Origin: Sporolactobacillus sp. Y61
GTDB taxonomy: Bacteria > Bacillota > Bacilli > Bacillales > Sporolactobacillaceae
Direction: 5' to 3'
Length of the DNA: 64,000 nucleotides
NCBI RefSeq assembly: GCF_040529185.1
Contig: NZ_CP159510.1
Location: 1,798,001 to 1,862,000 of the forward strand
Both the position numbers and the translations under genes were made by a program. Positions 1 to 64,000 of this stretch are shown here, piece by piece. Under the pieces are notes generated by a model that was not told the DNA's origin, ran no database searches, and saw nothing but the letters and a program-made list of their open reading frames with translations. Positions within the stretch are counted from its first letter, which is position 1. Every line of letters starts with the position of its first letter.

Positions 1-1235
1 ATCGGCGGACTGGTTGTAGCAGGAACGGGTGCCGGAGGAGTAGATCAGGCAAAGGCAGCTCCTTCGGGAAATGCAGCAAGTTTGGCCAGACAGGGTATTG
101 GTCAGCAATACAGATGGGGAGCTAACGACTGCTCCGGCTTTACGATGAAAGTCTTTGCCCGTTTAGGGGTGAATCTGCCTCACAGTTCTGCGGGGCAGGC
201 AGCGTACGGTGCTTATGTCAGCAGAGATAACCTTCAGCCGGGGATCTCGTCTTCTTTAACACCAATAATAAAGGAATTTCTCATGTGGGGATCTATGTGG
301 GCAATAACCAGATGATCAGTGCTGAAAATGAAGAAACAGGTGTCCGTCAGACGCAAATTTTTGATGGCGGTGCATCCAGCTACTGGGAACCCAAATATGT
401 GACCGCCAGACGGATTTCTGAAAGCACCCCACCCGCTCAGAAAGCGAAAAAATCTGTACGTCCTGCAGTAAGACAGGCCGCACCGGCTTCGAACACGACT
501 CAGAAAGCCACAAGCAACAATCAGGCGACGCCGTCTGGAACCTATAAAATTCAGGACGGGGATACGCTGTCAGGAATCAGTCAGAAGACAGATGTATCGG
601 TGTCTCAGCTGAAAGCACTGAACGGGCTGAACTCGAATCAGATTAGATCCGGCCAAGTACTCCGGCTGAAGGGCAATCCGATTTCGCCATCCAAAGCTCC
701 TTCAAAGGTTTCTGCAGCAAAACCGGCTAAAGCTTCTGCAGAAAAGCCGACAACAGCTTCTGCAGCAAAACCGACAACAGCTTCTGCAGCGGAACCGGCT
801 AAAGTTCCTGCAGCAAAACCGAAAGCACAGACGGTTAATAAGTCAGGAGTTAAGGAAGCGGCGCAGCCTGCACAGTCGGCAGAACGTCCTGCCGCTGCTC
901 AATCAGATAAAGTGTCCGGCGGAACTTATTTCGTCCGGACGGGTGACAGCCTGTGGGCGATTTCAAGACATCACGGAATCAGCGTATCCGAAATTAAACT
1001 GAACAATCATTTGAAGTCGGATGTGATTTATCCGGGTCAAAAGCTTAATTTCAATGTGCAGAATAAAGGCCAGACGCATAATCAGGCAAATAAAACATAC
1101 GCGATTAAGCGCGGGGATACCCTGTGGGATATTGCAAGAGCGCATGGCACGACAGTCAGCAAGCTGATGAAAGAAAATCATCTGCATTCTTCTCTGATTT
1201 TCGCAGGTGATCAATTAAAGTTGCCGAAAAAATAA
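1..1235 (+). pseudogene. NlpC/P60-LysM cell-wall endopeptidase, 5' cut off and frameshifted
   Basis: The gene begins before the window. Frame 1 reads the end of a signal peptide and the first half of an NlpC/P60 domain, with the catalytic Cys in DCSGF near base 135. Frame 3 continues from about base 240 with the His-bearing SHVGIYVG half, an Ala/Pro/Lys-rich linker (bases 690-840) and three LysM modules (about 535-670, 915-1060, 1095-1230). Joining the frames needs one extra G in the run of four at 240-243, which would give the family motif PGDLVFF. The product would be a secreted D,L-endopeptidase held on peptidoglycan by LysM. The break could be a true mutation, slippage in a G run, or a sequence error. 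The downstream part stays intact and without stops, which suggests a recent or artefactual break. Confidence 0.8.
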
Positions 1236-1260
1236 TTAAAAATTTCATAATGATCATAAA

Positions 1261-1297
1261 CGCCGGGCAGGAGGAAAATCTTGCCTGGTGTTTTTTT
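1261..1297 (+). terminator. Rho-independent terminator after the LysM gene
   Basis: A 9-bp GC-rich stem with two G-T pairs (1261-1269 with 1282-1290) is followed directly by seven T residues at 1291-1297. It lies 26 bases after the stop codon. Confidence 0.8.
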
Positions 1298-1308
1298 GAA
1301 TCGTCGAT

Positions 1309-1337
1309 TTGACAACTTTCAGCCACCATGTTAAGTT
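1309..1337 (+). promoter_or_regulatory. Probable sigma-A promoter of the metNIQ operon
   Basis: A perfect TTGACA at 1309-1314 stands 16-17 bases before a weak -10 (TTAAGT or TAAGTT around 1331-1337). It sits just upstream of the SAM riboswitch, where the operon promoter is expected. The -10 match is poor, so the exact start is uncertain. Confidence 0.55.
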
Positions 1338-1372
1338 AAATTTACGCATAAGAATAGAAGAATAGGTAATCA

Positions 1373-1528
1373 CTCTTATCAAGAGCGGCGGAGGGACTGG
1401 CCCGATGATGCCCGGCAACCCCTGTTTTCTGTTTATTCGGAAGACAGGAAGGTGCTAATTCCTGCAGAAATGCAAGTTTCTGGCAGATGAGAGAGGCAGC
1501 GGGCTCCTCTTTCATTGAGGAGTTTTTT
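1373..1528 (+). promoter_or_regulatory. SAM-I (S-box) riboswitch with terminator
   Basis: The aptamer spans about 1373-1494. The P1 arms CTCTTATC and GATGAGAG close it, and the conserved S-box segments are present: AGAG then GGAGGGACTGGCCC, GATGCCCGGCAACC, AAGGTGCTAATTCC. A hairpin at 1504-1522 followed by six T residues is the regulated terminator. Known: SAM binding favours termination. Inferred: metNIQ is expressed when SAM is low. This fits the transporter assignment downstream. Confidence 0.96.
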
Positions 1529-1624
1529 GTTTACCTTCATGAAGCGTGAAAGGGAGGAGATACAGGTTTCGGATTTTCCGGAATATCCGGCTAAGCGTAT
1601 AGAAAAGGTTTTGAAAGTGAGGAA

Positions 1625-2653
1625 ATGGTGTTGATTGAGCTTCAAGATGTGAAAAAGGTTTACCAGACTGATGCCGGACCGGTTGAAGCTTTGTCTGACG
1701 TCAGCCTGAGCATCCGCCGGGGTGAGATATTCGGCGTCATCGGCTACAGCGGTGCCGGTAAGAGTACGCTGATCCGGCTGATTAATATGCTGGAGAAGCC
1801 GACATCCGGTCAGGTGGAAGTGGACGGGCGTGTGCTGTCTGATTTATCAGATAAACAATTGAGGAGGGAAAGACAGCAGATTGGAATGATTTTTCAACAC
1901 TTTAATCTGCTGTGGTCCCGCACGGTTGCTGAAAATATTGCTTTCCCGCTTGAACTGTCCCATCTTCCAAAAACTAAAAGGAAGGAGCGGGTGTCGGAAC
2001 TGATTCGGCTCGTCGGGCTATCAGGACGCGACTCGTCCTATCCGTCACAGCTGAGCGGAGGCCAGAAGCAGCGTGTGGGCATTGCCCGGGCTCTTGCCAG
2101 TAACCCCAAAGTGCTGCTCTGTGATGAGGCGACGTCCGCACTGGATCCGAAAACAACAGAGGACATTCTCCGACTGCTCAGCGAAATTAATAAGAAACTG
2201 GGAATCACGATTGTGATCATTACCCATGAGATGCATGTCATTCATCAGATCTGTGATCGTGTTGCTGTCCTTGATCGGGGAATCATTGTCGAAGAAGGTT
2301 CCGTTCATGATGTTTTTCTGCATCCACAGAAGGAGATCACAAGATCGTTTGTCGGCCGGACAGACGAATCGCTGACTGAAAAGGAGCGAATCAGCTCGTT
2401 TCAGGAGCATCATCCGGGAGGGACCATTATCCGCATCACATTCAGGGAAGGGGACAGCCAGAAACCGCTGTCGACGATTTTATTCCGGAATCCGGCTCTT
2501 GAGGTGGCTGTCATTGAAGGCGATCTGTCATCGGTGAATGGCGGTTCAGAAGGGCTTCTTCTATTAAATCTGACCGGTGCGGAAACCGATATAAAAGCTT
2601 CCATTGAGAAGCTCCGGGCAGGGCATTTGGAAGTTGAGGTGATTTCCCGATGA
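1625..2653 (+). CDS. metN: Methionine ABC transporter ATP-binding protein MetN
   Basis: This is the ATPase subunit of a D/L-methionine importer, acting on the inner face of the membrane with MetI. Walker A (GYSGAGKST) lies near residue 40, the ABC signature LSGGQKQR near 140, and Walker B (VLLCDEATSALDP) near 162. The C-terminal 80 residues fit the NIL domain that senses methionine. The size of 342 residues is normal. The ribosome site GTGAGG at 1617-1622 is too close to ATG 1625, so GTG 1628 or TTG 1631 may be the true start. The gene overlaps metI by 4 bases and follows an S-box. Confidence 0.95.
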   Translation: MVLIELQDVKKVYQTDAGPVEALSDVSLSIRRGEIFGVIGYSGAGKSTLIRLINMLEKPTSGQVEVDGRVLSDLSDKQLRRERQQIGMIFQHFNLLWSRTVAENIAFPLELSHLPKTKRKERVSELIRLVGLSGRDSSYPSQLSGGQKQRVGIARALASNPKVLLCDEATSALDPKTTEDILRLLSEINKKLGITIVIITHEMHVIHQICDRVAVLDRGIIVEEGSVHDVFLHPQKEITRSFVGRTDESLTEKERISSFQEHHPGGTIIRITFREGDSQKPLSTILFRNPALEVAVIEGDLSSVNGGSEGLLLLNLTGAETDIKASIEKLRAGHLEVEVISR

Positions 2654-3315
2654 ACGGTTTCTTATCAAGTATCGACTGGCCGGGAATGTGGCTGGCTACC
2701 GAACAAACGCTTTATATGACTCTGGTTTCCGGTGTCCTGACTTTTGTTATTGGTCTGATTCTCGGCCTGATTCTTTTCCTGACGGCAAAAGGCGGGCTCT
2801 ATGAGCAGCTGTTTGTTTACCGGATTGTTGCGGCAGTTGTCAATGTCTTTCGATCGATTCCATTTATCATCTTAATTATCTTGCTGATTCCGTTCACTGT
2901 TCTGATTGTCCGGACGATGATCGGCGCAACAGCAGCTCTTCCTGCGATTATCATCGGGACAGCCCCGTTTTACGGGCGCCTTGTAGAGATCAGTCTCCGG
3001 GAAGTAGATAAAGGGGTCATTGAAGCCGCTCAGGCGATGGGAGCTTCCCGCCTGCAGATCATTGTTAAAGTCCTGCTTCCTGAAGCCTGGCCGTCGCTGA
3101 TCTCCGGCATGACCGTCACGCTGATTGCCTTAATCAGTAATACCGCGATGGCGGGCGTTGTCGGCGCAGGCGGACTGGGCACCATTGCATACAATGACGG
3201 TTTTCAGGCGAATAATAATCAAATTACCTTTGTCGCGACAGTCATTATTCTGATTATTGTTTTTATTATTCAGTTTATCGGTGACCGTATCACCCGGCAT
3301 GTTGATAAGAGATAA
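2650..3315 (+). CDS. metI: Methionine ABC transporter permease MetI
   Basis: This 221-residue integral membrane permease forms the channel for methionine. Hydrophobic segments lie near residues 20-45, 58-80, 85-105, 150-170 and 190-210. The cytoplasmic EAA-type loop (EAAQAMGASRLQIIVKVLLPEA, split here as EAAQAMGAS then LLPEAWP) lies near residues 125-150 and contacts MetN. The start overlaps the metN stop as ATGA, a sign of translational coupling. It belongs to the S-box operon metN-metI-metQ. Confidence 0.95.
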   Translation: MNGFLSSIDWPGMWLATEQTLYMTLVSGVLTFVIGLILGLILFLTAKGGLYEQLFVYRIVAAVVNVFRSIPFIILIILLIPFTVLIVRTMIGATAALPAIIIGTAPFYGRLVEISLREVDKGVIEAAQAMGASRLQIIVKVLLPEAWPSLISGMTVTLIALISNTAMAGVVGAGGLGTIAYNDGFQANNNQITFVATVIILIIVFIIQFIGDRITRHVDKR

Positions 3316-3381
3316 ACAGACAGATCATAAATGATGGATTTTTAAATGAAGAGCACATCTGAACTATTGGAGGACTGCAAC

Positions 3382-4212
3382 ATGAAAAGGAAAATTTTAT
3401 CATTAATACTGGCCTTATCCGTTATTCTGGCGCTTGCTGCCTGCGGAAACGGAGGCAGTGCGCAAAGCGGTACAAAAGGAGAAACAACACTGACGGTCGG
3501 CGCGACGGCTGTACCGCATGCAGAAATACTTAAAAAGGCGGCTCCGCTGCTTAAGAAAACGAACATCAACCTGAAAGTGAAAGTATTCCAGGATTATGTG
3601 CTGCCGAACAAAGCACTTGCTGCCGGACAGCTTGATGCAAATTACTTCCAGCACATCCCGTACCTGGATTTATATAATAAAGAACATCATACGGATCTGG
3701 TCAACGCCGGAAAAATCCACATTGAACCCTTCGGTATTTATTCAAGTAAATTTAAGTCTGTTGATGATGTTAAAGATGGCGCAACCGTCCAGATCAGCAA
3801 CAATAAAGCCGAACAGGGTCGTATCCTGATGCTGCTTGAATCAAAGGGATTGTTAAAAATAAAACCGGGCGTTGACAAAATGGCGGCGACATTGAAGGAT
3901 ATTGAGAACAAAAAACATCTGAAATTCCTTCAGCCGATTGATCCGGCTCTGCTGCCGAAAGCTTATCAGCACAATGCAGCTGATCTGTTTGCTATTAATA
4001 CGAATTTTGCTCTGCAGGCGAAACTTAATCCGGAAAAGGATGCCCTGATTCTTGAGGGGGGAGAATCACCTTATGCCAATGTTGTCGCTGTGCGCAAGGG
4101 TGATGAAAAGAAAAAGGCGATTAAAGAACTTGTCTCTGTGCTTCAGTCGAAGGAGATTCAGGACTATATCAAAACAAAATATAAAGGGGCTGTACTGCCG
4201 GTCTCTGATTAA
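3382..4212 (+). CDS. metQ: Methionine-binding lipoprotein MetQ
   Basis: This is the extracytoplasmic methionine receptor for MetNI, of the NlpA family, with 276 residues. The N terminus is a lipoprotein signal with lipobox LALAAC, and Cys21 is the predicted lipidated residue. The start ATG 3382 is chosen over an upstream in-frame ATG (3346) because GGAGG at 3369 is well placed and the signal peptide begins there. The mature part carries the family segment AAGQLDANYFQHIPYL. The gene is last in the S-box operon, and a strong terminator follows. Confidence 0.95.
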   Translation: MKRKILSLILALSVILALAACGNGGSAQSGTKGETTLTVGATAVPHAEILKKAAPLLKKTNINLKVKVFQDYVLPNKALAAGQLDANYFQHIPYLDLYNKEHHTDLVNAGKIHIEPFGIYSSKFKSVDDVKDGATVQISNNKAEQGRILMLLESKGLLKIKPGVDKMAATLKDIENKKHLKFLQPIDPALLPKAYQHNAADLFAINTNFALQAKLNPEKDALILEGGESPYANVVAVRKGDEKKKAIKELVSVLQSKEIQDYIKTKYKGAVLPVSD

Positions 4213-4227
4213 CCTGAGGGTGGTTTT

Positions 4228-4270
4228 AAAAATCTGTTTCCGCCAACTGTCCGGAAACGGATTTTTATTT
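4228..4270 (+). terminator. Terminator of metNIQ
   Basis: A long A/T-flanked stem pairs bases about 4228-4242 with 4251-4266 around the loop CCAACTGT. T-rich sequence follows. It begins 16 bases after the metQ stop. Confidence 0.8.
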
Positions 4271-4381
4271 TTATTCTGAGTCATGCTAAACCCGTTCATC
4301 CATTTTTCTTGAGTAAAATCAGCGTTATAATGAAGAGAAAGGTTTATACAGATTTTTCACGTATTTTCCTGAGGGCTTTAG

Positions 4382-4410
4382 TTGCTATCTGATTACATGT
4401 GATATAAGAT
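4382..4410 (+). promoter_or_regulatory. Possible promoter of the suf operon
   Basis: TTGCTA at 4382-4387 is 17 bases before TAAGAT at 4405-4410. A second TATAAT lies at 4326-4331 without a convincing -35. Both are upstream of sufC, and one may be the operon start. The match is only fair. The 270-base gap 4213-4485 holds nothing else I recognise. Confidence 0.4.
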
Positions 4411-4485
4411 GATAATGAGAATAGACTGAGAATTTATTTCAGTGAGCTTTCAGATCACACGTCATTAACTATTGGAGGTTATGGT

Positions 4486-5268
4486 ATGACAGTACCAGAA
4501 TTAAAAATAAAAAATCTTCATGTATCAGTAGAAGGAAAGCCGATTGTCAAAGGCTTTGATCTGGATATTAAAGGCGGAGAAATTCACGCCCTGATGGGGC
4601 CGAACGGAACAGGAAAGTCAACGGTTGCTTCTGCTGTGATGGGGCATCCAAAGTATGAAGTCACAGCAGGCAGTGTCGAACTTAATGGAAAAAATCTCCT
4701 TGATATGTCTGTTGACGAACGGGCCCGTGCCGGATTGTTCCTTGCCATGCAGTATCCCAGAGAAGTCAGTGGTGTAACCAATGCAGACTTTATGAGAACC
4801 GCTATCAATGGCCGCCGCGGTGAGGGTAATGAAGTACCTCTGATGAAGTTCATCAAAAAGCTTGATAAAAAGATGGACCTTCTTGAAATGGACCATAAAT
4901 TTGCGGAACGTTACGTCAACGAGGGCTTTTCCGGTGGCGAAAAGAAAAGAAATGAAATTCTGCAGCTGCTTATGCTTGAACCGAAGTTTGCGATTTTGGA
5001 TGAGATTGACTCCGGACTGGATATTGATGCCCTGAAGTGGGTTTCCAAGGGCGTTAATTCCATGCGTTCAGAAAATTTTGGCTGTCTGATCATTACTCAT
5101 TATCAGCGCCTTCTCAATTACATCAAACCGGATAAGGTCCATGTGATGATGAATGGGCATATTGTAAAAACCGGCGGACCGGATCTTGCCCTGAAGCTTG
5201 AGGACGAAGGTTATGACGGACTTAAAGCTGAACTTGGCATCAAAGACGACGAGACAGTAGAGGCATAA
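4486..5268 (+). CDS. sufC: Fe-S cluster assembly ATPase SufC
   Basis: SufC is the ABC-type ATPase of the SufBCD scaffold, which builds [Fe-S] clusters in the cytosol. Walker A (GPNGTGKST) lies near residue 39, the signature GFSGGEKKRNEI near 147, and Walker B (FAILDEIDSGLD) near 168. The Suf-type change to Glu/Ile in the Walker B region is typical of the family. Length is 260 residues. GGAGG 12 bases before ATG supports the start. It is first of sufC-sufD-sufS-sufU-sufB, the order usual in Firmicutes. Confidence 0.97.
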   Translation: MTVPELKIKNLHVSVEGKPIVKGFDLDIKGGEIHALMGPNGTGKSTVASAVMGHPKYEVTAGSVELNGKNLLDMSVDERARAGLFLAMQYPREVSGVTNADFMRTAINGRRGEGNEVPLMKFIKKLDKKMDLLEMDHKFAERYVNEGFSGGEKKRNEILQLLMLEPKFAILDEIDSGLDIDALKWVSKGVNSMRSENFGCLIITHYQRLLNYIKPDKVHVMMNGHIVKTGGPDLALKLEDEGYDGLKAELGIKDDETVEA

Positions 5269-5297
5269 TAGAAATGCAGGGAGTCAGGAGGGAGAAC

Positions 5298-8273
<2,976 letters not shown>

Positions 8274-8372
8274 TTCGACTATTATGTGAACTATGATAAA
8301 ATAGAGATAACGACTTGGAAAATAAACAGGGACTGTATGAATAGATAATGGATAAGAAAAGGAGGATTCCAG

Positions 8373-9776
8373 ATGGCGACACAGCAGCAAGTACCGGAAA
8401 TAGACGAATATAAGTATGGTTTCAGGGAAAAAGATGTTTCGGTGTTCCGTACGAAACGTGGGCTGACAGAAGACGTTGTCCGCGAAATATCCAGGAAGAA
8501 GAACGAGCCGAAATGGATGCTGGAATATCGGCTGAAGGGTCTGCGTCATTTCTATAAAAGACCGATGCCGCAGTGGGGTGCCGATCTCTCGGCTATGAAC
8601 TTCGACGACCTGACTTATTACGTAAAACCCGTACAGAATCAGGGGCGGACCTGGGACGAAGTGCCGGGTGAGATCAAAGACACCTTTGATAAACTGGGCA
8701 TCCCGGAAGCCGAACGTAAATACCTGGCCGGTGTTTCCGCACAGTATGAATCCGAAGTGGTTTATCACAGCATGAAGAAGGATCTCGAAAAAGAAGGGAT
8801 TATCTTCATGGATACGGATTCGGCCCTGAAGAAACACGAAAAACTGTTCCGTGAATACTTCGGGAGGGTAATCTCCTACGCGGATAATAAATTCTCTGCA
8901 CTTAATGCAGCCTGCTGGTCAGGTGGATCATTTGTTTATGTTCCGAAGGGCGTGGTCTGCAAGACGCCGCTTCAGGCGTATTTCCGGATTAATTCGGAAA
9001 GTATGGGCCAGTTCGAGCGGACGCTGATTATTGTTGATGAAGGAGCCTCCGTCCATTATGTGGAAGGATGCACCGCACCTGTATACTCCAGCAGCTCGCT
9101 GCACAGCGGAATTGTTGAAATTTATGTCCGTAAAAATGCCTATTGCCGCTACACCACCATTCAGAACTGGGCGAACAACGTGTATAATCTGGTTACGCAG
9201 CGGGCGATCTGTGAAGATCATGCCACGATGGAATGGGTAGACGGCAATATTGGTTCCTGTGTGACAATGAAATACCCGTCTGTCGTTCTTAAAGGGGAAG
9301 GCGCCCGTGGGAGTACCCTGACGATTGCCATCGGCGGAAAGGGACAGAACCAGGATTCCGGTTCCAAGATGATTCACCTGGCGCCGAACACGTCGTCGAC
9401 GATCATATCAAAATCGATCGCCAGGAACGGTGGCAACGTGACTTATCGTGGAAAAGTTCATTTCAGCCCGAAGGCGAAAAATTCACGTGGTCATGTTGAA
9501 TGTGACACATTAATCATGGATGACAAGTCGACATCTGATACAGTTCCCTATAATGAAGTGCTGAACAGCGACATTTCACTGGAACATGAAGCAAAAGTAT
9601 CGAAAGTTTCTGAAGAACAGCTTTTCTACCTGATGAGCCGCGGCCTGTCAGAAGAAGAAGCGACAGAAATGATCGTGATGGGCTTTATTGAACCGTTTAC
9701 CAAGGAACTTCCGATGGAATATGCAGTCGAAATGAACAGACTGATCAAGTATAATATGGCAGGCGCTATCGGCTGA
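8373..9776 (+). CDS. sufB: Fe-S cluster assembly protein SufB
   Basis: SufB is the scaffold subunit on which the cluster is assembled with SufC and SufD. The 467-residue protein carries the family core NMEW-like [15 protein letters not shown] and the C-terminal [15 protein letters not shown] and [14 protein letters not shown] segments; the Cys in VECDTL is the conserved sulfur-handling site. AAAGGAGG lies 8 bases before ATG. A 99-base gap separates it from sufU and may hold a weak internal promoter (TATGATAAAAT near 8293). It closes the operon. Confidence 0.97.
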
Positions 9777-9808
9777 TTTAAAAATAAAACAGGTGACAGG
9801 ATAGATTT

Positions 9809-9846
9809 AAGCCTTTCGGTCTGATCGCAGGACCGGCAGGCTTTTT
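9809..9846 (+). terminator. Terminator of the suf operon
   Basis: A 12-13 bp imperfect stem (9809-9821 with 9831-9843) ends in a T run. It starts about 30 bases after the sufB stop. Confidence 0.75.
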
Positions 9847-9915
9847 CATTTTTCCGGAACACATACAGAACGGGACGGCAGCAGGATTCAGGCGAAAAGA
9901 CGGTTATCTGCAGAA

Positions 9916-9945
9916 TTGCACAGGGCCTCTTTTTAGCGATACAAT
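9916..9945 (+). promoter_or_regulatory. Probable promoter of yunD
   Basis: TTGCAC at 9916-9921 and TACAAT at 9940-9945 are 18 bases apart. A start near 9952 would exclude the GTG at 9951 as start codon and supports TTG 9990 instead. Confidence 0.5.
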
Positions 9946-9989
9946 ATACTGTGGATTCGATTGTTCGTACACTCGTGGGAGGGCTCTTT

Positions 9990-11366
9990 TTGATTTCACT
10001 CCATTTTTTTCATACAAACGATTTACACAGCCATTTTGATCATTGGGGGAGCCTCATCAGTTATCTGAACCATGAGAGGACACGGCTCCGGGCAGAAGGT
10101 CAGCCTTATCTGACTCTTGATCTTGGAGATCATATGGATCGTTTTCATCCCATGACAGAAGGTCTGCTCGGAAAAGGCAACGTGAAATTACTCAACGATG
10201 CAAAATATGATTATATTACGATTGGCAATAATGAAGGTATTACATTTACTAAAGATATACTGAACACGGTTTATGATGATCGTCACTTTGAAGTGATCCT
10301 TGCCAATCTTTATCATACAAACGGCAGGCGGCCCGACTGGTGCAAGCCCTATGTGATTTGTGATATGCAAGGGGTAAAGGTCGGACTGATTGGACTGACC
10401 GCAGCTTTTCCGAAATTCTACAGATTGCTTGACTGGGACATACGAGATCCTTTTACTGAATTGAAATCGCTGGTCAGGAAACTCAGGCCGCAAACGGATC
10501 TGATTGTGCTCATGTCCCACGTCGGCCTCCCGTTTGATGAGCGGGTAGCAGAAGAAATCAGCGGCATTGACGTGATCATCGGGGCACACACGCATCATGC
10601 CCTCGAACGTGGCAAACGGGTTGATTCGACATTAATCGCACAGGCTGGAAAATATGGGCACTATGCCGGTCATGTGGTTGTTGAATATGATGAAAAAGCG
10701 CACCGCGTCCTTCATAAGGGGGCAGATCTGGTCACTCTGCGGGAAAAACCTGATCCTGAAGCTGTTGAGGAAGTCCGCAGATTAACCGGGGAGGGTGTGG
10801 CTCATATGCAGCAGAAGATTGTCTGGCTGGACCATGCCCTGCCGGTTGACTGGTTCAGAGATACGGAGATCACGCGAATGATGGCGGCCGCACTGAGAAA
10901 ATGGTGCCATGCGGAGGTTGGACTCGTCAATGCCGGCGTGATCCTTGATGGTCTTCCTGCGGGACCGGTCACCTGGTTTGATGTGCATCGTATTTGTCCG
11001 CATCCGATTAATCCGTGCCGGGTTGAGGTGACGGGGCAGGAGATCGAGGAAATGATCCGCATCGGTTTAAAAAAGGATTTTCAGACCTATGAACTGAAGG
11101 GATTCGGTTTCCGCGGAAAAGTACTGGGTAAACTGGTCTTCAGCCATCTGACTTACGATACCCGGCTTAAGGAAGGCAAACTGGATCCCTGTGATATCCG
11201 GGTTAAAGGCATTCCGCTTGAGAAGGAGAGACGATACAGTCTGGGTACGATTGACGTCTTTACGATGGGACACTTTCTCCCGCCGATTGTCAAGGCGAAG
11301 CAGCGTTTTTATCTGCCAGAAACCTTGCGGGATCTGCTGGCGTGGCGCCTGAAAGAAATCAACTAA
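9990..11366 (+). CDS. yunD: YunD-like metallophosphoesterase / 5'-nucleotidase
   Basis: This is a two-domain nucleotidase of the UshA/YunD type. An N-terminal calcineurin-like domain shows HTNDLHSHF, DLGDHMD, GNNE and GAHTHHALE metal-ligand motifs (residues about 6-220). A C-terminal 5'-nucleotidase domain follows. No signal peptide is visible, so it is probably cytosolic. TTG 9990 is preferred as start because GGAGGG lies 6 bases before it and homologues begin near the metal site. That gives 458 residues. Neighbours yunC and yunB are the same as in Bacillus subtilis. Confidence 0.88.
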   Translation: MISLHFFHTNDLHSHFDHWGSLISYLNHERTRLRAEGQPYLTLDLGDHMDRFHPMTEGLLGKGNVKLLNDAKYDYITIGNNEGITFTKDILNTVYDDRHFEVILANLYHTNGRRPDWCKPYVICDMQGVKVGLIGLTAAFPKFYRLLDWDIRDPFTELKSLVRKLRPQTDLIVLMSHVGLPFDERVAEEISGIDVIIGAHTHHALERGKRVDSTLIAQAGKYGHYAGHVVVEYDEKAHRVLHKGADLVTLREKPDPEAVEEVRRLTGEGVAHMQQKIVWLDHALPVDWFRDTEITRMMAAALRKWCHAEVGLVNAGVILDGLPAGPVTWFDVHRICPHPINPCRVEVTGQEIEEMIRIGLKKDFQTYELKGFGFRGKVLGKLVFSHLTYDTRLKEGKLDPCDIRVKGIPLEKERRYSLGTIDVFTMGHFLPPIVKAKQRFYLPETLRDLLAWRLKEIN

Positions 11367-11427
11367 GGGCACCTGTCACCTGACCGCCCAAATTTCCATA
11401 AGATGTAACAGGAAAGGAGGCGGCAGA

Positions 11428-11730
11428 ATGATCGATCTGAAACCGTTACGTATTGATGGTAAATTTTATCGCGCTGTATCTGTTGAACTGCCGAAAACCA
11501 GTCTGCTGGCCATTGCGTCGGACAAAAGTTATATCATGTGCGGAGCGCTTGATGTCGGACTGTTGAACAGCAGGCTGGCTGATCGCGGCATTATTGCCGG
11601 CAAGGCGACAGGCGTCCGTACCCTTGAAGAATTACTGAATGCGCCGCTTGCCGAGGTGACCCTGGAAGCAGAAAAGTATGGCATCAGGCCAGGTATGATC
11701 GGTCGTGAGGCCCTTTTAAAAATGCCTTAA
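11428..11730 (+). CDS. yunC: YunC family protein (DUF1805)
   Basis: This small protein of 100 residues belongs to the DUF1805/YunC family. The segments KSYIMCGALDVGLLN and GIIAGKATGVRTLEELL match the family pattern. Its biochemical role is not established. AAAGGAGG at 11414-11421 supports the ATG. It follows yunD by 60 bases and is probably co-transcribed with it. Confidence 0.88.
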   Translation: MIDLKPLRIDGKFYRAVSVELPKTSLLAIASDKSYIMCGALDVGLLNSRLADRGIIAGKATGVRTLEELLNAPLAEVTLEAEKYGIRPGMIGREALLKMP

Positions 11731-11820
11731 CCCTGATTTTCAGACAAACACAGATCAGAATCCATGATCCGGGTCCGGCTTGTTCAGAACGGATAATGAA
11801 AAACAGAAAAAGACTTTTAA

Positions 11821-11858
11821 CCCCCCTTTATTTTGCATATAGATGAGATAAAGGGGGG
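11821..11858 (+). promoter_or_regulatory. Perfect hairpin covering the yunB ribosome site
   Basis: An 11-bp perfect inverted repeat, CCCCCCTTTAT (11821-11831) and its complement (11848-11858), surrounds a 16-base loop. The 3' arm AAAGGGGGG is the only ribosome binding site for yunB at 11864. Folding would hide that site. The absence of a T run argues against a simple terminator. Confidence 0.75.
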
Positions 11859-11863
11859 CTGTC

Positions 11864-12685
11864 ATGTTTAAACCGAGCAGACGATACCGTAAGCGGATGA
11901 TGCCGATCAGGCGTGTCTTTATCCTGACCTTAATGCTGTTTATTATCATGACGTCGGCAGGTATCTGGACGGTAAATGAACAGATGAAACCCGCTCTTAT
12001 ATCTATTGCTGAGACGCAGGCAGAGCAGCTTGCCAACTATGCCATTAACTATGGGATTGGAGAAAGCGTCCTGACAAATGCTTCAGGACCCCGGGATCCG
12101 AATGAGATGCCGGATATTGATTTTACAAAACTGATTGTGGCGAATCGGAATAACCAGGAAGAAATCAGTGATTACAGTCTGGATCCTGCGGAAGCGAATC
12201 GGATTAAGGGTGTGATAACCAACCGTATTCTCTGGTTTATCAGATCCGCCGAGAAGGGGAAAATTACACTCACCAATGGACCGGGTGAAGATCTTAAATA
12301 TCTGAAAAACAATCACACCGAAGGGATTGTCGCAGACATCCCGCTCGGTCAGATTCTCAATAATGCGCTTATCAGTAATTACGGGCCGAGGGTACCTGTT
12401 GAGATGGACGTGGTCAGTAATATATCCACTGATTTGCGCTGGGATTTCAAGAACATTGGCATTAACAATATCGTCTATACGATTTATCTTGATGTGAAAG
12501 TGAAAGTCGATGTCATTGTCCCTTTCGCACTGAAGACGAAAATGATTTCGCAGCATATCCCGCTCGGATCTAATGTACTGCCCAGGAACGTCCCTTATTT
12601 TTACGGCGGTGGTGGAGTAACTCCGTCGGTGCCGGTTGATCCGCCTGGGCAGTCCGGCCGGGGGGCAGTGAAAACAGGCGAGTAA
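11864..12685 (+). CDS. yunB: Sporulation protein YunB
   Basis: This 273-residue protein matches the YunB family, a mother-cell sporulation protein in Bacillus subtilis. An N-terminal membrane anchor lies near residues 17-38, after a basic start (RRYRKRMMPIRR). The rest is predicted outside. Conserved segments include QAEQLANYAIN and PFALKTKM. Its ribosome site sits in a hairpin. The gene converges with lytH, with 9 bases between the stops. Confidence 0.9.
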   Translation: MFKPSRRYRKRMMPIRRVFILTLMLFIIMTSAGIWTVNEQMKPALISIAETQAEQLANYAINYGIGESVLTNASGPRDPNEMPDIDFTKLIVANRNNQEEISDYSLDPAEANRIKGVITNRILWFIRSAEKGKITLTNGPGEDLKYLKNNHTEGIVADIPLGQILNNALISNYGPRVPVEMDVVSNISTDLRWDFKNIGINNIVYTIYLDVKVKVDVIVPFALKTKMISQHIPLGSNVLPRNVPYFYGGGGVTPSVPVDPPGQSGRGAVKTGE

Positions 12686-12694
12686 CAGCTGCTT

Positions 12695-13684
12695 TTAGTG
12701 CGTGGCTTTCTTTTTTGCCCGTTCTTCTCTTTCCCATACACGCAGGACGGGGTAAGGATCAACAGAAAATTCAGTCTTTCCGTTATCAAGGTACAGGCCG
12801 TAGTGAAGGTGCGGGGGAAATTTACCCATGGTGCCGGGCGGACCGTAACCGGAACTGCCGACATAACCGATCTCCTGTCCAGGTTCAACAATATGCCCTT
12901 TTTGTAGATGCGGGGCGTAGCCTTTCAAATGCGCAAAATAATGGTAATTACCCCGGATATCTCTGATACCAATCCGCCAGCCGCCATATTTATTCCATCC
13001 GATCATCTCAATGATCCCGTAACCCGTCGACCGTACCGGTGTGCCATAATCGGCAAACAGGTCTGTCCCTTCATGGATCCGCAGACCGCCCCACCCGCGC
13101 CGGGAGCCCCAGGTTGACTGATAATCGTAATGGGCGGCAAGGGAAAGAGGGAAAGCATGTGCAGATAAATCCAGGGTGTTATAATGCGAATAGAGTCTGC
13201 TGAAGCCATCAATCATTTCAACGGCCTTTCCGCGCCGGAAAAACTTCCATGCGGCAATCCGGTTGTTATCCTGACCCGGACCTTCGGCAGCGATCCACTG
13301 GGCAAAAGCAAACAGGCGGTCTTCGGGGTTTTCACGGTCAGACTTTCCGTCACCATTGCCGTCCAGTCCTGATCCTCCGAAGAAAGCAATGGACAGGGGA
13401 TTCTGATCCTCTTCATTCGGGTTGGCAAGTCCCGCCCATTCTCTTTTACTGAAATGAAGAGCGATGAGCGGCTCTGAAGTCTGTTTCCGCGTGCTCATCC
13501 GTGCATATTGATCGCAGCCTGCAAGAAATTCCCACGGGACGCCGGTCAGTGCCGAGGTTTTCAGATAAAGGGCCTTTCTTTCCCGTAAGGGTTCATCGGC
13601 GGATTTTTCTTTACCCACGGCTGTTTCAATCAGCAAAGCAGACAGAATCAAAAAGCAACATGTCATGTGTGTCAGAAGCTTCAT
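12695..13684 (-). CDS. lytH: LytH-like M23 endopeptidase (sporulation)
   Basis: This is a secreted peptidoglycan peptidase. After a signal peptide (residues 1-24), a domain of about 140 residues precedes the M23 zinc peptidase core. Zinc ligands are visible in IHEGTDLFADYGTP (HxxxD) and HLHYGLY (HxH). In B. subtilis LytH trims L-Ala-D-Glu links in cortex peptidoglycan late in sporulation. The neighbour yunB is also a sporulation gene, as in B. subtilis. Start ATG 13684 has AAGGAT upstream. Length is 329 residues. Confidence 0.9.
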   Translation of the reverse strand: MKLLTHMTCCFLILSALLIETAVGKEKSADEPLRERKALYLKTSALTGVPWEFLAGCDQYARMSTRKQTSEPLIALHFSKREWAGLANPNEEDQNPLSIAFFGGSGLDGNGDGKSDRENPEDRLFAFAQWIAAEGPGQDNNRIAAWKFFRRGKAVEMIDGFSRLYSHYNTLDLSAHAFPLSLAAHYDYQSTWGSRRGWGGLRIHEGTDLFADYGTPVRSTGYGIIEMIGWNKYGGWRIGIRDIRGNYHYFAHLKGYAPHLQKGHIVEPGQEIGYVGSSGYGPPGTMGKFPPHLHYGLYLDNGKTEFSVDPYPVLRVWEREERAKKKATH

Positions 13685-13753
13685 TTACGGTCCTTATCCT
13701 TTCTATAAGCGTTATGTGTCAGACGGCAAACATACTTTGTTCAGAATCGATCT

Positions 13754-13762
13754 GTTATAATA
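13754..13762 (+). promoter_or_regulatory. Extended -10 promoter element for yutD
   Basis: TGTTATAAT at 13754-13762 is an extended -10 box with a perfect TATAAT. The -35 region is poor. It lies 55 bases upstream of yutD. Confidence 0.5.
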
Positions 13763-13816
13763 GAGACAGAAACTGGTCCTGCACTGCATCGGAAACCGGA
13801 AAGGAAGGGAAAATCA

Positions 13817-14119
13817 GTGACGAATCCTGTAGTTTCCATCGATCACAGCCATTATGAGGTCGTTGAAAACGTCCGCAACGGCTGGAATGAAGAAGCGTTT
13901 ATCAGTCGTTACAGTGAAATTTTAAATAAATTCGACTACATCGTCGGGGACTGGGGATATAATCAGCTCCGACTTCGCGGCTTCTATGATGACCATAACC
14001 ATAAATCCTCGTTTGATACGAAGATCAGTACACTGGTGGATTATCTTGTTGAATCCTGCAGCTTTGGGTGTGCCTACTTTGTACTGAAAAAGATATCTAA
14101 AAAAGCAAAGCTTCATTAA
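13817..14119 (+). CDS. yutD: YutD family protein
   Basis: This 100-residue protein belongs to the YutD (DUF1027) family. The conserved block DYIVGDWGYNQLRLRGFYDD is visible at residues about 39-58. The start is GTG 13817, preceded by AAGGAAGGGA. Function is unknown. It opens a run of yut genes in the B. subtilis order. Confidence 0.88.
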   Translation: MTNPVVSIDHSHYEVVENVRNGWNEEAFISRYSEILNKFDYIVGDWGYNQLRLRGFYDDHNHKSSFDTKISTLVDYLVESCSFGCAYFVLKKISKKAKLH

Positions 14120-14189
14120 CCGTATTGTGTGTTAAAAATCGATTTCTCATTAAATAACATACAGGATGTAATAAAAAGAGGGGACAGAC

Positions 14190-14645
14190 ATGTACTTTGT
14201 AGATCGTCGCAAAATAAAGGAAATACTGGATTATCTTGACCGGCTGCTCGGCCTTTTTGAAAAGGGTCAATGGAATACGGACATCAATCAGCTGGCCCTC
14301 GAACGGATCACACAGAATGTGATTGAGTCGATGATTGACGTGGGTAATCAGATGATTGACGGATTTATCATGCGCGATCCCGGGGGATATGAAGATGTGA
14401 TCGACATCCTGGAAGATGAATCGGTCCTTCCTCATGAAGAAGCAGAGCCGATAAGAAACGTTGTTGGGCTTAGAAAGACGCTGGTTCAGCATTATACAGC
14501 TGTCAATCACAACCGGCTGAAACAGACTCTGAGTGACGCCATGGGTCCGTTAAAACATTTTTCCGGCCGTATCTCGGATTATATTGAAAAAGAACTTGGA
14601 CCGGTATCCGCATTTTCACCGGATCAGCCGGGGAATAATAAATAA
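14190..14645 (+). CDS. yutE: YutE, HepT-like HEPN domain protein (DUF86)
   Basis: This 151-residue helical protein is of the DUF86/HepT family. The HEPN RNase-type motif Rx5H is present in RKTLVQHY near residue 100. Known: HepT is usually the toxin of a pair with an MNT nucleotidyltransferase, but the YutE branch is a stable chromosomal gene without that partner. No MNT gene is seen here: the neighbours are yutD and yutF. AAAAGAGGGG precedes the ATG. Confidence 0.87.
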   Translation: MYFVDRRKIKEILDYLDRLLGLFEKGQWNTDINQLALERITQNVIESMIDVGNQMIDGFIMRDPGGYEDVIDILEDESVLPHEEAEPIRNVVGLRKTLVQHYTAVNHNRLKQTLSDAMGPLKHFSGRISDYIEKELGPVSAFSPDQPGNNK

Positions 14646-14667
14646 GACACGATTCTGGAGGAACATG

Positions 14668-15435
14668 ATGGGAAAGACTTACGACGCATTTTTACTTGAT
14701 CTGGACGGAACGGTTTATCGGGGCAAAGAGGAGATTCCCGAAGCCGTTACTTTTGTGAAAGAATTAAAACGAAGAGGGCTCAGATATCTGTTTGTCACAA
14801 ATAATTCAACACGGACAAAGGAAACCGTTGCCGGACAGCTGCAGGGCTTCGGTATCCCCTGTACGGCAAATGATGTGCTAACGACCAGCATGGCAACCGC
14901 ACGGTACATAAAAAAACAGAAAGCAGATGCATCTGTTTATTATATTGGTGAGGCTGGTCTGAAGCAAGCTATGGATCAGGAACGTCTGCACTATCAGGAA
15001 GATCATCCGGATTTTGTCGCTTTTGGCATGGACAGGCAGATTACGTATGAAAAATATACTAAAGCCTGTCTCGCTGTGCGTGCCGGTGCCCGTTTTGTTT
15101 CGACCAATCCGGATGTTGCCCTGCCAAATGAACGCGGGCTGGTTCCGGGGAACGGGTCGCTGACTTCAGTGATCCGTGTATCGACCGGCGTTTCACCCAT
15201 ATATATTGGCAAGCCCGAATCGATTATCGTTGAGCAGGCACTGGAGAAAACGGGCACAACAAAGGAAAGAACGCTGATGATTGGTGATAATTATGACACC
15301 GACATTATGGCAGGTATTCGTGCAGGGCTGGATACGCTGATCGTTCTCACCGGTGTAACAAGTCCTGATGCATTGAAAAAGAAGAAGATTCAACCGACAT
15401 ACACGCTTCGTTCATTAAGTGAATGGAAGTTCTGA
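14668..15435 (+). CDS. yutF: HAD-family phosphatase YutF (NagD-like)
   Basis: This is a haloacid dehalogenase-type phosphatase of the NagD/AraL group. Motif I DLDGTVY lies at residue 10, motif II in FVTNNST, and the C-terminal motif IGDNYDTDIMAG near 205. The substrate is not certain. ATG 14668 is favoured over the adjacent ATG 14665 because GGAGG ends 6 bases before it. Length is 255 residues. It follows yutE by 22 bases. Confidence 0.92.
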   Translation: MGKTYDAFLLDLDGTVYRGKEEIPEAVTFVKELKRRGLRYLFVTNNSTRTKETVAGQLQGFGIPCTANDVLTTSMATARYIKKQKADASVYYIGEAGLKQAMDQERLHYQEDHPDFVAFGMDRQITYEKYTKACLAVRAGARFVSTNPDVALPNERGLVPGNGSLTSVIRVSTGVSPIYIGKPESIIVEQALEKTGTTKERTLMIGDNYDTDIMAGIRAGLDTLIVLTGVTSPDALKKKKIQPTYTLRSLSEWKF

Positions 15436-15440
15436 TTAAG

Positions 15441-15471
15441 GAACAGCCTGAAAAACCGGGACTGTTTTTTT
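15441..15471 (+). terminator. Weak terminator after yutF
   Basis: A short interrupted stem (AACAG-CC with GG-CTGTT) ends in a run of T residues at 15464-15471. The stem is weak, so read-through into yutH is possible. Confidence 0.45.
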
Positions 15472-15528
15472 CATACTCACACTGATCTGGTGCATAGAAT
15501 GAGGGTAAGAACGTTGGCGGAGGATAAC

Positions 15529-16482
15529 ATGGAAAGCAAATTTCAGACGTTTAGTGAAAAGAGGGATACAATGGATCAGGCTTCCGGACGTTTCTTTTTC
15601 CAGCCGCTTGATCATTTTTTCCATAAGAATATTGAAGCCCTCGCGACCATGTCTGAACAGCTTTACGAAAACGGGATGCCGGTCTGCCGGATGATCCGGA
15701 GTCATGAAGGACAGCTCGTCGTGACAGACGGCGGCGTCCAGGGCGTTCTCATGCAGGCTCCGGAAACCGAACCCGCAGGAGCTGTTTCGGAAGGGACTGC
15801 ACTGGCTTCATTTCAGCTTTTCACAACAGGTATTGACCCGCTGGCGTTTCCTGAGTCGCCGATGTACAGCAGAACGGCCGGCATGATTCAAAGTATCGAT
15901 ACACTTATGGAAAAATACCGGCAAATTGACAGTAAATCCCCGCAAACGGCCTTCGAAAAGCTGTTCTATGAAAATTTCCCCTATTTCTCAGGATGCGCAG
16001 AAAATGCGATCCAGCTTTTGACGGATCTCTCAATTGATATTCGTGGACGGGAACCCGCCGTCATCGCCCACTATCGTTATACGGGTCGTTCCACGCAGAT
16101 TCTCGAAAATCCCGCTTTGTGGGTGATCGACGGACCTTCACGTGATGTTGCAGAATGGCTCCGCCTGCATGCATGGAATCGCGGAGGAAAGGCATTTGAA
16201 TTAGAGGTAGACACTTTTCTTACGGATTATGAAGCGATGTATCCGCTTGATCCATCTCACGCAGTCCGCACATTCGCCCGTCTGCTTTTCCCACTTTCCT
16301 ATATCGAATGCTGTGAACGGTACTTTTGGGGACCAGGTGATCAGGACCATCAGTGGTTTTGCGAGATGATCCGGTTAAATGAAGAAAAGATTGCGGATTA
16401 TGAACACCTGCTGAAACGGCTTGCCAGACGGTATGCAGGTATTCGTGTCCCGGAATGGATAACCGGCGAAATGACCGGATGA
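15529..16482 (+). CDS. yutH: Spore coat kinase-like protein YutH
   Basis: This 317-residue protein fits YutH, a CotS-like member of the protein-kinase fold that is part of the spore coat in Bacillus. The position after yutD-yutE-yutF and before yutI is that of yutH in B. subtilis. No clear kinase catalytic loop of the HxD type is seen, so enzyme activity is doubtful. Start ATG 15529 has GGAGG 8 bases before it; an in-frame ATG at 15490 lacks one. Confidence 0.78.
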   Translation: MESKFQTFSEKRDTMDQASGRFFFQPLDHFFHKNIEALATMSEQLYENGMPVCRMIRSHEGQLVVTDGGVQGVLMQAPETEPAGAVSEGTALASFQLFTTGIDPLAFPESPMYSRTAGMIQSIDTLMEKYRQIDSKSPQTAFEKLFYENFPYFSGCAENAIQLLTDLSIDIRGREPAVIAHYRYTGRSTQILENPALWVIDGPSRDVAEWLRLHAWNRGGKAFELEVDTFLTDYEAMYPLDPSHAVRTFARLLFPLSYIECCERYFWGPGDQDHQWFCEMIRLNEEKIADYEHLLKRLARRYAGIRVPEWITGEMTG

Positions 16483-16484
16483 TG

Positions 16485-16511
16485 AAAAACCGCCTGTATC
16501 ATCAGGCGGTT
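16485..16511 (-). terminator. Terminator of yutI (also between convergent genes)
   Basis: A perfect 9-bp stem AACCGCCTG (16489-16497) pairs with 16503-16511. Read on the minus strand it ends in five T residues, so it serves yutI. On the plus strand it lies just after the yutH stop but lacks a T run. Confidence 0.8.
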
Positions 16512-16517
16512 AACGAC

Positions 16518-16748
16518 TTAGAAAACCTGTTCAAGCTCTCTGACGCCGGGGACATTATCTATTAAAGCACGTTCAATGCCTGCTTTCAGTGTAAGGGTTG
16601 AACTGGGGCAGTTTTCACAGGCACCCAAGAGACGCACGCGAACGATTCCATCTTCAACATCCAGAAGCTCGACGTCACCGCCGTCCCGAATCAGAAAAGG
16701 ACGCAGTTTATCCAGCACTTCCCTGACCTGATCGTATATTGGAGACAC
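16518..16748 (-). CDS. yutI: NifU C-terminal domain protein YutI
   Basis: This 76-residue protein is a stand-alone NifU C-terminal (Nfu) domain, an Fe-S cluster carrier. Cys44 and Cys47 form the CxxC cluster motif in [11 protein letters not shown]. It would deliver clusters built by the Suf system encoded 7 kb upstream. AAGGAG on the minus strand precedes the ATG. It is transcribed against its neighbours. Confidence 0.92.
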
Positions 16749-16958
16749 TCCTTTCCCTTTTCATCTGCTCTCATTATACCGTCATTCCAGTGAAAAATCT
16801 ATTTTCAGATCAGGTGCCGCAAGATTCGTCTGAAACGGTATGATATATTTATACAGTAAGAATCGATAAAAATTTTATGGATGAGAACCCGGACTTGCCC
16901 GTCGGCAGGTTTCTCTCTATGATGATACAGAAAAAAGGTGAGGTGAACGCGTCTGGAA

Positions 16959-17246
16959 ATGACAGTCTACGGAGCGGATGCGGTCTGCGCCAGCTGCGCG
17001 CAGGTACCGCCCGCCAAAGCAACCGCTGAATGGCTTGAGGCAGCGCTGACGCGAAAATACGGGGACCGCATCACAGTAAGATACGTTGATATTAATCAGC
17101 CGCAGACCGGGCAGGATCGCCTGTTCTGCGATAAAATAAAGGCTGACGAATATTTCTATCCGCTGCTGGTTGCGGGAGAAACGATACTTGGTGAGGGTTT
17201 TATTTCCCTCAGGCCTGTTCAGCAGTATATTGAGCGGCAGGAATGA
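16959..17246 (+). CDS. yuzD: YuzD family thioredoxin-like protein (DUF1462)
   Basis: This 95-residue protein fits the YuzD/DUF1462 family, with the VYGADAVCASC start, a CxxC motif at residues 10-13 and FYPLLVAGE. The fold is thioredoxin-like; a redox or cluster-related role is only inferred from the yutI neighbour. ATG 16959 has a poorly spaced ribosome site (AGGTGAGGTG at 16936-16945). An in-frame CTG at 16953 is better spaced and could be the start. Confidence 0.82.
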   Translation: MTVYGADAVCASCAQVPPAKATAEWLEAALTRKYGDRITVRYVDINQPQTGQDRLFCDKIKADEYFYPLLVAGETILGEGFISLRPVQQYIERQE

Positions 17247-17358
17247 ATGATGCGGCAGGCGAAGAGTTGGTGAAAGCCGGTGACATTAACGTCCTGCCGT
17301 GTTACAATTAAAAATCAAAAGCACGAGTCCGACCGGGCTTACGGGAGATGGAGTATGA

Positions 17359-17589
17359 ATGCTGGATTTTCACCACAGCTGGCCGTATGAACGTGTCATG
17401 AAAGATATTTATTTTGAGGAATGCCCGTTTTGTCATGCTTCATCTGTATTAATTCCAATTAAAGAAGAAGCGGTTAATCGGGCGTTTGAGGGGATAAAAA
17501 CTCACGTCGTCATGCCCTGCTGTCACAATAAAATAGTTATTGAAAAAATGGACAGGGATTACATCTGGTCCAGGGAACCACTTAGATAA
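17359..17589 (+). CDS. Conserved-looking small Cys-rich protein, unknown
   Basis: I do not recognise this 76-residue protein. It has a CPFC pair near residue 22 and a second CC pair near residue 53 (MPCCHNK), which could bind a metal as a zinc-ribbon-like site. GGAG lies 7 bases before ATG 17359. It stands 21 bases before dapF and is probably in the same transcript. Composition is like its neighbours. Confidence 0.65.
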   Translation: MLDFHHSWPYERVMKDIYFEECPFCHASSVLIPIKEEAVNRAFEGIKTHVVMPCCHNKIVIEKMDRDYIWSREPLR

Positions 17590-17610
17590 CACGAGCCGGG
17601 AAGTGGAAGT

Positions 17611-18480
17611 ATGGGAAAAACATATCCATTTACAAAAATGCATGGACTTGGGAATTGTTATATTTATCTGGACGGAATAGCCAATCATCTGGATATTCCC
17701 TCACCTGCAGAGCTGTCAGTTAAAGTATCCGACCCATTCAGGGGAATCGGTTCAGACGGGATGATCTTAATTCTCCCGTCTGAACAGGCCGATGTCTGTA
17801 TGCGCATCTTTAATAAAGACGGTTCTGAAGCGAGAAACTGCGGCAATGGGTTAAGATGCGTAGCGAGGTATGTTTATGAGCAGGGTTATGTACCGACCAG
17901 ACGTTTCACAATAGAGACCCTGTCCGGTAATAAGCGGGCAGAAGTTCATCTCAGGGACGGCAGGGTGGATCAGGTGACCGTGGATATGGGCGTACCGATC
18001 CTCGAACGCAGCCGGATCCCTGTTGCTGGCGGGAACGGAAGACAGATGGTCATTCGTGAACCCCTGCGGGTGAACCATGAAGATTATACGTTTACAGCTG
18101 TATCCATGGGTAATCCCCATGCCCTGTTTTTTGTCAACGATGTGGACGCGGCACCAATTCATCAGCTCGGCCGGCTGCTCGCAGACACTTACCCGTTATT
18201 TCCGGAGGGTGTTAATGTTGGTTTTGTTCACCTCCTGTCTGACCATGAACTGGATTATCGCGTCTGGGAACGCGGGTCAGGGATCACACAGGCATGTGGC
18301 ACTGGTGCCTGTGCCTCTGTTGTTGCTTCCATTCTTGAGTCAAGAATAGAGAAGGATACACCGGTGACCGTACACCTGGCGGGTGGATCCCTTTCTATAG
18401 AATGGCGGTCTTCTGACGATCATGTGTTTATGACCGGAAGTGCTGAAGTGATTTGTAAGGGTATATATTATGAATTGTGA
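17611..18480 (+). CDS. dapF: Diaminopimelate epimerase DapF
   Basis: DapF converts LL- to meso-diaminopimelate, a peptidoglycan and lysine precursor, in the cytosol. The catalytic pair is Cys77 in ARNCGNGLRC and a Cys near 230 in QACGTGACAS, both visible. Length of 289 residues is normal. The start follows GGGAAGTGGAAG. In B. subtilis dapF (yutL) also neighbours yutM and the yut genes. Confidence 0.96.
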   Translation: MGKTYPFTKMHGLGNCYIYLDGIANHLDIPSPAELSVKVSDPFRGIGSDGMILILPSEQADVCMRIFNKDGSEARNCGNGLRCVARYVYEQGYVPTRRFTIETLSGNKRAEVHLRDGRVDQVTVDMGVPILERSRIPVAGGNGRQMVIREPLRVNHEDYTFTAVSMGNPHALFFVNDVDAAPIHQLGRLLADTYPLFPEGVNVGFVHLLSDHELDYRVWERGSGITQACGTGACASVVASILESRIEKDTPVTVHLAGGSLSIEWRSSDDHVFMTGSAEVICKGIYYEL

Positions 18481-18528
18481 TTAATGTCACTGCAAGGTAT
18501 AATGAAATAAAAAGAAGGAGTTGATCAG

Positions 18529-18894
18529 ATGAACATTACACTCACTGAAGCAGCAAACTTCCGCGTGAAAGAAATGCTGAAGGAACAGCCGGGAGAGAAT
18601 CTATTTCTTCGGGTAGGTGTCGGTGGCGGAGGATGTTCCGGGCTGACATACGGCATGGGCTTTGATGATAAAATGATTGATGGTGATCTGGCACTTGAGG
18701 ATCGGGGACTGAAAGTGGTTGTTGATAAAAACAGTGCCGCCCTGCTTAACGGCGTTACGATTGATTTTAAACAAAATCTTTCCGGCGGTGGATTTACGAT
18801 CGATAATCCGAATGCCATTTCCACATGCGGATGCGGTAACTCGTTTAAAACGAGTGACAATGCCGGCAAACCAGCAAAACAGTGCGATTGCTGA
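18529..18894 (+). CDS. yutM: A-type Fe-S carrier (ErpA/IscA family, YutM)
   Basis: This is an A-type carrier that passes Fe-S clusters to target enzymes. The three conserved cysteines are in GGGGCSGLTYG and STCGCGNSF. The 121-residue protein ends in a short extra tail with CDC, two more cysteines beyond the common family end. AAGAAGGAG lies 9 bases before the ATG. It works with SufBCD and YutI encoded in the same window. Confidence 0.93.
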   Translation: MNITLTEAANFRVKEMLKEQPGENLFLRVGVGGGGCSGLTYGMGFDDKMIDGDLALEDRGLKVVVDKNSAALLNGVTIDFKQNLSGGGFTIDNPNAISTCGCGNSFKTSDNAGKPAKQCDC

Positions 18895-18914
18895 TAATCT
18901 AAGCGAATAACAGG

Positions 18915-18949
18915 GGCTGGACAGAGTAAAACTGTTCGGTCTTTTTTTT
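18915..18949 (+). terminator. Terminator after yutM
   Basis: A 10-bp stem with G-T pairs (18915-18924 with 18932-18941) is followed by eight T residues. The stretch 18950-19160 after it has no gene that I can support. Confidence 0.8.
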
Positions 18950-19162
18950 AAGATGTTTTTCTCCCCAGGTACCTGCTTTCAGCCAGCGATGGATAAGCCT
19001 CAGCGCCCGGTGCCCTCACTGCGACGTCTCTTCTGGAGCGTGCTCCCGCAGAAGTCATACCTCTTTCGCTCTAAGCAAGATAACAATAACACAGTCAGAA
19101 TACCTGAGATGCTGTCAGTACGCGCGACCTGACCGTGAAACAGTTTTTTTCGGATATTTTTC

Positions 19163-19191
19163 TTGAAATGTTAACAAAAAAGACATAATAT
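19163..19191 (+). promoter_or_regulatory. Promoter of ndh
   Basis: TTGAAA (19163-19168) and TAATAT (19186-19191) are 17 bases apart. The predicted start is near 19198, just upstream of the Rex-like operator. Confidence 0.65.
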
Positions 19192-19216
19192 TGATGTGAA
19201 GAAAAAATATCAGTGA

Positions 19217-19234
19217 TTGTGATAAATTACACAA
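19217..19234 (+). promoter_or_regulatory. Rex-like operator upstream of ndh
   Basis: TTGTG-N8-CACAA, 18 bases, matches the known Rex (NADH/NAD+ sensing repressor) site. It lies about 20 bases after the predicted start of ndh transcription. Known: in B. subtilis ndh is under Rex control. Inferred: the same control holds here. Confidence 0.75.
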
Positions 19235-19267
19235 ACAGGATAAAACATAAAAAGGTGGCATTGGATC

Positions 19268-20485
19268 ATGAGCAATCCCAGGATATTAATCATCGGCGCC
19301 GGTTACGGCGGAATGATCACAACCGTTAATCTGGCCAAGGAACTGAGTCCGGATGACGCAGATATAACATTAGTGAATAAGCATAACTATCATTACCAGA
19401 CCACATGGCTGCACGAAGCAGCAGCCGGTACGATTCATCATGACCGGACGAGAATGCTGATCAAAAACGTGATCAACACCAATCGAGTGCATTTCGTTCA
19501 GGACAGCGTGGTTAAGATAGATAAGGATAATAAAAAAGTAATTTTGAAAAACGGAGAACTCAGCTATGACTACCTCGTGGTCGGACTTGGCTTTGAGTCC
19601 AATACCTTTGGCATTAAGGGACTGAGTGAACATGCCTTCTCGATTCGCAGCGTCAATACAGCGAGAAAAATCCGCGAACACATTGAATACAAATTCGCCA
19701 GCTATAATAACGATCCGGATGCAAAAGACAGTGACCTGACTCTGGTTGTCGGCGGTGCCGGATTGAGCGGTGTTGAATTCCTGGGTGAACTGGTTGACCG
19801 TATTCCCGGCCTGTGCAGGGAATATGACATTGATCAGAATAAAGTCAAAATCATTGACGTGGAAGGTATGCCAATGGTTTTGCCACCATTCGAACGTGAT
19901 CTTGCAGAATATGCACAGAGGTATCTGGAAAGTAAGGGCGTTATCTTTAAACTGGGGACCTTCATAAAGGAGGCTACGCCGGACGGTGTCTTTGTTCAAA
20001 AAAAAGATGCAGAAAAAATGGAAGAGATTAAAGCAGGAACAGTCGTCTGGACCGGCGGTGTAAAAGCCAGCCATATTCCGGCAGATTCCGGCTTTAAAAC
20101 AAATCGTGGGAAAATCCCGGTTACAGATGATCTTCGTGCACCAGATGACGATCATGTCTTTGCTGTCGGAGATGTTGCCGTTGTCTTTCCTGCTGAAGGT
20201 AAGCGTCCTTATCCGCCGACAGCGCAGATTGCTGTTCAGGAGGGGGAGCTTGTCGCCAGAAACCTGAAACATCTGATTAAAGGTGAACCAACAGAAAAGT
20301 TTGTTTATAAGAAGAGAGGTACCGTGGCATCGCTTGGCAACCATCAGGGAATCGGTGTTGTTTATGATAAAAAGCTGAAGGGAAAACCGGCGGCTGCCAT
20401 GAAAAAAGTGATTGATGACCGCTATCTGCTTGAACTCGGCGGAGTGGGTCTGATGCTGAGAAAAGGAAAATTAAACTTTCTCTGA
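19268..20485 (+). CDS. ndh: Type II NADH dehydrogenase
   Basis: NDH-2 oxidises NADH and reduces menaquinone at the inner membrane face without pumping protons. The FAD site GAGYGG is at residues 10-15, the NADH site VVGGAGLSGVEFLGEL near 160-175, and the second FAD motif FAVGDVA near 300. Length is 405 residues. AAAGGTGG precedes ATG. The gene equals yutJ/ndh by position in the yut cluster. A Rex-like operator precedes it, and menaquinone genes occur later in the window. Confidence 0.94.
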   Translation: MSNPRILIIGAGYGGMITTVNLAKELSPDDADITLVNKHNYHYQTTWLHEAAAGTIHHDRTRMLIKNVINTNRVHFVQDSVVKIDKDNKKVILKNGELSYDYLVVGLGFESNTFGIKGLSEHAFSIRSVNTARKIREHIEYKFASYNNDPDAKDSDLTLVVGGAGLSGVEFLGELVDRIPGLCREYDIDQNKVKIIDVEGMPMVLPPFERDLAEYAQRYLESKGVIFKLGTFIKEATPDGVFVQKKDAEKMEEIKAGTVVWTGGVKASHIPADSGFKTNRGKIPVTDDLRAPDDDHVFAVGDVAVVFPAEGKRPYPPTAQIAVQEGELVARNLKHLIKGEPTEKFVYKKRGTVASLGNHQGIGVVYDKKLKGKPAAAMKKVIDDRYLLELGGVGLMLRKGKLNFL

Positions 20486-20503
20486 TTTTATTTTAGTATG
20501 AAA

Positions 20504-20540
20504 AGAAACAGCCCGGTTGCTATGCAGCCGGGCTGTTTCT
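20504..20540. terminator. Bidirectional terminator between ndh and the XRE gene
   Basis: A 13-bp perfect stem AGAAACAGCCCGG (20504-20516) pairs with 20528-20540. Flanking A and T tracts allow use on both strands. Confidence 0.85.
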
Positions 20541-20551
20541 GTAAACAAGAG

Positions 20552-20920
20552 TCATTCCTTTTTGATCAGCAACCATATCTTCATTATTTTCTCTGCTTCA
20601 TCCGGATGCTCTGTCAGGTATCGGAAAAAATCCATCAATCCGTGAACATGCTTTGCTTTTTGAATAAATCTGCTGTCTTCTCTGGTCAGATAGGGAACAT
20701 CAGATTCTCTGACTGATGACGTGCGTCCAAGCAGATAATCGGTGGTAACGTTCAGGTAATCGGCAATTTGGACCAGCATATCCGGATCGGGTTTTCGGGC
20801 GCCGGATTCATAGCGGTTCAACTGGACATTTGAAATATTCAGCTGATCAGCCATCTCCCTCTGCGACAAATTCTTTTCATCGCGGAGGAATCGAATCCTG
20901 ATTCCGAGCGTGTTCGCCAT
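20552..20920 (-). CDS. XRE-family transcriptional regulator
   Basis: This 122-residue DNA-binding protein has an N-terminal helix-turn-helix of the XRE/SinR type (residues 4-62: LSQREMADQLNISNVQLNRYESG). The C-terminal 50 residues are helical and may mediate dimer formation. Start ATG 20920 has GGAGG 8 bases before it; upstream in-frame residues are unlikely to be translated. It diverges from another small XRE gene. Target unknown. Confidence 0.85.
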   Translation of the reverse strand: MANTLGIRIRFLRDEKNLSQREMADQLNISNVQLNRYESGARKPDPDMLVQIADYLNVTTDYLLGRTSSVRESDVPYLTREDSRFIQKAKHVHGLMDFFRYLTEHPDEAEKIMKIWLLIKKE

Positions 20921-21017
20921 TGAAACGGTCCTCCAATCCGGGATGATCAAACGTTTTTTTCCAGATACAAAAAAGTTTATCACGTAACTTTTAAATAGAA
21001 TCGAAAATTGCCAATTG

Positions 21018-21085
21018 GGTAATATGAACCGTGTTACCAGAACCATTTATGGTATAATGAATAGAAAAAATTACCGTAAAGGTAA
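21018..21085 (+). promoter_or_regulatory. Promoter with repeated GGTAA/TTACC half-sites
   Basis: TATAAT at 21053-21058 is the likely -10 of the small XRE gene. Half-sites surround it: GGTAA at 21018-21022, TTACC at 21034-21038 and the inverted repeat TTACC-N5-GGTAA at 21071-21085. These are candidate operators for one of the two flanking XRE proteins. The -35 is weak. Confidence 0.5.
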
Positions 21086-21105
21086 ATTCGGGGAGATGGA
21101 GAAGG

Positions 21106-21327
21106 ATGCTTACTGTAGATCTGAAGAAGCTCAGGGAGAGGCGCAAGAGGTGTATGACACTCGAACAAATGTCGGAAAAGCTGGGCTATCAAAGCCCGAA
21201 CGGTTACTTTTATCTGGAATCCGGGCGAAGCAAAATTACGGCGGAAATGCTGGCAAAAGTCGCGACTATTCTGGAAATACCCATTCAGGAATTATTTACC
21301 GAAAGCACAGATTATCCAAAGAAATAA
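21106..21327 (+). CDS. Small XRE helix-turn-helix protein
   Basis: This 73-residue protein is almost wholly a helix-turn-helix domain (TLEQMSEKLGYQSPNGYFYLE, shown in part). GGAGATGGAGAAGG precedes ATG 21106. Its promoter carries repeated half-sites, so autoregulation is plausible. It stands between a divergent XRE gene and asparagine synthetase; a link to asnB is not shown. Confidence 0.8.
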   Translation: MLTVDLKKLRERRKRCMTLEQMSEKLGYQSPNGYFYLESGRSKITAEMLAKVATILEIPIQELFTESTDYPKK

Positions 21328-21370
21328 CATCCTTGTTATGAAGCGTTTCCAACTCTTTGAAATTTTCCGC

Positions 21371-21448
21371 TTGAATGATAGACTGAATACGGGAATAATA
21401 AAGTAAGGTCGGCGTGAAGCCGGTACCTGATGGAATCCCATCGAGGTA
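21371..21448 (+). promoter_or_regulatory. asnB promoter and structured leader
   Basis: TTGAAT (21371-21376) and AATAAT (21394-21399) are 17 bases apart. A start near 21407 would make the RNA begin in GGTCGGC, which can pair with GCCG and ACC at 21419-21427. That overlaps a second hairpin at 21424-21448 (10 bp with a one-base bulge, loop AATC). The two folds exclude each other. No known riboswitch class is recognised. Confidence 0.5.
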
Positions 21449-21467
21449 CAGACGAAAGGGGATTATT

Positions 21468-23348
21468 ATGTGCGGGTTTTGCGGTTATATTTCAAAGAGT
21501 AATGATTTAACACCGGGACAGCACGATCAGAATGCGATGACCGCACGGACAGAAGTGATTAACCACCGGGGTCCTGACGATGCTGGCTATTTCACGGATG
21601 ATCAGGTCCAGCTTGCTTTCCGCAGATTGAGTATTATTGATCTTTCGGGAGGGCATCAGCCGCTCCCTTATGATAATGAACGTTTTTATATCATTTTTAA
21701 CGGTGAAATTTATAACTATGTGGAATTAAGAAATGAACTCATTGAAAAAGGATATACCTTCCGGACAACATCGGATACGGAAGTTATTGCAGCCCTCTAT
21801 GCGGATCGCGGCGAACAATGTGTCGATTTTCTTCGCGGCATGTTTGCTTTTATGATCTGGGACAGGCAGGAGAAAACACTGTTTGCGGCACGGGATCATT
21901 TCGGCATCAAACCTTTTTATTATATGGAGAAAGACCATGGCATCTTTTTTGCTTCCGAGGAGAAGAGTCTTTTAATCGATGAAAAACCGGATCCGGTTGC
22001 CAGAGAAGCCCTGCAATACTACCTGACATTTCAGTTTGTTCCTGAACCTTATACCCTGCAGAAGAACATTCGAAGTCTTGAACCCGGACATTATCTGATC
22101 AAGAAGAACGGCGGCCCACTTGAAAACAAGACGTTCTGGACACCTTCCTTTGCACCTGTTGCACAGACCCTGGATGAGGCAAAGAAAAAAATTCAGGATG
22201 TTCTGATCGATTCAGTAAAAATGCACATGAGAAGTGATGTTCCTGTCGGGGCATTTCTTTCAAGTGGTATTGATTCAACGAGTATCGTGGCGCTTGCCAG
22301 ACGCTTCAATAAGCATATTGAGACATTTACCGTCGGATTTGCCAGTAAGGGGTACAATGAGATCGATATTGCCAGGGATTCAGCAGAGAAACTCGGTGTT
22401 GAAAACTATGCGCTGGAAATTACGCCTGAGATGTGCATGAAGGAACTGCCGAGAATTGTCTGGCATATGGACGATCCGGTTGCAGATCCGGCAGCCATTC
22501 CCAATTATTTTGTGGCACGGGAAGCAAGAAAACATGTCAAAGTGGTGCTTTCCGGCGAAGGATCAGATGAACTTTTCGGAGGCTATAATATTTATCGTGA
22601 GCCGATTTCACTCAGGTGGTTTGACGCCGTTCCGAAGCCCGGGAAAGAACTGCTTCATGCGCTGGCTTCCAGGTTACCTGAAGGCATAAAAGGGAAAAGC
22701 TTCCTTCTGAGGGGAACGACTCCGCTGTCCGAACGTTATGTCGGTAATGCCTTCATATTTAATGAGGATGAAAAGAAGTATGTTTTGAAGACCTTTTCCG
22801 ATCAGACCCCGTTTACAGATATTACTGATCCTGTTTATCAACAGGCAGCGGGCGACTCAAAGCTGGATCAGATGCAGTTGATTGATATTGAAACATGGCT
22901 GCGCGGGGATATACTGGTGGTTGCTGACCGGATGACGATGGCCCATTCGCTGGAACTCCGCGTTCCCTTCCTTGATAAAGCCGTATTTGAAGTAGCAAGA
23001 ACACTTCCGGATTCACTCAAGACAGGAGACGGAACGACGAAGTATGCTTTTCGTGAAGCTATGCGCGGAATTGTACCTGATTCCATCCTTTTCCGTAAAA
23101 AGCTCGGATTTCCGGTACCCATCCGTATCTGGCTTAAAAATGAGATGTATGACTGGGCAAGAAAAATCATTCAGGAAAGTGGCACTGAACGCTATATCAA
23201 CAAGTCTTATGTGCTGAAATTACTTGAAGATCATCGAGCGGGCAGACAGGATAACAGCCGTAAAATCTGGACTGTTCTGATGTTCATGCTGTGGCACCAG
23301 ATTTATATTGAAAAAACGCTGCACGTCGACCCGCGTCCGGTTCATTAA
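21468..23348 (+). CDS. asnB: Asparagine synthetase (glutamine-hydrolysing)
   Basis: This enzyme makes asparagine from aspartate with glutamine and ATP. Start ATG 21468 is fixed by the rule that Cys2 must be the glutaminase nucleophile (MCGFCGY); an upstream in-frame GTG would spoil it. The N-terminal Ntn domain covers residues 1-200. The synthetase PP-loop LSSGIDSTSI lies near residue 265. Length is 626 residues. It could equally be the asnO-type paralogue of sporulating bacilli, so the symbol is tentative. Confidence 0.9.
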   Translation: MCGFCGYISKSNDLTPGQHDQNAMTARTEVINHRGPDDAGYFTDDQVQLAFRRLSIIDLSGGHQPLPYDNERFYIIFNGEIYNYVELRNELIEKGYTFRTTSDTEVIAALYADRGEQCVDFLRGMFAFMIWDRQEKTLFAARDHFGIKPFYYMEKDHGIFFASEEKSLLIDEKPDPVAREALQYYLTFQFVPEPYTLQKNIRSLEPGHYLIKKNGGPLENKTFWTPSFAPVAQTLDEAKKKIQDVLIDSVKMHMRSDVPVGAFLSSGIDSTSIVALARRFNKHIETFTVGFASKGYNEIDIARDSAEKLGVENYALEITPEMCMKELPRIVWHMDDPVADPAAIPNYFVAREARKHVKVVLSGEGSDELFGGYNIYREPISLRWFDAVPKPGKELLHALASRLPEGIKGKSFLLRGTTPLSERYVGNAFIFNEDEKKYVLKTFSDQTPFTDITDPVYQQAAGDSKLDQMQLIDIETWLRGDILVVADRMTMAHSLELRVPFLDKAVFEVARTLPDSLKTGDGTTKYAFREAMRGIVPDSILFRKKLGFPVPIRIWLKNEMYDWARKIIQESGTERYINKSYVLKLLEDHRAGRQDNSRKIWTVLMFMLWHQIYIEKTLHVDPRPVH

Positions 23349-23368
23349 TCTTGATTTTGCTGAAATAG

Positions 23369-23395
23369 AAAAAGATCCCGTTCAGGGATCTTTTT
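23369..23395 (+). terminator. Terminator of asnB
   Basis: The stem AAAAAGATCCC pairs with GGGATCTTTTT around the loop GTTCA. It stands 20 bases after the stop codon. Confidence 0.9.
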
Positions 23396-23468
23396 AATAC
23401 GATATCAGAAAAACCAGGCTTCGGCCTTTGCTGTATGCTACATACCGGCCGGCTTTTCTTCAGGTTTT

Positions 23469-23699
23469 TTACCGGGTTTCTGTTTCCCGTCTGTGCTCCA
23501 GTTCCTCACTGGGTTTGAATAGCAGAGTCAGACAATAAAGAGCGCAAAGCCCGACAATGCCGTAGATAATCCGTGCCAGCGCTGTATTTGCGCCGCCGAA
23601 GATCGCTGCAATAAGATCAAATTGAAAGAAGCCGATCAGGCCCCAGTTGATGCCTCCGATAACGAGAATTGCGAGACAGGTTCTCTGTAAACCGCTCAT
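23469..23699 (-). CDS. yuzA: DUF378 membrane protein YuzA
   Basis: This 76-residue protein has two membrane segments (about residues 5-27 and 40-62) and the DUF378 pattern INWGLIGFFQFDLIAAIFGG. Function unknown. ATG 23699 follows GGAGG on the minus strand; a longer reading from 23768 has no such site. In B. subtilis yuzA also lies close to pgi. Confidence 0.87.
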   Translation of the reverse strand: MSGLQRTCLAILVIGGINWGLIGFFQFDLIAAIFGGANTALARIIYGIVGLCALYCLTLLFKPSEELEHRRETETR

Positions 23700-23802
23700 C
23701 TTGTTCCCTCCTTTGTGGACGTGCCCGGTATTCAGTGCATCCCTAGTTTGTCTACATTTCTCAGTCATTATACATGGAAGAAATCTTTTCTCTTATCTTT
23801 GA

Positions 23803-24148
23803 GGTGGGGGTTTTACTGCCCGTTAATGCGGGATAAAGTGAAACTTCAATCAGTGGGGGTGGCTTTATCCCCCACTGATTGTTAGTTGAACCAATCGGGC
23901 TTTTATGGGCAGTTAACCCCCACCGGGGTCAGTTCGTTTACCCACATTACTTTTGAGGTAGGGGTTTTACTGCCCGTTAATGCGGGATAAAGTGAAACTT
24001 CAATCAGTGGGGGGACTTTATCCCCCACTGATTGTTAGTTGAACCAATCGGGCTTTTATGGGCAGTTAACCCCCACCCGGGTCAGTTCGTTTACCCACAT
24101 TACTTTTGAGGTGGGGGTTTTACTGCCCGTTAATGCGGGATAAAGTGA
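23803..24148 (+). repeat. Tandem array of long palindromic repeats (2 full, 1 partial copy)
   Basis: Copy 1 is 23803-23924, copy 2 is 23957-24077, and a partial copy 3 is 24110-24148, with a period of 153-154 bases. Each full copy has terminal inverted repeats (GGTGGGGGTTTTACTGCCC against GGGCAGTTAACCCCCACC). Inside is a 13-bp perfect hairpin (23847-23859 with 23869-23881). A 32-base spacer separates copies and is itself repeated. No reading frame is evident. Copies in other places are listed separately. The rest of the gap 23700-24270 holds only the pgi promoter. Confidence 0.95.
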
Positions 24149-24196
24149 CATCTGTGTGAAATCGATTCCAGTGTGGTGAAATCACCGCCCGGCAAC

Positions 24197-24225
24197 TTGA
24201 ATTTACCGTCTCTGTCCTGTACAGT
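24197..24225 (+). promoter_or_regulatory. Promoter of pgi
   Basis: TTGAAT (24197-24202) and TACAGT (24220-24225) are 17 bases apart. This lies between the repeat array and pgi. Confidence 0.6.
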
Positions 24226-24270
24226 TAGAAATGGAACAACTTCGTTATCACTTATTGGAGGCAGGAGAAC

Positions 24271-25626
24271 ATGAGCAGCAAAGTAACCTTTGATTACAGC
24301 AATGCCCTTCCTTTTGTGGCAGAGCATGAAGTAGATTATTTATCGGCTCAGGTAGCAGCAGCTCACAAGGCTATTCATGAAAAAACGGTTGTAGGGAATG
24401 ATTTTCTTGGCTGGCTGGATCTCCCCACGGCATACGACAAAGAAGAGTTTGCCAGGATAAAAAAAGCGGCAGAAAAGATCAGGAACGATTCCGATGTACT
24501 CGTTGTCATCGGCATCGGTGGATCTTATCTTGGAGCCCGCGCCGCTATTCAAACACTTCACCATTCCTTTTACAACGAACTTGCGGATTCTGACCGCAAG
24601 TCGCCGCAGATCTTTTTTGCAGGCAACAGCATCAGTTCGACGTATCTGAATGAATTATTTGATGTACTGAAGGACAAGGATGTATCCGTTAACGTCATTT
24701 CCAAGTCCGGAACGACCACGGAGCCTGCCATTGCCTTCAGGATATTCCGTGAATTTCTGGAAAACAAATACGGTAAAGAAGAAGCGAAAGGGCGTATTTA
24801 TGCCACAACGGACAAGGCGAAAGGGGCGCTGAAAACCCTGGCTGACAGAGAAGGGTACGAAAGTTTCGTCATTCCTGATGATGTTGGCGGACGTTTCTCT
24901 GTACTGACCGCTGTAGGGCTTCTCCCAATCGCAGCATCCGGCATTGACATAGACGATCTGATGAAAGGGGCACGTGATGCTCAGGACGATTTCAGCGAAC
25001 CGGATCTGGCAAAAAACCAATCTTATCAGTACGCTGCTGTTCGTCAGATTCTCTATAATAAAGGGAAATCTGTAGAAATGCTTGTCAACTTTGAGCCTCA
25101 TTTGCATTACTTCTCTGAATGGTGGAAACAATTGTTTGGTGAAAGTGAAGGCAAGGATTTCAAGGGACTTTATCCATCATCAGCGGATTTCAGTACGGAT
25201 CTGCATTCACTGGGTCAGTTTGTTCAGGAAGGCAGCCGGGTTATGTTTGAAACGGCCGTTCTTGTTGAAAAGCCAAGAAAAGACGTGACGATCCAGTCTG
25301 AAACGGCAAATCTCGATAATCTGAATTTCCTGAGCGGCAGGACCATGGATTTCGTCAATAAGAGAGCAGCAGAAGGTGTACGACTTGCCCACACGGACGG
25401 CGGGGTGCCACAGCTTGTAGTCAGGGTACCGGAACTGACTCCTTATCATTTCGGTTACCTGCTCTACTTCTTTGAAAAGGCAGTTGCTGTCAGTGGATTT
25501 CTGCTTGGCATCAATGCGTTTAATCAGCCTGGAGTTGAGGCTTACAAGAAAAATATGTTTGCTCTGCTTGGTAAACCTGGCTTCGAATCGGAAAAAGATG
25601 CTCTGGAAAGCCGTCTCAAACACTGA
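24271..25626 (+). CDS. pgi: Glucose-6-phosphate isomerase
   Basis: Pgi interconverts glucose 6-phosphate and fructose 6-phosphate in glycolysis. Family signatures are [13 protein letters not shown] near residue 80 and [15 protein letters not shown] near residue 290, which includes the active-site Glu. Length of 451 residues is typical of Bacillales. TTGGAGG precedes ATG. The gene has its own promoter after the repeat array. Confidence 0.97.
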
Positions 25627-25663
25627 GACAACCTGAGTGCCGGTAAAAAATATGAAAAGTTGA

Positions 25664-25697
25664 AAAAAGTCTTGCCGCGACAGGCAGGCTTTTTTTA
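25664..25697 (+). terminator. Terminator of pgi
   Basis: An imperfect stem (AAGTCTTGCC with GGCAGGCTT) ends in seven T residues. It starts about 38 bases after the stop. Confidence 0.7.
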
Positions 25698-25792
25698 ATT
25701 GACGATGAACCGTTTTTCCATTAACATGAGAGCAGCGGTCTTCTGGAACGGAAGCTTAATCCATACATTGACTTGGAAGGGAAGAATGGGAT

Positions 25793-26086
25793 GTGAAAGG
25801 GAAAAGCAGCGGTATGTTCCCAAAACTGGTGAGTATTCTCCTGACCGTGATACAAATTATCATTACACTCTATATTCTGCTTAAATTTTTCGGCGCGAAC
25901 GAAACACCGTTTGTGGTTTTTCTGAATGGTCTCAGCGCGCCGCTTCTCAATCCCTTCAGAAATATATTTGATTCGGTCGTATTCAGCGGACATATATTGG
26001 ATCTCTCAGCTGTTTTTGCTCTAATCGTATACAGCGTCGTAGGTTTCGGACTTCAAAAAATCCTCAGTATCCTCAAAATGAAATAA
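25793..26086 (+). CDS. YggT family membrane protein
   Basis: This 97-residue protein belongs to the YggT family, with two membrane segments (about residues 10-32 and 66-88) and the central PLLNPFRNIF pattern. YggT proteins are found near division genes in some bacteria, but the role is unclear. The listed start is GTG 25793. ATG 25814 is an alternative; neither has a strong ribosome site. The stop codon lies inside the first bases of a degenerate repeat copy. Confidence 0.78.
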   Translation: MKGKSSGMFPKLVSILLTVIQIIITLYILLKFFGANETPFVVFLNGLSAPLLNPFRNIFDSVVFSGHILDLSAVFALIVYSVVGFGLQKILSILKMK

Positions 26087-26194
26087 AGCGAAACGTCTAT
26101 CAGTGGGGGGCGCACAGGATGAACGCCTTCGTTTTTCGCCAGTGCATCCCCCACGGATTGTTCGCTGTGGTACTGCCCTTAATACGGGATAAAA
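26083..26194 (+). repeat. Degenerate copy of the palindromic repeat family
   Basis: The sequence ATAAAGCGAAAC then TATCAGTGGGGGG, and later CATCCCCCACGGATTGTTCG and CTGCCCTTAATACGGG, matches the array copies in order. Its loop is longer, with GCGCACAG and TTCGTTTTT, shared with the copy at 53981. The copy starts within the YggT stop codon. Confidence 0.8.
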
Positions 26195-26366
26195 TGCTGC
26201 AGTGATCTGAAATTCGGGTAAGTAAAATGTATGAGGGTGGCAGGAAAAATGTGAGGAGAGAGCCGCCGGGTCCGACGGCTCTCTCCTCAACTCAAATTCC
26301 CGATTATTGACGAATATTGTTCATTCTGCTAGAATAACGACGTTGATCATTTTCACCTGTTCGCAT

Positions 26367-26439
26367 GGGGCATTAGCTCAGCTGGGAGAGCGTTGCCTTC
26401 GCATGGCAGAGGTCAGGGGTTCGATCCCCCTATGCTCCA
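26367..26439 (+). tRNA. tRNA-Ala, anticodon CGC
   Basis: A full cloverleaf is seen: acceptor GGGGCAT/ATGCTCC, D arm GCTC/GAGC, anticodon arm TTGCC/GGCAG with loop TTCGCAT, and T arm AGGGG/CCCCT with TTCGATC. The third to fifth loop bases give anticodon CGC, reading GCG alanine codons. G3 opposite T70 is the alanine identity pair. CCA is not encoded. Confidence 0.95.
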
Positions 26440-26474
26440 TATTTCATGATTCAGACGGCCACCGGACGAAATGG

Positions 26475-27209
26475 ATGACGGTGGCTTTTCTATATATACG
26501 GAATCCTGAATGTACGAGGGTGATCCTTATCGCTGAAAAGAACATAACAGACAAACTGAGACTTGACAGGTACAGGTCAACCGCTGTACTCCATCTTCCG
26601 GAAAAAGAAGCTGTGCATTTCAATGAGCTGAGTGGATATGATGTACAACTGCAAAATAAGAAATACGATCTGGTCTTTGCTTTCGTCTTTTCTCTGGATC
26701 AATTTGTCCAGCTTGTCCGGCGGATCAGGGATCTCGACTGCTTATTAGAAAAGGGCTATTTATACGTTGCTTATCCGAAGAAAGGGAATAAAACCTATCC
26801 GGATTTTGTGCACCGGGATGAGATATTCCCTGCGCTCCACGTGACACCACCTGAAGGTTACATTGACAGTAGTACGATCAGATTTTCGCGCATGGTCAGT
26901 CTTGATGCCACCTTTACAATTGTCGGCATGAAAAAAGATTCTGCCAGCCAGGGTCAGCCATCCACGAAGCCCAGCCAGCGTGTGAATGACTATATTTCCT
27001 ATATTCCGTATATCGAGTCCCGCCTGGCTGACAAGCCTGCTCTGTCCGCTTTTTTCAGCAGCCTGACGCCGGGTTACCGAAAGGACTGGGCCCGTTATAT
27101 CTATAGTGCGAAAAGAGAATCAACTCAAAAAAAGCGGTTTTCCGAGATGGAAATGATTCTCGATAAGGGATTCAAATCCAAAGATTTGTATCGTCGGTCC
27201 AGATCATGA
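26475..27209 (+). CDS. YdeI/OmpD-associated-domain protein
   Basis: The last 60 residues (PGYRKDWARYIYSAKRESTQKK and following helix, in part) match the YdeI/OmpD-associated helical domain. The N-terminal 140 residues form an alpha/beta domain that I place only loosely, perhaps like DUF3052. The role is unknown. The start is uncertain: ATG 26475 has no good ribosome site, and GTG 26520 is the other choice. Any reading farther upstream would run through the tRNA and is excluded. Confidence 0.7.
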   Translation: MTVAFLYIRNPECTRVILIAEKNITDKLRLDRYRSTAVLHLPEKEAVHFNELSGYDVQLQNKKYDLVFAFVFSLDQFVQLVRRIRDLDCLLEKGYLYVAYPKKGNKTYPDFVHRDEIFPALHVTPPEGYIDSSTIRFSRMVSLDATFTIVGMKKDSASQGQPSTKPSQRVNDYISYIPYIESRLADKPALSAFFSSLTPGYRKDWARYIYSAKRESTQKKRFSEMEMILDKGFKSKDLYRRSRS

Positions 27210-27212
27210 GTA

Positions 27213-27254
27213 AAAATGCGCGGTGGCCATGAAACAGCCACTGCGCATTTTTTT
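27213..27254 (+). terminator. Terminator after the YdeI-domain gene
   Basis: A long stem (AAATGCGC-GTGGC with GCCAC-GCGCATTT) ends in eight T residues. Confidence 0.9.
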
Positions 27255-27261
27255 AGTGCGC

Positions 27262-27405
27262 ATGAACGGGCAGTACCCCTCAGGGGGGATGTGAAGGTAA
27301 AATAACATGCCCTGAGAGGGGGATAACAGCCCGCAGAAGCCCGATAGGTTCAACGAACAATCAGTGGTGGATGAAGCCCTCCCACTGATTGAAGTTTCAC
27401 TTTAT
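27262..27405 (-). repeat. Inverted copy of the palindromic repeat family
   Basis: Read on the minus strand from 27405, it has ATAAAGTGAAACTTCAATCA, GTGGGAGGGC, a CACTGATTGTTCGTTGAACC segment and ATCGGGCTTCTGCGGGC, in the same order as the array at 23.8 kb. The central hairpin is kept with changes in both arms. It lies between a terminator and the yfnA promoter. Confidence 0.88.
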
Positions 27406-27451
27406 TTGTTAACTTATTGTCAGCTTTTATTACATAAATTTATCTAAGTTA

Positions 27452-27479
27452 TTGAAAAATAAATTCAATTAACTATAAT
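27452..27479 (+). promoter_or_regulatory. Strong promoter of the amino acid permease gene
   Basis: TTGAAA (27452-27457) and TATAAT (27474-27479) are 16 bases apart in A/T-rich sequence. It places the start near 27487, downstream of the first in-frame ATG (27478). Confidence 0.8.
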
Positions 27480-27537
27480 GAATAGATATAGAATTATTTT
27501 TTATTCTTTATTCATATTGAATTTTTGGGGCTTTAAA

Positions 27538-28962
27538 GTGAGCGATTTGTTTCGGAGAAAACCGATTTCCGAACTTTTGGAAGAATCGCAGGGGAAAACG
27601 GGGTTAAAAAAATCACTGGGCGCTTTCGACCTGACGATGCTTGGAATCGGCGCAATTATTGGTACCGGGATTTTCGTCCTTACCGGAGTAGCAGCGGCGG
27701 ATCTGTCAGGCCCGGCATTGATCCTGTCTTTTCTGCTTTCCGGTCTGGCCTGCTGTTTCGCCGCACTGTGCTATGCGGAATTTGCATCCATGATTCCCGT
27801 AGCAGGAAGTGCTTATACATACGGTTATGCCGGACTGGGTGAAATCTGGGGCTGGATTATTGGCTGGGATCTGATTCTGGAATATGCTGTTGGTATTGCT
27901 ACAGTCGCTATTGGCTGGTCAGGATATGTTGTGAATTTACTGGGGAATATAGGCATTCATCTGCCGAAAGCCATTACTGTTTCACCGTTTGAAGGCGGAG
28001 TGATTAATATTCCGGCCATGGTCATTATTGGATTGATCGCCTGGCTTCTGATCAGTGGTGTGCGGAATACATCCGGTGTGAACGGCGTGATTGTTATCAT
28101 TAAAGTTTCTGTTGTTCTCCTGTTTATCGTACTGGCCGTCTGGCATGTCAAACCGGCCAACTGGACACCGTTTATGCCATATGGTTTCCAGGGCGTCGTA
28201 TCTGGCGCGGCCGTCGTATTCTTTTCATATATCGGTTTTGACGCTGTGTCAACAGCAGCTGAGGAGACGCGTAATCCTCAGAAAAATATGCCAAAAGGGA
28301 TCATTTATTCCCTGTTGATCTGTACTGCACTGTATATTGCTGTTTCTGCCATTCTCACAGGCATTGTTAAGTACACAGCTTATAAAACACCGGCAGGACA
28401 TGCGGCACCAGTCGCCTATGCTCTGGACCAGATTGGCATCCACTGGGGTGCAGCACTCGTATCAGTCGGCGCGATCTGCGGCATTACATCTGTTTGCCTG
28501 GTTATGATGTATGGCCAGTCACGTATTTTCTTCGCCATGGCCCGTGACGGATTGATCCCCAAGGTGCTCGGCAGTGTTGATCCGAAGCATCAGACACCGG
28601 CTCTTTCAACAACCATTGTTGCTACAGCATGTGCCCTTACAGCCGGTTTCTTCCCGATCAGCATTGTTTCCGAACTTGTAAGTATCGGTACTCTGTTTGC
28701 CTTTATCATTGTCTGCGCAGGCATTATCGTTCTGCGTCAGAAAAGGAGTGATCTGAAGAGATCATTCAAGGTTCCGTTCTATCCGGTGACACCGATATTA
28801 GGAATTCTTTCCTGTGCGTATCTGATTACAGGCCTTAAGCCGGTAACATGGTTGCGGTTCATTGTCTGGTTTGCTCTTGGTTTAATTGTTTATTTCGCCT
28901 ACAGCCGTCGTCACAGTCTTCTAAGACTTGAGAATCGACAACCGAAAACCGCGCGCGAATGA
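27538..28962 (+). CDS. yfnA: APC-family amino acid permease (YfnA-like)
   Basis: This is a cation-coupled amino acid importer of the CAT subgroup, with 12 or more membrane segments. The family signature GAIIGTGIFVLTGVAA is at residues about 35-50. The N-terminal LFRRKPISELL and LGAFDLTMLGIG segments match YfnA. GTG 27538 is chosen because the promoter start lies after ATG 27478 and homologues begin there. That gives 474 residues. The substrate is not determined by sequence. Confidence 0.86.
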   Translation: MSDLFRRKPISELLEESQGKTGLKKSLGAFDLTMLGIGAIIGTGIFVLTGVAAADLSGPALILSFLLSGLACCFAALCYAEFASMIPVAGSAYTYGYAGLGEIWGWIIGWDLILEYAVGIATVAIGWSGYVVNLLGNIGIHLPKAITVSPFEGGVINIPAMVIIGLIAWLLISGVRNTSGVNGVIVIIKVSVVLLFIVLAVWHVKPANWTPFMPYGFQGVVSGAAVVFFSYIGFDAVSTAAEETRNPQKNMPKGIIYSLLICTALYIAVSAILTGIVKYTAYKTPAGHAAPVAYALDQIGIHWGAALVSVGAICGITSVCLVMMYGQSRIFFAMARDGLIPKVLGSVDPKHQTPALSTTIVATACALTAGFFPISIVSELVSIGTLFAFIIVCAGIIVLRQKRSDLKRSFKVPFYPVTPILGILSCAYLITGLKPVTWLRFIVWFALGLIVYFAYSRRHSLLRLENRQPKTARE

Positions 28963-28999
28963 CTGATTGGTTATAGAAACACAATTCTTTTATTAAAGT

Positions 29000-29024
29000 C
29001 CCCCTTCTTTTATATTGAAGGGGG
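29000..29024 (+). terminator. Hairpin after the permease gene
   Basis: CCCCCTTC (29000-29007) pairs with GAAGGGGG (29017-29024). T residues are few after it on the plus strand, so termination may be weak. Confidence 0.5.
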
Positions 29025-29176
29025 GCTTATTTCCTGTCCCATTCTGTCAAAAAATTTATAAAAAAGTTACGCCATGCTCTTTTTTTGGTAAAGTTAAAGA
29101 AGAAATTGCAAACACTGTAAAGAGGATGAGTATGCACGGGTTACGTGAATGCTTCGGTAAGATCGGAGAGAATCAT

Positions 29177-31327
29177 ATGGACAGAAAGAGGATAGAAAAG
29201 CGTTTATTTCAGATAGCTTATTTTGTATTAAGCGCAGCGATTGTCGGCCTTTTTGTCTATTTTGTCATCCTGCTCATTGGTAATCACTATACCGATGATG
29301 AGAAGCTCGTGATGAGTCGCACGTCGATTATTGTCGATCAAAAGGGGCAGGAAATATCCAGACTTTATGCAGAGAACCGTGAGCCGGTCTCGTTAAAGAA
29401 AATTCCCGAACGGGTACAGGATGCGTTTATTGTGACTGAAGATATCCGGTTCTATGATCATTCGGGAATTGACCTTCGCGGGATTTCCCGGGCCATTGTT
29501 TCAAATCTCCTTTCCGGTGAAAAGCGCGAGGGAGGGAGTACCATTACCCAGCAGCTGGCAAGGAACGCCTATCTGTCCAATGAAAAATCCTGGATGAGGA
29601 AGGCCAAGGAGGCAGCTATTGCCATCAGTCTGGAACGAAGATACAGTAAGAAACAGATTCTGGAGATGTATCTGAATCAGCTGTACTTTGGACACGGTAT
29701 CTATGGTATCCAGACGGCTTCCAGGTTCTTTTTCAATAAGAGTGCAGACGAACTGAATGAGACTGAGGCTGCACTGCTTGCCGCACTGCCAAAGGGCCCG
29801 AATGGTTATTCGCCCATTCTTCATCCGAAAAAAGCACTGGAGCGACGTAACCTCGTGATCGGTTTACTTCAGAAACACGGGAAGCTGAGCGCTGAACAGT
29901 CAGTCAGGATGAAAGGAACGACTCTCGGCCTTCATATTCAGAGGATCCAGACTCATCCGGAGTATGACTCCTATGTTGATCTGGTAAAAGATGAGGCGCA
30001 AAGACGTTTTCACATTGACGAAGATGAACTGATCCGCGGTGGATACAAAATTGTTGTTCCAATCAATAGAGAAGCGCAGAAGGCGTCATACCAGGCGTTT
30101 AAGGATAACCGTTATTTTCGCGGGTCCAATCCGAAATTATCCCCGCAGGGTGCCTTTGTACTGATGAATAAAAACGGGGCGATGCTGGCTGCTCAGGGGG
30201 GACGGAACTATGTACGTGGCAGTCTGAACCGTGTTCAGTCCTCGCGGCAGCCGGGATCTTCATTCAAACCGCTGGCAGTATATGGACCTGCCCTTGATTC
30301 AGGAAAATATCAGCCGTATTCGCTGCTTCAGGATAAGGAAGTTTCTTATGGAAAGTACGCACCGACAAACTATACCGGTCGTTATACAGGTGAGATGACG
30401 ATGTACGATGCGATTACGGTTTCTCAGAATGCTCCGGCTGTCTGGCTGCTGAATCAGATTGGCATTGAAAAAAGTAAATCTTACCTGAAGAAAATGGATA
30501 TTAATCTGCCGGATAAGGGGCTGGCTATTGCCCTTGGAGGACTCCGTGATGGCGTCACGCCGCTGCAAATGGCTTCTGCTTATACGGCCTTTGATAATCA
30601 GGGCGTGCAGTCTGAACCCTGGTTTATCCAGACGCTCTACGATCATCAGGGCAGAAAAATTGGCGGAGAACCTGCTGAAAAGAAGAAAGTTTTCTCTGCT
30701 CAGACGGCCTGGTATATGACTCGAATGTTACAATCTGTTGTCAAAAACGGAACAGGGCAGGCGGGATACAGTGCGTCCGAAATTGCCGGGAAAACGGGAT
30801 CCGTTGCGTATTCAAGAAACGGGTTGTCGGATGCCTGGTTTGTCGGATATACCCCTGAAGTGACAGGTGCTGTCTGGATCGGCTACGATCAGACGAATGA
30901 GAAGCAGTATTTATCCGGATCAAGCGACGATGCGGTAAGTCTGTTTAAGACCATCATAAACGGTGTTCCCGGTCAATCCCGGCTGGCTTTTGAAAAACCT
31001 GACGGAGTGGCAGATCTGGATCAGCCGATCCGAATGGCGGAGGTGACCCGCCTCACGGCGAAAGGGACACTGGGCAAGTTCGCCATGCCGGCACTCGAAC
31101 TCAACTGGAATGGTTCTAAGGATAAACGGATGATTTACAGTATCTATGCAGAAGAAAACGGGAAAACAAAATTAAAGGGAAAAGTGACCGGAGAAAACCA
31201 CTATCGCATTGATTTTGTCAATCCAATGGCTAATGCTTCCTATTACGTCATTCCTTACAATCCGCAGACCGGAAGGCATGGAGCGACATCTCCTAAGGTG
31301 GAAGCGAACTGGTTTTCAAAGTTGTAA
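29177..31327 (+). CDS. pbpF: Class A penicillin-binding protein PbpF
   Basis: This bifunctional enzyme polymerises and cross-links peptidoglycan. A membrane anchor lies at residues 11-38. The glycosyltransferase domain shows EDIRFYDHSGID, GGSTITQQLARN and RRYSKKQILEMYLNQ, in part. The transpeptidase motifs are SRQPGSSFKPL (active-site Ser), a SQN triad and KTGS. Start ATG 29177 has CGGAGAG upstream. ATG 29132 upstream is possible. It is followed by hemE and hemH as in B. subtilis, where pbpF is forespore-expressed. Length is 716 residues. Confidence 0.93.
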   Translation: MDRKRIEKRLFQIAYFVLSAAIVGLFVYFVILLIGNHYTDDEKLVMSRTSIIVDQKGQEISRLYAENREPVSLKKIPERVQDAFIVTEDIRFYDHSGIDLRGISRAIVSNLLSGEKREGGSTITQQLARNAYLSNEKSWMRKAKEAAIAISLERRYSKKQILEMYLNQLYFGHGIYGIQTASRFFFNKSADELNETEAALLAALPKGPNGYSPILHPKKALERRNLVIGLLQKHGKLSAEQSVRMKGTTLGLHIQRIQTHPEYDSYVDLVKDEAQRRFHIDEDELIRGGYKIVVPINREAQKASYQAFKDNRYFRGSNPKLSPQGAFVLMNKNGAMLAAQGGRNYVRGSLNRVQSSRQPGSSFKPLAVYGPALDSGKYQPYSLLQDKEVSYGKYAPTNYTGRYTGEMTMYDAITVSQNAPAVWLLNQIGIEKSKSYLKKMDINLPDKGLAIALGGLRDGVTPLQMASAYTAFDNQGVQSEPWFIQTLYDHQGRKIGGEPAEKKKVFSAQTAWYMTRMLQSVVKNGTGQAGYSASEIAGKTGSVAYSRNGLSDAWFVGYTPEVTGAVWIGYDQTNEKQYLSGSSDDAVSLFKTIINGVPGQSRLAFEKPDGVADLDQPIRMAEVTRLTAKGTLGKFAMPALELNWNGSKDKRMIYSIYAEENGKTKLKGKVTGENHYRIDFVNPMANASYYVIPYNPQTGRHGATSPKVEANWFSKL

Positions 31328-31432
31328 TCATTTTCCAGTTACACCAGGTGCATTTCCTGAACATTTCCCTTAGAATAAGAGGTGGAAACGTTTTAGAAAG
31401 AAAATCAGGACAGAGATCCGAACAAATAAGGA

Positions 31433-32491
31433 ATGAAGCCAGTGTTTCATGATACTTTTTTAAAAGCATGCCGTCAGGAACCCGTATCCCGGATTCCGGT
31501 ATGGTACATGCGGCAGGCGGGCCGCTATCAGGCAGAATATCGTGTTATCCGCGCGCAACACCACAATTTTTTCGACCTCTGCAGGGACCCCGAACTGTGT
31601 GCGAGGGTAACCCGGCTCCCGGTTGAGCATCTTGGCGTGGATGCTGCCATTTTATTCTCCGATATTATGACCCCGTTAAAGGCAAGAGGTTTAGATGTTG
31701 AACTGGTTGAAGGGACAGGGCCGGTCATCAGACATCCATTTCGCCGTGCGCACGATCTGTCATCGCTCAGGACCCTCGACCCGGATCGTGATCTTCAGTA
31801 TGTGATCGAGACGGTTAAACTGCTTCACAGCCAGCTTTCCGTTCCGCTTATCGGTTTTGCCGGTGCCCCGTTCACGCTGGCCAGTTATATGATTGAAGGC
31901 GGGCCCTCAAAAAATTATCACCTGACAAAGGGATTTATGTACACGCATCCTGATGACTGGCAGGCGCTTATGGAGGATCTGGCGGCCATGACGGTGAGCT
32001 ATTTAAAAGCTCAGATAGCAGCCGGTGCTCAGGCCGTACAGGTTTTTGATTCGTGGGTCGGGGCTCTTGGCGCAGAAGACTACCGGACGTTTATTGCCCC
32101 CGTTATGAGAAATATTTTTACAGCATTGCGACAAACAGATGCCGTTACCCTTTACTTTGCTGCCGGTGCAGGGCATTTACTGAAAGAGTGGGACAAACTT
32201 CCGGTTGATGTGCTGTCCTTTGATTGGCGGACGTCCCCGCAGTTCATCCGGGGGATGCATCTGTCAAAGGCCGTTCAGGGCAATCTCGACCCCTCAATGC
32301 TTCTGGCTCCTTTTCCGCTGCTAAAGGAGCGGACCAGGCAGATATTAGACGTTATGGGCTGTCGTCCGGGATTTATCTTTAATCTTGGTCACGGCCTGTT
32401 CCCTGAAGTTGATGAACAGCAGCTGAAACGGTTAACAGATTTTATTCACCAGTATCCAATTTATAAAGAAAGAAGCTATGAAGATGAGTAA
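31433..32491 (+). CDS. hemE: Uroporphyrinogen decarboxylase HemE
   Basis: HemE decarboxylates uroporphyrinogen III to coproporphyrinogen III. The N-terminal signature IPVWYMRQAGRY is near residue 22, and GFAGAPFTLASYMIEGG near 140. Length is 352 residues. AAGGA abuts ATG 31433. GTG 31442 is better spaced and may be the true start, which would remove three residues. The gene overlaps hemH by 14 bases. Confidence 0.95.
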   Translation: MKPVFHDTFLKACRQEPVSRIPVWYMRQAGRYQAEYRVIRAQHHNFFDLCRDPELCARVTRLPVEHLGVDAAILFSDIMTPLKARGLDVELVEGTGPVIRHPFRRAHDLSSLRTLDPDRDLQYVIETVKLLHSQLSVPLIGFAGAPFTLASYMIEGGPSKNYHLTKGFMYTHPDDWQALMEDLAAMTVSYLKAQIAAGAQAVQVFDSWVGALGAEDYRTFIAPVMRNIFTALRQTDAVTLYFAAGAGHLLKEWDKLPVDVLSFDWRTSPQFIRGMHLSKAVQGNLDPSMLLAPFPLLKERTRQILDVMGCRPGFIFNLGHGLFPEVDEQQLKRLTDFIHQYPIYKERSYEDE

Positions 32492-33434
32492 TAAGAAAAA
32501 AATGGGCCTCCTTGTTATGGCTTACGGGACGCCTTATAAAAAGGAAGATATCGTTCCGTATTATACCGCCATCAGACATGGGAGACGCCCGTCTCAGGAA
32601 CAGATAGAGGATTTGACCAGGCGTTACGAAGCGATTGGCGGTGTTTCACCGCTTGCCCGATTGACAAAAGCCCAGATGGACGCCCTTACCGAACGACTAA
32701 ATCACGGACAGGATGACATCATCTTTCAATCCCGGCTCGGCCTTAAATACATACATCCTTTTATTGAAGATGCTGTCGAGGACATGCGACAGGATGGAAT
32801 TGAACAGGCTATTGCTCTTTCCCTTGCACCTCACTATTCCAGATTCAGTGTTCAGGCGTATACAGACCGTGCCAAAAAGGCGGCGGGAGATCAGGGACCG
32901 GCTATATACCCGATTAAAAGCTGGTATACTGAACCGAAATTCATCCAGTACTGGTCACAGGCAATCCGCGGGATTCTGGATGCTCTGCCGGAAGATGAGC
33001 GCAGCACAAGTGTTGTTATTTTCAGTGCGCACAGTTTACCCCGACGGATCTTAACCGGCGGTGATCCGTATCCGGACCAGATCGCTGAAACAATACAAGC
33101 AATTACCGCGCAAACCGATATTCCGCATGTTGCCCAGGCATGGCAGAGTGCCGGAAAAACGCCTGATCCATGGCTTGGTCCCGATATAATGGATAAGATT
33201 CGTGAGTTAATGACAGGACATCACTATAAACATCTGATTTTCTGCCCTATCGGATTTGTCTCCGAGCACCTGGAGGTTTTATATGATAATGATATGGAGT
33301 GTCGTACACTGGTGGAGTCTCTGGGCGGGGCTTATCATCGTCCCTCCATGCCGGATACTGATCCTCTGTTTATTGAGGCCCTGGCAAGTGCAGTATGGAA
33401 GGCCTGTCAGAAAAATAAAGGAGTCCTGTCATGA
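32478..33434 (+). CDS. hemH: Ferrochelatase HemH (CpfC)
   Basis: HemH inserts iron into a porphyrin; in Gram-positives the substrate is thought to be coproporphyrin III. The active-site His is in FSAHSLPRRI and the acid pair in CPIGFVSEHLEVLYDND. Length is 318 residues. ATG 32478 and 32484 are both possible starts. In B. subtilis hemY follows directly. It is missing here, and a strong terminator comes instead. Confidence 0.95.
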   Translation: MKMSNKKKMGLLVMAYGTPYKKEDIVPYYTAIRHGRRPSQEQIEDLTRRYEAIGGVSPLARLTKAQMDALTERLNHGQDDIIFQSRLGLKYIHPFIEDAVEDMRQDGIEQAIALSLAPHYSRFSVQAYTDRAKKAAGDQGPAIYPIKSWYTEPKFIQYWSQAIRGILDALPEDERSTSVVIFSAHSLPRRILTGGDPYPDQIAETIQAITAQTDIPHVAQAWQSAGKTPDPWLGPDIMDKIRELMTGHHYKHLIFCPIGFVSEHLEVLYDNDMECRTLVESLGGAYHRPSMPDTDPLFIEALASAVWKACQKNKGVLS

Positions 33435-33486
33435 GATAAGTAGTTCAGTTTTTGTGCGAGAAAAACAAAAAAATCGTATAAATAAA

Positions 33487-33520
33487 GTGCTAAATCGCAT
33501 GGCGTTTAGCACCTTTTTTT
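33487..33520 (+). terminator. Terminator of hemEH
   Basis: The stem GTGCTAAA-CG pairs with CGTTTAGCAC (one bulged base) and runs into seven T residues. Confidence 0.88.
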
Positions 33521-33719
33521 GCTTATGTATCAAAAATAATATGTGTTTCGAGCTGAAATGAACAAACAGTATGACAATAACTATTGTGGTCGTTCTCATC
33601 GATGCGCGAAATGGGTTATTATTTACTTTGTTAGTTTGAATATAATGAGGTGTTCTAAAGAGCTGTGCAAGTGTAAAATTAACAGTGATAAAAAAATTAA
33701 GTGCGGGGTTGATAAATGT

Positions 33720-33893
33720 ATGTATATGACAATCATTATCATAGCATCCTTATATGTGTGGTCTGCAGCACTACACGAACTAATTAAACCTTTAAAAAAG
33801 CAAAATAGCCGAAAAATAATCATCTTAACTTCTTTTGGCACTTTATCAACGTTAGTTTTAACTGTTTGGCTTTTCCAAAGTCTATTCTTATAA
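33720..33893 (+). CDS. Hypothetical small membrane protein in A/T-rich gap
   Basis: This 57-residue reading has two hydrophobic stretches (about residues 2-18 and 33-55) with KPLKKQNSRK between. GCGGGG lies 11 bases before ATG 33720, and TATAAT occurs at 33641. An in-frame longer version begins at 33543. The region 33435-33945 is clearly richer in A/T than its neighbours, and codon use differs. It fills the slot of hemY. It may be a real gene or chance. Confidence 0.35.
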   Translation: MYMTIIIIASLYVWSAALHELIKPLKKQNSRKIIILTSFGTLSTLVLTVWLFQSLFL

Positions 33894-33948
33894 TAGAATT
33901 CATTTTTTCAACCTTTTCTGAGTTTCCCGTCTCCAGATATTTTACCCC

Positions 33949-34019
33949 TTGAACGGGTACGGCGGGTGTGTTAATATTTCATAGTAGAACGAATTGACTG
34001 GAATGTTCATTCGGTCAAT
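33949..34019 (+). promoter_or_regulatory. yhgD promoter with TetR-type operator
   Basis: TTGAAC (33949-33954) and TAATAT (33972-33977) are 17 bases apart. An imperfect palindrome covers 33993-34019, with ATTGAC and GTCAAT ends and the core GAATG-TT-CATTC. It sits near the start of transcription, 20 bases before yhgD. This suggests autoregulation. Confidence 0.7.
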
Positions 34020-34038
34020 AGAATGGTGATGGCAAAGA

Positions 34039-34608
34039 ATGGTCGACCGTAAAGAAAACATCCTGAAAGCCGCGGAGCAGACATTCGCATCTTTTGGTTA
34101 TAAGGCAACAACGATGGATCTTGTTGCGCGCATGGCGAATGTCGGAAAGGGGACGATTTATACTTTTTTTACAAACAAAGAAGACCTTTTTTTTGAAATC
34201 ATGAAGCAGTTTATTGAAAAAATCAAAAAGGTCGCAAGCAGTGCGATTCATGATGAAGATGATTTTTTTACCAATCTTCACCGGGCACTTTACAGTGTAC
34301 TGGAGTTTCGCAAGGAGCATCAGCTGACCATTAAACTGACTCAGGAGATCAAAGAAATTGGAACCGTGCAGGCAAAACAGGCTTTAGGTAACGTCGAGGA
34401 TGCTATTCTGGATTTTCTGGAGGGCAATATTAAGAATGCCTTGAAGAAAGGCGAGATCAAGACCTGCGATCCTAAGGTGACGGCTTTCGTTATCCTCAGG
34501 CTCTATATCGCGCTCGTCTTTGACTGGGAGTTGAGACATGCTCCTCTGTCCAGCAGTGAGATTGCCGATTTGTTTGGATTGTATCTCGTCAGAGGTTTAA
34601 AAAAGTGA
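34039..34608 (+). CDS. yhgD: TetR-family regulator YhgD
   Basis: This 189-residue regulator has an N-terminal TetR helix-turn-helix (residues 6-50, GYKATTMDLVARMANVGKGT) and a helical ligand domain. It precedes yhgE, as in B. subtilis. Two palindromes, one before each gene, are likely its sites. ATG 34039 has a weak upstream site (GGTGATGG). Confidence 0.9.
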   Translation: MVDRKENILKAAEQTFASFGYKATTMDLVARMANVGKGTIYTFFTNKEDLFFEIMKQFIEKIKKVASSAIHDEDDFFTNLHRALYSVLEFRKEHQLTIKLTQEIKEIGTVQAKQALGNVEDAILDFLEGNIKNALKKGEIKTCDPKVTAFVILRLYIALVFDWELRHAPLSSSEIADLFGLYLVRGLKK

Positions 34609-34630
34609 TGGGCATCACATTTATTTTTTT

Positions 34631-34667
34631 GCAGGAAAGTGACTAAATGACTAAAATAGTCATTTTG
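34631..34667 (+). promoter_or_regulatory. yhgE promoter covered by palindromic operator
   Basis: TTGCAG (34631-34636) and TAAAAT (34654-34659) are 17 bases apart. A perfect 9-bp inverted repeat AAATGACTA-AAA-TAGTCATTT (34647-34667) spans the -10 box. It shares the TGACT half with the operator before yhgD. Confidence 0.75.
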
Positions 34668-34710
34668 AACTGGAATCAGGCAAGTATGAGAAGAAAAGGG
34701 TGTGTGCAAC

Positions 34711-37386
34711 ATGAATGTAATCCATCTAATATGGGCGGAACTGAAAGCCATAGTGGCTAAACCACACAATATTGTTGTGATGGTTGCTGTGATGTGTATT
34801 CCGTTACTTTATGCAGGAATGTTCCTGTATGGATTCTGGGACGCGTTTGGCAAAACCGGGCAGCTGCCTGTTGCCGTTGTGAATCAGGATTCAGGTGCAG
34901 AGATTGCCGGCAGGCAGCTTCATGCGGGTGACGATCTGGTAGATAATCTGAAGAAAGACGATAATTTTAAGTGGTCGTTCGTCAGTGAAAAAAAGGCTGA
35001 AGACGGCTTTAAGGATAATCATTATTTCATGACGGTTCGGATCCCGTCTTCTTTCTCAGAGAATGCAACAACATTATCAGATCAGAAAGTCAGACCAGCT
35101 AATATTGAATACCGGATTAATCGGGATTATAACTTTATTTCAGGGAAAATGGCAGATACGGGCATAAAAAATCTTCAGACGCGTATTTCAGATGCAATCA
35201 CAAAAACCTATGCCAAAACGATGTATACACAAATCGATAAACTGACTGACGGTCTGGCAGATGCCTCTAAAGGAGCAAATGATCTGTCCGGCGGCGGAAA
35301 ATCTGAACTTGCCGGTTTGAATCAGTTAAAAAGCGGCTTCAAAGACCTGGCAAATGGCACCGGTCAGCTGACAGACGGGTCAGAAAAACTTACAGGCGGC
35401 GCTTCGGAGCTGAATGACGGGGCAAAGACGTTAAACTCCGGAGTTCAGCAATACACCGGAGCGGTAAGCAATCAGATTGCACCTGGATCAAATCAACTGG
35501 CCTCAGGATTAAATCAACTGAACAGTGGCATTCAGCAGCAAAACCTGGGCGGAAATGTTAATCGACTGAATAGCGGAATGCAGGACTTTTATGCCATTAT
35601 TCAAGGGCTTCCGCAACAGATTGATCACTCTATTAATCCGGCTCAAATTGGAAATACAGCTATGCAACAGGTGGCTGGAAATAAAACAGAAATTCAGAGT
35701 GCTGCGAGAAAGCAAGTAAAAAATAATGAGAAACAAATTATTCAGTCCGCACAGAGTTCAATTAATCACTCTGAAGTAGAAGCAGCGGCACTGGCTGCCG
35801 CTAATAGTCAGCCGGGAGGTACAATACAGGAGCAGGCTGATGCAAATGCATCAAAAATAACAAAGACTATTTCAGATTCAGTGAAGAGTCAGGCTACAAT
35901 AGACCAGGTTACTGCGGGATTAAACAATAATAAACAATTAAATCAATTACTACTTTCCCTGTTGAATAAAGCAGGATATGACCCACATACATCAAAAGCA
36001 GTTATTAATAACCTGTACAATGTAATGGCACAGTCAACAACGAGTACAATCGGAGAATCGGTCAATTCGGGAAAGAATACGAATGCAATTGCAAGTTCTC
36101 TCCAGACTTCAGCAGAAGAAACAATCAAAAAAACAGCTTCAGGAACTGCACAGAGAGTCGCACCAGCAGCTGCTGTTGCTACTGCCGAACAGATTGCTCC
36201 GGAGACTGCTCTAAGTACGGCACAACAAGTTTCCCGTCAGACTGCGACGGAAACCGCGGCGCAAATGAAGAGTGGTGTTATCAGGAATATGCAGCAGAAA
36301 GATCCGAGAACCGGTCTGACCCTTAATTCTGCCGCTCGTCAACTAGCTGACGGAACAGCGCAGCTGTCCGGGCGTAACGGCATTCCACTTATTACTTCCA
36401 GCGTCAGTCAGGCGACACAAGGTGCACAGACATTAAATAGCGGTCTCAATCAGTTGAACAGCAACTCAGCCAGTCTGGTAAATGGATCATCTGCACTTGC
36501 CGGGAACACCGGTAAACTGGCAAATGGTGCTGCATCGCTGACGAATGGCCTCTCCGGCCTCTCAAGCGGTCAGCAGCAGCTTTCTAATGGCACAAATAAG
36601 GTAGCCGGCGGTGCACAGCAGATTTACAAGGGAAATTCGAAGCTGGCCGGAAGCCTGTCCGATGCACACAGTCAGCTGGCGGAGACGCCAACCGACGACA
36701 GCCATGCTCAGAAATTCTCGGAGCCCGTAAGGCTGATCGACAGCTCAAACCAGGCGGTTGATACATTTGGCTCCGGATTTACTCCCTATTTCATTTGCAT
36801 CGGCCTGTTTGTCGGAGCACTGGTGCTGACCCTTATTTATGATCTTGGTAAACCGGCAGGACTTGCGACAGCGGGATGGAACATTGCGCTGAGTAAATAT
36901 TTCATCACGATTCTGATGTCCGTCGCTCAGGCCCTGCTGGTTGATCTAGCAGTACTGGGCGGACTTGGGTTGTCCGTCGATCACCCGTGGACCTTCATTG
37001 GGTTTACCATTCTAACCAGCATGAGTTTCATGGCGATCATTCAGTGGCTGGCCGGTTCCTTTAATAACGAAGGACGGTTTGTTGCCCTCGTGATTCTGCT
37101 CTTCCAGCTTGTGACGAGCGGGGGAGCCTATTCTATCGAACTGATCCCGGGCTGGCTTCAGAAAATTTCACCCATACTTCCGATGACCTATGCAGTCAAT
37201 GGATTCCGAAATATCATTGACGGCGGCCAGCATCAGATGCTCGTGAATAATTCTATTGCGCTTCTGGTCTTTATTCTTGTGGGACTCCTGTTAAGCATCA
37301 TCACCTTCTCAATCAAATTCCACAGAGATCAGAAAAACAATAAAGCAGGAAAGTTATCCGGTTCTCCTATGGAACTTTCTAATTAA
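34711..37386 (+). CDS. yhgE: YhgE/Pip membrane protein
   Basis: This 891-residue protein belongs to the YhgE/Pip family, related to phage receptors such as Pip and YueB. One membrane segment is near the N terminus (residues 18-42) and about five are near the C terminus (residues 690-880). The long outer part has Gly-spaced coiled-coil repeats of the LNSGLNQLNSG kind at both ends. Between them is a Gln/Ala/Thr-rich block (residues about 290-540). It is longer than B. subtilis YhgE (about 775). ATG 34711 is preferred over GTG 34702 by spacing from AAAAGGG. Confidence 0.88.
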   Translation: MNVIHLIWAELKAIVAKPHNIVVMVAVMCIPLLYAGMFLYGFWDAFGKTGQLPVAVVNQDSGAEIAGRQLHAGDDLVDNLKKDDNFKWSFVSEKKAEDGFKDNHYFMTVRIPSSFSENATTLSDQKVRPANIEYRINRDYNFISGKMADTGIKNLQTRISDAITKTYAKTMYTQIDKLTDGLADASKGANDLSGGGKSELAGLNQLKSGFKDLANGTGQLTDGSEKLTGGASELNDGAKTLNSGVQQYTGAVSNQIAPGSNQLASGLNQLNSGIQQQNLGGNVNRLNSGMQDFYAIIQGLPQQIDHSINPAQIGNTAMQQVAGNKTEIQSAARKQVKNNEKQIIQSAQSSINHSEVEAAALAAANSQPGGTIQEQADANASKITKTISDSVKSQATIDQVTAGLNNNKQLNQLLLSLLNKAGYDPHTSKAVINNLYNVMAQSTTSTIGESVNSGKNTNAIASSLQTSAEETIKKTASGTAQRVAPAAAVATAEQIAPETALSTAQQVSRQTATETAAQMKSGVIRNMQQKDPRTGLTLNSAARQLADGTAQLSGRNGIPLITSSVSQATQGAQTLNSGLNQLNSNSASLVNGSSALAGNTGKLANGAASLTNGLSGLSSGQQQLSNGTNKVAGGAQQIYKGNSKLAGSLSDAHSQLAETPTDDSHAQKFSEPVRLIDSSNQAVDTFGSGFTPYFICIGLFVGALVLTLIYDLGKPAGLATAGWNIALSKYFITILMSVAQALLVDLAVLGGLGLSVDHPWTFIGFTILTSMSFMAIIQWLAGSFNNEGRFVALVILLFQLVTSGGAYSIELIPGWLQKISPILPMTYAVNGFRNIIDGGQHQMLVNNSIALLVFILVGLLLSIITFSIKFHRDQKNNKAGKLSGSPMELSN

Positions 37387-37402
37387 CTTTTTGATTGATC
37401 AA

Positions 37403-37441
37403 AAAAACGCCGGGCGGATTCTGCATCCGTCCGGCGTTTTT
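37403..37441 (+). terminator. Terminator of yhgE
   Basis: The stem AAAACGCCGGGCGGA pairs with TCCGTCCGGCGTTTT. It stands between yhgE and a convergent gene and may act on both strands. Confidence 0.9.
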
Positions 37442-37462
37442 ACATAGTGAATCAGGAGATTT

Positions 37463-38113
37463 TTAAAACGGATCCTCTCTGCCGACATAATCCACCCGGA
37501 AAGTGCCGTGGTCAAAAATCAGTTTTGTGACACTTGTATTGGGGACAGGAGGGAGGTGCGTGCCTTTTTCCATCAGGGTATAGACGACACAATTAATATA
37601 CATCCCGTGGCTCACGGCAAGAAGGGTAGAGCCTTCAGATGAGGCAAACACATCCAGAATATGTTCAATCCGCTTTTTTACATCTTCATAACTTTCAGCA
37701 AGACCGGTTTTATCTGCTTTTTTAATGCCGGCGAGCCCCTGAATCCGCAGTTCATCAGGGGAATCGCCATTCAGCCCGGGAATTCCCGATGCTTCTTTTG
37801 CCCCTCTCCATGTGAAATCATTGGGATCGCCTTCAAACATACCAAAGCTGACTTCTCTGAGACAGGGCGTTTCGAAGAGCGGAAGCTCAGGATTAGCTGA
37901 ATGAGATAATAGAATTTGCGATGTTTTTCTTGTACGGCTGAGGTCACTGGTATATGCCGCGTCAAAAGAAATGCCGTTATTTTTAAAACGTTCACCAAGC
38001 TCTGCTGCCTTCTTCAGACCTTCAGCTGTCAGCGGGGTATCTGAAATTCCCTGTACTTTATTTAATAAGTTGAATAATGTCCGTCCATGTCTGACCAAAT
38101 AAATCGATTTCAT
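37463..38113 (-). CDS. Histidine phosphatase family protein
   Basis: This 216-residue protein belongs to the phosphoglycerate mutase-like histidine phosphatases. The catalytic motif LVRHGRT lies at residues 6-12, the acid residue in REVSFGMFEG, and the second His in VSHGMYI near 173. It is probably a broad phosphatase rather than glycolytic mutase, given its short form. B. subtilis PhoE lies in a similar neighbourhood, but identity is not sure. Confidence 0.85.
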   Translation of the reverse strand: MKSIYLVRHGRTLFNLLNKVQGISDTPLTAEGLKKAAELGERFKNNGISFDAAYTSDLSRTRKTSQILLSHSANPELPLFETPCLREVSFGMFEGDPNDFTWRGAKEASGIPGLNGDSPDELRIQGLAGIKKADKTGLAESYEDVKKRIEHILDVFASSEGSTLLAVSHGMYINCVVYTLMEKGTHLPPVPNTSVTKLIFDHGTFRVDYVGREDPF

Positions 38114-38335
38114 ATCTTCAGACCTCCTGGCAGTGTCCTGGCCGCGTACAAACTGTGACCACTTGAATCAGTTTAATGGAAATTTCGGTTTGATGCAAAA
38201 AAAATATCCGTATCGTGAAGCCGTGAATAAAATTAATTTTAGCACAGGTGAATACCGGTACCTGCGCCTGGACGGCAGACTGAAGGCACTTTAGAATGAA
38301 AGGAGTGATGTGACAACTTTTTTGGGGGACTTTTC

Positions 38336-39325
38336 ATGATTTACATTAATAATCGGGATGTTCTTGACCAGACATTGAATTTTGCGTTGGAGGAATATGC
38401 ATTAAAATATCTGGATATCAATGAGACGTACCTGATGTTCTATCGCATGGCACCGACTGTTATTGTCGGACGCAATCAGAATACGGCTGAAGAAATCAAC
38501 AGGGATTATATTCGGGCGAATAAGGTCACGGTAACCCGGAGGCTTTCAGGTGGAGGAGCTGTGTATAACGATCCGGGCAATTTAAGTTTCAGCTTTATCG
38601 CCAAAGACGACGGAGACAGCTTTAACAATTATCGTAAATTTACAGAACCCGTTATTCGGGCTCTACATTATATGGGTGTCGAAGCCCGGCTTGAAGGAAG
38701 AAATGACCTGACGCTTGATGGTAAAAAAATATCGGGGAATGCGCAATTTGTCACTCAGGGGCGTATTTTCAGTCATGGTACGCTGCTTTTTGATGTTAAT
38801 CTGGATCATGTTTCAAAAGCGCTCCATCCCGATGCGGCAAAATATGAATCAAAGGGGATCAAATCCGTACGAAGCCGGGTCACCAATATCCGTGAGCATC
38901 TGACGAAGGATATGACAATTCAGCAATTCCGTGAAACCTTGCTTCACTATATTTTTGAAGGTCAGGAAAAAATTCCGGAATATCAGATTACGGACGAAGA
39001 CTGGACAAACATTGTTGATATTGCCAATAAGCGTTATAGAAACTGGGATTGGGTTTATGGCAAATCTCCTGAATTTAATGTTCAAAAGGCAAAACGCTTT
39101 CCCGGCGGGCGGATTGACCTGAGAATGAATGTGAAAAAAAGTGTGGTTGAGAAAATGACGATTTATGGTGACTTCTTTGGTGCGGGTGATGTAACGGACA
39201 TTGAGAAGCTTCTCGTCGGCACAAAATATGACCGGAAGGCTATTGAAGAAAAGTTAAATGGTGTGGACGTACACAAATACTTCGGAAGAATCAGTGAGGA
39301 GGAACTCTTGTCTGTTCTGATCTGA
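38336..39325 (+). CDS. lplJ: Lipoate-protein ligase LplJ
   Basis: LplJ attaches free lipoate to E2 subunits and the glycine cleavage H protein, using ATP. The core RRLSGGGAVYNDPGNLSFSF (in part) lies near residues 70-90, GKKISGNAQ near 135, with Lys in the active site. The C-terminal accessory domain follows. Length is 329 residues. GGGGGAC precedes the ATG. The neighbour yhfN is the same as in B. subtilis. Confidence 0.94.
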   Translation: MIYINNRDVLDQTLNFALEEYALKYLDINETYLMFYRMAPTVIVGRNQNTAEEINRDYIRANKVTVTRRLSGGGAVYNDPGNLSFSFIAKDDGDSFNNYRKFTEPVIRALHYMGVEARLEGRNDLTLDGKKISGNAQFVTQGRIFSHGTLLFDVNLDHVSKALHPDAAKYESKGIKSVRSRVTNIREHLTKDMTIQQFRETLLHYIFEGQEKIPEYQITDEDWTNIVDIANKRYRNWDWVYGKSPEFNVQKAKRFPGGRIDLRMNVKKSVVEKMTIYGDFFGAGDVTDIEKLLVGTKYDRKAIEEKLNGVDVHKYFGRISEEELLSVLI

Positions 39326-39435
39326 GGGATGAGCGCCTGTTCTAAACAGTCCGGGGACAAACTAGAATAAGAATGGCCAGTCCTTTCGGGGACCGGAAGA
39401 CTGAAGATCCCATAACCCTAAAAGGAGGGTTCATC

Positions 39436-40701
39436 TTGAAAAAGGTTGTCCGGGGATTCATCCTGATCTATCTGATCTATCTCATCGCCATCGGTGTCTA
39501 CTTTTTCTTATGGGCGAAAACAGGGATCCCCGCAGAAGCAAAGGGAACACCTGCGGATCCGGCGCAGTTTATGAGTAAAGACCGCATCACGGAAAGCCTG
39601 AACTACAATGCCCTGCGGCACTTTATATCTTTTGCCCTGATTCCGCTGGAGTGGGGTGTCTATCTGTTTGTTCTGATCAGCGGTTTCTCTGTGTGGCTGA
39701 GAAACCGTTCTGAAAGAATAACCGGCCATTTTCTCATTCAGATGCTCATCGGCTTCGCCGCCCTGTCCCTTGTAGGCGCCATTGTTTTTCTCCCGGCAGA
39801 CCTGATTTCCTATCAAATTTCTCGGCACTATGGCATTTCTGTTCAGCCTTTTTACGACTGGCTGAGAGATCAGGGGATCAGTCTGGCGGTTGACAGCCTG
39901 ATCGGCTTTTTTGCACTGACTGCCGTTTTCTTTTTTATTCGCAGATATCCGGCAAACTGGTGGCTGCCCGTCTGGCTGCTGGCTGTTCCGTTTGTTGTTT
40001 TTCTGATCTATATCCAGCCGGTGGTCATTGATCCGCTGTACAATCATTTTCAGAGCCTTCAGGATGGCAGGCTGAAGCAGGAGATTCTGCAACTGGCCGC
40101 ACGTGCCCAAATTCCTGCAGATGATGTCTATGAGGTAGATATGTCCAGTGAAACGAATGCAATGAACGCCTATGTGAACGGGCTGGGCTCTCATTTGAGG
40201 ATTGTGCTCTGGGATACGACGATCAGGCAATTGAGTCCCCCGGAAGTGCTGTTTATTATGGCCCATGAAATGGCCCATTACGTCATGCATCACATTGTGT
40301 GGGCAGTCACAGCTGCACTTGCCGGTTTGCTGGTTGGTTTAATCCTCGCAGCAAAATTTCTGCTCTGGGCGGTGCAGAAATGGGGAGCCAGGCTCAATCT
40401 TAACCATCCGGGAGATATTGCTGCTTTGCCGCTTGTCTTACTCATATTTTCAGTTCTGTCCTTTGCTTTTGAACCGGTACAGGGTGCCATTTCAAGACAG
40501 TTTGAGCGTTCAGCTGACAGCTACGCCATCCATCTGACCGGTGACCGGGAAGCCGCTATTTCATCCTTTCAGAAGATTTCTTCTGCCAGTCTGGCGGAAA
40601 TCAATCCACCTGCACTTGTCAAATGGATCCAGTATGATCACCCGACCATGCTTGAGCGCTTCCAATATCTGGAGCAGGTGAATCTTAAAGATAAAGAATG
40701 A
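39436..40701 (+). CDS. yhfN: M48 membrane metallopeptidase YhfN
   Basis: This is a CAAX-protease-like M48 zinc peptidase in the membrane. Zinc motif HEMAH appears near residue 277, with the third ligand Glu in FERSADSYA near 356. Membrane segments lie at about 7-28, 60-80, 98-120, 148-168, 175-195 and near 290-315. AAAGGAGG precedes TTG 39436 by 7 bases, so the upstream in-frame ATG (39373) is not used. Length is 421 residues. Confidence 0.9.
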   Translation: MKKVVRGFILIYLIYLIAIGVYFFLWAKTGIPAEAKGTPADPAQFMSKDRITESLNYNALRHFISFALIPLEWGVYLFVLISGFSVWLRNRSERITGHFLIQMLIGFAALSLVGAIVFLPADLISYQISRHYGISVQPFYDWLRDQGISLAVDSLIGFFALTAVFFFIRRYPANWWLPVWLLAVPFVVFLIYIQPVVIDPLYNHFQSLQDGRLKQEILQLAARAQIPADDVYEVDMSSETNAMNAYVNGLGSHLRIVLWDTTIRQLSPPEVLFIMAHEMAHYVMHHIVWAVTAALAGLLVGLILAAKFLLWAVQKWGARLNLNHPGDIAALPLVLLIFSVLSFAFEPVQGAISRQFERSADSYAIHLTGDREAAISSFQKISSASLAEINPPALVKWIQYDHPTMLERFQYLEQVNLKDKE

Positions 40702-40795
40702 AAAAATTCCTCCACTGATGATGGTTTATGCTAAACTAAAAAGCGGCGGGTATATAAGATCCGCTGGAATCAGAAAGAGAATTGAGGCATTCATA

Positions 40796-41896
40796 ATGAC
40801 GAATGAAAAAAAGAAAGTCGCCGTGCTCTATGGCGGGAAGTCAACTGAATATGAAATATCACTTCTGACCGCTTTCTCTGTGATTAATGCCATGGACCGA
40901 AGTAAATATAGAATTTTCCCGGTTCATATCAGGCAGAACGGTCAGTGGGTAGCGGGTTCGGAGATTACGAAGCAGTTAACGAGTAAGGATCAGCTGCTCC
41001 TGAATGAAAATGCACAGCTGGAAGAGCAGTCTGAACACTGGCTGGCTCCGTCCGCTCCCATTGCAAAGGTAAATCAGCCCGATATTGTTTTTCCACTGCT
41101 GCACGGTCCCAATGGTGAAGACGGTACCGTTCAGGGACTGTTTGAGTTACTGAATATTGCCTATGTCGGCTCAGGCGTTGCCGGATCAGCGACAGGCATG
41201 GATAAAGTCATGATGAAGGATATCCTTAAGACCCATCAGATTCCCGGACCTGATTATCTGTCTGTTTCCCGCTATCAGTGGGAGAACGACGCTCCTTCGG
41301 TTATTCTTGAGATCAAGAATTCAATCGGGTATCCATGCTTTATTAAGCCGGCGAACTGCGGCTCAAGCGTCGGCATCAGCCAGTGCCTGAGTGAGACCGG
41401 AATATCCGCTGCGATTACCGATGCTTTCAGGTTCGATACGAAAGTCATCGTTGAGGAAAAGGTAAGTGGTCGTGAGATTGAATGCGGTGTGATTGGTAAT
41501 CATGACCTGTCTGTGTCCGTTCCCGGTGAAATTATCACGAAAGACGCGGCATTTTACGATTATCAGTCAAAATATCAGGAAGGTAAAAGCACCTTGATCA
41601 TCCCAGCTGATCTTCCCGATAAAGTGGTAGCAGAACTTGAAGATGTGGCCAGGCGGGCATTTATGGCTTTGAATCTGTCAGGCCTTGCACGTGTTGACGT
41701 CTTTGTCAGGGATAAAGACCATAAAATTATTCTGAATGAAGTCAATACAATGCCGGGATTTACTCAGTTCAGTATGTTTCCCCTGCTGTGGAAACATACC
41801 GGCGTTTCTTACAGACAGCTGATTGAAAAACTGATTGATCTCGGTTTGGAGAGACACAGGGAAAAACAAACCATACAGTATCGGATCGATAAGTAA
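40796..41896 (+). CDS. ddl: D-alanine--D-alanine ligase
   Basis: Ddl joins two D-alanines for the peptidoglycan stem. ATP-grasp motifs include HGPNGEDGTVQG, KPANCGSSVGIS and ILNEVNTMPGFT. The loop residue in YDYQSKY is Tyr, which is the form linked to D-Ala-D-Ala rather than D-lactate product. So a vancomycin-sensitive wall is inferred. ATG 40796 follows GAGG by 8 bases. Length is 366 residues. Confidence 0.95.
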   Translation: MTNEKKKVAVLYGGKSTEYEISLLTAFSVINAMDRSKYRIFPVHIRQNGQWVAGSEITKQLTSKDQLLLNENAQLEEQSEHWLAPSAPIAKVNQPDIVFPLLHGPNGEDGTVQGLFELLNIAYVGSGVAGSATGMDKVMMKDILKTHQIPGPDYLSVSRYQWENDAPSVILEIKNSIGYPCFIKPANCGSSVGISQCLSETGISAAITDAFRFDTKVIVEEKVSGREIECGVIGNHDLSVSVPGEIITKDAAFYDYQSKYQEGKSTLIIPADLPDKVVAELEDVARRAFMALNLSGLARVDVFVRDKDHKIILNEVNTMPGFTQFSMFPLLWKHTGVSYRQLIEKLIDLGLERHREKQTIQYRIDK

Positions 41897-41953
41897 AGAA
41901 AACCTGGTCACCGGCAAACGCCGGAAGCCTGAATTTGCCGTAAGATAGTGAAA

Positions 41954-41987
41954 AAAAAGCGATGAGCCGAAGGGCTCATCGCTTTTT
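41954..41987. terminator. Bidirectional terminator between ddl and the 3D hydrolase
   Basis: The stem AAAAAGCGATGAGCC pairs with GGCTCATCGCTTTTT around a short loop. A and T tracts flank both sides. Confidence 0.92.
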
Positions 41988-41997
41988 AAAACGCATA

Positions 41998-42987
41998 TTA
42001 ATGCAGAATCTGAATGGTCATTGTCCGACGCCCGAATTGGAGGGCCTGCTGCCGGGTCGGAAGATGGATATCGATTCTTTTTCCTTTAATATTTCCCCCT
42101 GTATCTCCGGCAGTATAGATACCATAACCCGGTACTTTGACCCGCGAACCGAGTGGAATGACGCCTGGATCAACCGCAATGACTTTTGCATTCGGGTTAT
42201 CTGAGAAGTTAATACCCGTGGCCGATATGCCGCCGAGCGCATAGCTTGTTGCTGTAACCGTAATGGATGAACCAGCCTGCCTCTGAGGCGCAGGCGCTTT
42301 TTTCGCTGCTTTATGAGTTGCTTTCGTGACCTTAGTGACCTTAACAGGCTTCACCGGTTTTCTGGCAGCCTGTTCTTTCTCACGGTCCGCAATAGCTGCG
42401 GCTTCGGCAGCTTTTCTTGCTTTTTCCTTTGCCTCAGCCTTTGCCTCAGCTTTTGCTTTGGCCTTTGCTTTGGCTTCTGCTTTAGCTTTTCTCTCAGCAG
42501 CAGCCTTTTCTTCCTGTTTCATTTCAGCGGCTCTTGCTTTGTATGCACTGGCTTCATCGGACGAAGAGTACACGGTATACAGTGCTGTTTTTGTATTTGG
42601 GCCAACCAGTCCGTTCTCAGCGATGTGCTGGTTTGACTGGAAGTGCTTCACGGCATCTGCTGTCAATTCCCCAAATACGCCATTCACTTCTCCTCCATAA
42701 TAACCCAGTAAGCGAAGTGTATCCTGAATCTCTGCAACGGAAGGACCGCTGTCTCCCAATTGCAACAAACTATTTCCGAATATTCTGGTGATACTGTTAC
42801 TATCTGGTTGTAAACTCGGATCATTCTGACTGAATCCTACTGCTGTTTTGAGTTCAGGATCTTGACTTTTTACAGCGTGACTATCATTTGTACTGCTCGT
42901 TTTCGCGAAGGCAATCGTTGTCGGTGCAAGAATACCGAAAAACACCGTCAGGGTTGTCAGCGCGGTCAGCCTTTTAATGATATTCAT
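41998..42987 (-). CDS. Secreted 3D-domain cell-wall hydrolase with peptidoglycan-binding domain
   Basis: The 329-residue protein has a signal peptide (1-28), a PG_binding_1 domain (about 75-140), an Ala/Lys/Glu-rich helical linker (150-225) and a C-terminal 3D domain. In the last, DPGVIPLGSRV, AGDTGG and RIDIHLPT hold the three conserved Asp residues. It is like YocH and Sps/YabE in the 3D part, so muralytic activity is likely. AAGGAGG precedes ATG. A WalR-type box lies upstream. Confidence 0.9.
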   Translation of the reverse strand: MNIIKRLTALTTLTVFFGILAPTTIAFAKTSSTNDSHAVKSQDPELKTAVGFSQNDPSLQPDSNSITRIFGNSLLQLGDSGPSVAEIQDTLRLLGYYGGEVNGVFGELTADAVKHFQSNQHIAENGLVGPNTKTALYTVYSSSDEASAYKARAAEMKQEEKAAAERKAKAEAKAKAKAKAEAKAEAKEKARKAAEAAAIADREKEQAARKPVKPVKVTKVTKATHKAAKKAPAPQRQAGSSITVTATSYALGGISATGINFSDNPNAKVIAVDPGVIPLGSRVKVPGYGIYTAGDTGGNIKGKRIDIHLPTRQQALQFGRRTMTIQILH

Positions 42988-43010
42988 TAAGTAAAAACCT
43001 CCTTAGGCGG

Positions 43011-43034
43011 GCAAAACAGGATAGCCTGTTTTGC
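43011..43034 (-). promoter_or_regulatory. Perfect hairpin in the 5' leader of the 3D hydrolase
   Basis: A 10-bp perfect stem GCAAAACAGG with a 4-base loop lies just upstream of the AAGGAGG site. There is no T run after it. It may shield the RNA 5' end or affect ribosome loading. Confidence 0.6.
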
Positions 43035-43083
43035 ATCCAACGGTAATTGTAAGGGCTCAACATCTCAGACGTGTATTAGTCAG

Positions 43084-43100
43084 ATTACAGTTCTGTAACA
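43084..43100 (-). promoter_or_regulatory. WalR (YycF) box upstream of the 3D hydrolase
   Basis: On the minus strand TGTTAC-AGAAC-TGTAAT fits the published direct repeat TGTWAH-N5-TGTWAH exactly. A TTGACA lies further upstream (rc of 43125-43130 region), with a poor -10. Known: WalR controls wall hydrolase genes such as yocH. Confidence 0.72.
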
Positions 43101-43282
43101 ATGAGATAAGTTTTTTTGGATTTGTCAATATGTTTTCTCAAATTTATGATAAAAATATTTACATATTTGTCTCCCTGACGGGTATCATGAAGTGCTCTCA
43201 ATTTGTAAAAAAAATAATTTGCTCTAAACTAGAGAAGGACAGAATACAGATCGTATAAATTAACTACCAGGGGGATAACAAG

Positions 43283-43813
43283 GTGGAAGCGAAAAAAATG
43301 AATGCATCACGTTCGGTTACTTCTGTACACGTCATGCCGAACGATACAAATAATCATGGCACATTTTTCGGCGGAAAACTGATGATGTATGTTGATAATA
43401 TCGGAGCTGTATCGGCCATGCGCCATGCGCGGCAATCGGTGGTCACCGCATCGATAGATTCTGTGGATTTTCTCCACCCCATAAAAGCAGGTTCGTCTGT
43501 CTGCCTCGAAGCGATGGTGACATGGACGCACCATACGTCCATGGAAGTATTCGTGAAAATTGTTACTGAAGATTTAATGACCGGTGAACGTAAATTGTGT
43601 ACCACGTGCTATCTTACGTTTGTTGCTATCGGTAAAAATGGAAAACCGGTTCCTGTACCTAAAGTCATACCGGAAAGTGAAGAAGAACGGATGCTCTTTA
43701 AGTCAGCCGAAAAGCGCTATTTGCGCAGGAAGGAAAGACGTCTGGAAACGAAAAAATTTGCTTCAAAGCTGACACTGGACAAACCCTGGGACCGTGAGAT
43801 GAACAATATCTGA
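43283..43813 (+). CDS. ykhA: Acyl-CoA thioesterase (YkhA-like hotdog)
   Basis: This 176-residue hotdog-fold enzyme hydrolyses acyl-CoA. The conserved NHGTFFGGKLMMYVDNIGAV (in part) block lies at residues about 25-42. The start is GTG 43283, preceded by AGGGGGA. The tail is basic. Substrate range is not predictable. yjcZ follows. Confidence 0.88.
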   Translation: MEAKKMNASRSVTSVHVMPNDTNNHGTFFGGKLMMYVDNIGAVSAMRHARQSVVTASIDSVDFLHPIKAGSSVCLEAMVTWTHHTSMEVFVKIVTEDLMTGERKLCTTCYLTFVAIGKNGKPVPVPKVIPESEEERMLFKSAEKRYLRRKERRLETKKFASKLTLDKPWDREMNNI

Positions 43814-43902
43814 TGTCCACACCTTTAGGAGTGACCTGCATAGAATGTACTGTTGAGTGGGGAAAACTGCTCAAAATACGGAATAAAGGGGCGAGTGACG
43901 AT

Positions 43903-43998
43903 ATGGGTGCAACTTCCGGCGGTTACAGCAACGGTTTTGCGTTAATCGTTGTTCTGTTCATTTTGCTGATCATTGTTGGTACGGCATTCGTTTATTAA
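43903..43998 (+). CDS. yjcZ: YjcZ-type small sporulation membrane protein
   Basis: This 31-residue protein shows the YjcZ family pattern: Gly-rich start (GGYSNGF) followed by one membrane helix ALIVVLFILLIIVG. AAAGGGG lies 11 bases before ATG 43903. A longer in-frame reading from 43813 has upstream residues unlike the family and is not used. Such proteins are made during sporulation. Confidence 0.88.
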   Translation: MGATSGGYSNGFALIVVLFILLIIVGTAFVY

Positions 43999-44027
43999 TA
44001 AGCAGGCCGACAAGATGAACCGGTAAT

Positions 44028-44067
44028 AAAAACAGCCGCGGACTTTTTTTAGTCCGCGGCTGTTTTT
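44028..44067. terminator. Bidirectional terminator between yjcZ and ribU
   Basis: The stem AAAACAGCCGCGGACT pairs with its complement around a T-rich loop, with A and T tracts outside. Confidence 0.92.
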
Positions 44068-44080
44068 CGTCAGGAACAGA

Positions 44081-44689
44081 TCAGGCAGCTGTATGCTTTC
44101 TCTGAATAAAATGTTTTAAGCGTGCACCGAGCGGGATCATTAACAGGGTCAGAACTACACCTTTGAGCAGATTAAAAGGTGCGACTCCATAAACAATTAA
44201 TGTCATCAGGTTCTGAATGTTGTGGTTGGCTGCCTGGGACATCTGTACGGCACTGTCTATACTCAGTCCAAGAAAGACAGCATAAGCAGGAAAGATAAGG
44301 TAATAATTGGCAAGGGCCATCAGTATGGTCATGATCAGTGTGCCGACAAGCATACCCTCGGCAAGTGAGAAGAGTGTATGCTTTTTCTTGTAAAACCACC
44401 AGGTAACGAGAATTAATATCGAGCCGGCAGTAAAATTGGCCAATTCACCGACAGGTACGACTGTCAGTGATCCGGTCAGTAACACGTGGAGAATATTTTT
44501 AATGGCTTCAATAGCAATACCGGCCCCGGGTCCGAGTATGATGGCACCAATCAACGCAGGTATATCGCTGAAATCCATGGTCAGAAAAACAGGGAAAAGC
44601 GGCACAGGAAAAGCGATCAGCATAATCAGGAAACCCAGAGCTGCAAGCAGTGACACCAGAACCATTTTCTTCAAAGATAAAGCCTTCAT
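44081..44689 (-). CDS. ribU: Riboflavin ECF transporter S component RibU
   Basis: RibU is the riboflavin-binding membrane subunit of an ECF transporter, needing the shared EcfAAT energising module from elsewhere. It has 202 residues and about six membrane segments. The N terminus LVSLLAALGFLIML and the FPVFLTMDFSDIPALIG segment (in part) are typical. An FMN riboswitch precedes it, which confirms flavin uptake. The ribosome site lies at GGGGTGATC on the minus strand. Confidence 0.94.
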   Translation of the reverse strand: MKALSLKKMVLVSLLAALGFLIMLIAFPVPLFPVFLTMDFSDIPALIGAIILGPGAGIAIEAIKNILHVLLTGSLTVVPVGELANFTAGSILILVTWWFYKKKHTLFSLAEGMLVGTLIMTILMALANYYLIFPAYAVFLGLSIDSAVQMSQAANHNIQNLMTLIVYGVAPFNLLKGVVLTLLMIPLGARLKHFIQRKHTAA

Positions 44690-44779
44690 AATAGATCACC
44701 CCATGATAGTATTGGGATGATGTGTGCGGTGAGTTTCTATCAGGATACAACCATCGGTTCAGCGGTTATTTAAAAGCCG

Positions 44780-45038
44780 GTAAAAATAAAGAAGCCCAAA
44801 GGATAAGTAAATTCCTTTGGGCTTCGCTGATATCACTGAGCGCACGACAGACCTGTCATCACGCTTCGCTGTTCAACGCTGAATAGAAGGCGGAAAATGC
44901 GCCGTCACATCATCCTTCTTTCATCCAGACTGTACTGTCGGTCCCGGCATCTCACCGGATCTGCCAAAAGGCTCGCGGACTCTGGACGTTTAAATCCAAT
45001 ACCGCCGGTCGGGAATCACACCCTGCCCTGAAGGAATA
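44780..45038 (-). promoter_or_regulatory. FMN riboswitch (RFN element) with terminator
   Basis: On the minus strand, from about 45038 to 44912, the RFN core is seen: TTCCTTCAGGGCAGGGTG, GCGAGCC, GGCAGATCCGGTGAGA, CCGGGACCGACAGT, GTCTGGATGAAAGAAGGAT. A hairpin at 44791-44825 (13-bp stem) with a T-rich tract is the terminator. FMN binding is expected to stop ribU transcription. Confidence 0.96.
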
Positions 45039-45059
45039 TTTGATTCAATTTACACATAC

Positions 45060-45088
45060 ATTTTACACCCGTTAAGCGTATTCATCAA
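45060..45088 (-). promoter_or_regulatory. Promoter of the ribU riboswitch RNA
   Basis: On the minus strand TTGATG (45083-45088) is 17 bases before TAAAAT (45060-45065), with TG before the -10. Confidence 0.75.
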
Positions 45089-45139
45089 GACTTTTTTTCA
45101 CATAAATACGAATCCTGATCTGAACTCCCTGATCCGTTG

Positions 45140-46054
45140 TCAGATCACATAATCCAGTACAAGTCCGACCGAGAGCAGGATGCCAAAGAGTGTCTGCATC
45201 TGTGCCGTAGCTTTCATGGCCGGCATCAGCTGAATAGAACGTGTCTTTCCACGAAACAACTTTGTCGCCTGAATGGCTTTCGGAAGGCTGGCGAAAACAA
45301 CCAGAAGCCAGGCTGATTCAACCTGGAAGACCATTAATCCGATGATCCACAGATAAGAAATCACAAACAGGGAAGCGAGTACACGAATGGCAGCCGGCCG
45401 TCCGAGCAGAACAGGCAGGGTTTTTCGACCCTTTTCCTTATCCCGGGATAAATCACGAATGTTATTCGCCATATTAATTCCCCCGACGAGAAGGCCGATC
45501 GGAATGGAGATAAGGACCGTGTTCAGTGTCAGCATATCCGTTTGGATGAAGAAAGAGATCCAGATGATAAAGATACCCATAAATAAGCCCGAGATCATTT
45601 CTCCAAAGGGGGTATAGGCGATCGGTAACGGTCCGCCGGAATAAAGGTAGCCGGTGAGAATACAAACCGACCCGGCGGCGGCAATCCACCAGTTGCTTTT
45701 CATACAGATATAAACCCCGATCAGCATGGAAGCGGCGCACAGACTGAGCGCGAGATAAAGGATCGTCTTTGGCCGGAATCCATCACGAACAATACTGCCG
45801 CCAATGCCGACTGAGCTGGAATCATCCAGGCCTCTTTTAAAATCAAAATACTCATTGAACAGATTGGTTGCAATCTGGATCATCATGGAAGCAATTAACA
45901 TGGCGATAAAAAGTAAAAAATTGGGAATTCTTATGGGCAGAACCAGTGCCGTACCGAGTGCGACGGGAACAAAGGAAGCCGTCAGGGTATGCGGGCGGAT
46001 CATCTTCCACCATTTTTTAAAACCTGTATTCTTCTCCAAAACGGATCCATTCAT
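45140..46054 (-). CDS. menA: 1,4-dihydroxy-2-naphthoate prenyltransferase MenA
   Basis: MenA joins a polyprenyl chain to DHNA in menaquinone synthesis. This UbiA-family membrane protein has 304 residues and about eight membrane segments. The prenyl diphosphate-binding motif is NLFNEYFDFKRG...D near residue 65, and a second Asp-rich site (NNIRDLSRD) lies near 198. AGGAGAG precedes the ATG. The 46055-46411 gap upstream has no gene that I support; it should carry its promoter. Confidence 0.93.
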   Translation of the reverse strand: MNGSVLEKNTGFKKWWKMIRPHTLTASFVPVALGTALVLPIRIPNFLLFIAMLIASMMIQIATNLFNEYFDFKRGLDDSSSVGIGGSIVRDGFRPKTILYLALSLCAASMLIGVYICMKSNWWIAAAGSVCILTGYLYSGGPLPIAYTPFGEMISGLFMGIFIIWISFFIQTDMLTLNTVLISIPIGLLVGGINMANNIRDLSRDKEKGRKTLPVLLGRPAAIRVLASLFVISYLWIIGLMVFQVESAWLLVVFASLPKAIQATKLFRGKTRSIQLMPAMKATAQMQTLFGILLSVGLVLDYVI

Positions 46055-46411
46055 ATTTGATCTCTCCTATAATAAGATGCCAGAAAGGGCAGGAAGATTG
46101 GCTGACAGACGATCAGCTGCCACAACCAGAAGGATATGGCCTGTAACGCACAGCTCGAATGAGCCCGCCGTTCAGCGCATGTGGTGCTCCTGCGTCATGC
46201 AGCTATATCATCGGGCGGCTGACAGCACCCGATAAATGTTAAAATGAAATGATGAGACAAAAGGGTCACGAATTCGACATTTTTGTAACAATTTTAGTTT
46301 ATGAGATTAGTAAGGTACTGTCAATCCTGAAGTACATACGCAGCATTTCTGCTTTTAATGATGGTCCTGTCGGAAGGACTGCACGGGTACAGGGTGGGGG
46401 CAAAAAAAGAG

Positions 46412-46702
46412 TCAGGACTTTACTGAGGGATGGGGAGTTCCCGGTTCAGAAGATGCCGGTATCCGTGGCCGGGGAAACCGGACATTGAGCAGTGTCCGGA
46501 GCGCATCACATTCAACACCGGTCAGGGTAATGCCTCTTCTCATTTTTTTCTTGTCGGCTGACCAGCTTCTGATATCGTATTTTGCTTCACGGTTATTCCA
46601 GCTGACCAGATTAAATTCCCGAGTCCATCCGGAAGGCTCTTTTGACAGAACACCGAAATGTTCGACAATGTGACATGTAATTCTTTGTTCTGATTCTGAC
46701 AT
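46412..46702 (-). CDS. ydbC: PC4/YdbC-type ssDNA-binding protein
   Basis: This 96-residue protein matches the YdbC/PC4 family, whose Lactococcus member binds single-stranded DNA. The core SGWTREFNLVSWNNREAKYD (in part) and KYDIRSWSADKKKMRRGITL motifs are seen at residues 23-58. GAGGTG lies before the ATG. The promoter has two LexA-like boxes, so an SOS-linked role in DNA handling is inferred. Confidence 0.85.
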   Translation of the reverse strand: MSESEQRITCHIVEHFGVLSKEPSGWTREFNLVSWNNREAKYDIRSWSADKKKMRRGITLTGVECDALRTLLNVRFPRPRIPASSEPGTPHPSVKS

Positions 46703-46726
46703 ACGATCACCTCATTATTAGATATA

Positions 46727-46774
46727 GAACAAATGTTCTATAATCATCATAAACGGGAACAAGCGTTCTGTCAA
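46727..46774 (-). promoter_or_regulatory. SOS-type promoter with two LexA boxes
   Basis: On the minus strand TTGACA (46769-46774) and TATGAT (46746-46751) are 17 bases apart. GAAC-N4-GTTC occurs twice: 46757-46768 inside the spacer and 46727-46738 just after the -10. This is the LexA/DinR core of Firmicutes. Confidence 0.8.
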
Positions 46775-46861
46775 GGGTTCGGATAAATAAATAAAGTCTT
46801 CAGGTCGCATTTTGTTATAATGATAAGAAAAAGATCATGTCAATCATTAGAGGGGATACAT

Positions 46862-47365
46862 ATGCTGCGCTATACACTTGCTCTGATTCAGTATAAAGGG
46901 AAGATACTCATGATTAACCGGGAAAAAAATCCGTGGCAGGGTGCATGGAACGGCGTCGGCGGGAAGCTTGAGCCGACAGAGACGCCGGAACAATGCGTGA
47001 TCCGTGAAATCCGGGAAGAAACAGGCCTTCAGGTCACTCACCCGTTATACCGGGGCATCGTCACATGGAACGCTGACAGTGAGAAACTGGAGGGAATGTA
47101 TCTGTTTGTCGTTCGCGCAGTGGATGCTGCGGCGCTTCATACACCACTGAGGACCAGAGAGGGGATACTTGAATGGAAGACAGAGCAATGGATCCTGTCA
47201 AAGGATAATTTCGGGACGGTGCCTTCCTTATTCAGTTTCATGCGGGATGCTCTCGACATAGATCATTGTCAGCCGAAAAACTACCACTGTGTGTTTAACG
47301 GAAACCAGCTGGTTCACACGGAAATACGACCGGTTCCGCAATCCATAAAGAATAGAGAATTATAA
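46862..47365 (+). CDS. Nudix hydrolase (MutT-like)
   Basis: This 167-residue Nudix hydrolase has the box GGKLEPTETPEQCVIREIREE (in part) near residues 36-58, fitting Gx5Ex7REUxEExGU. The substrate may be an oxidised nucleotide such as 8-oxo-dGTP, as its neighbours in the family. ATG 46862 follows GAGGGG. TATAAT stands at 46816-46821. Its end overlaps the convergent gene by 6 bases. Confidence 0.88.
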   Translation: MLRYTLALIQYKGKILMINREKNPWQGAWNGVGGKLEPTETPEQCVIREIREETGLQVTHPLYRGIVTWNADSEKLEGMYLFVVRAVDAAALHTPLRTREGILEWKTEQWILSKDNFGTVPSLFSFMRDALDIDHCQPKNYHCVFNGNQLVHTEIRPVPQSIKNREL

Positions 47366-47644
47366 AAAAAACATGATCAGCAGCATCAGACAGGCGAGGA
47401 CACCCAGAAAAAACACAATCCAGAAATCGAGTCCCATATTAACGATGAGCAGAGGAGAGATGATCAGAGCAGTACCGGCAAGAAGTAAAATAATGCCGAG
47501 CGTAGCAAAAAATCTTGAGGGAAGCCGCAGGCGTCGCTTAAGAAGAGAAGGTAAGGTGCATTTTCTTTTTTTCAGAATCAGGACGATTCCGGCAATAATC
47601 AGGAGAATGCCGGTCATCATGATCAGATCATCCTGCAAAGACAT
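47360..47644 (-). CDS. Hypothetical membrane protein
   Basis: I do not recognise this 94-residue protein. It has three hydrophobic segments (about residues 8-24, 46-66, 74-94) and a basic loop KKRKCTLPSLLKRRLR. GGGAGG lies before ATG 47644, so it is likely real. Confidence 0.65.
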   Translation of the reverse strand: MSLQDDLIMMTGILLIIAGIVLILKKRKCTLPSLLKRRLRLPSRFFATLGIILLLAGTALIISPLLIVNMGLDFWIVFFLGVLACLMLLIMFFL

Positions 47645-47734
47645 GGCTCACTTGCCTCCCATACATATCGTGCATCACTCATTATACATAATTCTGGATT
47701 ATTTTGTAGTGAATTTTTAAGAACCTGTTAAAGT

Positions 47735-47765
47735 GGCAGCAGCCCGTGATGACAGGACTGCTGCC
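47735..47765 (-). terminator. Possible terminator of mscL
   Basis: GGCAGCAG (47735-47742) pairs with CTGCTGCC (47758-47765). The following T run on the minus strand is weak. Confidence 0.4.
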
Positions 47766-47780
47766 TCAGATTTGCTATTT

Positions 47781-48254
47781 TTATTTTTGACCGGCTGCAT
47801 GTTCAGACCGTTCAGACTGTTCAGGGAGCTGAGACGTACAGTGCGGGCATCTTGTGGCCTTGGCAGGTATGGAAGAAAGACAGTAAGGACACAGTTTTGT
47901 CTTCGGTGAGACCGGCTTTTTTAGGGGTGTGCGGTTAATGAGCCTGACCATAAAGAAAATGACTGCAGCGATAATCAGAAAATTGATGACATTGTTAATA
48001 AATAAACCATAGTTGATCGTCGGTGCTCCGGCCTTTTGAGCCGCATCCAGGCTGCTGTAGGTTTTCCCGGAGAGATTGATATACAGATTGCTGAAATCCA
48101 CCTTGCCGAGCAGGAGTCCGATCGGCGGCATCACAATATCCTTTACCAGCGAGTTGACAATTTGCCCGAATGCCGCGCCAATAATGACCGCAACAGCTAA
48201 ATCGATCACATTCCCCCGTGCGATAAAACTTTTAAATTCCCTGAATATTTTCAT
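47781..48254 (-). CDS. mscL: Large mechanosensitive channel MscL with C-terminal zinc ribbon
   Basis: MscL opens under membrane tension to release solutes. The N-terminal [20 protein letters not shown] (in part) and the two membrane helices (about 15-45 and 75-100) are typical. After residue 112 the chain has CPYC-x10-CPHC, a zinc-ribbon-like module in place of the usual short bundle. Length is 157 residues. GGGGGG-type ribosome site precedes ATG 48254. Confidence 0.93.
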
Positions 48255-48378
48255 TCGGTTCCCCCCGTTTCTATTTCAAGTTCATCGAAAGGATAGCATC
48301 ATTTTTCCCGGTTGAAAAGGGCTGTAATGAGTAAAATGACGTATTCTGAGCATGATATATCCGGGAGGTCGATCCAAA

Positions 48379-48933
48379 TTGAACTTCGGAAGATTTTTTT
48401 ATATCGTGTGTACGGTCGTGATTCTTGTCGCAGCAGCTTATGGAAACCAGTCAGGTGACCGCGTAAGTGCTAAAGAACAAAAAAATCAGAGACTGATTGT
48501 CCAGCTGACCGATTCCTCTGGAGAGCAGGTTGGGGAAGCCATCTTAACGGAAACAGCAAAAGGGGTCAGAATTGCCCTCCAGGCCGAAAAGCTGAAACCG
48601 GGGATACATGGCATCCATTTCCATGAAAACGGCATTTGCTCGCCTCCGGACTTTATGTCTGCCGGTGAACACTTTAATCCGGAACATAAAAAACATGGAT
48701 TAAAAAATCCTCTTGGCCCGCATGCAGGCGATATGCCGAATATTTTTGCCGACAGTCAGGGCCGGGTAAAAACAGTTATTTTTAATCCCATGGTGACACT
48801 GGAAGAAGGAAAGGCGAACTCACTCAGGGATGCTGATGGTTCAGCCCTGATTATTCATGAATCAGGGGATGATCAGAAAACAGATCCTGCGGGAAACTCC
48901 GGAAAACGTGTTATCTGCGGCGTGATCCGTTAA
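48379..48933 (+). CDS. sodC: Cu/Zn superoxide dismutase-like protein SodC
   Basis: This secreted or anchored protein (184 residues) has a hydrophobic N terminus (residues 5-20). The SOD_Cu domain keeps all ligands: HFH near residue 80, EHFNPEHKKHG, PHAGD and IIHESGDD, plus the final Arg in GKRVICG. This contrasts with B. subtilis YojM, which has lost copper ligands. GGGAGG lies 10 bases before TTG 48379; the ATG 48352 is upstream of that site and unlikely. Confidence 0.88.
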   Translation: MNFGRFFYIVCTVVILVAAAYGNQSGDRVSAKEQKNQRLIVQLTDSSGEQVGEAILTETAKGVRIALQAEKLKPGIHGIHFHENGICSPPDFMSAGEHFNPEHKKHGLKNPLGPHAGDMPNIFADSQGRVKTVIFNPMVTLEEGKANSLRDADGSALIIHESGDDQKTDPAGNSGKRVICGVIR

Positions 48934-48963
48934 TGTTGGCAGATCGGGTTTGGATGATGACCG

Positions 48964-48999
48964 AAAAAAAGGAAGAGGACTTAAGCCTCTTCCTTTTTT
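48964..48999. terminator. Bidirectional terminator between sodC and fabL
   Basis: The stem AAAAAAGGAAGAGG pairs with CCTCTTCCTTTTTT around a short loop. Confidence 0.92.
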
Positions 49000-49010
49000 C
49001 TGATGGTGTA

Positions 49011-49781
<771 letters not shown>

Positions 49782-49979
49782 TTATCCCATACAGTATAGC
49801 AAAACGGATGAAAACCGGGCAAGACCGGTATGATCTTTTTTGATTTCAGACGCGAAAAGTACCGGTGGTGAGCCTTGATTCTGACTGATGATCTGTCGTG
49901 TGATAAAATAAACTGTGATGTGCGGGAAATCACGGAAACGCATACATACTTTTATTGTCAGAAAGGAAGTCTCTTTAAC

Positions 49980-50801
49980 ATGTCCTCTGTTGAATGGAAG
50001 GTCATCGAGCCTTATGATGAGATCATTTTTGAACGGTATGAAGGCATTGCCAAAATAACGATTAATCGTCCTCAGGTAAGAAACGCGTTTACACCAAAAA
50101 CAGTCATGGAAATGATTGACGCCTTCTCACGCGCCAGAGATGATTCAAGTATCGGTGTAGTCATCCTGACTGGTGCGGGGACGTTAGCATTCTGTTCAGG
50201 CGGTGATCAGAAGGTCCGGGGAAATGGCGGATATGTCGGAAGTGATCATGTGCCGCGCCTGAACGTTCTTGATCTGCAGCACCTGATCCGGATTATCCCG
50301 AAGCCTGTGATTGCCATGGTTGCCGGGTATGCCATAGGTGGAGGAAATGTCCTTCAGGTGGTCTGTGATCTGACCATTGCTGCGGATAACGCCGTATTCG
50401 GCCAGACAGGACCGAAAGTCGGAAGTTTTGATGCCGGTTACGGTGCAGGGTTACTGGCGCGTATAGTCGGCCAGAAGAAGGCCCGTGAAATCTGGTTTCT
50501 GTGCCGTCAATATAATGCGCAGCAGGCGCTGGACATGGGACTCGTGAATGCAGTCGTTCCGCTCGAACATCTGGAGGATGAAACAATTAAGTGGGCAAAG
50601 GAAATGCTGTCAAAAAGCGCAACTGCGCTGCGGTTCCTCAAAGCTTCATTTAATGCCGACACAGATGGCCTGGCCGGACTGCAGCAGCTGGGCGGGGATG
50701 CCACGCTGCTTTATTACACAACCGATGAGGCAAAAGAAGGCCGTGACGCTTTTAAAGAAAAACGTGACCCGGATTTCAGCAGATTTCCAAAGTTTCCCTG
50801 A
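49980..50801 (+). CDS. menB: 1,4-dihydroxy-2-naphthoyl-CoA synthase MenB
   Basis: MenB closes the second ring in menaquinone synthesis. This crotonase-fold enzyme has 273 residues, with [14 protein letters not shown] near 75 and [11 protein letters not shown] near 115, both typical. AAAGGAAG precedes ATG 49980, and the in-frame 49875 ATG is rejected for lack of one. menE follows after 17 bases. Confidence 0.96.
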
Positions 50802-50818
50802 TAAGGTGATGATCAGTC

Positions 50819-52321
50819 ATGAATGAGTTGAAAATGCCGAACTGGCTGATTCAGCGCGCCCGTCTGACACCTGATCGGATTGCTTTCGAAACGGAAGACG
50901 GGGACATGACCTTTAAAACGCTGTGCAGCCAGGTTACCGGTATCGCACGGCGCCTTTTGGCTCTTGGAATCCAAAAAGGGGATCCTATTGCTCTCCTCGG
51001 TGAAAATACACTTGATCTCGTCCGTCTCTATCATGCCCTTGCGATGATCGGAGCCGTCGCTGTTCCACTTAATATCCGACTGAGTGTGGATGAACTGAGC
51101 TGGCAGGCTGAGGACAGTGAGGCAAAAAAAGTGATCAGTGATCAGGCTTGTGAAGCGGCGGGAATCGCCGTCGCCAGGAAAAATTCGATCCCATTTATAA
51201 ATAAGTCAGACATCATGAACGCGCGTGAAGCAGCCGGAGAAGTGCCAGGTGAAATGGATATGAGCGCCCCATGCACGATCATTTATACCTCGGGGACTAC
51301 CGGTCATCCGAAAGGCGTTGTTCTGACCTGTGGTAATCACTGGTGGAGTGCAGTCGGTTCAGCACTGAATCTCGGCCTGGAACGGTCCGATAAATGGCTC
51401 TCTTGTGTGCCGCTTTTCCACGTCAGCGGCCTATCGATTCTGATGAAAAATCTGATTTACGGGATGACGGTTGTTCTGCGCAAAAAGTTTGATCCGCAGG
51501 AAGCCAACCGGCAGATCTGCTTTAACGGGGTGACGATGATGTCTGTTGTCTCGAACATGCTCAGGCGCATGCTTGATGATCTGCAGGATAAAAATTATCC
51601 CGGACCGTTTCGCTGCATGCTGCTCGGAGGCGGACCGGCGCCGCTTCCCCTTCTGCGCCGGTGTGAGACAAAACACGTCCCCGTATATCAGACATACGGA
51701 CTGACAGAAACGGCTTCGCAAATGGTTACTTTGTCCCCTGAATATATGTTTTCGAAAATCGGATCAGCAGGTAAACCCCTTTTTCCCGGTGAGGTACGCA
51801 TTGACCGCCCGGCCCAGTCTGATTCCGGGTCGCCCGGTGAGATCCTTGTGCGGGGTCCGAATGTGACAAAAGGTTACTGGCGGCGCCCGGCGGCAACCGA
51901 ACGTGCCTTTACGAACGGATGGCTGCATACAGGTGATATCGGGTATCTGGACAGCGATGGTTTTCTGTATGTCCTGGACCGGCGCTGTGATTTGATTATA
52001 TCCGGTGGAGAGAACGTTTATCCGGCGGAAATCGAATCTGTCCTTATGAGTCATCCTGCTATTAAAGAAGCCGGTGTCATCGGTGTAAAGGATGAAAAAT
52101 GGGGAGAAGTCCCCTGTGCCTTTGTCACCATAGCCAAAAACGAACAGCACATTACTGAAGAAGAGATACTCCGCTTCTGCGCAGGCAGGCTCGCCCGCTA
52201 CAAGATCCCTGTCCGGGTTATTCGGGTTGACGCCATGCCGCGGAATGCCTCGAGAAAATTATTGAGAAGGAAACTGGCGCAGTTTTTACCGGAAAATTTA
52301 CACACAAAATATGATCTATAA
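50819..52321 (+). CDS. menE: o-Succinylbenzoate-CoA ligase MenE
   Basis: MenE activates OSB with CoA and ATP just before MenB. The AMP-binding motif YTSGTTGHPKG lies near residue 160, and GWLHTGDIGYLD near 370, with the late RYKIPVRV and Lys region. Length is 500 residues. ATG 50819 has a weak upstream AAGGTGATG. menC, menD, menF and menH are not in the window. Confidence 0.94.
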   Translation: MNELKMPNWLIQRARLTPDRIAFETEDGDMTFKTLCSQVTGIARRLLALGIQKGDPIALLGENTLDLVRLYHALAMIGAVAVPLNIRLSVDELSWQAEDSEAKKVISDQACEAAGIAVARKNSIPFINKSDIMNAREAAGEVPGEMDMSAPCTIIYTSGTTGHPKGVVLTCGNHWWSAVGSALNLGLERSDKWLSCVPLFHVSGLSILMKNLIYGMTVVLRKKFDPQEANRQICFNGVTMMSVVSNMLRRMLDDLQDKNYPGPFRCMLLGGGPAPLPLLRRCETKHVPVYQTYGLTETASQMVTLSPEYMFSKIGSAGKPLFPGEVRIDRPAQSDSGSPGEILVRGPNVTKGYWRRPAATERAFTNGWLHTGDIGYLDSDGFLYVLDRRCDLIISGGENVYPAEIESVLMSHPAIKEAGVIGVKDEKWGEVPCAFVTIAKNEQHITEEEILRFCAGRLARYKIPVRVIRVDAMPRNASRKLLRRKLAQFLPENLHTKYDL

Positions 52322-52387
52322 CGCCGGTTAGGGTATGATAAGAGCAGAGGGTACACCATGGAGTGATCGATCCGAAAAGAGGCGTGC

Positions 52388-52708
52388 ATGATGATTATTG
52401 TCTACTTAAGCCTGATACTGGTTGTCGCAGCGGTCATTGGCTTTTTTGTTTCAGCTTCAAGAACGGCCAGACAAATGAAGGGGTCATTGGCTAAAATTTC
52501 CAGAACGAGTGAACGCCTGCGTCGCCAGGCGGAAAAAATCGTCATTGAGAAAAATGAACTGACCGAGAAAATATCAAACATGCAGCTGGATTTTTTCAAA
52601 AAGAAAGAAAAAGTCCGGAAGCTTTCACGTCAGATTCAGCAGACGAATTATCTCGTACGTGACAACCTGTATAAATTCATGATGTTCATTAAAAAAGAAA
52701 AAGCATGA
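52388..52708 (+). CDS. Single-pass membrane coiled-coil protein, unknown
   Basis: This 106-residue protein has one N-terminal membrane helix (residues 2-22) and a long charged helix with heptads (about 35-90). I cannot assign a family. AAGAGG lies before ATGATG 52388. It follows menE by 66 bases and has its own or shared transcript. Confidence 0.7.
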   Translation: MMIIVYLSLILVVAAVIGFFVSASRTARQMKGSLAKISRTSERLRRQAEKIVIEKNELTEKISNMQLDFFKKKEKVRKLSRQIQQTNYLVRDNLYKFMMFIKKEKA

Positions 52709-52741
52709 ACAGAAGCGTGTGCTCTTGTCCATGCTTTTTGT
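52697..52741. terminator. Terminator between the coiled-coil gene and osmC
   Basis: AAAAAGCATG pairs with CATGCTTTTT, with a partly paired inner segment. A and T tracts make it usable from both sides. Confidence 0.8.
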
Positions 52742-52746
52742 CTGAA

Positions 52747-53196
52747 TTAACCTGTTACTGTTTCAAAACGCGGAGCTACGTTGATCCGCACATTTCCGTG
52801 TACGGCTTTTGCGATCATGCAGTCTTTTTCAGCCTGTCTGATGCAGAAGGACAGCCTTTCACGCAGATGATCAGTGATTTGTCCGGAAAGACAGATGATC
52901 GGCCGGTGTGTCACACTTTCAAAATGAAGTCCCCCTTTTTTGGTTACTGAACCTTCCGACTGAATAGAAATATGGTCATAAACGATGTTTTCCTTATGCA
53001 GTCTAATGCCAAGCGTGATCATATAGCAGGAAGAAAGTGCACTGAGCAGCAGTTCATCAGGATTTGTTCCTGTACCGGCTCCCCCCATCGACGGATCGAC
53101 GGAAATCACATTTTCCAGATTGCCGGCTTTGATCCGGCCGCTGCCGTCCCAGGAACCACGCCAGCATCCGCCGGCATGGAAGGTAAAATCAGTCAA
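52747..53196 (-). CDS. OsmC-family peroxiredoxin
   Basis: This 149-residue protein fits OsmC/Ohr hydroperoxide reductases. The two redox Cys are in LSSCYMIT and KDCMIAKA. TTG 53196 is preceded by GAAGG at 7 bases. The longer reading up to 53340 is unlikely, since it runs into the divergent gene region. Substrates are organic peroxides by family. Confidence 0.86.
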   Translation of the reverse strand: MTDFTFHAGGCWRGSWDGSGRIKAGNLENVISVDPSMGGAGTGTNPDELLLSALSSCYMITLGIRLHKENIVYDHISIQSEGSVTKKGGLHFESVTHRPIICLSGQITDHLRERLSFCIRQAEKDCMIAKAVHGNVRINVAPRFETVTG

Positions 53197-53331
53197 AATA
53201 TCGCCTTCTTTAATTCGCTTTCTTTCATTATAAAGGATTGTCCGTTGTCGCTGCAAAAACGGGGATTCGATGTCTGAACAGGCAAAACCTGACGTGCAGT
53301 TTTGTACAGACATCAGTGGAGGAGGTTCATG

Positions 53332-53973
53332 ATGAATCAAAAAAATGTTGCCGTCCGCTGGCTGTGGCTGGTGCTTGTCAGTGCACTGCTGTTTCTGATC
53401 TTCGTTCTGCTTGTGCGGGTCCCGGAGGTCCGTTCTCTGGACAATCGCCTGATCCAGGCACTTGATCCGTTCAGGACAGACACCCCTATTTTTTTCTTCT
53501 CTAAAATAACGGATTTTGGGGCGAGCCGGCTGTTAATCATCATTATTATTCTGACTTCTCTTTTTCTTATTTATAAAAAGAGATTTGTGGCGCTGGTTCT
53601 GCTGCCGCTGGCTTTCTGGGCTGAACGGGGAATGAATTCACTTCTGAAACATTGGGTGATGCGGGATCGCCCTGATTTTCCCCACCTGGTCCATGAGACA
53701 GGTTACAGTTTTCCCAGCGGCCATGCCATGAACGCTGCCACAGTCTATGGACTCCTTATAATTCTGATTGCTCCGCTGATCCGTCACAGGTCCATGCGCA
53801 GACTCTGGATCGCGCTTTGTCTGGCGATGATCGTTCTGATCGGTTTCAGCCGGCCGTTCCTTCGTGTCCATTTTTTTACAGATATTCTTGCCGGTTACTG
53901 CATGGGCGGCGTATTTGTCGGAATAACTGCACTGATTGTCATTTTTATTGATTCCAGGCGCGGATGCCGTTAA
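53332..53973 (+). CDS. PAP2-family membrane phosphatase
   Basis: This 213-residue membrane protein has the PAP2 motifs KHWVMRDRP, YSFPSGHAM and SRPFLRVHFFTDILAG, in order. It may act on phosphatidyl- or undecaprenyl-type pyrophosphate. ATG 53332 lies 6 bases after GGAGGAGG. A repeat copy starts 8 bases after its stop. Confidence 0.9.
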   Translation: MNQKNVAVRWLWLVLVSALLFLIFVLLVRVPEVRSLDNRLIQALDPFRTDTPIFFFSKITDFGASRLLIIIIILTSLFLIYKKRFVALVLLPLAFWAERGMNSLLKHWVMRDRPDFPHLVHETGYSFPSGHAMNAATVYGLLIILIAPLIRHRSMRRLWIALCLAMIVLIGFSRPFLRVHFFTDILAGYCMGGVFVGITALIVIFIDSRRGCR

Positions 53974-53980
53974 GATGAAA

Positions 53981-54140
53981 ATAAAGTGAAACTTCAATCA
54001 GCCGGGATTTTCGGGCGCACAGATCGTGCCCGTGCAGGCATTGCAACAGGACGTCCTCGTTTTTAGCCTAGGCCCATCCCCCAATGATTGTTTGTTGAAC
54101 CCATCGGGCTCCTGCGGGCAGGTATCCCCCGCCTGGGCAT
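53981..54140 (+). repeat. Copy of the palindromic repeat family with long loop
   Basis: It opens with ATAAAGTGAAACTTCAATCA like the array and ends with ATGATTGTTTGTTGAACCCATCGGGCT and GCGGGCAGGTATCCCCC (in part). Between them the long loop shares GCGCACAG and CTCGTTTTT with the copy at 26083. It lies directly between the PAP2 gene and the cyclophilin remnant. Confidence 0.85.
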
Positions 54141-54145
54141 GTTTA

Positions 54146-54280
54146 CGGCCCGTCCTTCACTTCTTTATCGTCCATACGCCGCAGCCGCATCTCGACGGAG
54201 TTCATCCTGTCTTCGGACAGGTCACAGAGGGACTGGATACGGTTCGAGCAATGAAAAACGGTGATATCATGATCAATTGA
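54146..54280 (+). pseudogene. Cyclophilin (peptidyl-prolyl isomerase) 3' remnant
   Basis: The reading [19 protein letters not shown] then [17 protein letters not shown] is the C-terminal third of a PpiB-type cyclophilin. A normal gene is near 145 residues or more; here only about 44 remain and no start with ribosome site exists. Upstream of the break is the repeat copy. The stop is TGA 54278. Confidence 0.85.
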
Positions 54281-54323
54281 CAGTCCGGGATCAGGAAGAC
54301 TAAAAAAGAAAGGGGCATGTACC

Positions 54324-54617
54324 ATGCCGAAAAGTAATGTTGGTTTGCAGATTCTTCCTTTTTCAAAAGAAAAAGAGACATATGGCCTGGTCGACAAAGC
54401 GATTGAGGAAATTCAGAAATCAGGGGTGAAATATGAAGTTGACGCCCTGGAGACGGTCATGGAAGGGGAACTGGACGACCTGCTTGAAGTCGTAAAAAAA
54501 ACAATTTATGCAACGGTTGAGGCAGGCGCCGATGAAGTTGCAGCTGAAGTAAAAATTCATTTCCGGCCGCAGGGCACATCGATTGAGGAAAAAGTTGGAA
54601 AGTACCGGAAATCCTGA
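54324..54617 (+). CDS. yqgV: MTH1187/YqgV family thiamine-binding-like protein
   Basis: This 97-residue protein fits the MTH1187 (DUF77) family, with the ferredoxin-like fold. The opening LQILPFSKE and later KYEVDALETVMEGELDDLLEV (in part) match. Some relatives bind thiamine; function here is unproved. AAAGAAAGGGG precedes ATG. Confidence 0.82.
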   Translation: MPKSNVGLQILPFSKEKETYGLVDKAIEEIQKSGVKYEVDALETVMEGELDDLLEVVKKTIYATVEAGADEVAAEVKIHFRPQGTSIEEKVGKYRKS

Positions 54618-54689
54618 GAAAAAGAAGGCTGTCGCAGGGCTGTCAGCAACAACTATATAGCTGTTTACAAAATGAATGAAGCAACTCAG

Positions 54690-54715
54690 GCGGTTCATAT
54701 TGACCGCTTTTTTTT
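54690..54715 (+). terminator. Terminator after yqgV-like gene
   Basis: GCGGT-CA pairs with TG-ACCGC, followed by eight T residues. Confidence 0.78.
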
Positions 54716-54782
54716 ATGGTACTCAGGATGATAGGAAACCGGTTCAGGAAGGTTTTCAGAGTAAAATGTAGAATATAGGTGG

Positions 54783-54809
54783 GAACAAACGTTCTCTTTA
54801 TGTTATAAT
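54783..54809 (+). promoter_or_regulatory. addBA promoter with LexA box
   Basis: GAACAAACGTTC at 54783-54794 fits GAAC-N4-GTTC. An extended -10, TGTTATAAT, ends at 54809. The box covers the -35 region. This suggests damage-induced addBA expression. Confidence 0.72.
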
Positions 54810-54862
54810 AGAAAAAGTTCGATTGGTTGTGATCGGATAAAAGTTTTTGAGGGGGAATGCTG

Positions 54863-57800
54863 ATGTCGGTACGATTTATACTGGGACGCCCCGGCACTGG
54901 GAAAACGACAGCCTGTATGCAGGAAGTCATCAGCCGGCTTCGGGAAAATCCATCCGGACCGCCGCTGATTTATCTTGTACCGGAACACATGACCTTCAGT
55001 ATGGAATATCAGTTTGCCAGAGCTGTCGGCACAGGCGGCATGACGCGGCTGAATGTCTACAGTATTCCCCGGCTTGCACTGCGCGTCCTCCAGCAGTCTG
55101 GAGGGATCACACGGATCCATCTGAATGGAACAGGTGTCGCCATGCTGCTTCGCAGAATTGTTGAGCAAAGCCGGGGTGAGCTGCGTTTATTCCGTAAAGC
55201 ATCGGAACAGAACGGCTTCTATGATGTACTTAAAGATACGGTGACAGAGCTCAAACGTTATTGTCTGACTCCGGAACGTCTTTCCACTCATGCAAAGGAA
55301 GTCGATGAGGAGCATGATGGAGACCGGCTGCTCGGGGACAAGCTTCACGATCTGTCACTGGTCTATCAGTCTTTTGAAGCAGAACTTGAAGGAAAGTACC
55401 TCGACAGCGATGATTATCTCCAGTTAACCGCAGGGAAAATGAAGAAAACAGATTTTCTGAAACAGGCGGAAGTATGGGTTGACGGATTCCAGACCATGAC
55501 ACCGGAAGAACAGCTTGTCACAGAGGAACTGATGGAGACTGCAAAACGGACAACCGTTATCATCGGGGCGGATAAAGCCTATGACAGGCCGCCCGACGAG
55601 TTCTCCCCGTTCAGACATCCTGCACTGCTCTATATTCAGCTGCATGCCTGGGCAGAGGAAATGCAGCTTCCATCTGAACCGCTGATCATTAAAAGCAGGG
55701 TCGTTCGTACGCAGAAAAGAGCCCTGAAGCATCTGAATCTGTCATTTGGACGGTATCCGCTTGCGACATGTGATCAGACTGATGGTATTGTTCTGACTGA
55801 AGCCGTTAATAAAAGGGAAGAAATTGAACAGGCGGCAAGGGATATTATTGCTTTGACACGCGATCACGCCATCAGATATCGGGAAATAACGGTTCTTGTG
55901 CGGGATCTGGATCAATATGCCGATCTGATAGAAACGATATTCGGAGATTACGGGATTCCGATTTTTATCGATCAAAAGAAATCGATGCGCCATCATCCGC
56001 TGATCGAACTGATCCGGTCCGCCCTGGAGGTAGTGCAGCAGAACTGGCGCTATGAGCCAGTATTTCGCTGTGCCAAAACGGACCTGATTCATCCCGCGGG
56101 TATCCCCCTTTCTGAAGCACGGGAGGCCATTGATGAACTTGAAAACTATGTGCTTGCCTATGGCATATATGGCCGGAAAAAGTGGACGGAAAAGAAGCCG
56201 TGGGATTACAGAGTGAATCGCGGGCTAAAAGAAGAGCCGGGGAAAATGTCGAAAGAAGAGCGGGAGGCACAGAAGCGGATTAACCACCTTCGTGCTCTGA
56301 TTGCCGGGCCTCTGCAGGGTTTTGAGCAGGAACTGAAATCAGCCAAAAATATCCGGGATAAATGTAAGGCAATCTACGATTTTCTGATCGATCTCATGAT
56401 ACCGGATAAACTGGAATGGCTGGCAAGAGATGCGGAAAAAAAGGGGCAGCTTGAAGAAGCAAAAGAACACGGGCAGGTCTGGAAGGCCGTCATCGACATG
56501 CTGGACCAGTGTGTGGAAGGAGCAGGCGATGAACCGCTGTCGCTCGATCTTTTTACGAAAATCATTGATACCGGTCTCGATCAGCTTGAATTCGCCCTCG
56601 TACCTCCTGCACTGGATCAGGTACTGGCAGGCAGTCTGGACCGGATGCGCTCAACTGAACTCAAAGCCGTTTTTCTGCTTGGCGTCAATGAGGGCGTCCT
56701 TCCGGCAAAACCTTCCGAACGCGGCCTGTTTTCAGACGAGGACCGGACACTCCTGGAAGAACGCGGATTGCATGTTGCTGAGGGTGATAACGGACAGATG
56801 TCCGGTGAAAATGAACTGTGTTTCCGGGCTCTGTCACTCCCGACGGAAAGGCTGTTCCTGTCTTATCCATTAGCCTCGGAAGCAGGAGAATCCATGAAGG
56901 CTTCTCCCCTGATCGGCAGGATCAAACGTCGTTTCCCCGGACTTAAAGTGAGGTTGTCGCCATCGGAGCCGCGGGCGCTCTCCGAAGAGAACCAGATGCA
57001 GTTTATCAATGCACCAGGGAAAACGATAAGTTATCTTGCCGCACAAATCAGAGAATGGCAAAAGGGATACGGCATGTCCGATATCTGGTGGGATACATAT
57101 AACTGGTATACGTCACGGGTAAAATGGAAAGATACCGCACGCAGGCGTCTCTCGGGTCTGTTTTCGCGAAATGAAGCCTCTCTCAGTCCGGCATCGGCCA
57201 GGGCACTCTACGGAGAGACGATTCAGGCAAGTGTATCGAGGATGGAACGCTTCAACGCCTGCCCGTTTTCCCAGTTTGCCTCCTACGGACTGGGCCTCAG
57301 GGAGCGTGAGGTTTTTCAGCTCGATGCTCCGGATATCGGGCAGCTGTTCCATCTGGCCGTAAGAAAAATGATCGAAGAAATTATGTCTCATCACATGACC
57401 TGGAATGACCTGTCAGAAGGAGACTGCGATAAACTGGCTTCTGAAACCGTGACGCGGATCGCCCCGAATCTGCAGCACCAGATTCTGACAAGCAGCAGCC
57501 GCTACGGTTACCTGCAGCACAAACTGGAGCAGGTCGTTGCCCGGGCAGCCCGGGTCATGCGCCGTCACGCGCAGTCAAGCGGGTTTGTTCCGGTCGGCCT
57601 CGAACTCCCGTTTGGACCGGGAAAGCCTCTTCCCGCACTGACATTTGACCTGCCCGGAGGCTGCCGGATGGAGGTTGTCGGGCGGATTGATCGGATTGAT
57701 AAGGCAACCATCGGAGACCGGATTCTGCTCAGAATCATTGACTACAAGTCAGGATTAAAGGATTTAAATCTGTCAGATGTTTATTACGGCCTTGCCCTGC

Positions 57801-58366
57801 AAATGCTTGCCTATCTTGATGTGGTGATTACGTACTCACAGAAGTGGATCGGTACCCAGGCAGAACCGGCGGGTGTCCTGTATTTTCACATACACAATCC
57901 GACACTCAGCCTCGATCACAAGCTTCCTGGGTACGCGATCGAAGAAGAACTGTATAAAAAGTTTAAAATGAAGGGACTGCTGCTGGCCGATGAACCTGCT
58001 CTGCTCCTGAATGATGCACATGCTCAGGGCGGCTGGTCACAGATCGCGCCTTTCGGGCTGAAGAAAAACGGCGGCTATTACAAAGGCTCGTCCGTTGCCG
58101 GGAAAGAGCAGTTTCATGCCTTAAGAACATACACCAGAGCGGTGATGAAAGACGTCGGTCAGAAAATAACCGGCGGGGATGTCCGCATTGCTCCTTTTAA
58201 AGATAAGAGCCGCGTCCCGTGTACCTATTGCCCGTTCAGACCGGTATGTCTGTTTGATCAGTCCCGTCCGGGCAACAATTACCGGGTTCTGAAGGACCTT
58301 TCTGCAGACCGTGTACTGGAAGAAATAAAGGGAAAGGAGACGGAGAATGATGACCCCAAAGCCTGA
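54863..58366 (+). CDS. addB: ATP-dependent nuclease subunit AddB
   Basis: AddB works with AddA to process double-strand ends for recombination. Walker A GRPGTGKTT is at residue 8. Nuclease segment IIDYKSG lies near 960, and the Fe-S cluster Cys are at CPFSQFASYG (near 800) and CTYCPFRPVC at the end. Length is 1167 residues. ATG 54863 has GAGGGGG 8 bases before it, unlike ATG 54857. It overlaps addA by 20 bases. Confidence 0.95.
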   Translation: MSVRFILGRPGTGKTTACMQEVISRLRENPSGPPLIYLVPEHMTFSMEYQFARAVGTGGMTRLNVYSIPRLALRVLQQSGGITRIHLNGTGVAMLLRRIVEQSRGELRLFRKASEQNGFYDVLKDTVTELKRYCLTPERLSTHAKEVDEEHDGDRLLGDKLHDLSLVYQSFEAELEGKYLDSDDYLQLTAGKMKKTDFLKQAEVWVDGFQTMTPEEQLVTEELMETAKRTTVIIGADKAYDRPPDEFSPFRHPALLYIQLHAWAEEMQLPSEPLIIKSRVVRTQKRALKHLNLSFGRYPLATCDQTDGIVLTEAVNKREEIEQAARDIIALTRDHAIRYREITVLVRDLDQYADLIETIFGDYGIPIFIDQKKSMRHHPLIELIRSALEVVQQNWRYEPVFRCAKTDLIHPAGIPLSEAREAIDELENYVLAYGIYGRKKWTEKKPWDYRVNRGLKEEPGKMSKEEREAQKRINHLRALIAGPLQGFEQELKSAKNIRDKCKAIYDFLIDLMIPDKLEWLARDAEKKGQLEEAKEHGQVWKAVIDMLDQCVEGAGDEPLSLDLFTKIIDTGLDQLEFALVPPALDQVLAGSLDRMRSTELKAVFLLGVNEGVLPAKPSERGLFSDEDRTLLEERGLHVAEGDNGQMSGENELCFRALSLPTERLFLSYPLASEAGESMKASPLIGRIKRRFPGLKVRLSPSEPRALSEENQMQFINAPGKTISYLAAQIREWQKGYGMSDIWWDTYNWYTSRVKWKDTARRRLSGLFSRNEASLSPASARALYGETIQASVSRMERFNACPFSQFASYGLGLREREVFQLDAPDIGQLFHLAVRKMIEEIMSHHMTWNDLSEGDCDKLASETVTRIAPNLQHQILTSSSRYGYLQHKLEQVVARAARVMRRHAQSSGFVPVGLELPFGPGKPLPALTFDLPGGCRMEVVGRIDRIDKATIGDRILLRIIDYKSGLKDLNLSDVYYGLALQMLAYLDVVITYSQKWIGTQAEPAGVLYFHIHNPTLSLDHKLPGYAIEEELYKKFKMKGLLLADEPALLLNDAHAQGGWSQIAPFGLKKNGGYYKGSSVAGKEQFHALRTYTRAVMKDVGQKITGGDVRIAPFKDKSRVPCTYCPFRPVCLFDQSRPGNNYRVLKDLSADRVLEEIKGKETENDDPKA

Positions 58367-61300
58367 GGGAACAAGATGGACCGATGAGCAATGGCGCGCG
58401 ATAACGGAAAAAGGACATGATATTCTGGTTGCCGCGGCAGCCGGATCCGGAAAGACGGCGGTCCTGGTTGAACGCATTATTCGCAGGATCACGGATCCCG
58501 GGCATCCGGTCAATATTGATGAACTGCTGGTCGTCACGTTCACAAGGGCTGCAGCTTCGGAGATGAGAGAACGCATCGGACAGGCACTGGAGAAAGAACT
58601 TTCGGCGCATCCGGAAAATCTGTTTCTCCGCAGGCAGCAGGCGCTGCTCAGTAAAGCACCCATTATGACCCTTCACGCCTTCTGCATGTCCATTATTAAA
58701 AAATATTACTATTTTCTTGACCTTGATCCCGGATTTCGTCTTCTTGACGAAACGGAAGCGGAACTGCTCAAAGAGGAAGTTCTGGAACAGGTACTTGAAG
58801 AAAACTATGCCTCCGGAGATCCTGAGTTTTTCAGACTTGTCGACCGTTATTCCGGTGACAGGAGTGACGATGCACTGCTTAATCTGGTCTTTCGCCTGTA
58901 TCATTTTGCCCGAAGTAATCCCTGGCCGGATGACTGGCTGAATCAGATGGTGCGCGCTTACCATCCGGATGAAGAGGCTTCGATTGATGATTTCTCATGG
59001 ATTAAGGATTTGAAAGAATCCCTGTTTCGAAGAATAAAAGGATCTGTAGCGGCACTTTCTGAAGCGTGTGAGATTTGCGGGGAACCGGGCGGACCGGCTG
59101 TCTATGAAGAGACTCTGTCTCATGACCTGAACGGGCTTGAGCGCGTGCTGCATACTCAGGGAAAGAGCTGGGAAGAGATTCGGTCGGAAGTACTCGCTCT
59201 GTCTTTTGGGAAAATGAAAGCCTCGAGAGGACATGACGTTGCTGCAACGCTTAAAGATCAGGTGAAAAAAATACGGGATCATGTGAAAAAAGAGGTCAGT
59301 GATCTGAAAGACCAGTGGTTTTCACGTTCATCTGAAGAGGCTCTACGGGATTTGAAAGATATGGCTCCCTCCGTTGAACAGTTAGGCAAACTCGTGAAGC
59401 AGTTCGCGGCAGCATTTAAAAAGGAAAAAAGGCGGAAGGGTGTCCTTGATTTTTCCGATCTCGAACACGAAGCCCTGACGGTATTAAGAAAAGAAGGTTC
59501 AGCGCCGGGTCATGAAGCTCCTTCTGTAGTCGCCACGCAATACCGGTCTCACTTTGAAGAAGTACTGATTGATGAATACCAGGATACGAACCGGGTGCAG
59601 GAGTCGATTATCCGGCTGATCACAAGAGACGGGAAGCACGGCGGTAATTTGTTTATGGTGGGTGACGTGAAACAGAGCATTTACGGATTCCGTCTGGCGG
59701 AACCGGCTCTCTTCATTGAAAAATACAAAAACTTTGCCGGCAGTGATACAGATGGTGAAAAAATCGATCTATCCAGTAATTTCCGAAGTCGACCTGAGAT
59801 CATCAACGGCACCAATTTTATTTTCAGACAGACGATGGATGAAGCAGTCGGAGACATTGCCTATGATCAGGCGGCCGAATTGAAGTACGGCGCAGATTAT
59901 CCGGAAGCAGGCAGAGCGGTCGACCTGGAATTGATTGAAAGAGATGCTGAAGGAGAGCGTGCGGCAGATAACGGGGTCGAAGAATACGAAAATGAAGAAC
60001 TGGAAGCGGCAGCTATTGCCGACCGGATTCTGGCTATGACAGGAAATGGAACGGGCCCTGCTTTTCGGGTCTGCGACAAAAAGACAGGTCAGATGCGTCC
60101 TGTTCGTTTCCGGGATATCGCCATCCTGATGCGGTCGGCAAGTCAAACGGCGACGGCAATGAAAGAGGTGCTTGACGCACGGGGAATTCCGGCTTATGCC
60201 GAATTGTCAACCGGCTATTTTGACGCGAATGAGGTCTCCGTGATGCTTTCCGTTCTTCAGGTCATTGATAACCCGTTTCAGGATATTCCGCTTGCTTCAG
60301 TTCTGCGGTCACCAATAGTCGGGCTGGATGGTGATGCGCTGGCACAGATCCGTATCACCGATCGGAGCGGAAACTTCTTTTCAGCGCTGAAAAAGTATGT
60401 TGCAGAAGCAAAGGGCAGTCTGAGAGATCAACTGAACGCCTTTCTGGAACAGCTGTCGGAATGGAAAAATATGTCCGTCAGTCATTCTGTTTCTGAATTA
60501 ATCTGGCAGATCTACCGGGATACCGGTTTTTACGATTATGCAGGAGGATTGACCGGCGGGACGCAGAGACAGGCTAATCTTAAAGCGTTCTATGACCGGG
60601 CAAGGCAATATGAAAAGACGTCGTTTCGCGGCCTGTTCCGTTTTCTGAGATTTATCGAGCGCCTGAGAAAGAACGGCGGGGATCTCGGTGAAGCTCGTGC
60701 GCTCAGTGAACAGGAAGATGTCGTGAGGATCATGACGATTCACAAAAGTAAAGGGCTCGAGTTTCCGGTGGTTTTTGTTGCCGGCATAAATAAAAAGTTT
60801 AACAGGAGAGATACACTGGCACCTGCGCTTTTGCACAAATCGCTTGGATTCGGTACACGCTGGATTGATCCGGATCAGCGGATTAGTGTACCCACGCTGC
60901 CCTATCTGGCCATTAAAGAACAAATGAAAAAAGAGGCCAATGCTGAAGAAATGAGAATCCTCTACGTCGCCCTGACACGGGCCCGGGAGAAACTGATCCT
61001 GACGGGTGCGGTTCGCAATCTGGAGAAAACGGTGCAACACTGGGCCGGAGCGATAAAAACCCGGGACTGGCTGCTTCCGGAATACTATCGCAGCACTGCG
61101 TCCGCTTTTCTGGACTGGCTGGGTCCATGCATCCTGCGGCACCGCTCGGCGGTCCCCTTGCATGACCTGGCTCAAGTCAGACCGGACCGGGATTCTGTTT
61201 CACACGATCCTTCTGTATGGCATGTGCAGCTGATCCCTTCTTCAGCGGTGGTCAGGGAACAGGAGAAACCGGAAAGAGATCAGACCCGAATGGAAAAGGT

Positions 61301-62093
61301 CAGGCACTTCCGACCGGTCCCTTCAGCATCAGGACGGGAAGATGAAGTCAGCCGCCGGCTTGAGTGGGTGTATCCCTGGCAACAGGCGGCGACTTCTATG
61401 GCCAAACAGACGGTCACTGAAATCAAATCGCAGCAGGATTACTTCAGCGCGGGACAGGATAATCGATTGCTGTCCGGACGTTTTTCAGTAACAGCAGGAG
61501 ATCGCCCTCGTTTTCTTCAGAGCGGCGGACTGTCGGCTTCTGAACGAGGTACGGCGCTTCACCTTCTGATGCAGCATCTGAATCTGGCCGGCCCACTGGA
61601 TATCAGACAGCTACGCGTTCAGGGGGAGCAGCTGGTTGAAAAAGAGATATTGACCCCTGAACAGGAGAACAGTCTGGATTATCAGGCAGTCAGTGCTTTC
61701 TTCCGGACATCTGCCGGAAGAAAAATGCAGCAGGCGGAAAAAGTCTCGCGAGAATGTCCGTTCAGTCTGGTCCTTCCGGCCGGAGAGGTTTATCCGACAT
61801 GGCGCGGTGATCCTGCCGATGAAGCTGTCCTGATCCAGGGAGTGATTGACTGTATTATCGAAACGGCGGAAGGTCTGATCCTGCTCGATTATAAAACGGA
61901 CCGTTTAACCGGCCGTTTCCCGGACGAGAGCGAGGCCATGAAAGAATTAAAGCGCCGGTATCACGTGCAGCTCGATCTGTACCGGCTCGCCATTGAGAAA
62001 ATCTGGCATCGTCCCGTTTCCAGAATCGGTTTATATGCTTTTGATATTGGAAAATTCGTGGATCTGACCGGTGAGAGGAGGATTTTTAAATGA
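58347..62093 (+). CDS. addA: Helicase-nuclease subunit AddA
   Basis: AddA is a UvrD-like helicase and exonuclease. Walker A AAAGSGKTAV lies near residue 30, DEYQDTN near 410, VDG- and IHKSKGLEFPVVF motifs near 800, and the nuclease LLDYKTD near 1190. Length is 1248 residues. AAAGGAG precedes ATG. addA starts within addB and overlaps sbcD by 4 bases. Confidence 0.95.
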   Translation: MMTPKPEGTRWTDEQWRAITEKGHDILVAAAAGSGKTAVLVERIIRRITDPGHPVNIDELLVVTFTRAAASEMRERIGQALEKELSAHPENLFLRRQQALLSKAPIMTLHAFCMSIIKKYYYFLDLDPGFRLLDETEAELLKEEVLEQVLEENYASGDPEFFRLVDRYSGDRSDDALLNLVFRLYHFARSNPWPDDWLNQMVRAYHPDEEASIDDFSWIKDLKESLFRRIKGSVAALSEACEICGEPGGPAVYEETLSHDLNGLERVLHTQGKSWEEIRSEVLALSFGKMKASRGHDVAATLKDQVKKIRDHVKKEVSDLKDQWFSRSSEEALRDLKDMAPSVEQLGKLVKQFAAAFKKEKRRKGVLDFSDLEHEALTVLRKEGSAPGHEAPSVVATQYRSHFEEVLIDEYQDTNRVQESIIRLITRDGKHGGNLFMVGDVKQSIYGFRLAEPALFIEKYKNFAGSDTDGEKIDLSSNFRSRPEIINGTNFIFRQTMDEAVGDIAYDQAAELKYGADYPEAGRAVDLELIERDAEGERAADNGVEEYENEELEAAAIADRILAMTGNGTGPAFRVCDKKTGQMRPVRFRDIAILMRSASQTATAMKEVLDARGIPAYAELSTGYFDANEVSVMLSVLQVIDNPFQDIPLASVLRSPIVGLDGDALAQIRITDRSGNFFSALKKYVAEAKGSLRDQLNAFLEQLSEWKNMSVSHSVSELIWQIYRDTGFYDYAGGLTGGTQRQANLKAFYDRARQYEKTSFRGLFRFLRFIERLRKNGGDLGEARALSEQEDVVRIMTIHKSKGLEFPVVFVAGINKKFNRRDTLAPALLHKSLGFGTRWIDPDQRISVPTLPYLAIKEQMKKEANAEEMRILYVALTRAREKLILTGAVRNLEKTVQHWAGAIKTRDWLLPEYYRSTASAFLDWLGPCILRHRSAVPLHDLAQVRPDRDSVSHDPSVWHVQLIPSSAVVREQEKPERDQTRMEKVRHFRPVPSASGREDEVSRRLEWVYPWQQAATSMAKQTVTEIKSQQDYFSAGQDNRLLSGRFSVTAGDRPRFLQSGGLSASERGTALHLLMQHLNLAGPLDIRQLRVQGEQLVEKEILTPEQENSLDYQAVSAFFRTSAGRKMQQAEKVSRECPFSLVLPAGEVYPTWRGDPADEAVLIQGVIDCIIETAEGLILLDYKTDRLTGRFPDESEAMKELKRRYHVQLDLYRLAIEKIWHRPVSRIGLYAFDIGKFVDLTGERRIFK

Positions 62094-63295
62094 GGTTGCT
62101 GCACACGGCGGACTGGCACCTTGGCAGAACGCTGGAAGGGCGTTCCAGGCAGGATGAACAGGAGTCGGTCATGGACGAGATTTGCCGAATTGCAGATGAA
62201 GAACAGGTGGATGCTGTACTGATGGCAGGGGATGTGTTTGATACGGTCAATCCGCCTGCCATCTCTGAATCTCTTTTTTATGAAACAGCAGAAAGAATCG
62301 CAAAAGGGGGTAAACGCCCTTTTTTAATTATTGCCGGAAATCATGACAGTCCCGACCGCCTGCAGGCTTCAAGGCCACTGGCCGGACGGCAGGGCATTAC
62401 CATTATCGGACGTCCGACGCCAGATCCGGTCCGCGTTCCTGTTGAACGAACAGGGGAAACACTGATTGCAGGATGCGTCCCCTATCCCTCTGAATCACGG
62501 CTCAATGAATGTCTGAGTGCAATGAATGAAGAAAGCGCCATTCAGGAGGCGTATAATGACCGCCTGAACATGCTTTTTTCCGAACATGCCGGAAAATTTA
62601 CACCGGGATCAGTTAATGTGCTGATGACCCATGTATTCACATCCGGCGGAAAAGAGTCGGAATCAGAGCGACCGGTTCAGGTCGGAGGGGCCTATACGGT
62701 GTATCCATCATCATTTCCCGAAGAAGCGCAGTATGTGGCTCTTGGTCATCTGCATCGTCCTCAGACGATTGAGCGGTCCCCGGTTCCGACCCGTTATGCC
62801 GGTTCCCCCCTTGCCTACAGTTTTTCTGAAGCAGGAAACAAAAAATCGGTGACGATCATCGATGTGCAGCCGGGAAAAAAGGCACAGGTTAAAGAAATAC
62901 CCCTGGTTTCGGGGAGACCGCTTGTCCGCTGGAGAGGAGAAAACGGCCTTGACGAAGTGCACAGATGGCTTGATGAAGGGCGCGACGGTGACGCGTGGAT
63001 CGACCTGGAGATTCAGCTTGATCACGCGCTTAATATGCACGAGATTCAGGAATTGCGCAAAGCAGACCCTTACATAGTCGGTATCCGGCCCATTTACCAG
63101 GCGGGAGGGCCGGATCTGCAGGATCAGGCCCGTACGCATCTCCCGATTGATCAGCTCTTTATCCGTTTTTATAAAGAGCAGACCCGTGGAGCCGAACCCG
63201 AACCGGAACTTGTGCGCCTTTTTCTGCAGCTTCTTCAGGACAATGAAGCAGAAGAGGAAGCTGCGGCAGGGAGGGACAGACATGAAACCGATTGA
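62090..63295 (+). CDS. sbcD: Exonuclease SbcCD subunit D
   Basis: SbcD is the Mn-dependent nuclease of the SbcCD complex, which removes hairpins and blocked ends. Metal motifs HTADWHLG, AGDVFD, GNHDSPDR, and HVFTSGG and ALGHLHRPQ are seen in order. Length is 401 residues. Start ATG 62090 overlaps the addA stop; GAGAGGAGG lies before it. Confidence 0.95.
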   Translation: MRLLHTADWHLGRTLEGRSRQDEQESVMDEICRIADEEQVDAVLMAGDVFDTVNPPAISESLFYETAERIAKGGKRPFLIIAGNHDSPDRLQASRPLAGRQGITIIGRPTPDPVRVPVERTGETLIAGCVPYPSESRLNECLSAMNEESAIQEAYNDRLNMLFSEHAGKFTPGSVNVLMTHVFTSGGKESESERPVQVGGAYTVYPSSFPEEAQYVALGHLHRPQTIERSPVPTRYAGSPLAYSFSEAGNKKSVTIIDVQPGKKAQVKEIPLVSGRPLVRWRGENGLDEVHRWLDEGRDGDAWIDLEIQLDHALNMHEIQELRKADPYIVGIRPIYQAGGPDLQDQARTHLPIDQLFIRFYKEQTRGAEPEPELVRLFLQLLQDNEAEEEAAAGRDRHETD

Positions 63296-64000
63296 ACTGA
63301 CACTTCAGGGACTGAACAGCTTTCGTAACAGGCAGCGAATCGATTTTGAACAATTATGTGCAGATGGGATCTTTGGTATTTTTGGACCTACGGGGAGCGG
63401 CAAATCAACCATTCTTGACGCTATGACCCTGGCTTTGTATGGGACCGTCGAGCGGGCATCCAATCATACTCAGGGTATACTCAACCAGCTGGAGGATCAG
63501 CTCTCTGTCAGCTTTACTTTTGAACTTAATGGAGACACCGTCGAACGCTACCGGGCTGAGCGGGCCTATAAGCGGACAAAGGAAGGCGGTCTGAGAATGA
63601 GCAGCTGCCGCTTGTTTCAGATTGGCCCTGACGGCAGCAGGACTGTGCTGGCGGATAAGGAACGTGATGTGACAGGTAAAATTCAGGAGATTCTCGGACT
63701 GACACACGATGACTTTACGCGGGCTGTCGTCCTTCCACAGGGGAAATTTTCTGAATTCCTGAAACTCAGGGGAATCGAACGACGCCAGATGCTCCAGCGC
63801 ATTTTTCACCTCGAACAATATGGGGATGTGCTGACCTTACGCCTGAGAAATCACGCGGCTTCGGTTCAGCAGCGACTGGCAGTCATTGCTGAGAAAGAAG
63901 CGGTTCTTGGTGATGCGTCTTCGGAACATGTCCGTGCCCTGCGAGAAGAAAACATAAAGATTCATCATAAACTGACTGAGACGGGGAAGCAGCTTGATTT
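63282..64000 (+). CDS. sbcC: Exonuclease SbcCD subunit C, 3' end outside window
   Basis: SbcC is an SMC-like ATPase with long coiled-coil arms, partner of SbcD. Walker A GPTGSGKST lies at residue 35, and the Q-loop PQGKFSEFL near 150. The coding frame remains open to base 64000, about 239 residues. It overlaps sbcD by 14 bases, with GGGAGGGA before ATG. Confidence 0.93.
   Translation, partial: MKPIELTLQGLNSFRNRQRIDFEQLCADGIFGIFGPTGSGKSTILDAMTLALYGTVERASNHTQGILNQLEDQLSVSFTFELNGDTVERYRAERAYKRTKEGGLRMSSCRLFQIGPDGSRTVLADKERDVTGKIQEILGLTHDDFTRAVVLPQGKFSEFLKLRGIERRQMLQRIFHLEQYGDVLTLRLRNHAASVQQRLAVIAEKEAVLGDASSEHVRALREENIKIHHKLTETGKQLD

Follow-up and report, generated by a model that had tools for sequence, protein, structure and literature searches.

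What is repeated in the tandem array upstream of pgi in Sporolactobacillus sp. Y61, where does one unit end, and how did the units come to stand side by side? The array was found at positions 23798-24148 of the 64,000-nucleotide stretch of DNA analysed here (the window), with a period of 153, 97% matches and a score of 674 in TRF. It is placed between divergent frames: downstream of it, the frame 24271-25626 matches glucose-6-phosphate isomerase (pgi), and on the other strand lies a 99-codon frame (23469-23768), with the array upstream of its start. The array is probably a local cluster of tandem copies of a bcr1-type mobile repeat, non-autonomous and dispersed through the genome, which is inserted at ATAAA with the help of an enzyme acting in trans.

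Units and boundaries of the array

The initial annotation described a period of 153-154, two nearly identical units and a partial copy, and all of these are present, as are, in the letters, its outer arms of about 18-19 bases (GGTGGGGGTTTTACTGCCC / GGGCAGTTAACCCCCACC) and its 13-bp inner hairpin (CAATCAGTGGGGG / CCCCCACTGATTG). However, the palindromic unit of 120/121 bases that it delimited has wrong boundaries. When one array period was compared with the genome by BLAST, single copies elsewhere aligned to query positions 36-153 and then to 1-40; the left arm of the delimited unit therefore belongs to the preceding copy, and its frame is a circular permutation of the natural unit, which starts with ATAAAGTGAAACTTC and ends with GCGGGATAAA. 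Isolated copies have the form ATAAA-GTGAAACTTC...GCGGG-ATAAA and are about 157 nt long. Read in this frame, the array consists of one 3' remnant and two full units, with one ATAAA between the units held in common (Table 1). The truncated copy is thus the first one and not the third, and where a third copy seemed to stop after GATAAAGTGA, unit 2 has its regular 3' end (ATAAA, 24140-24144). This end is followed by GTGA, whose match to the element start may be due to chance or mark a remnant of four bases. Unit 2 is the top-scoring match of the whole genome in cmsearch. An overlap of exactly five bases between neighbouring units was also seen in other genomes (e.g., G089, G086, and G044).

Table 1. 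Element copies and hairpins located in the window
Feature	Position	Strand	Evidence and remarks
3' remnant, 5'-truncated element copy	23787..23837	+	model positions 109-159; nhmmer E 1.2e-10; query 1-40 tails
Full unit 1, ATAAA...ATAAA	23833..23991	+	cmsearch 164.9 bits; nhmmer model 1-159
Full unit 2	23987..24144	+	cmsearch 168.2 bits; ATAAA 23987-23991 common to unit 1
Hairpin P1 of unit 1	23847..23881	+	arms 23847-23859 and 23869-23881; both-side changes in 10/13 pairs
Hairpin P2 of unit 1, foot	23905-23913 with 23969-23977	+	P2 spans 23905..23977
Hairpin P2 of unit 1, distal arm	23917-23924 with 23957-23964	+	one mismatch
Short degenerate element copy	26083..26193	+	38.7 bits
Further full element copy	27252..27405	-	cmsearch 124.4 bits
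Element copy with 63-nt module nested in P1 loop	53981..54167	+	56.5 bits; 3' end degraded

A dispersed and folded element

In the genome (3,224,419 bases, one contig), one array period gave 82 BLAST matches at E<=10. A covariance model, R1, was built from 62 full-length copies, the 62-sequence alignment representing 62 of 88 selected copies. At E<=0.01, R1 matched 87 times in this genome and 82 times in a genome of the same species, a few matches being opposite-strand echoes; at E<=1e-6, 71 matches (again with a few echoes) and 65 matches were obtained, respectively, and the 13 other congeneric species searched had no match. With up to 150 candidates scored per genome in these genome and genus scans and up to 19 in the order-wide scan, the latter showed matches at E<=1e-10 in 42 of the 150 genomes, belonging to 29 of 83 genera of the order. 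A 157-nt DNA query matched 12 of the 58 genomes searched as relatives, this genome included. A 24-letter core was found in at least 120 stretches of named genome contigs, and among the matches listed are records labelled Lysinibacillus, Cytobacillus, Sporosarcina, Neobacillus, Peribacillus, Psychrobacillus, Sporolactobacillus, Terrilactibacillus, Amphibacillus, Caldibacillus, Paenibacillus, Bacillus, and others. In the plasmid search, matches were restricted to Pseudalkalibacillus and Peribacillus, with weak ones in Klebsiella and Cryobacterium and none in B. cereus-group plasmids; phage records gave no element match.

The element occupies about sixty dispersed positions in this genome. The count used below, 61 positions, was obtained with arrays merged and with opposite-strand echoes and the weakest R1 matches omitted (among the latter 1884614, 1975828, 728173, 517678, 2799412, 3084931, 1824083, and 2831675). 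The second half of the contig is denser in positions (39 vs 22 of 61, p 0.04). At many loci, the placement is intergenic. The element is often found in sense orientation close to the 3' end of a gene, between stop codon and terminator: an outward terminator-like hairpin was found on the 3' side of 22 of the 61 positions and on the 5' side of 6 (binomial p 0.004), and at 12 of the 61 the stop codon of the upstream open frame falls inside the 5' pentamer, natural ends and frames cut by insertion being counted together. Inward terminator-like hairpins number 14 of 61 on the 3' side and 6 of 61 on the 5' side. A simple script rather than a gene caller was used for both the terminator and the stop-codon counts. 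The sense position between stop codon and terminator means that the element would be transcribed within mRNA 3' ends. The array in the window, unlike many copies, is not at a gene 3' end.

The unit delimited by the initial annotation (23803-23926) folds at -70.9 kcal/mol, compared to -38.5 +/- 4.1 kcal/mol for shuffled sequences, and none of 200 shuffles was as good. In the natural frame, the element has two hairpins, P1 and P2, and both carry strong compensatory change. Changes on both sides were found in 6 of 9 pairs in each of the two P2 helices, and the 31 named pairs of the three helices are paired in 94.0% of cells of the 62-sequence alignment. Both-side changes occur in 22 of these 31 pairs, compared to 8.6 +/- 1.9 after shuffling and 7-14 with partners slid, the 31 pairs having been picked by eye from the same alignment that was later scored. 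RNAalifold, unaided, proposed 19 pairs, 13 of them with both-side changes. The earlier suggestion of a structured mobile or RNA element, to be examined by a covariance-model search of the genome and its relatives, is thus borne out by many copies with paired changes. In 140 copies, G-U cells outnumber A-C cells in P1 (77 vs 35) and in the P2 foot (60 vs 21), whereas the distal P2 stem is reversed (63 vs 80); these cells are related by descent and not independent. From the G-U excess in P1 and the P2 foot, the ATAAAGTGAAAC strand is the likelier one to fold. It is proposed that the top strand folds as P1 and P2 and that changes which keep the pairs would be selected.

An immobile structured RNA or riboswitch-like regulator, duplicated by recombination only, would account for the covariation and the stable fold, but it is highly improbable given about sixty dispersed positions in one genome, the lack of matches in 13 sister species, single-pentamer sites at two loci, and the absence of a family at gathering score in Rfam, where the only match was of 17 bits against a cut-off of 61.

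The target pentamer and the question of movement

Among 144 distinct full-length copies, 122 carry ATAAA at both ends, a count made from full-length HMM matches only and hence biased toward intact ends. The remaining 22 depart from ATAAA on a single side: the other side always retains it, and no copy has the same variant on both. No motif was found beyond the pentamer: across 12 flanking positions on each side of 140 copies, the information content never exceeded 0.29 bits per position. The ends are not terminal inverted repeats, since locally aligning one end with the reverse complement of the other gave a score of 4.4 for 62 copies, compared to 4.7 +/- 1.1 for shuffled sequences. For the empty-site search, the flanks of 18 positions were joined around one ATAAA and searched in the genus. 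Alignments crossing the junction were obtained for two positions, with 8 and 7 sister sequences aligned (15 of the junction-crossing or junction-near ones in all). At locus 2340158, sister L316 reads CTTAA-ATAAA-CCTGAG where this genome reads ATA-ATAAA-element-ATAAA-CCTCAT, and at locus 2082450 only one AATAAA is present in sisters L331 and L332 where the element sits here. A single ATAAA is therefore seen in 3 of the 15 sister sequences, with two in the filled site, and the other 12 have no pentamer there. A search of viral contigs for an empty site of the B. cereus-type locus gave none. The single-ATAAA sister sites, together with the absence of the element from 13 sister species, argue for a gain of copies in this species. 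The element would insert at ATAAA (TTTAT), leaving one pentamer on each side. No gene was seen within the element, and the enzyme of insertion would act in trans; no link to a Y1 transposase or a reverse transcriptase was found in the genomes examined.

Each copy ends in the target pentamer, so copies can stack head to tail with one ATAAA in common, and the array may have grown by repeated insertion of this kind. Recombination between stacked units would then alter their number. Unit number does differ between two strains at four loci. At positions 1687926 and 1620927, the second strain has two units and this genome one, and on reading, the single copy resembles a fusion between the 5' part of one unit of the pair and the 3' part of the other. 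At position 1935451, the second strain has one unit and this genome three, and at 2910157 one unit against a full and a partial copy, although the second strain is a draft assembly and these two lower counts could be collapsed repeats. Reading the units of the two strains supports the unequal exchange between tandem units that had been suggested at first.

IS200/IS605 elements and REP-associated sequences have a target of 4-5 nt, no terminal inverted repeats, and subterminal hairpins, and a single-stranded DNA movement by a Y1 (HUH) transposase of either kind would agree with the five-letter target without further motif, the non-inverted ends, and the hairpins near both ends. The 22 copies with unlike pentamers also keep ATAAA on the other side as if one pentamer were borne by the element. 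In contrast to those systems, no linked or consistently present Y1 transposase accompanies the element. Y1_Tnp was matched in 50 of 58 relatives, both with and without the element, G044 is rich in element copies and has no Y1_Tnp match, and the best-scoring 20 Y1 loci (about 3.4 kb each) contained no element-like sequence. Furthermore, orientation is not biased between the halves of the chromosome (11+/11- and 22+/17-, p 0.79, with the origin position assumed), and P1 and P2 are dissimilar by eye. This route is therefore considered rather unlikely.

The small size, the many copies, the pentamer on both sides, and the single pentamer in three sister sequences would also suit a classical MITE, derived by deletion from an insertion sequence and mobilised by a DDE transposase with duplication of TTTAT; bcr1-bcr3 are themselves called MITE-like in the description available (PMC3446304). 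This explanation is doubtful too, as the true ends are not inverted repeats and a non-ATAAA pentamer never recurs on both flanks of one of the 144 copies. A larger element with the ends ATAAAGTGAAAC and GCGGGATAAA and a transposase was not seen among separated halves either: most of the gaps in 46 separated half-pairs are of 45-77 nt, and nine wider or odd ones that were read contain folded modules, except that in L078 a gene taken for etfA lies between two separate copies. A retroelement, whose folded transcript would be copied into DNA at ATAAA by a reverse transcriptase, is very unlikely. It would explain the frequent sense position at 3' ends and the structure of one strand (G-U 137 vs A-C 56 in P1 and the P2 foot combined), but RVT_1 was not matched in G000 and G220, the two element-bearing genomes of this species, and was matched in 7 of the 13 element-free sisters, and there is no excess of 5' truncation, with 63 matches to the 5' end only and 73 to the 3' end only (copies split by a module being counted on both sides). 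The preferred explanation remains a gene-free repeat mobilised in trans.

Relation to bcr1 and the nested modules

The bcr1 repeat of the B. cereus group carries TTTAT at both ends. It was reportedly treated by Okstad in 2004, Klevan in 2007, and Kristoffersen in 2011. In the descriptions available, bcr1 is the most abundant B. cereus repeat, with 11 to 130 copies and a mean of 39, and the first such repeat restricted to the B. cereus group; plasmid copies exist, and the mobility of BCRs is linked to a TTTAT motif (PMC6542083). It is also listed among folded families, with a size of 147 or 167 bp (PMC2267715). The bcr repeats are described as lying mainly on chromosomes and as peculiar to the B. 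cereus group (PMC8725734), and bcr1-bcr3 as resembling MITEs and occurring in UTRs and operon gaps (PMC3446304). The anatomy of bcr1 (about 150 bp in high copy, TTTAT ends, and conserved secondary structure) is that of the element, and as far as these descriptions go, both fold, contain the TTTAT motif, resemble MITEs, and reach tens of copies per chromosome; bcr1 is reported within transcripts, where the element would also lie. The initial annotation knew of no named Bacillales element that fits; bcr1, by its descriptions, does so in size, motif, copy number, and folding. BOX and RUP of pneumococcus, ERIC, NEMIS, and EFAR are, by description, likewise short, dispersed, and foldable (PMC3733652, PMC2267715).

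Homology is suggested by two viral-collection contigs, L206 and L217, which carry a 158-nt copy with both pentamers that scores 140.2 bits to R1 over its whole length, R1 having been built without contigs of this collection. L206 encodes a TIGR03601 bacteriocin. We take contigs L201-L227 to be of the B. cereus group, which the one bacteriocin family match in L206 would support, and the element of L206 and L217 would then be bcr1. The bacteriocin family is described from many B. cereus-group strains and also from B. licheniformis (PMC2674419). The P1-P2 core is GTTGAACCMATCGGGC here and GCCCTCACCAATCGGGC in L206; the core pattern GTTNGTTGAACCNATCGGGC was not found in viral contigs, and a DNA search for the host of contigs L204 and L208 gave no match. 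The element is therefore apparently related to bcr1, a name that rests on anatomy, in the case of bcr1 taken from its descriptions, and on the homologue in L206 and L217. Unlike bcr1, reported in the papers cited from the B. cereus group only, it was found in 29 of 83 genera of the order, and this host range is why it is called bcr1-type and not bcr1 itself. With a PGI protein query, none of the 397 genomes of the order sample exceeded 89% identity, so the sample includes no B. cereus-group chromosome. Among the open-access papers searched, no report of the family outside the B. cereus group was found, and a search of the open literature with the core letters returned nothing relevant, only unrelated fly work.

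A further difference from bcr1 is a frequently nested 63-nt module, which is a second repeat family. Of 58 single-position copies, 23 are at least 160 nt long and carry all or part of it in the P1 loop. The module consists of two ACAGGAYGT hairpins and an outer stem (folded by reading only) and is located in the P1 loop or the P1-P2 joiner of many copies, as well as alone or in tandem (e.g., window 54008-54069, G017:C1:820242-820592, L099, L116, L182, and L310). It has 36 matches in this genome and occurs in other genera; in G017, it is repeated in tandem with a period of 63. In L182, it appears nested in itself. Relatives of the module were read in inverted orientation in the joiner after P1 of two viral-collection contigs (L205 and L218). 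In two copies from one genome (L099 1880-2400 and L113 1750-2265), the P1-P2 joiner was read as a tandem series of four to five hairpin units, each about 54 nt long. Other short tandem repeats of the window, listed by TRF, are at 703-822 (24 bp) and 42417-42498 (6-24 bp units), and its other structured RNAs are an FMN riboswitch (44909-45039, minus strand), a SAM riboswitch (1373-1493, plus strand), and a tRNA (26367-26439, plus strand).

A bolder proposal, which we regard as quite improbable, is that the elements form an order-wide, gene-free mobile class, selected as a folded single strand, inserted at a five-letter site by a kind of enzyme new to such repeats, and docking other folded repeats. 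The P1 loop and the P1-P2 joiner would be its docking places, where the 63-nt module and larger hairpin arrays would build growing modular structures. The best reading is a more modest one, in which the element belongs to a known kind whose range exceeds the one described so far, the nested 63-nt module being an additional and puzzling feature. If the homology holds, bcr1 would be one branch of a family spread across many Bacillales genera, a family with 60-70 copies in one Sporolactobacillus-like species that was not found in 13 sister species.
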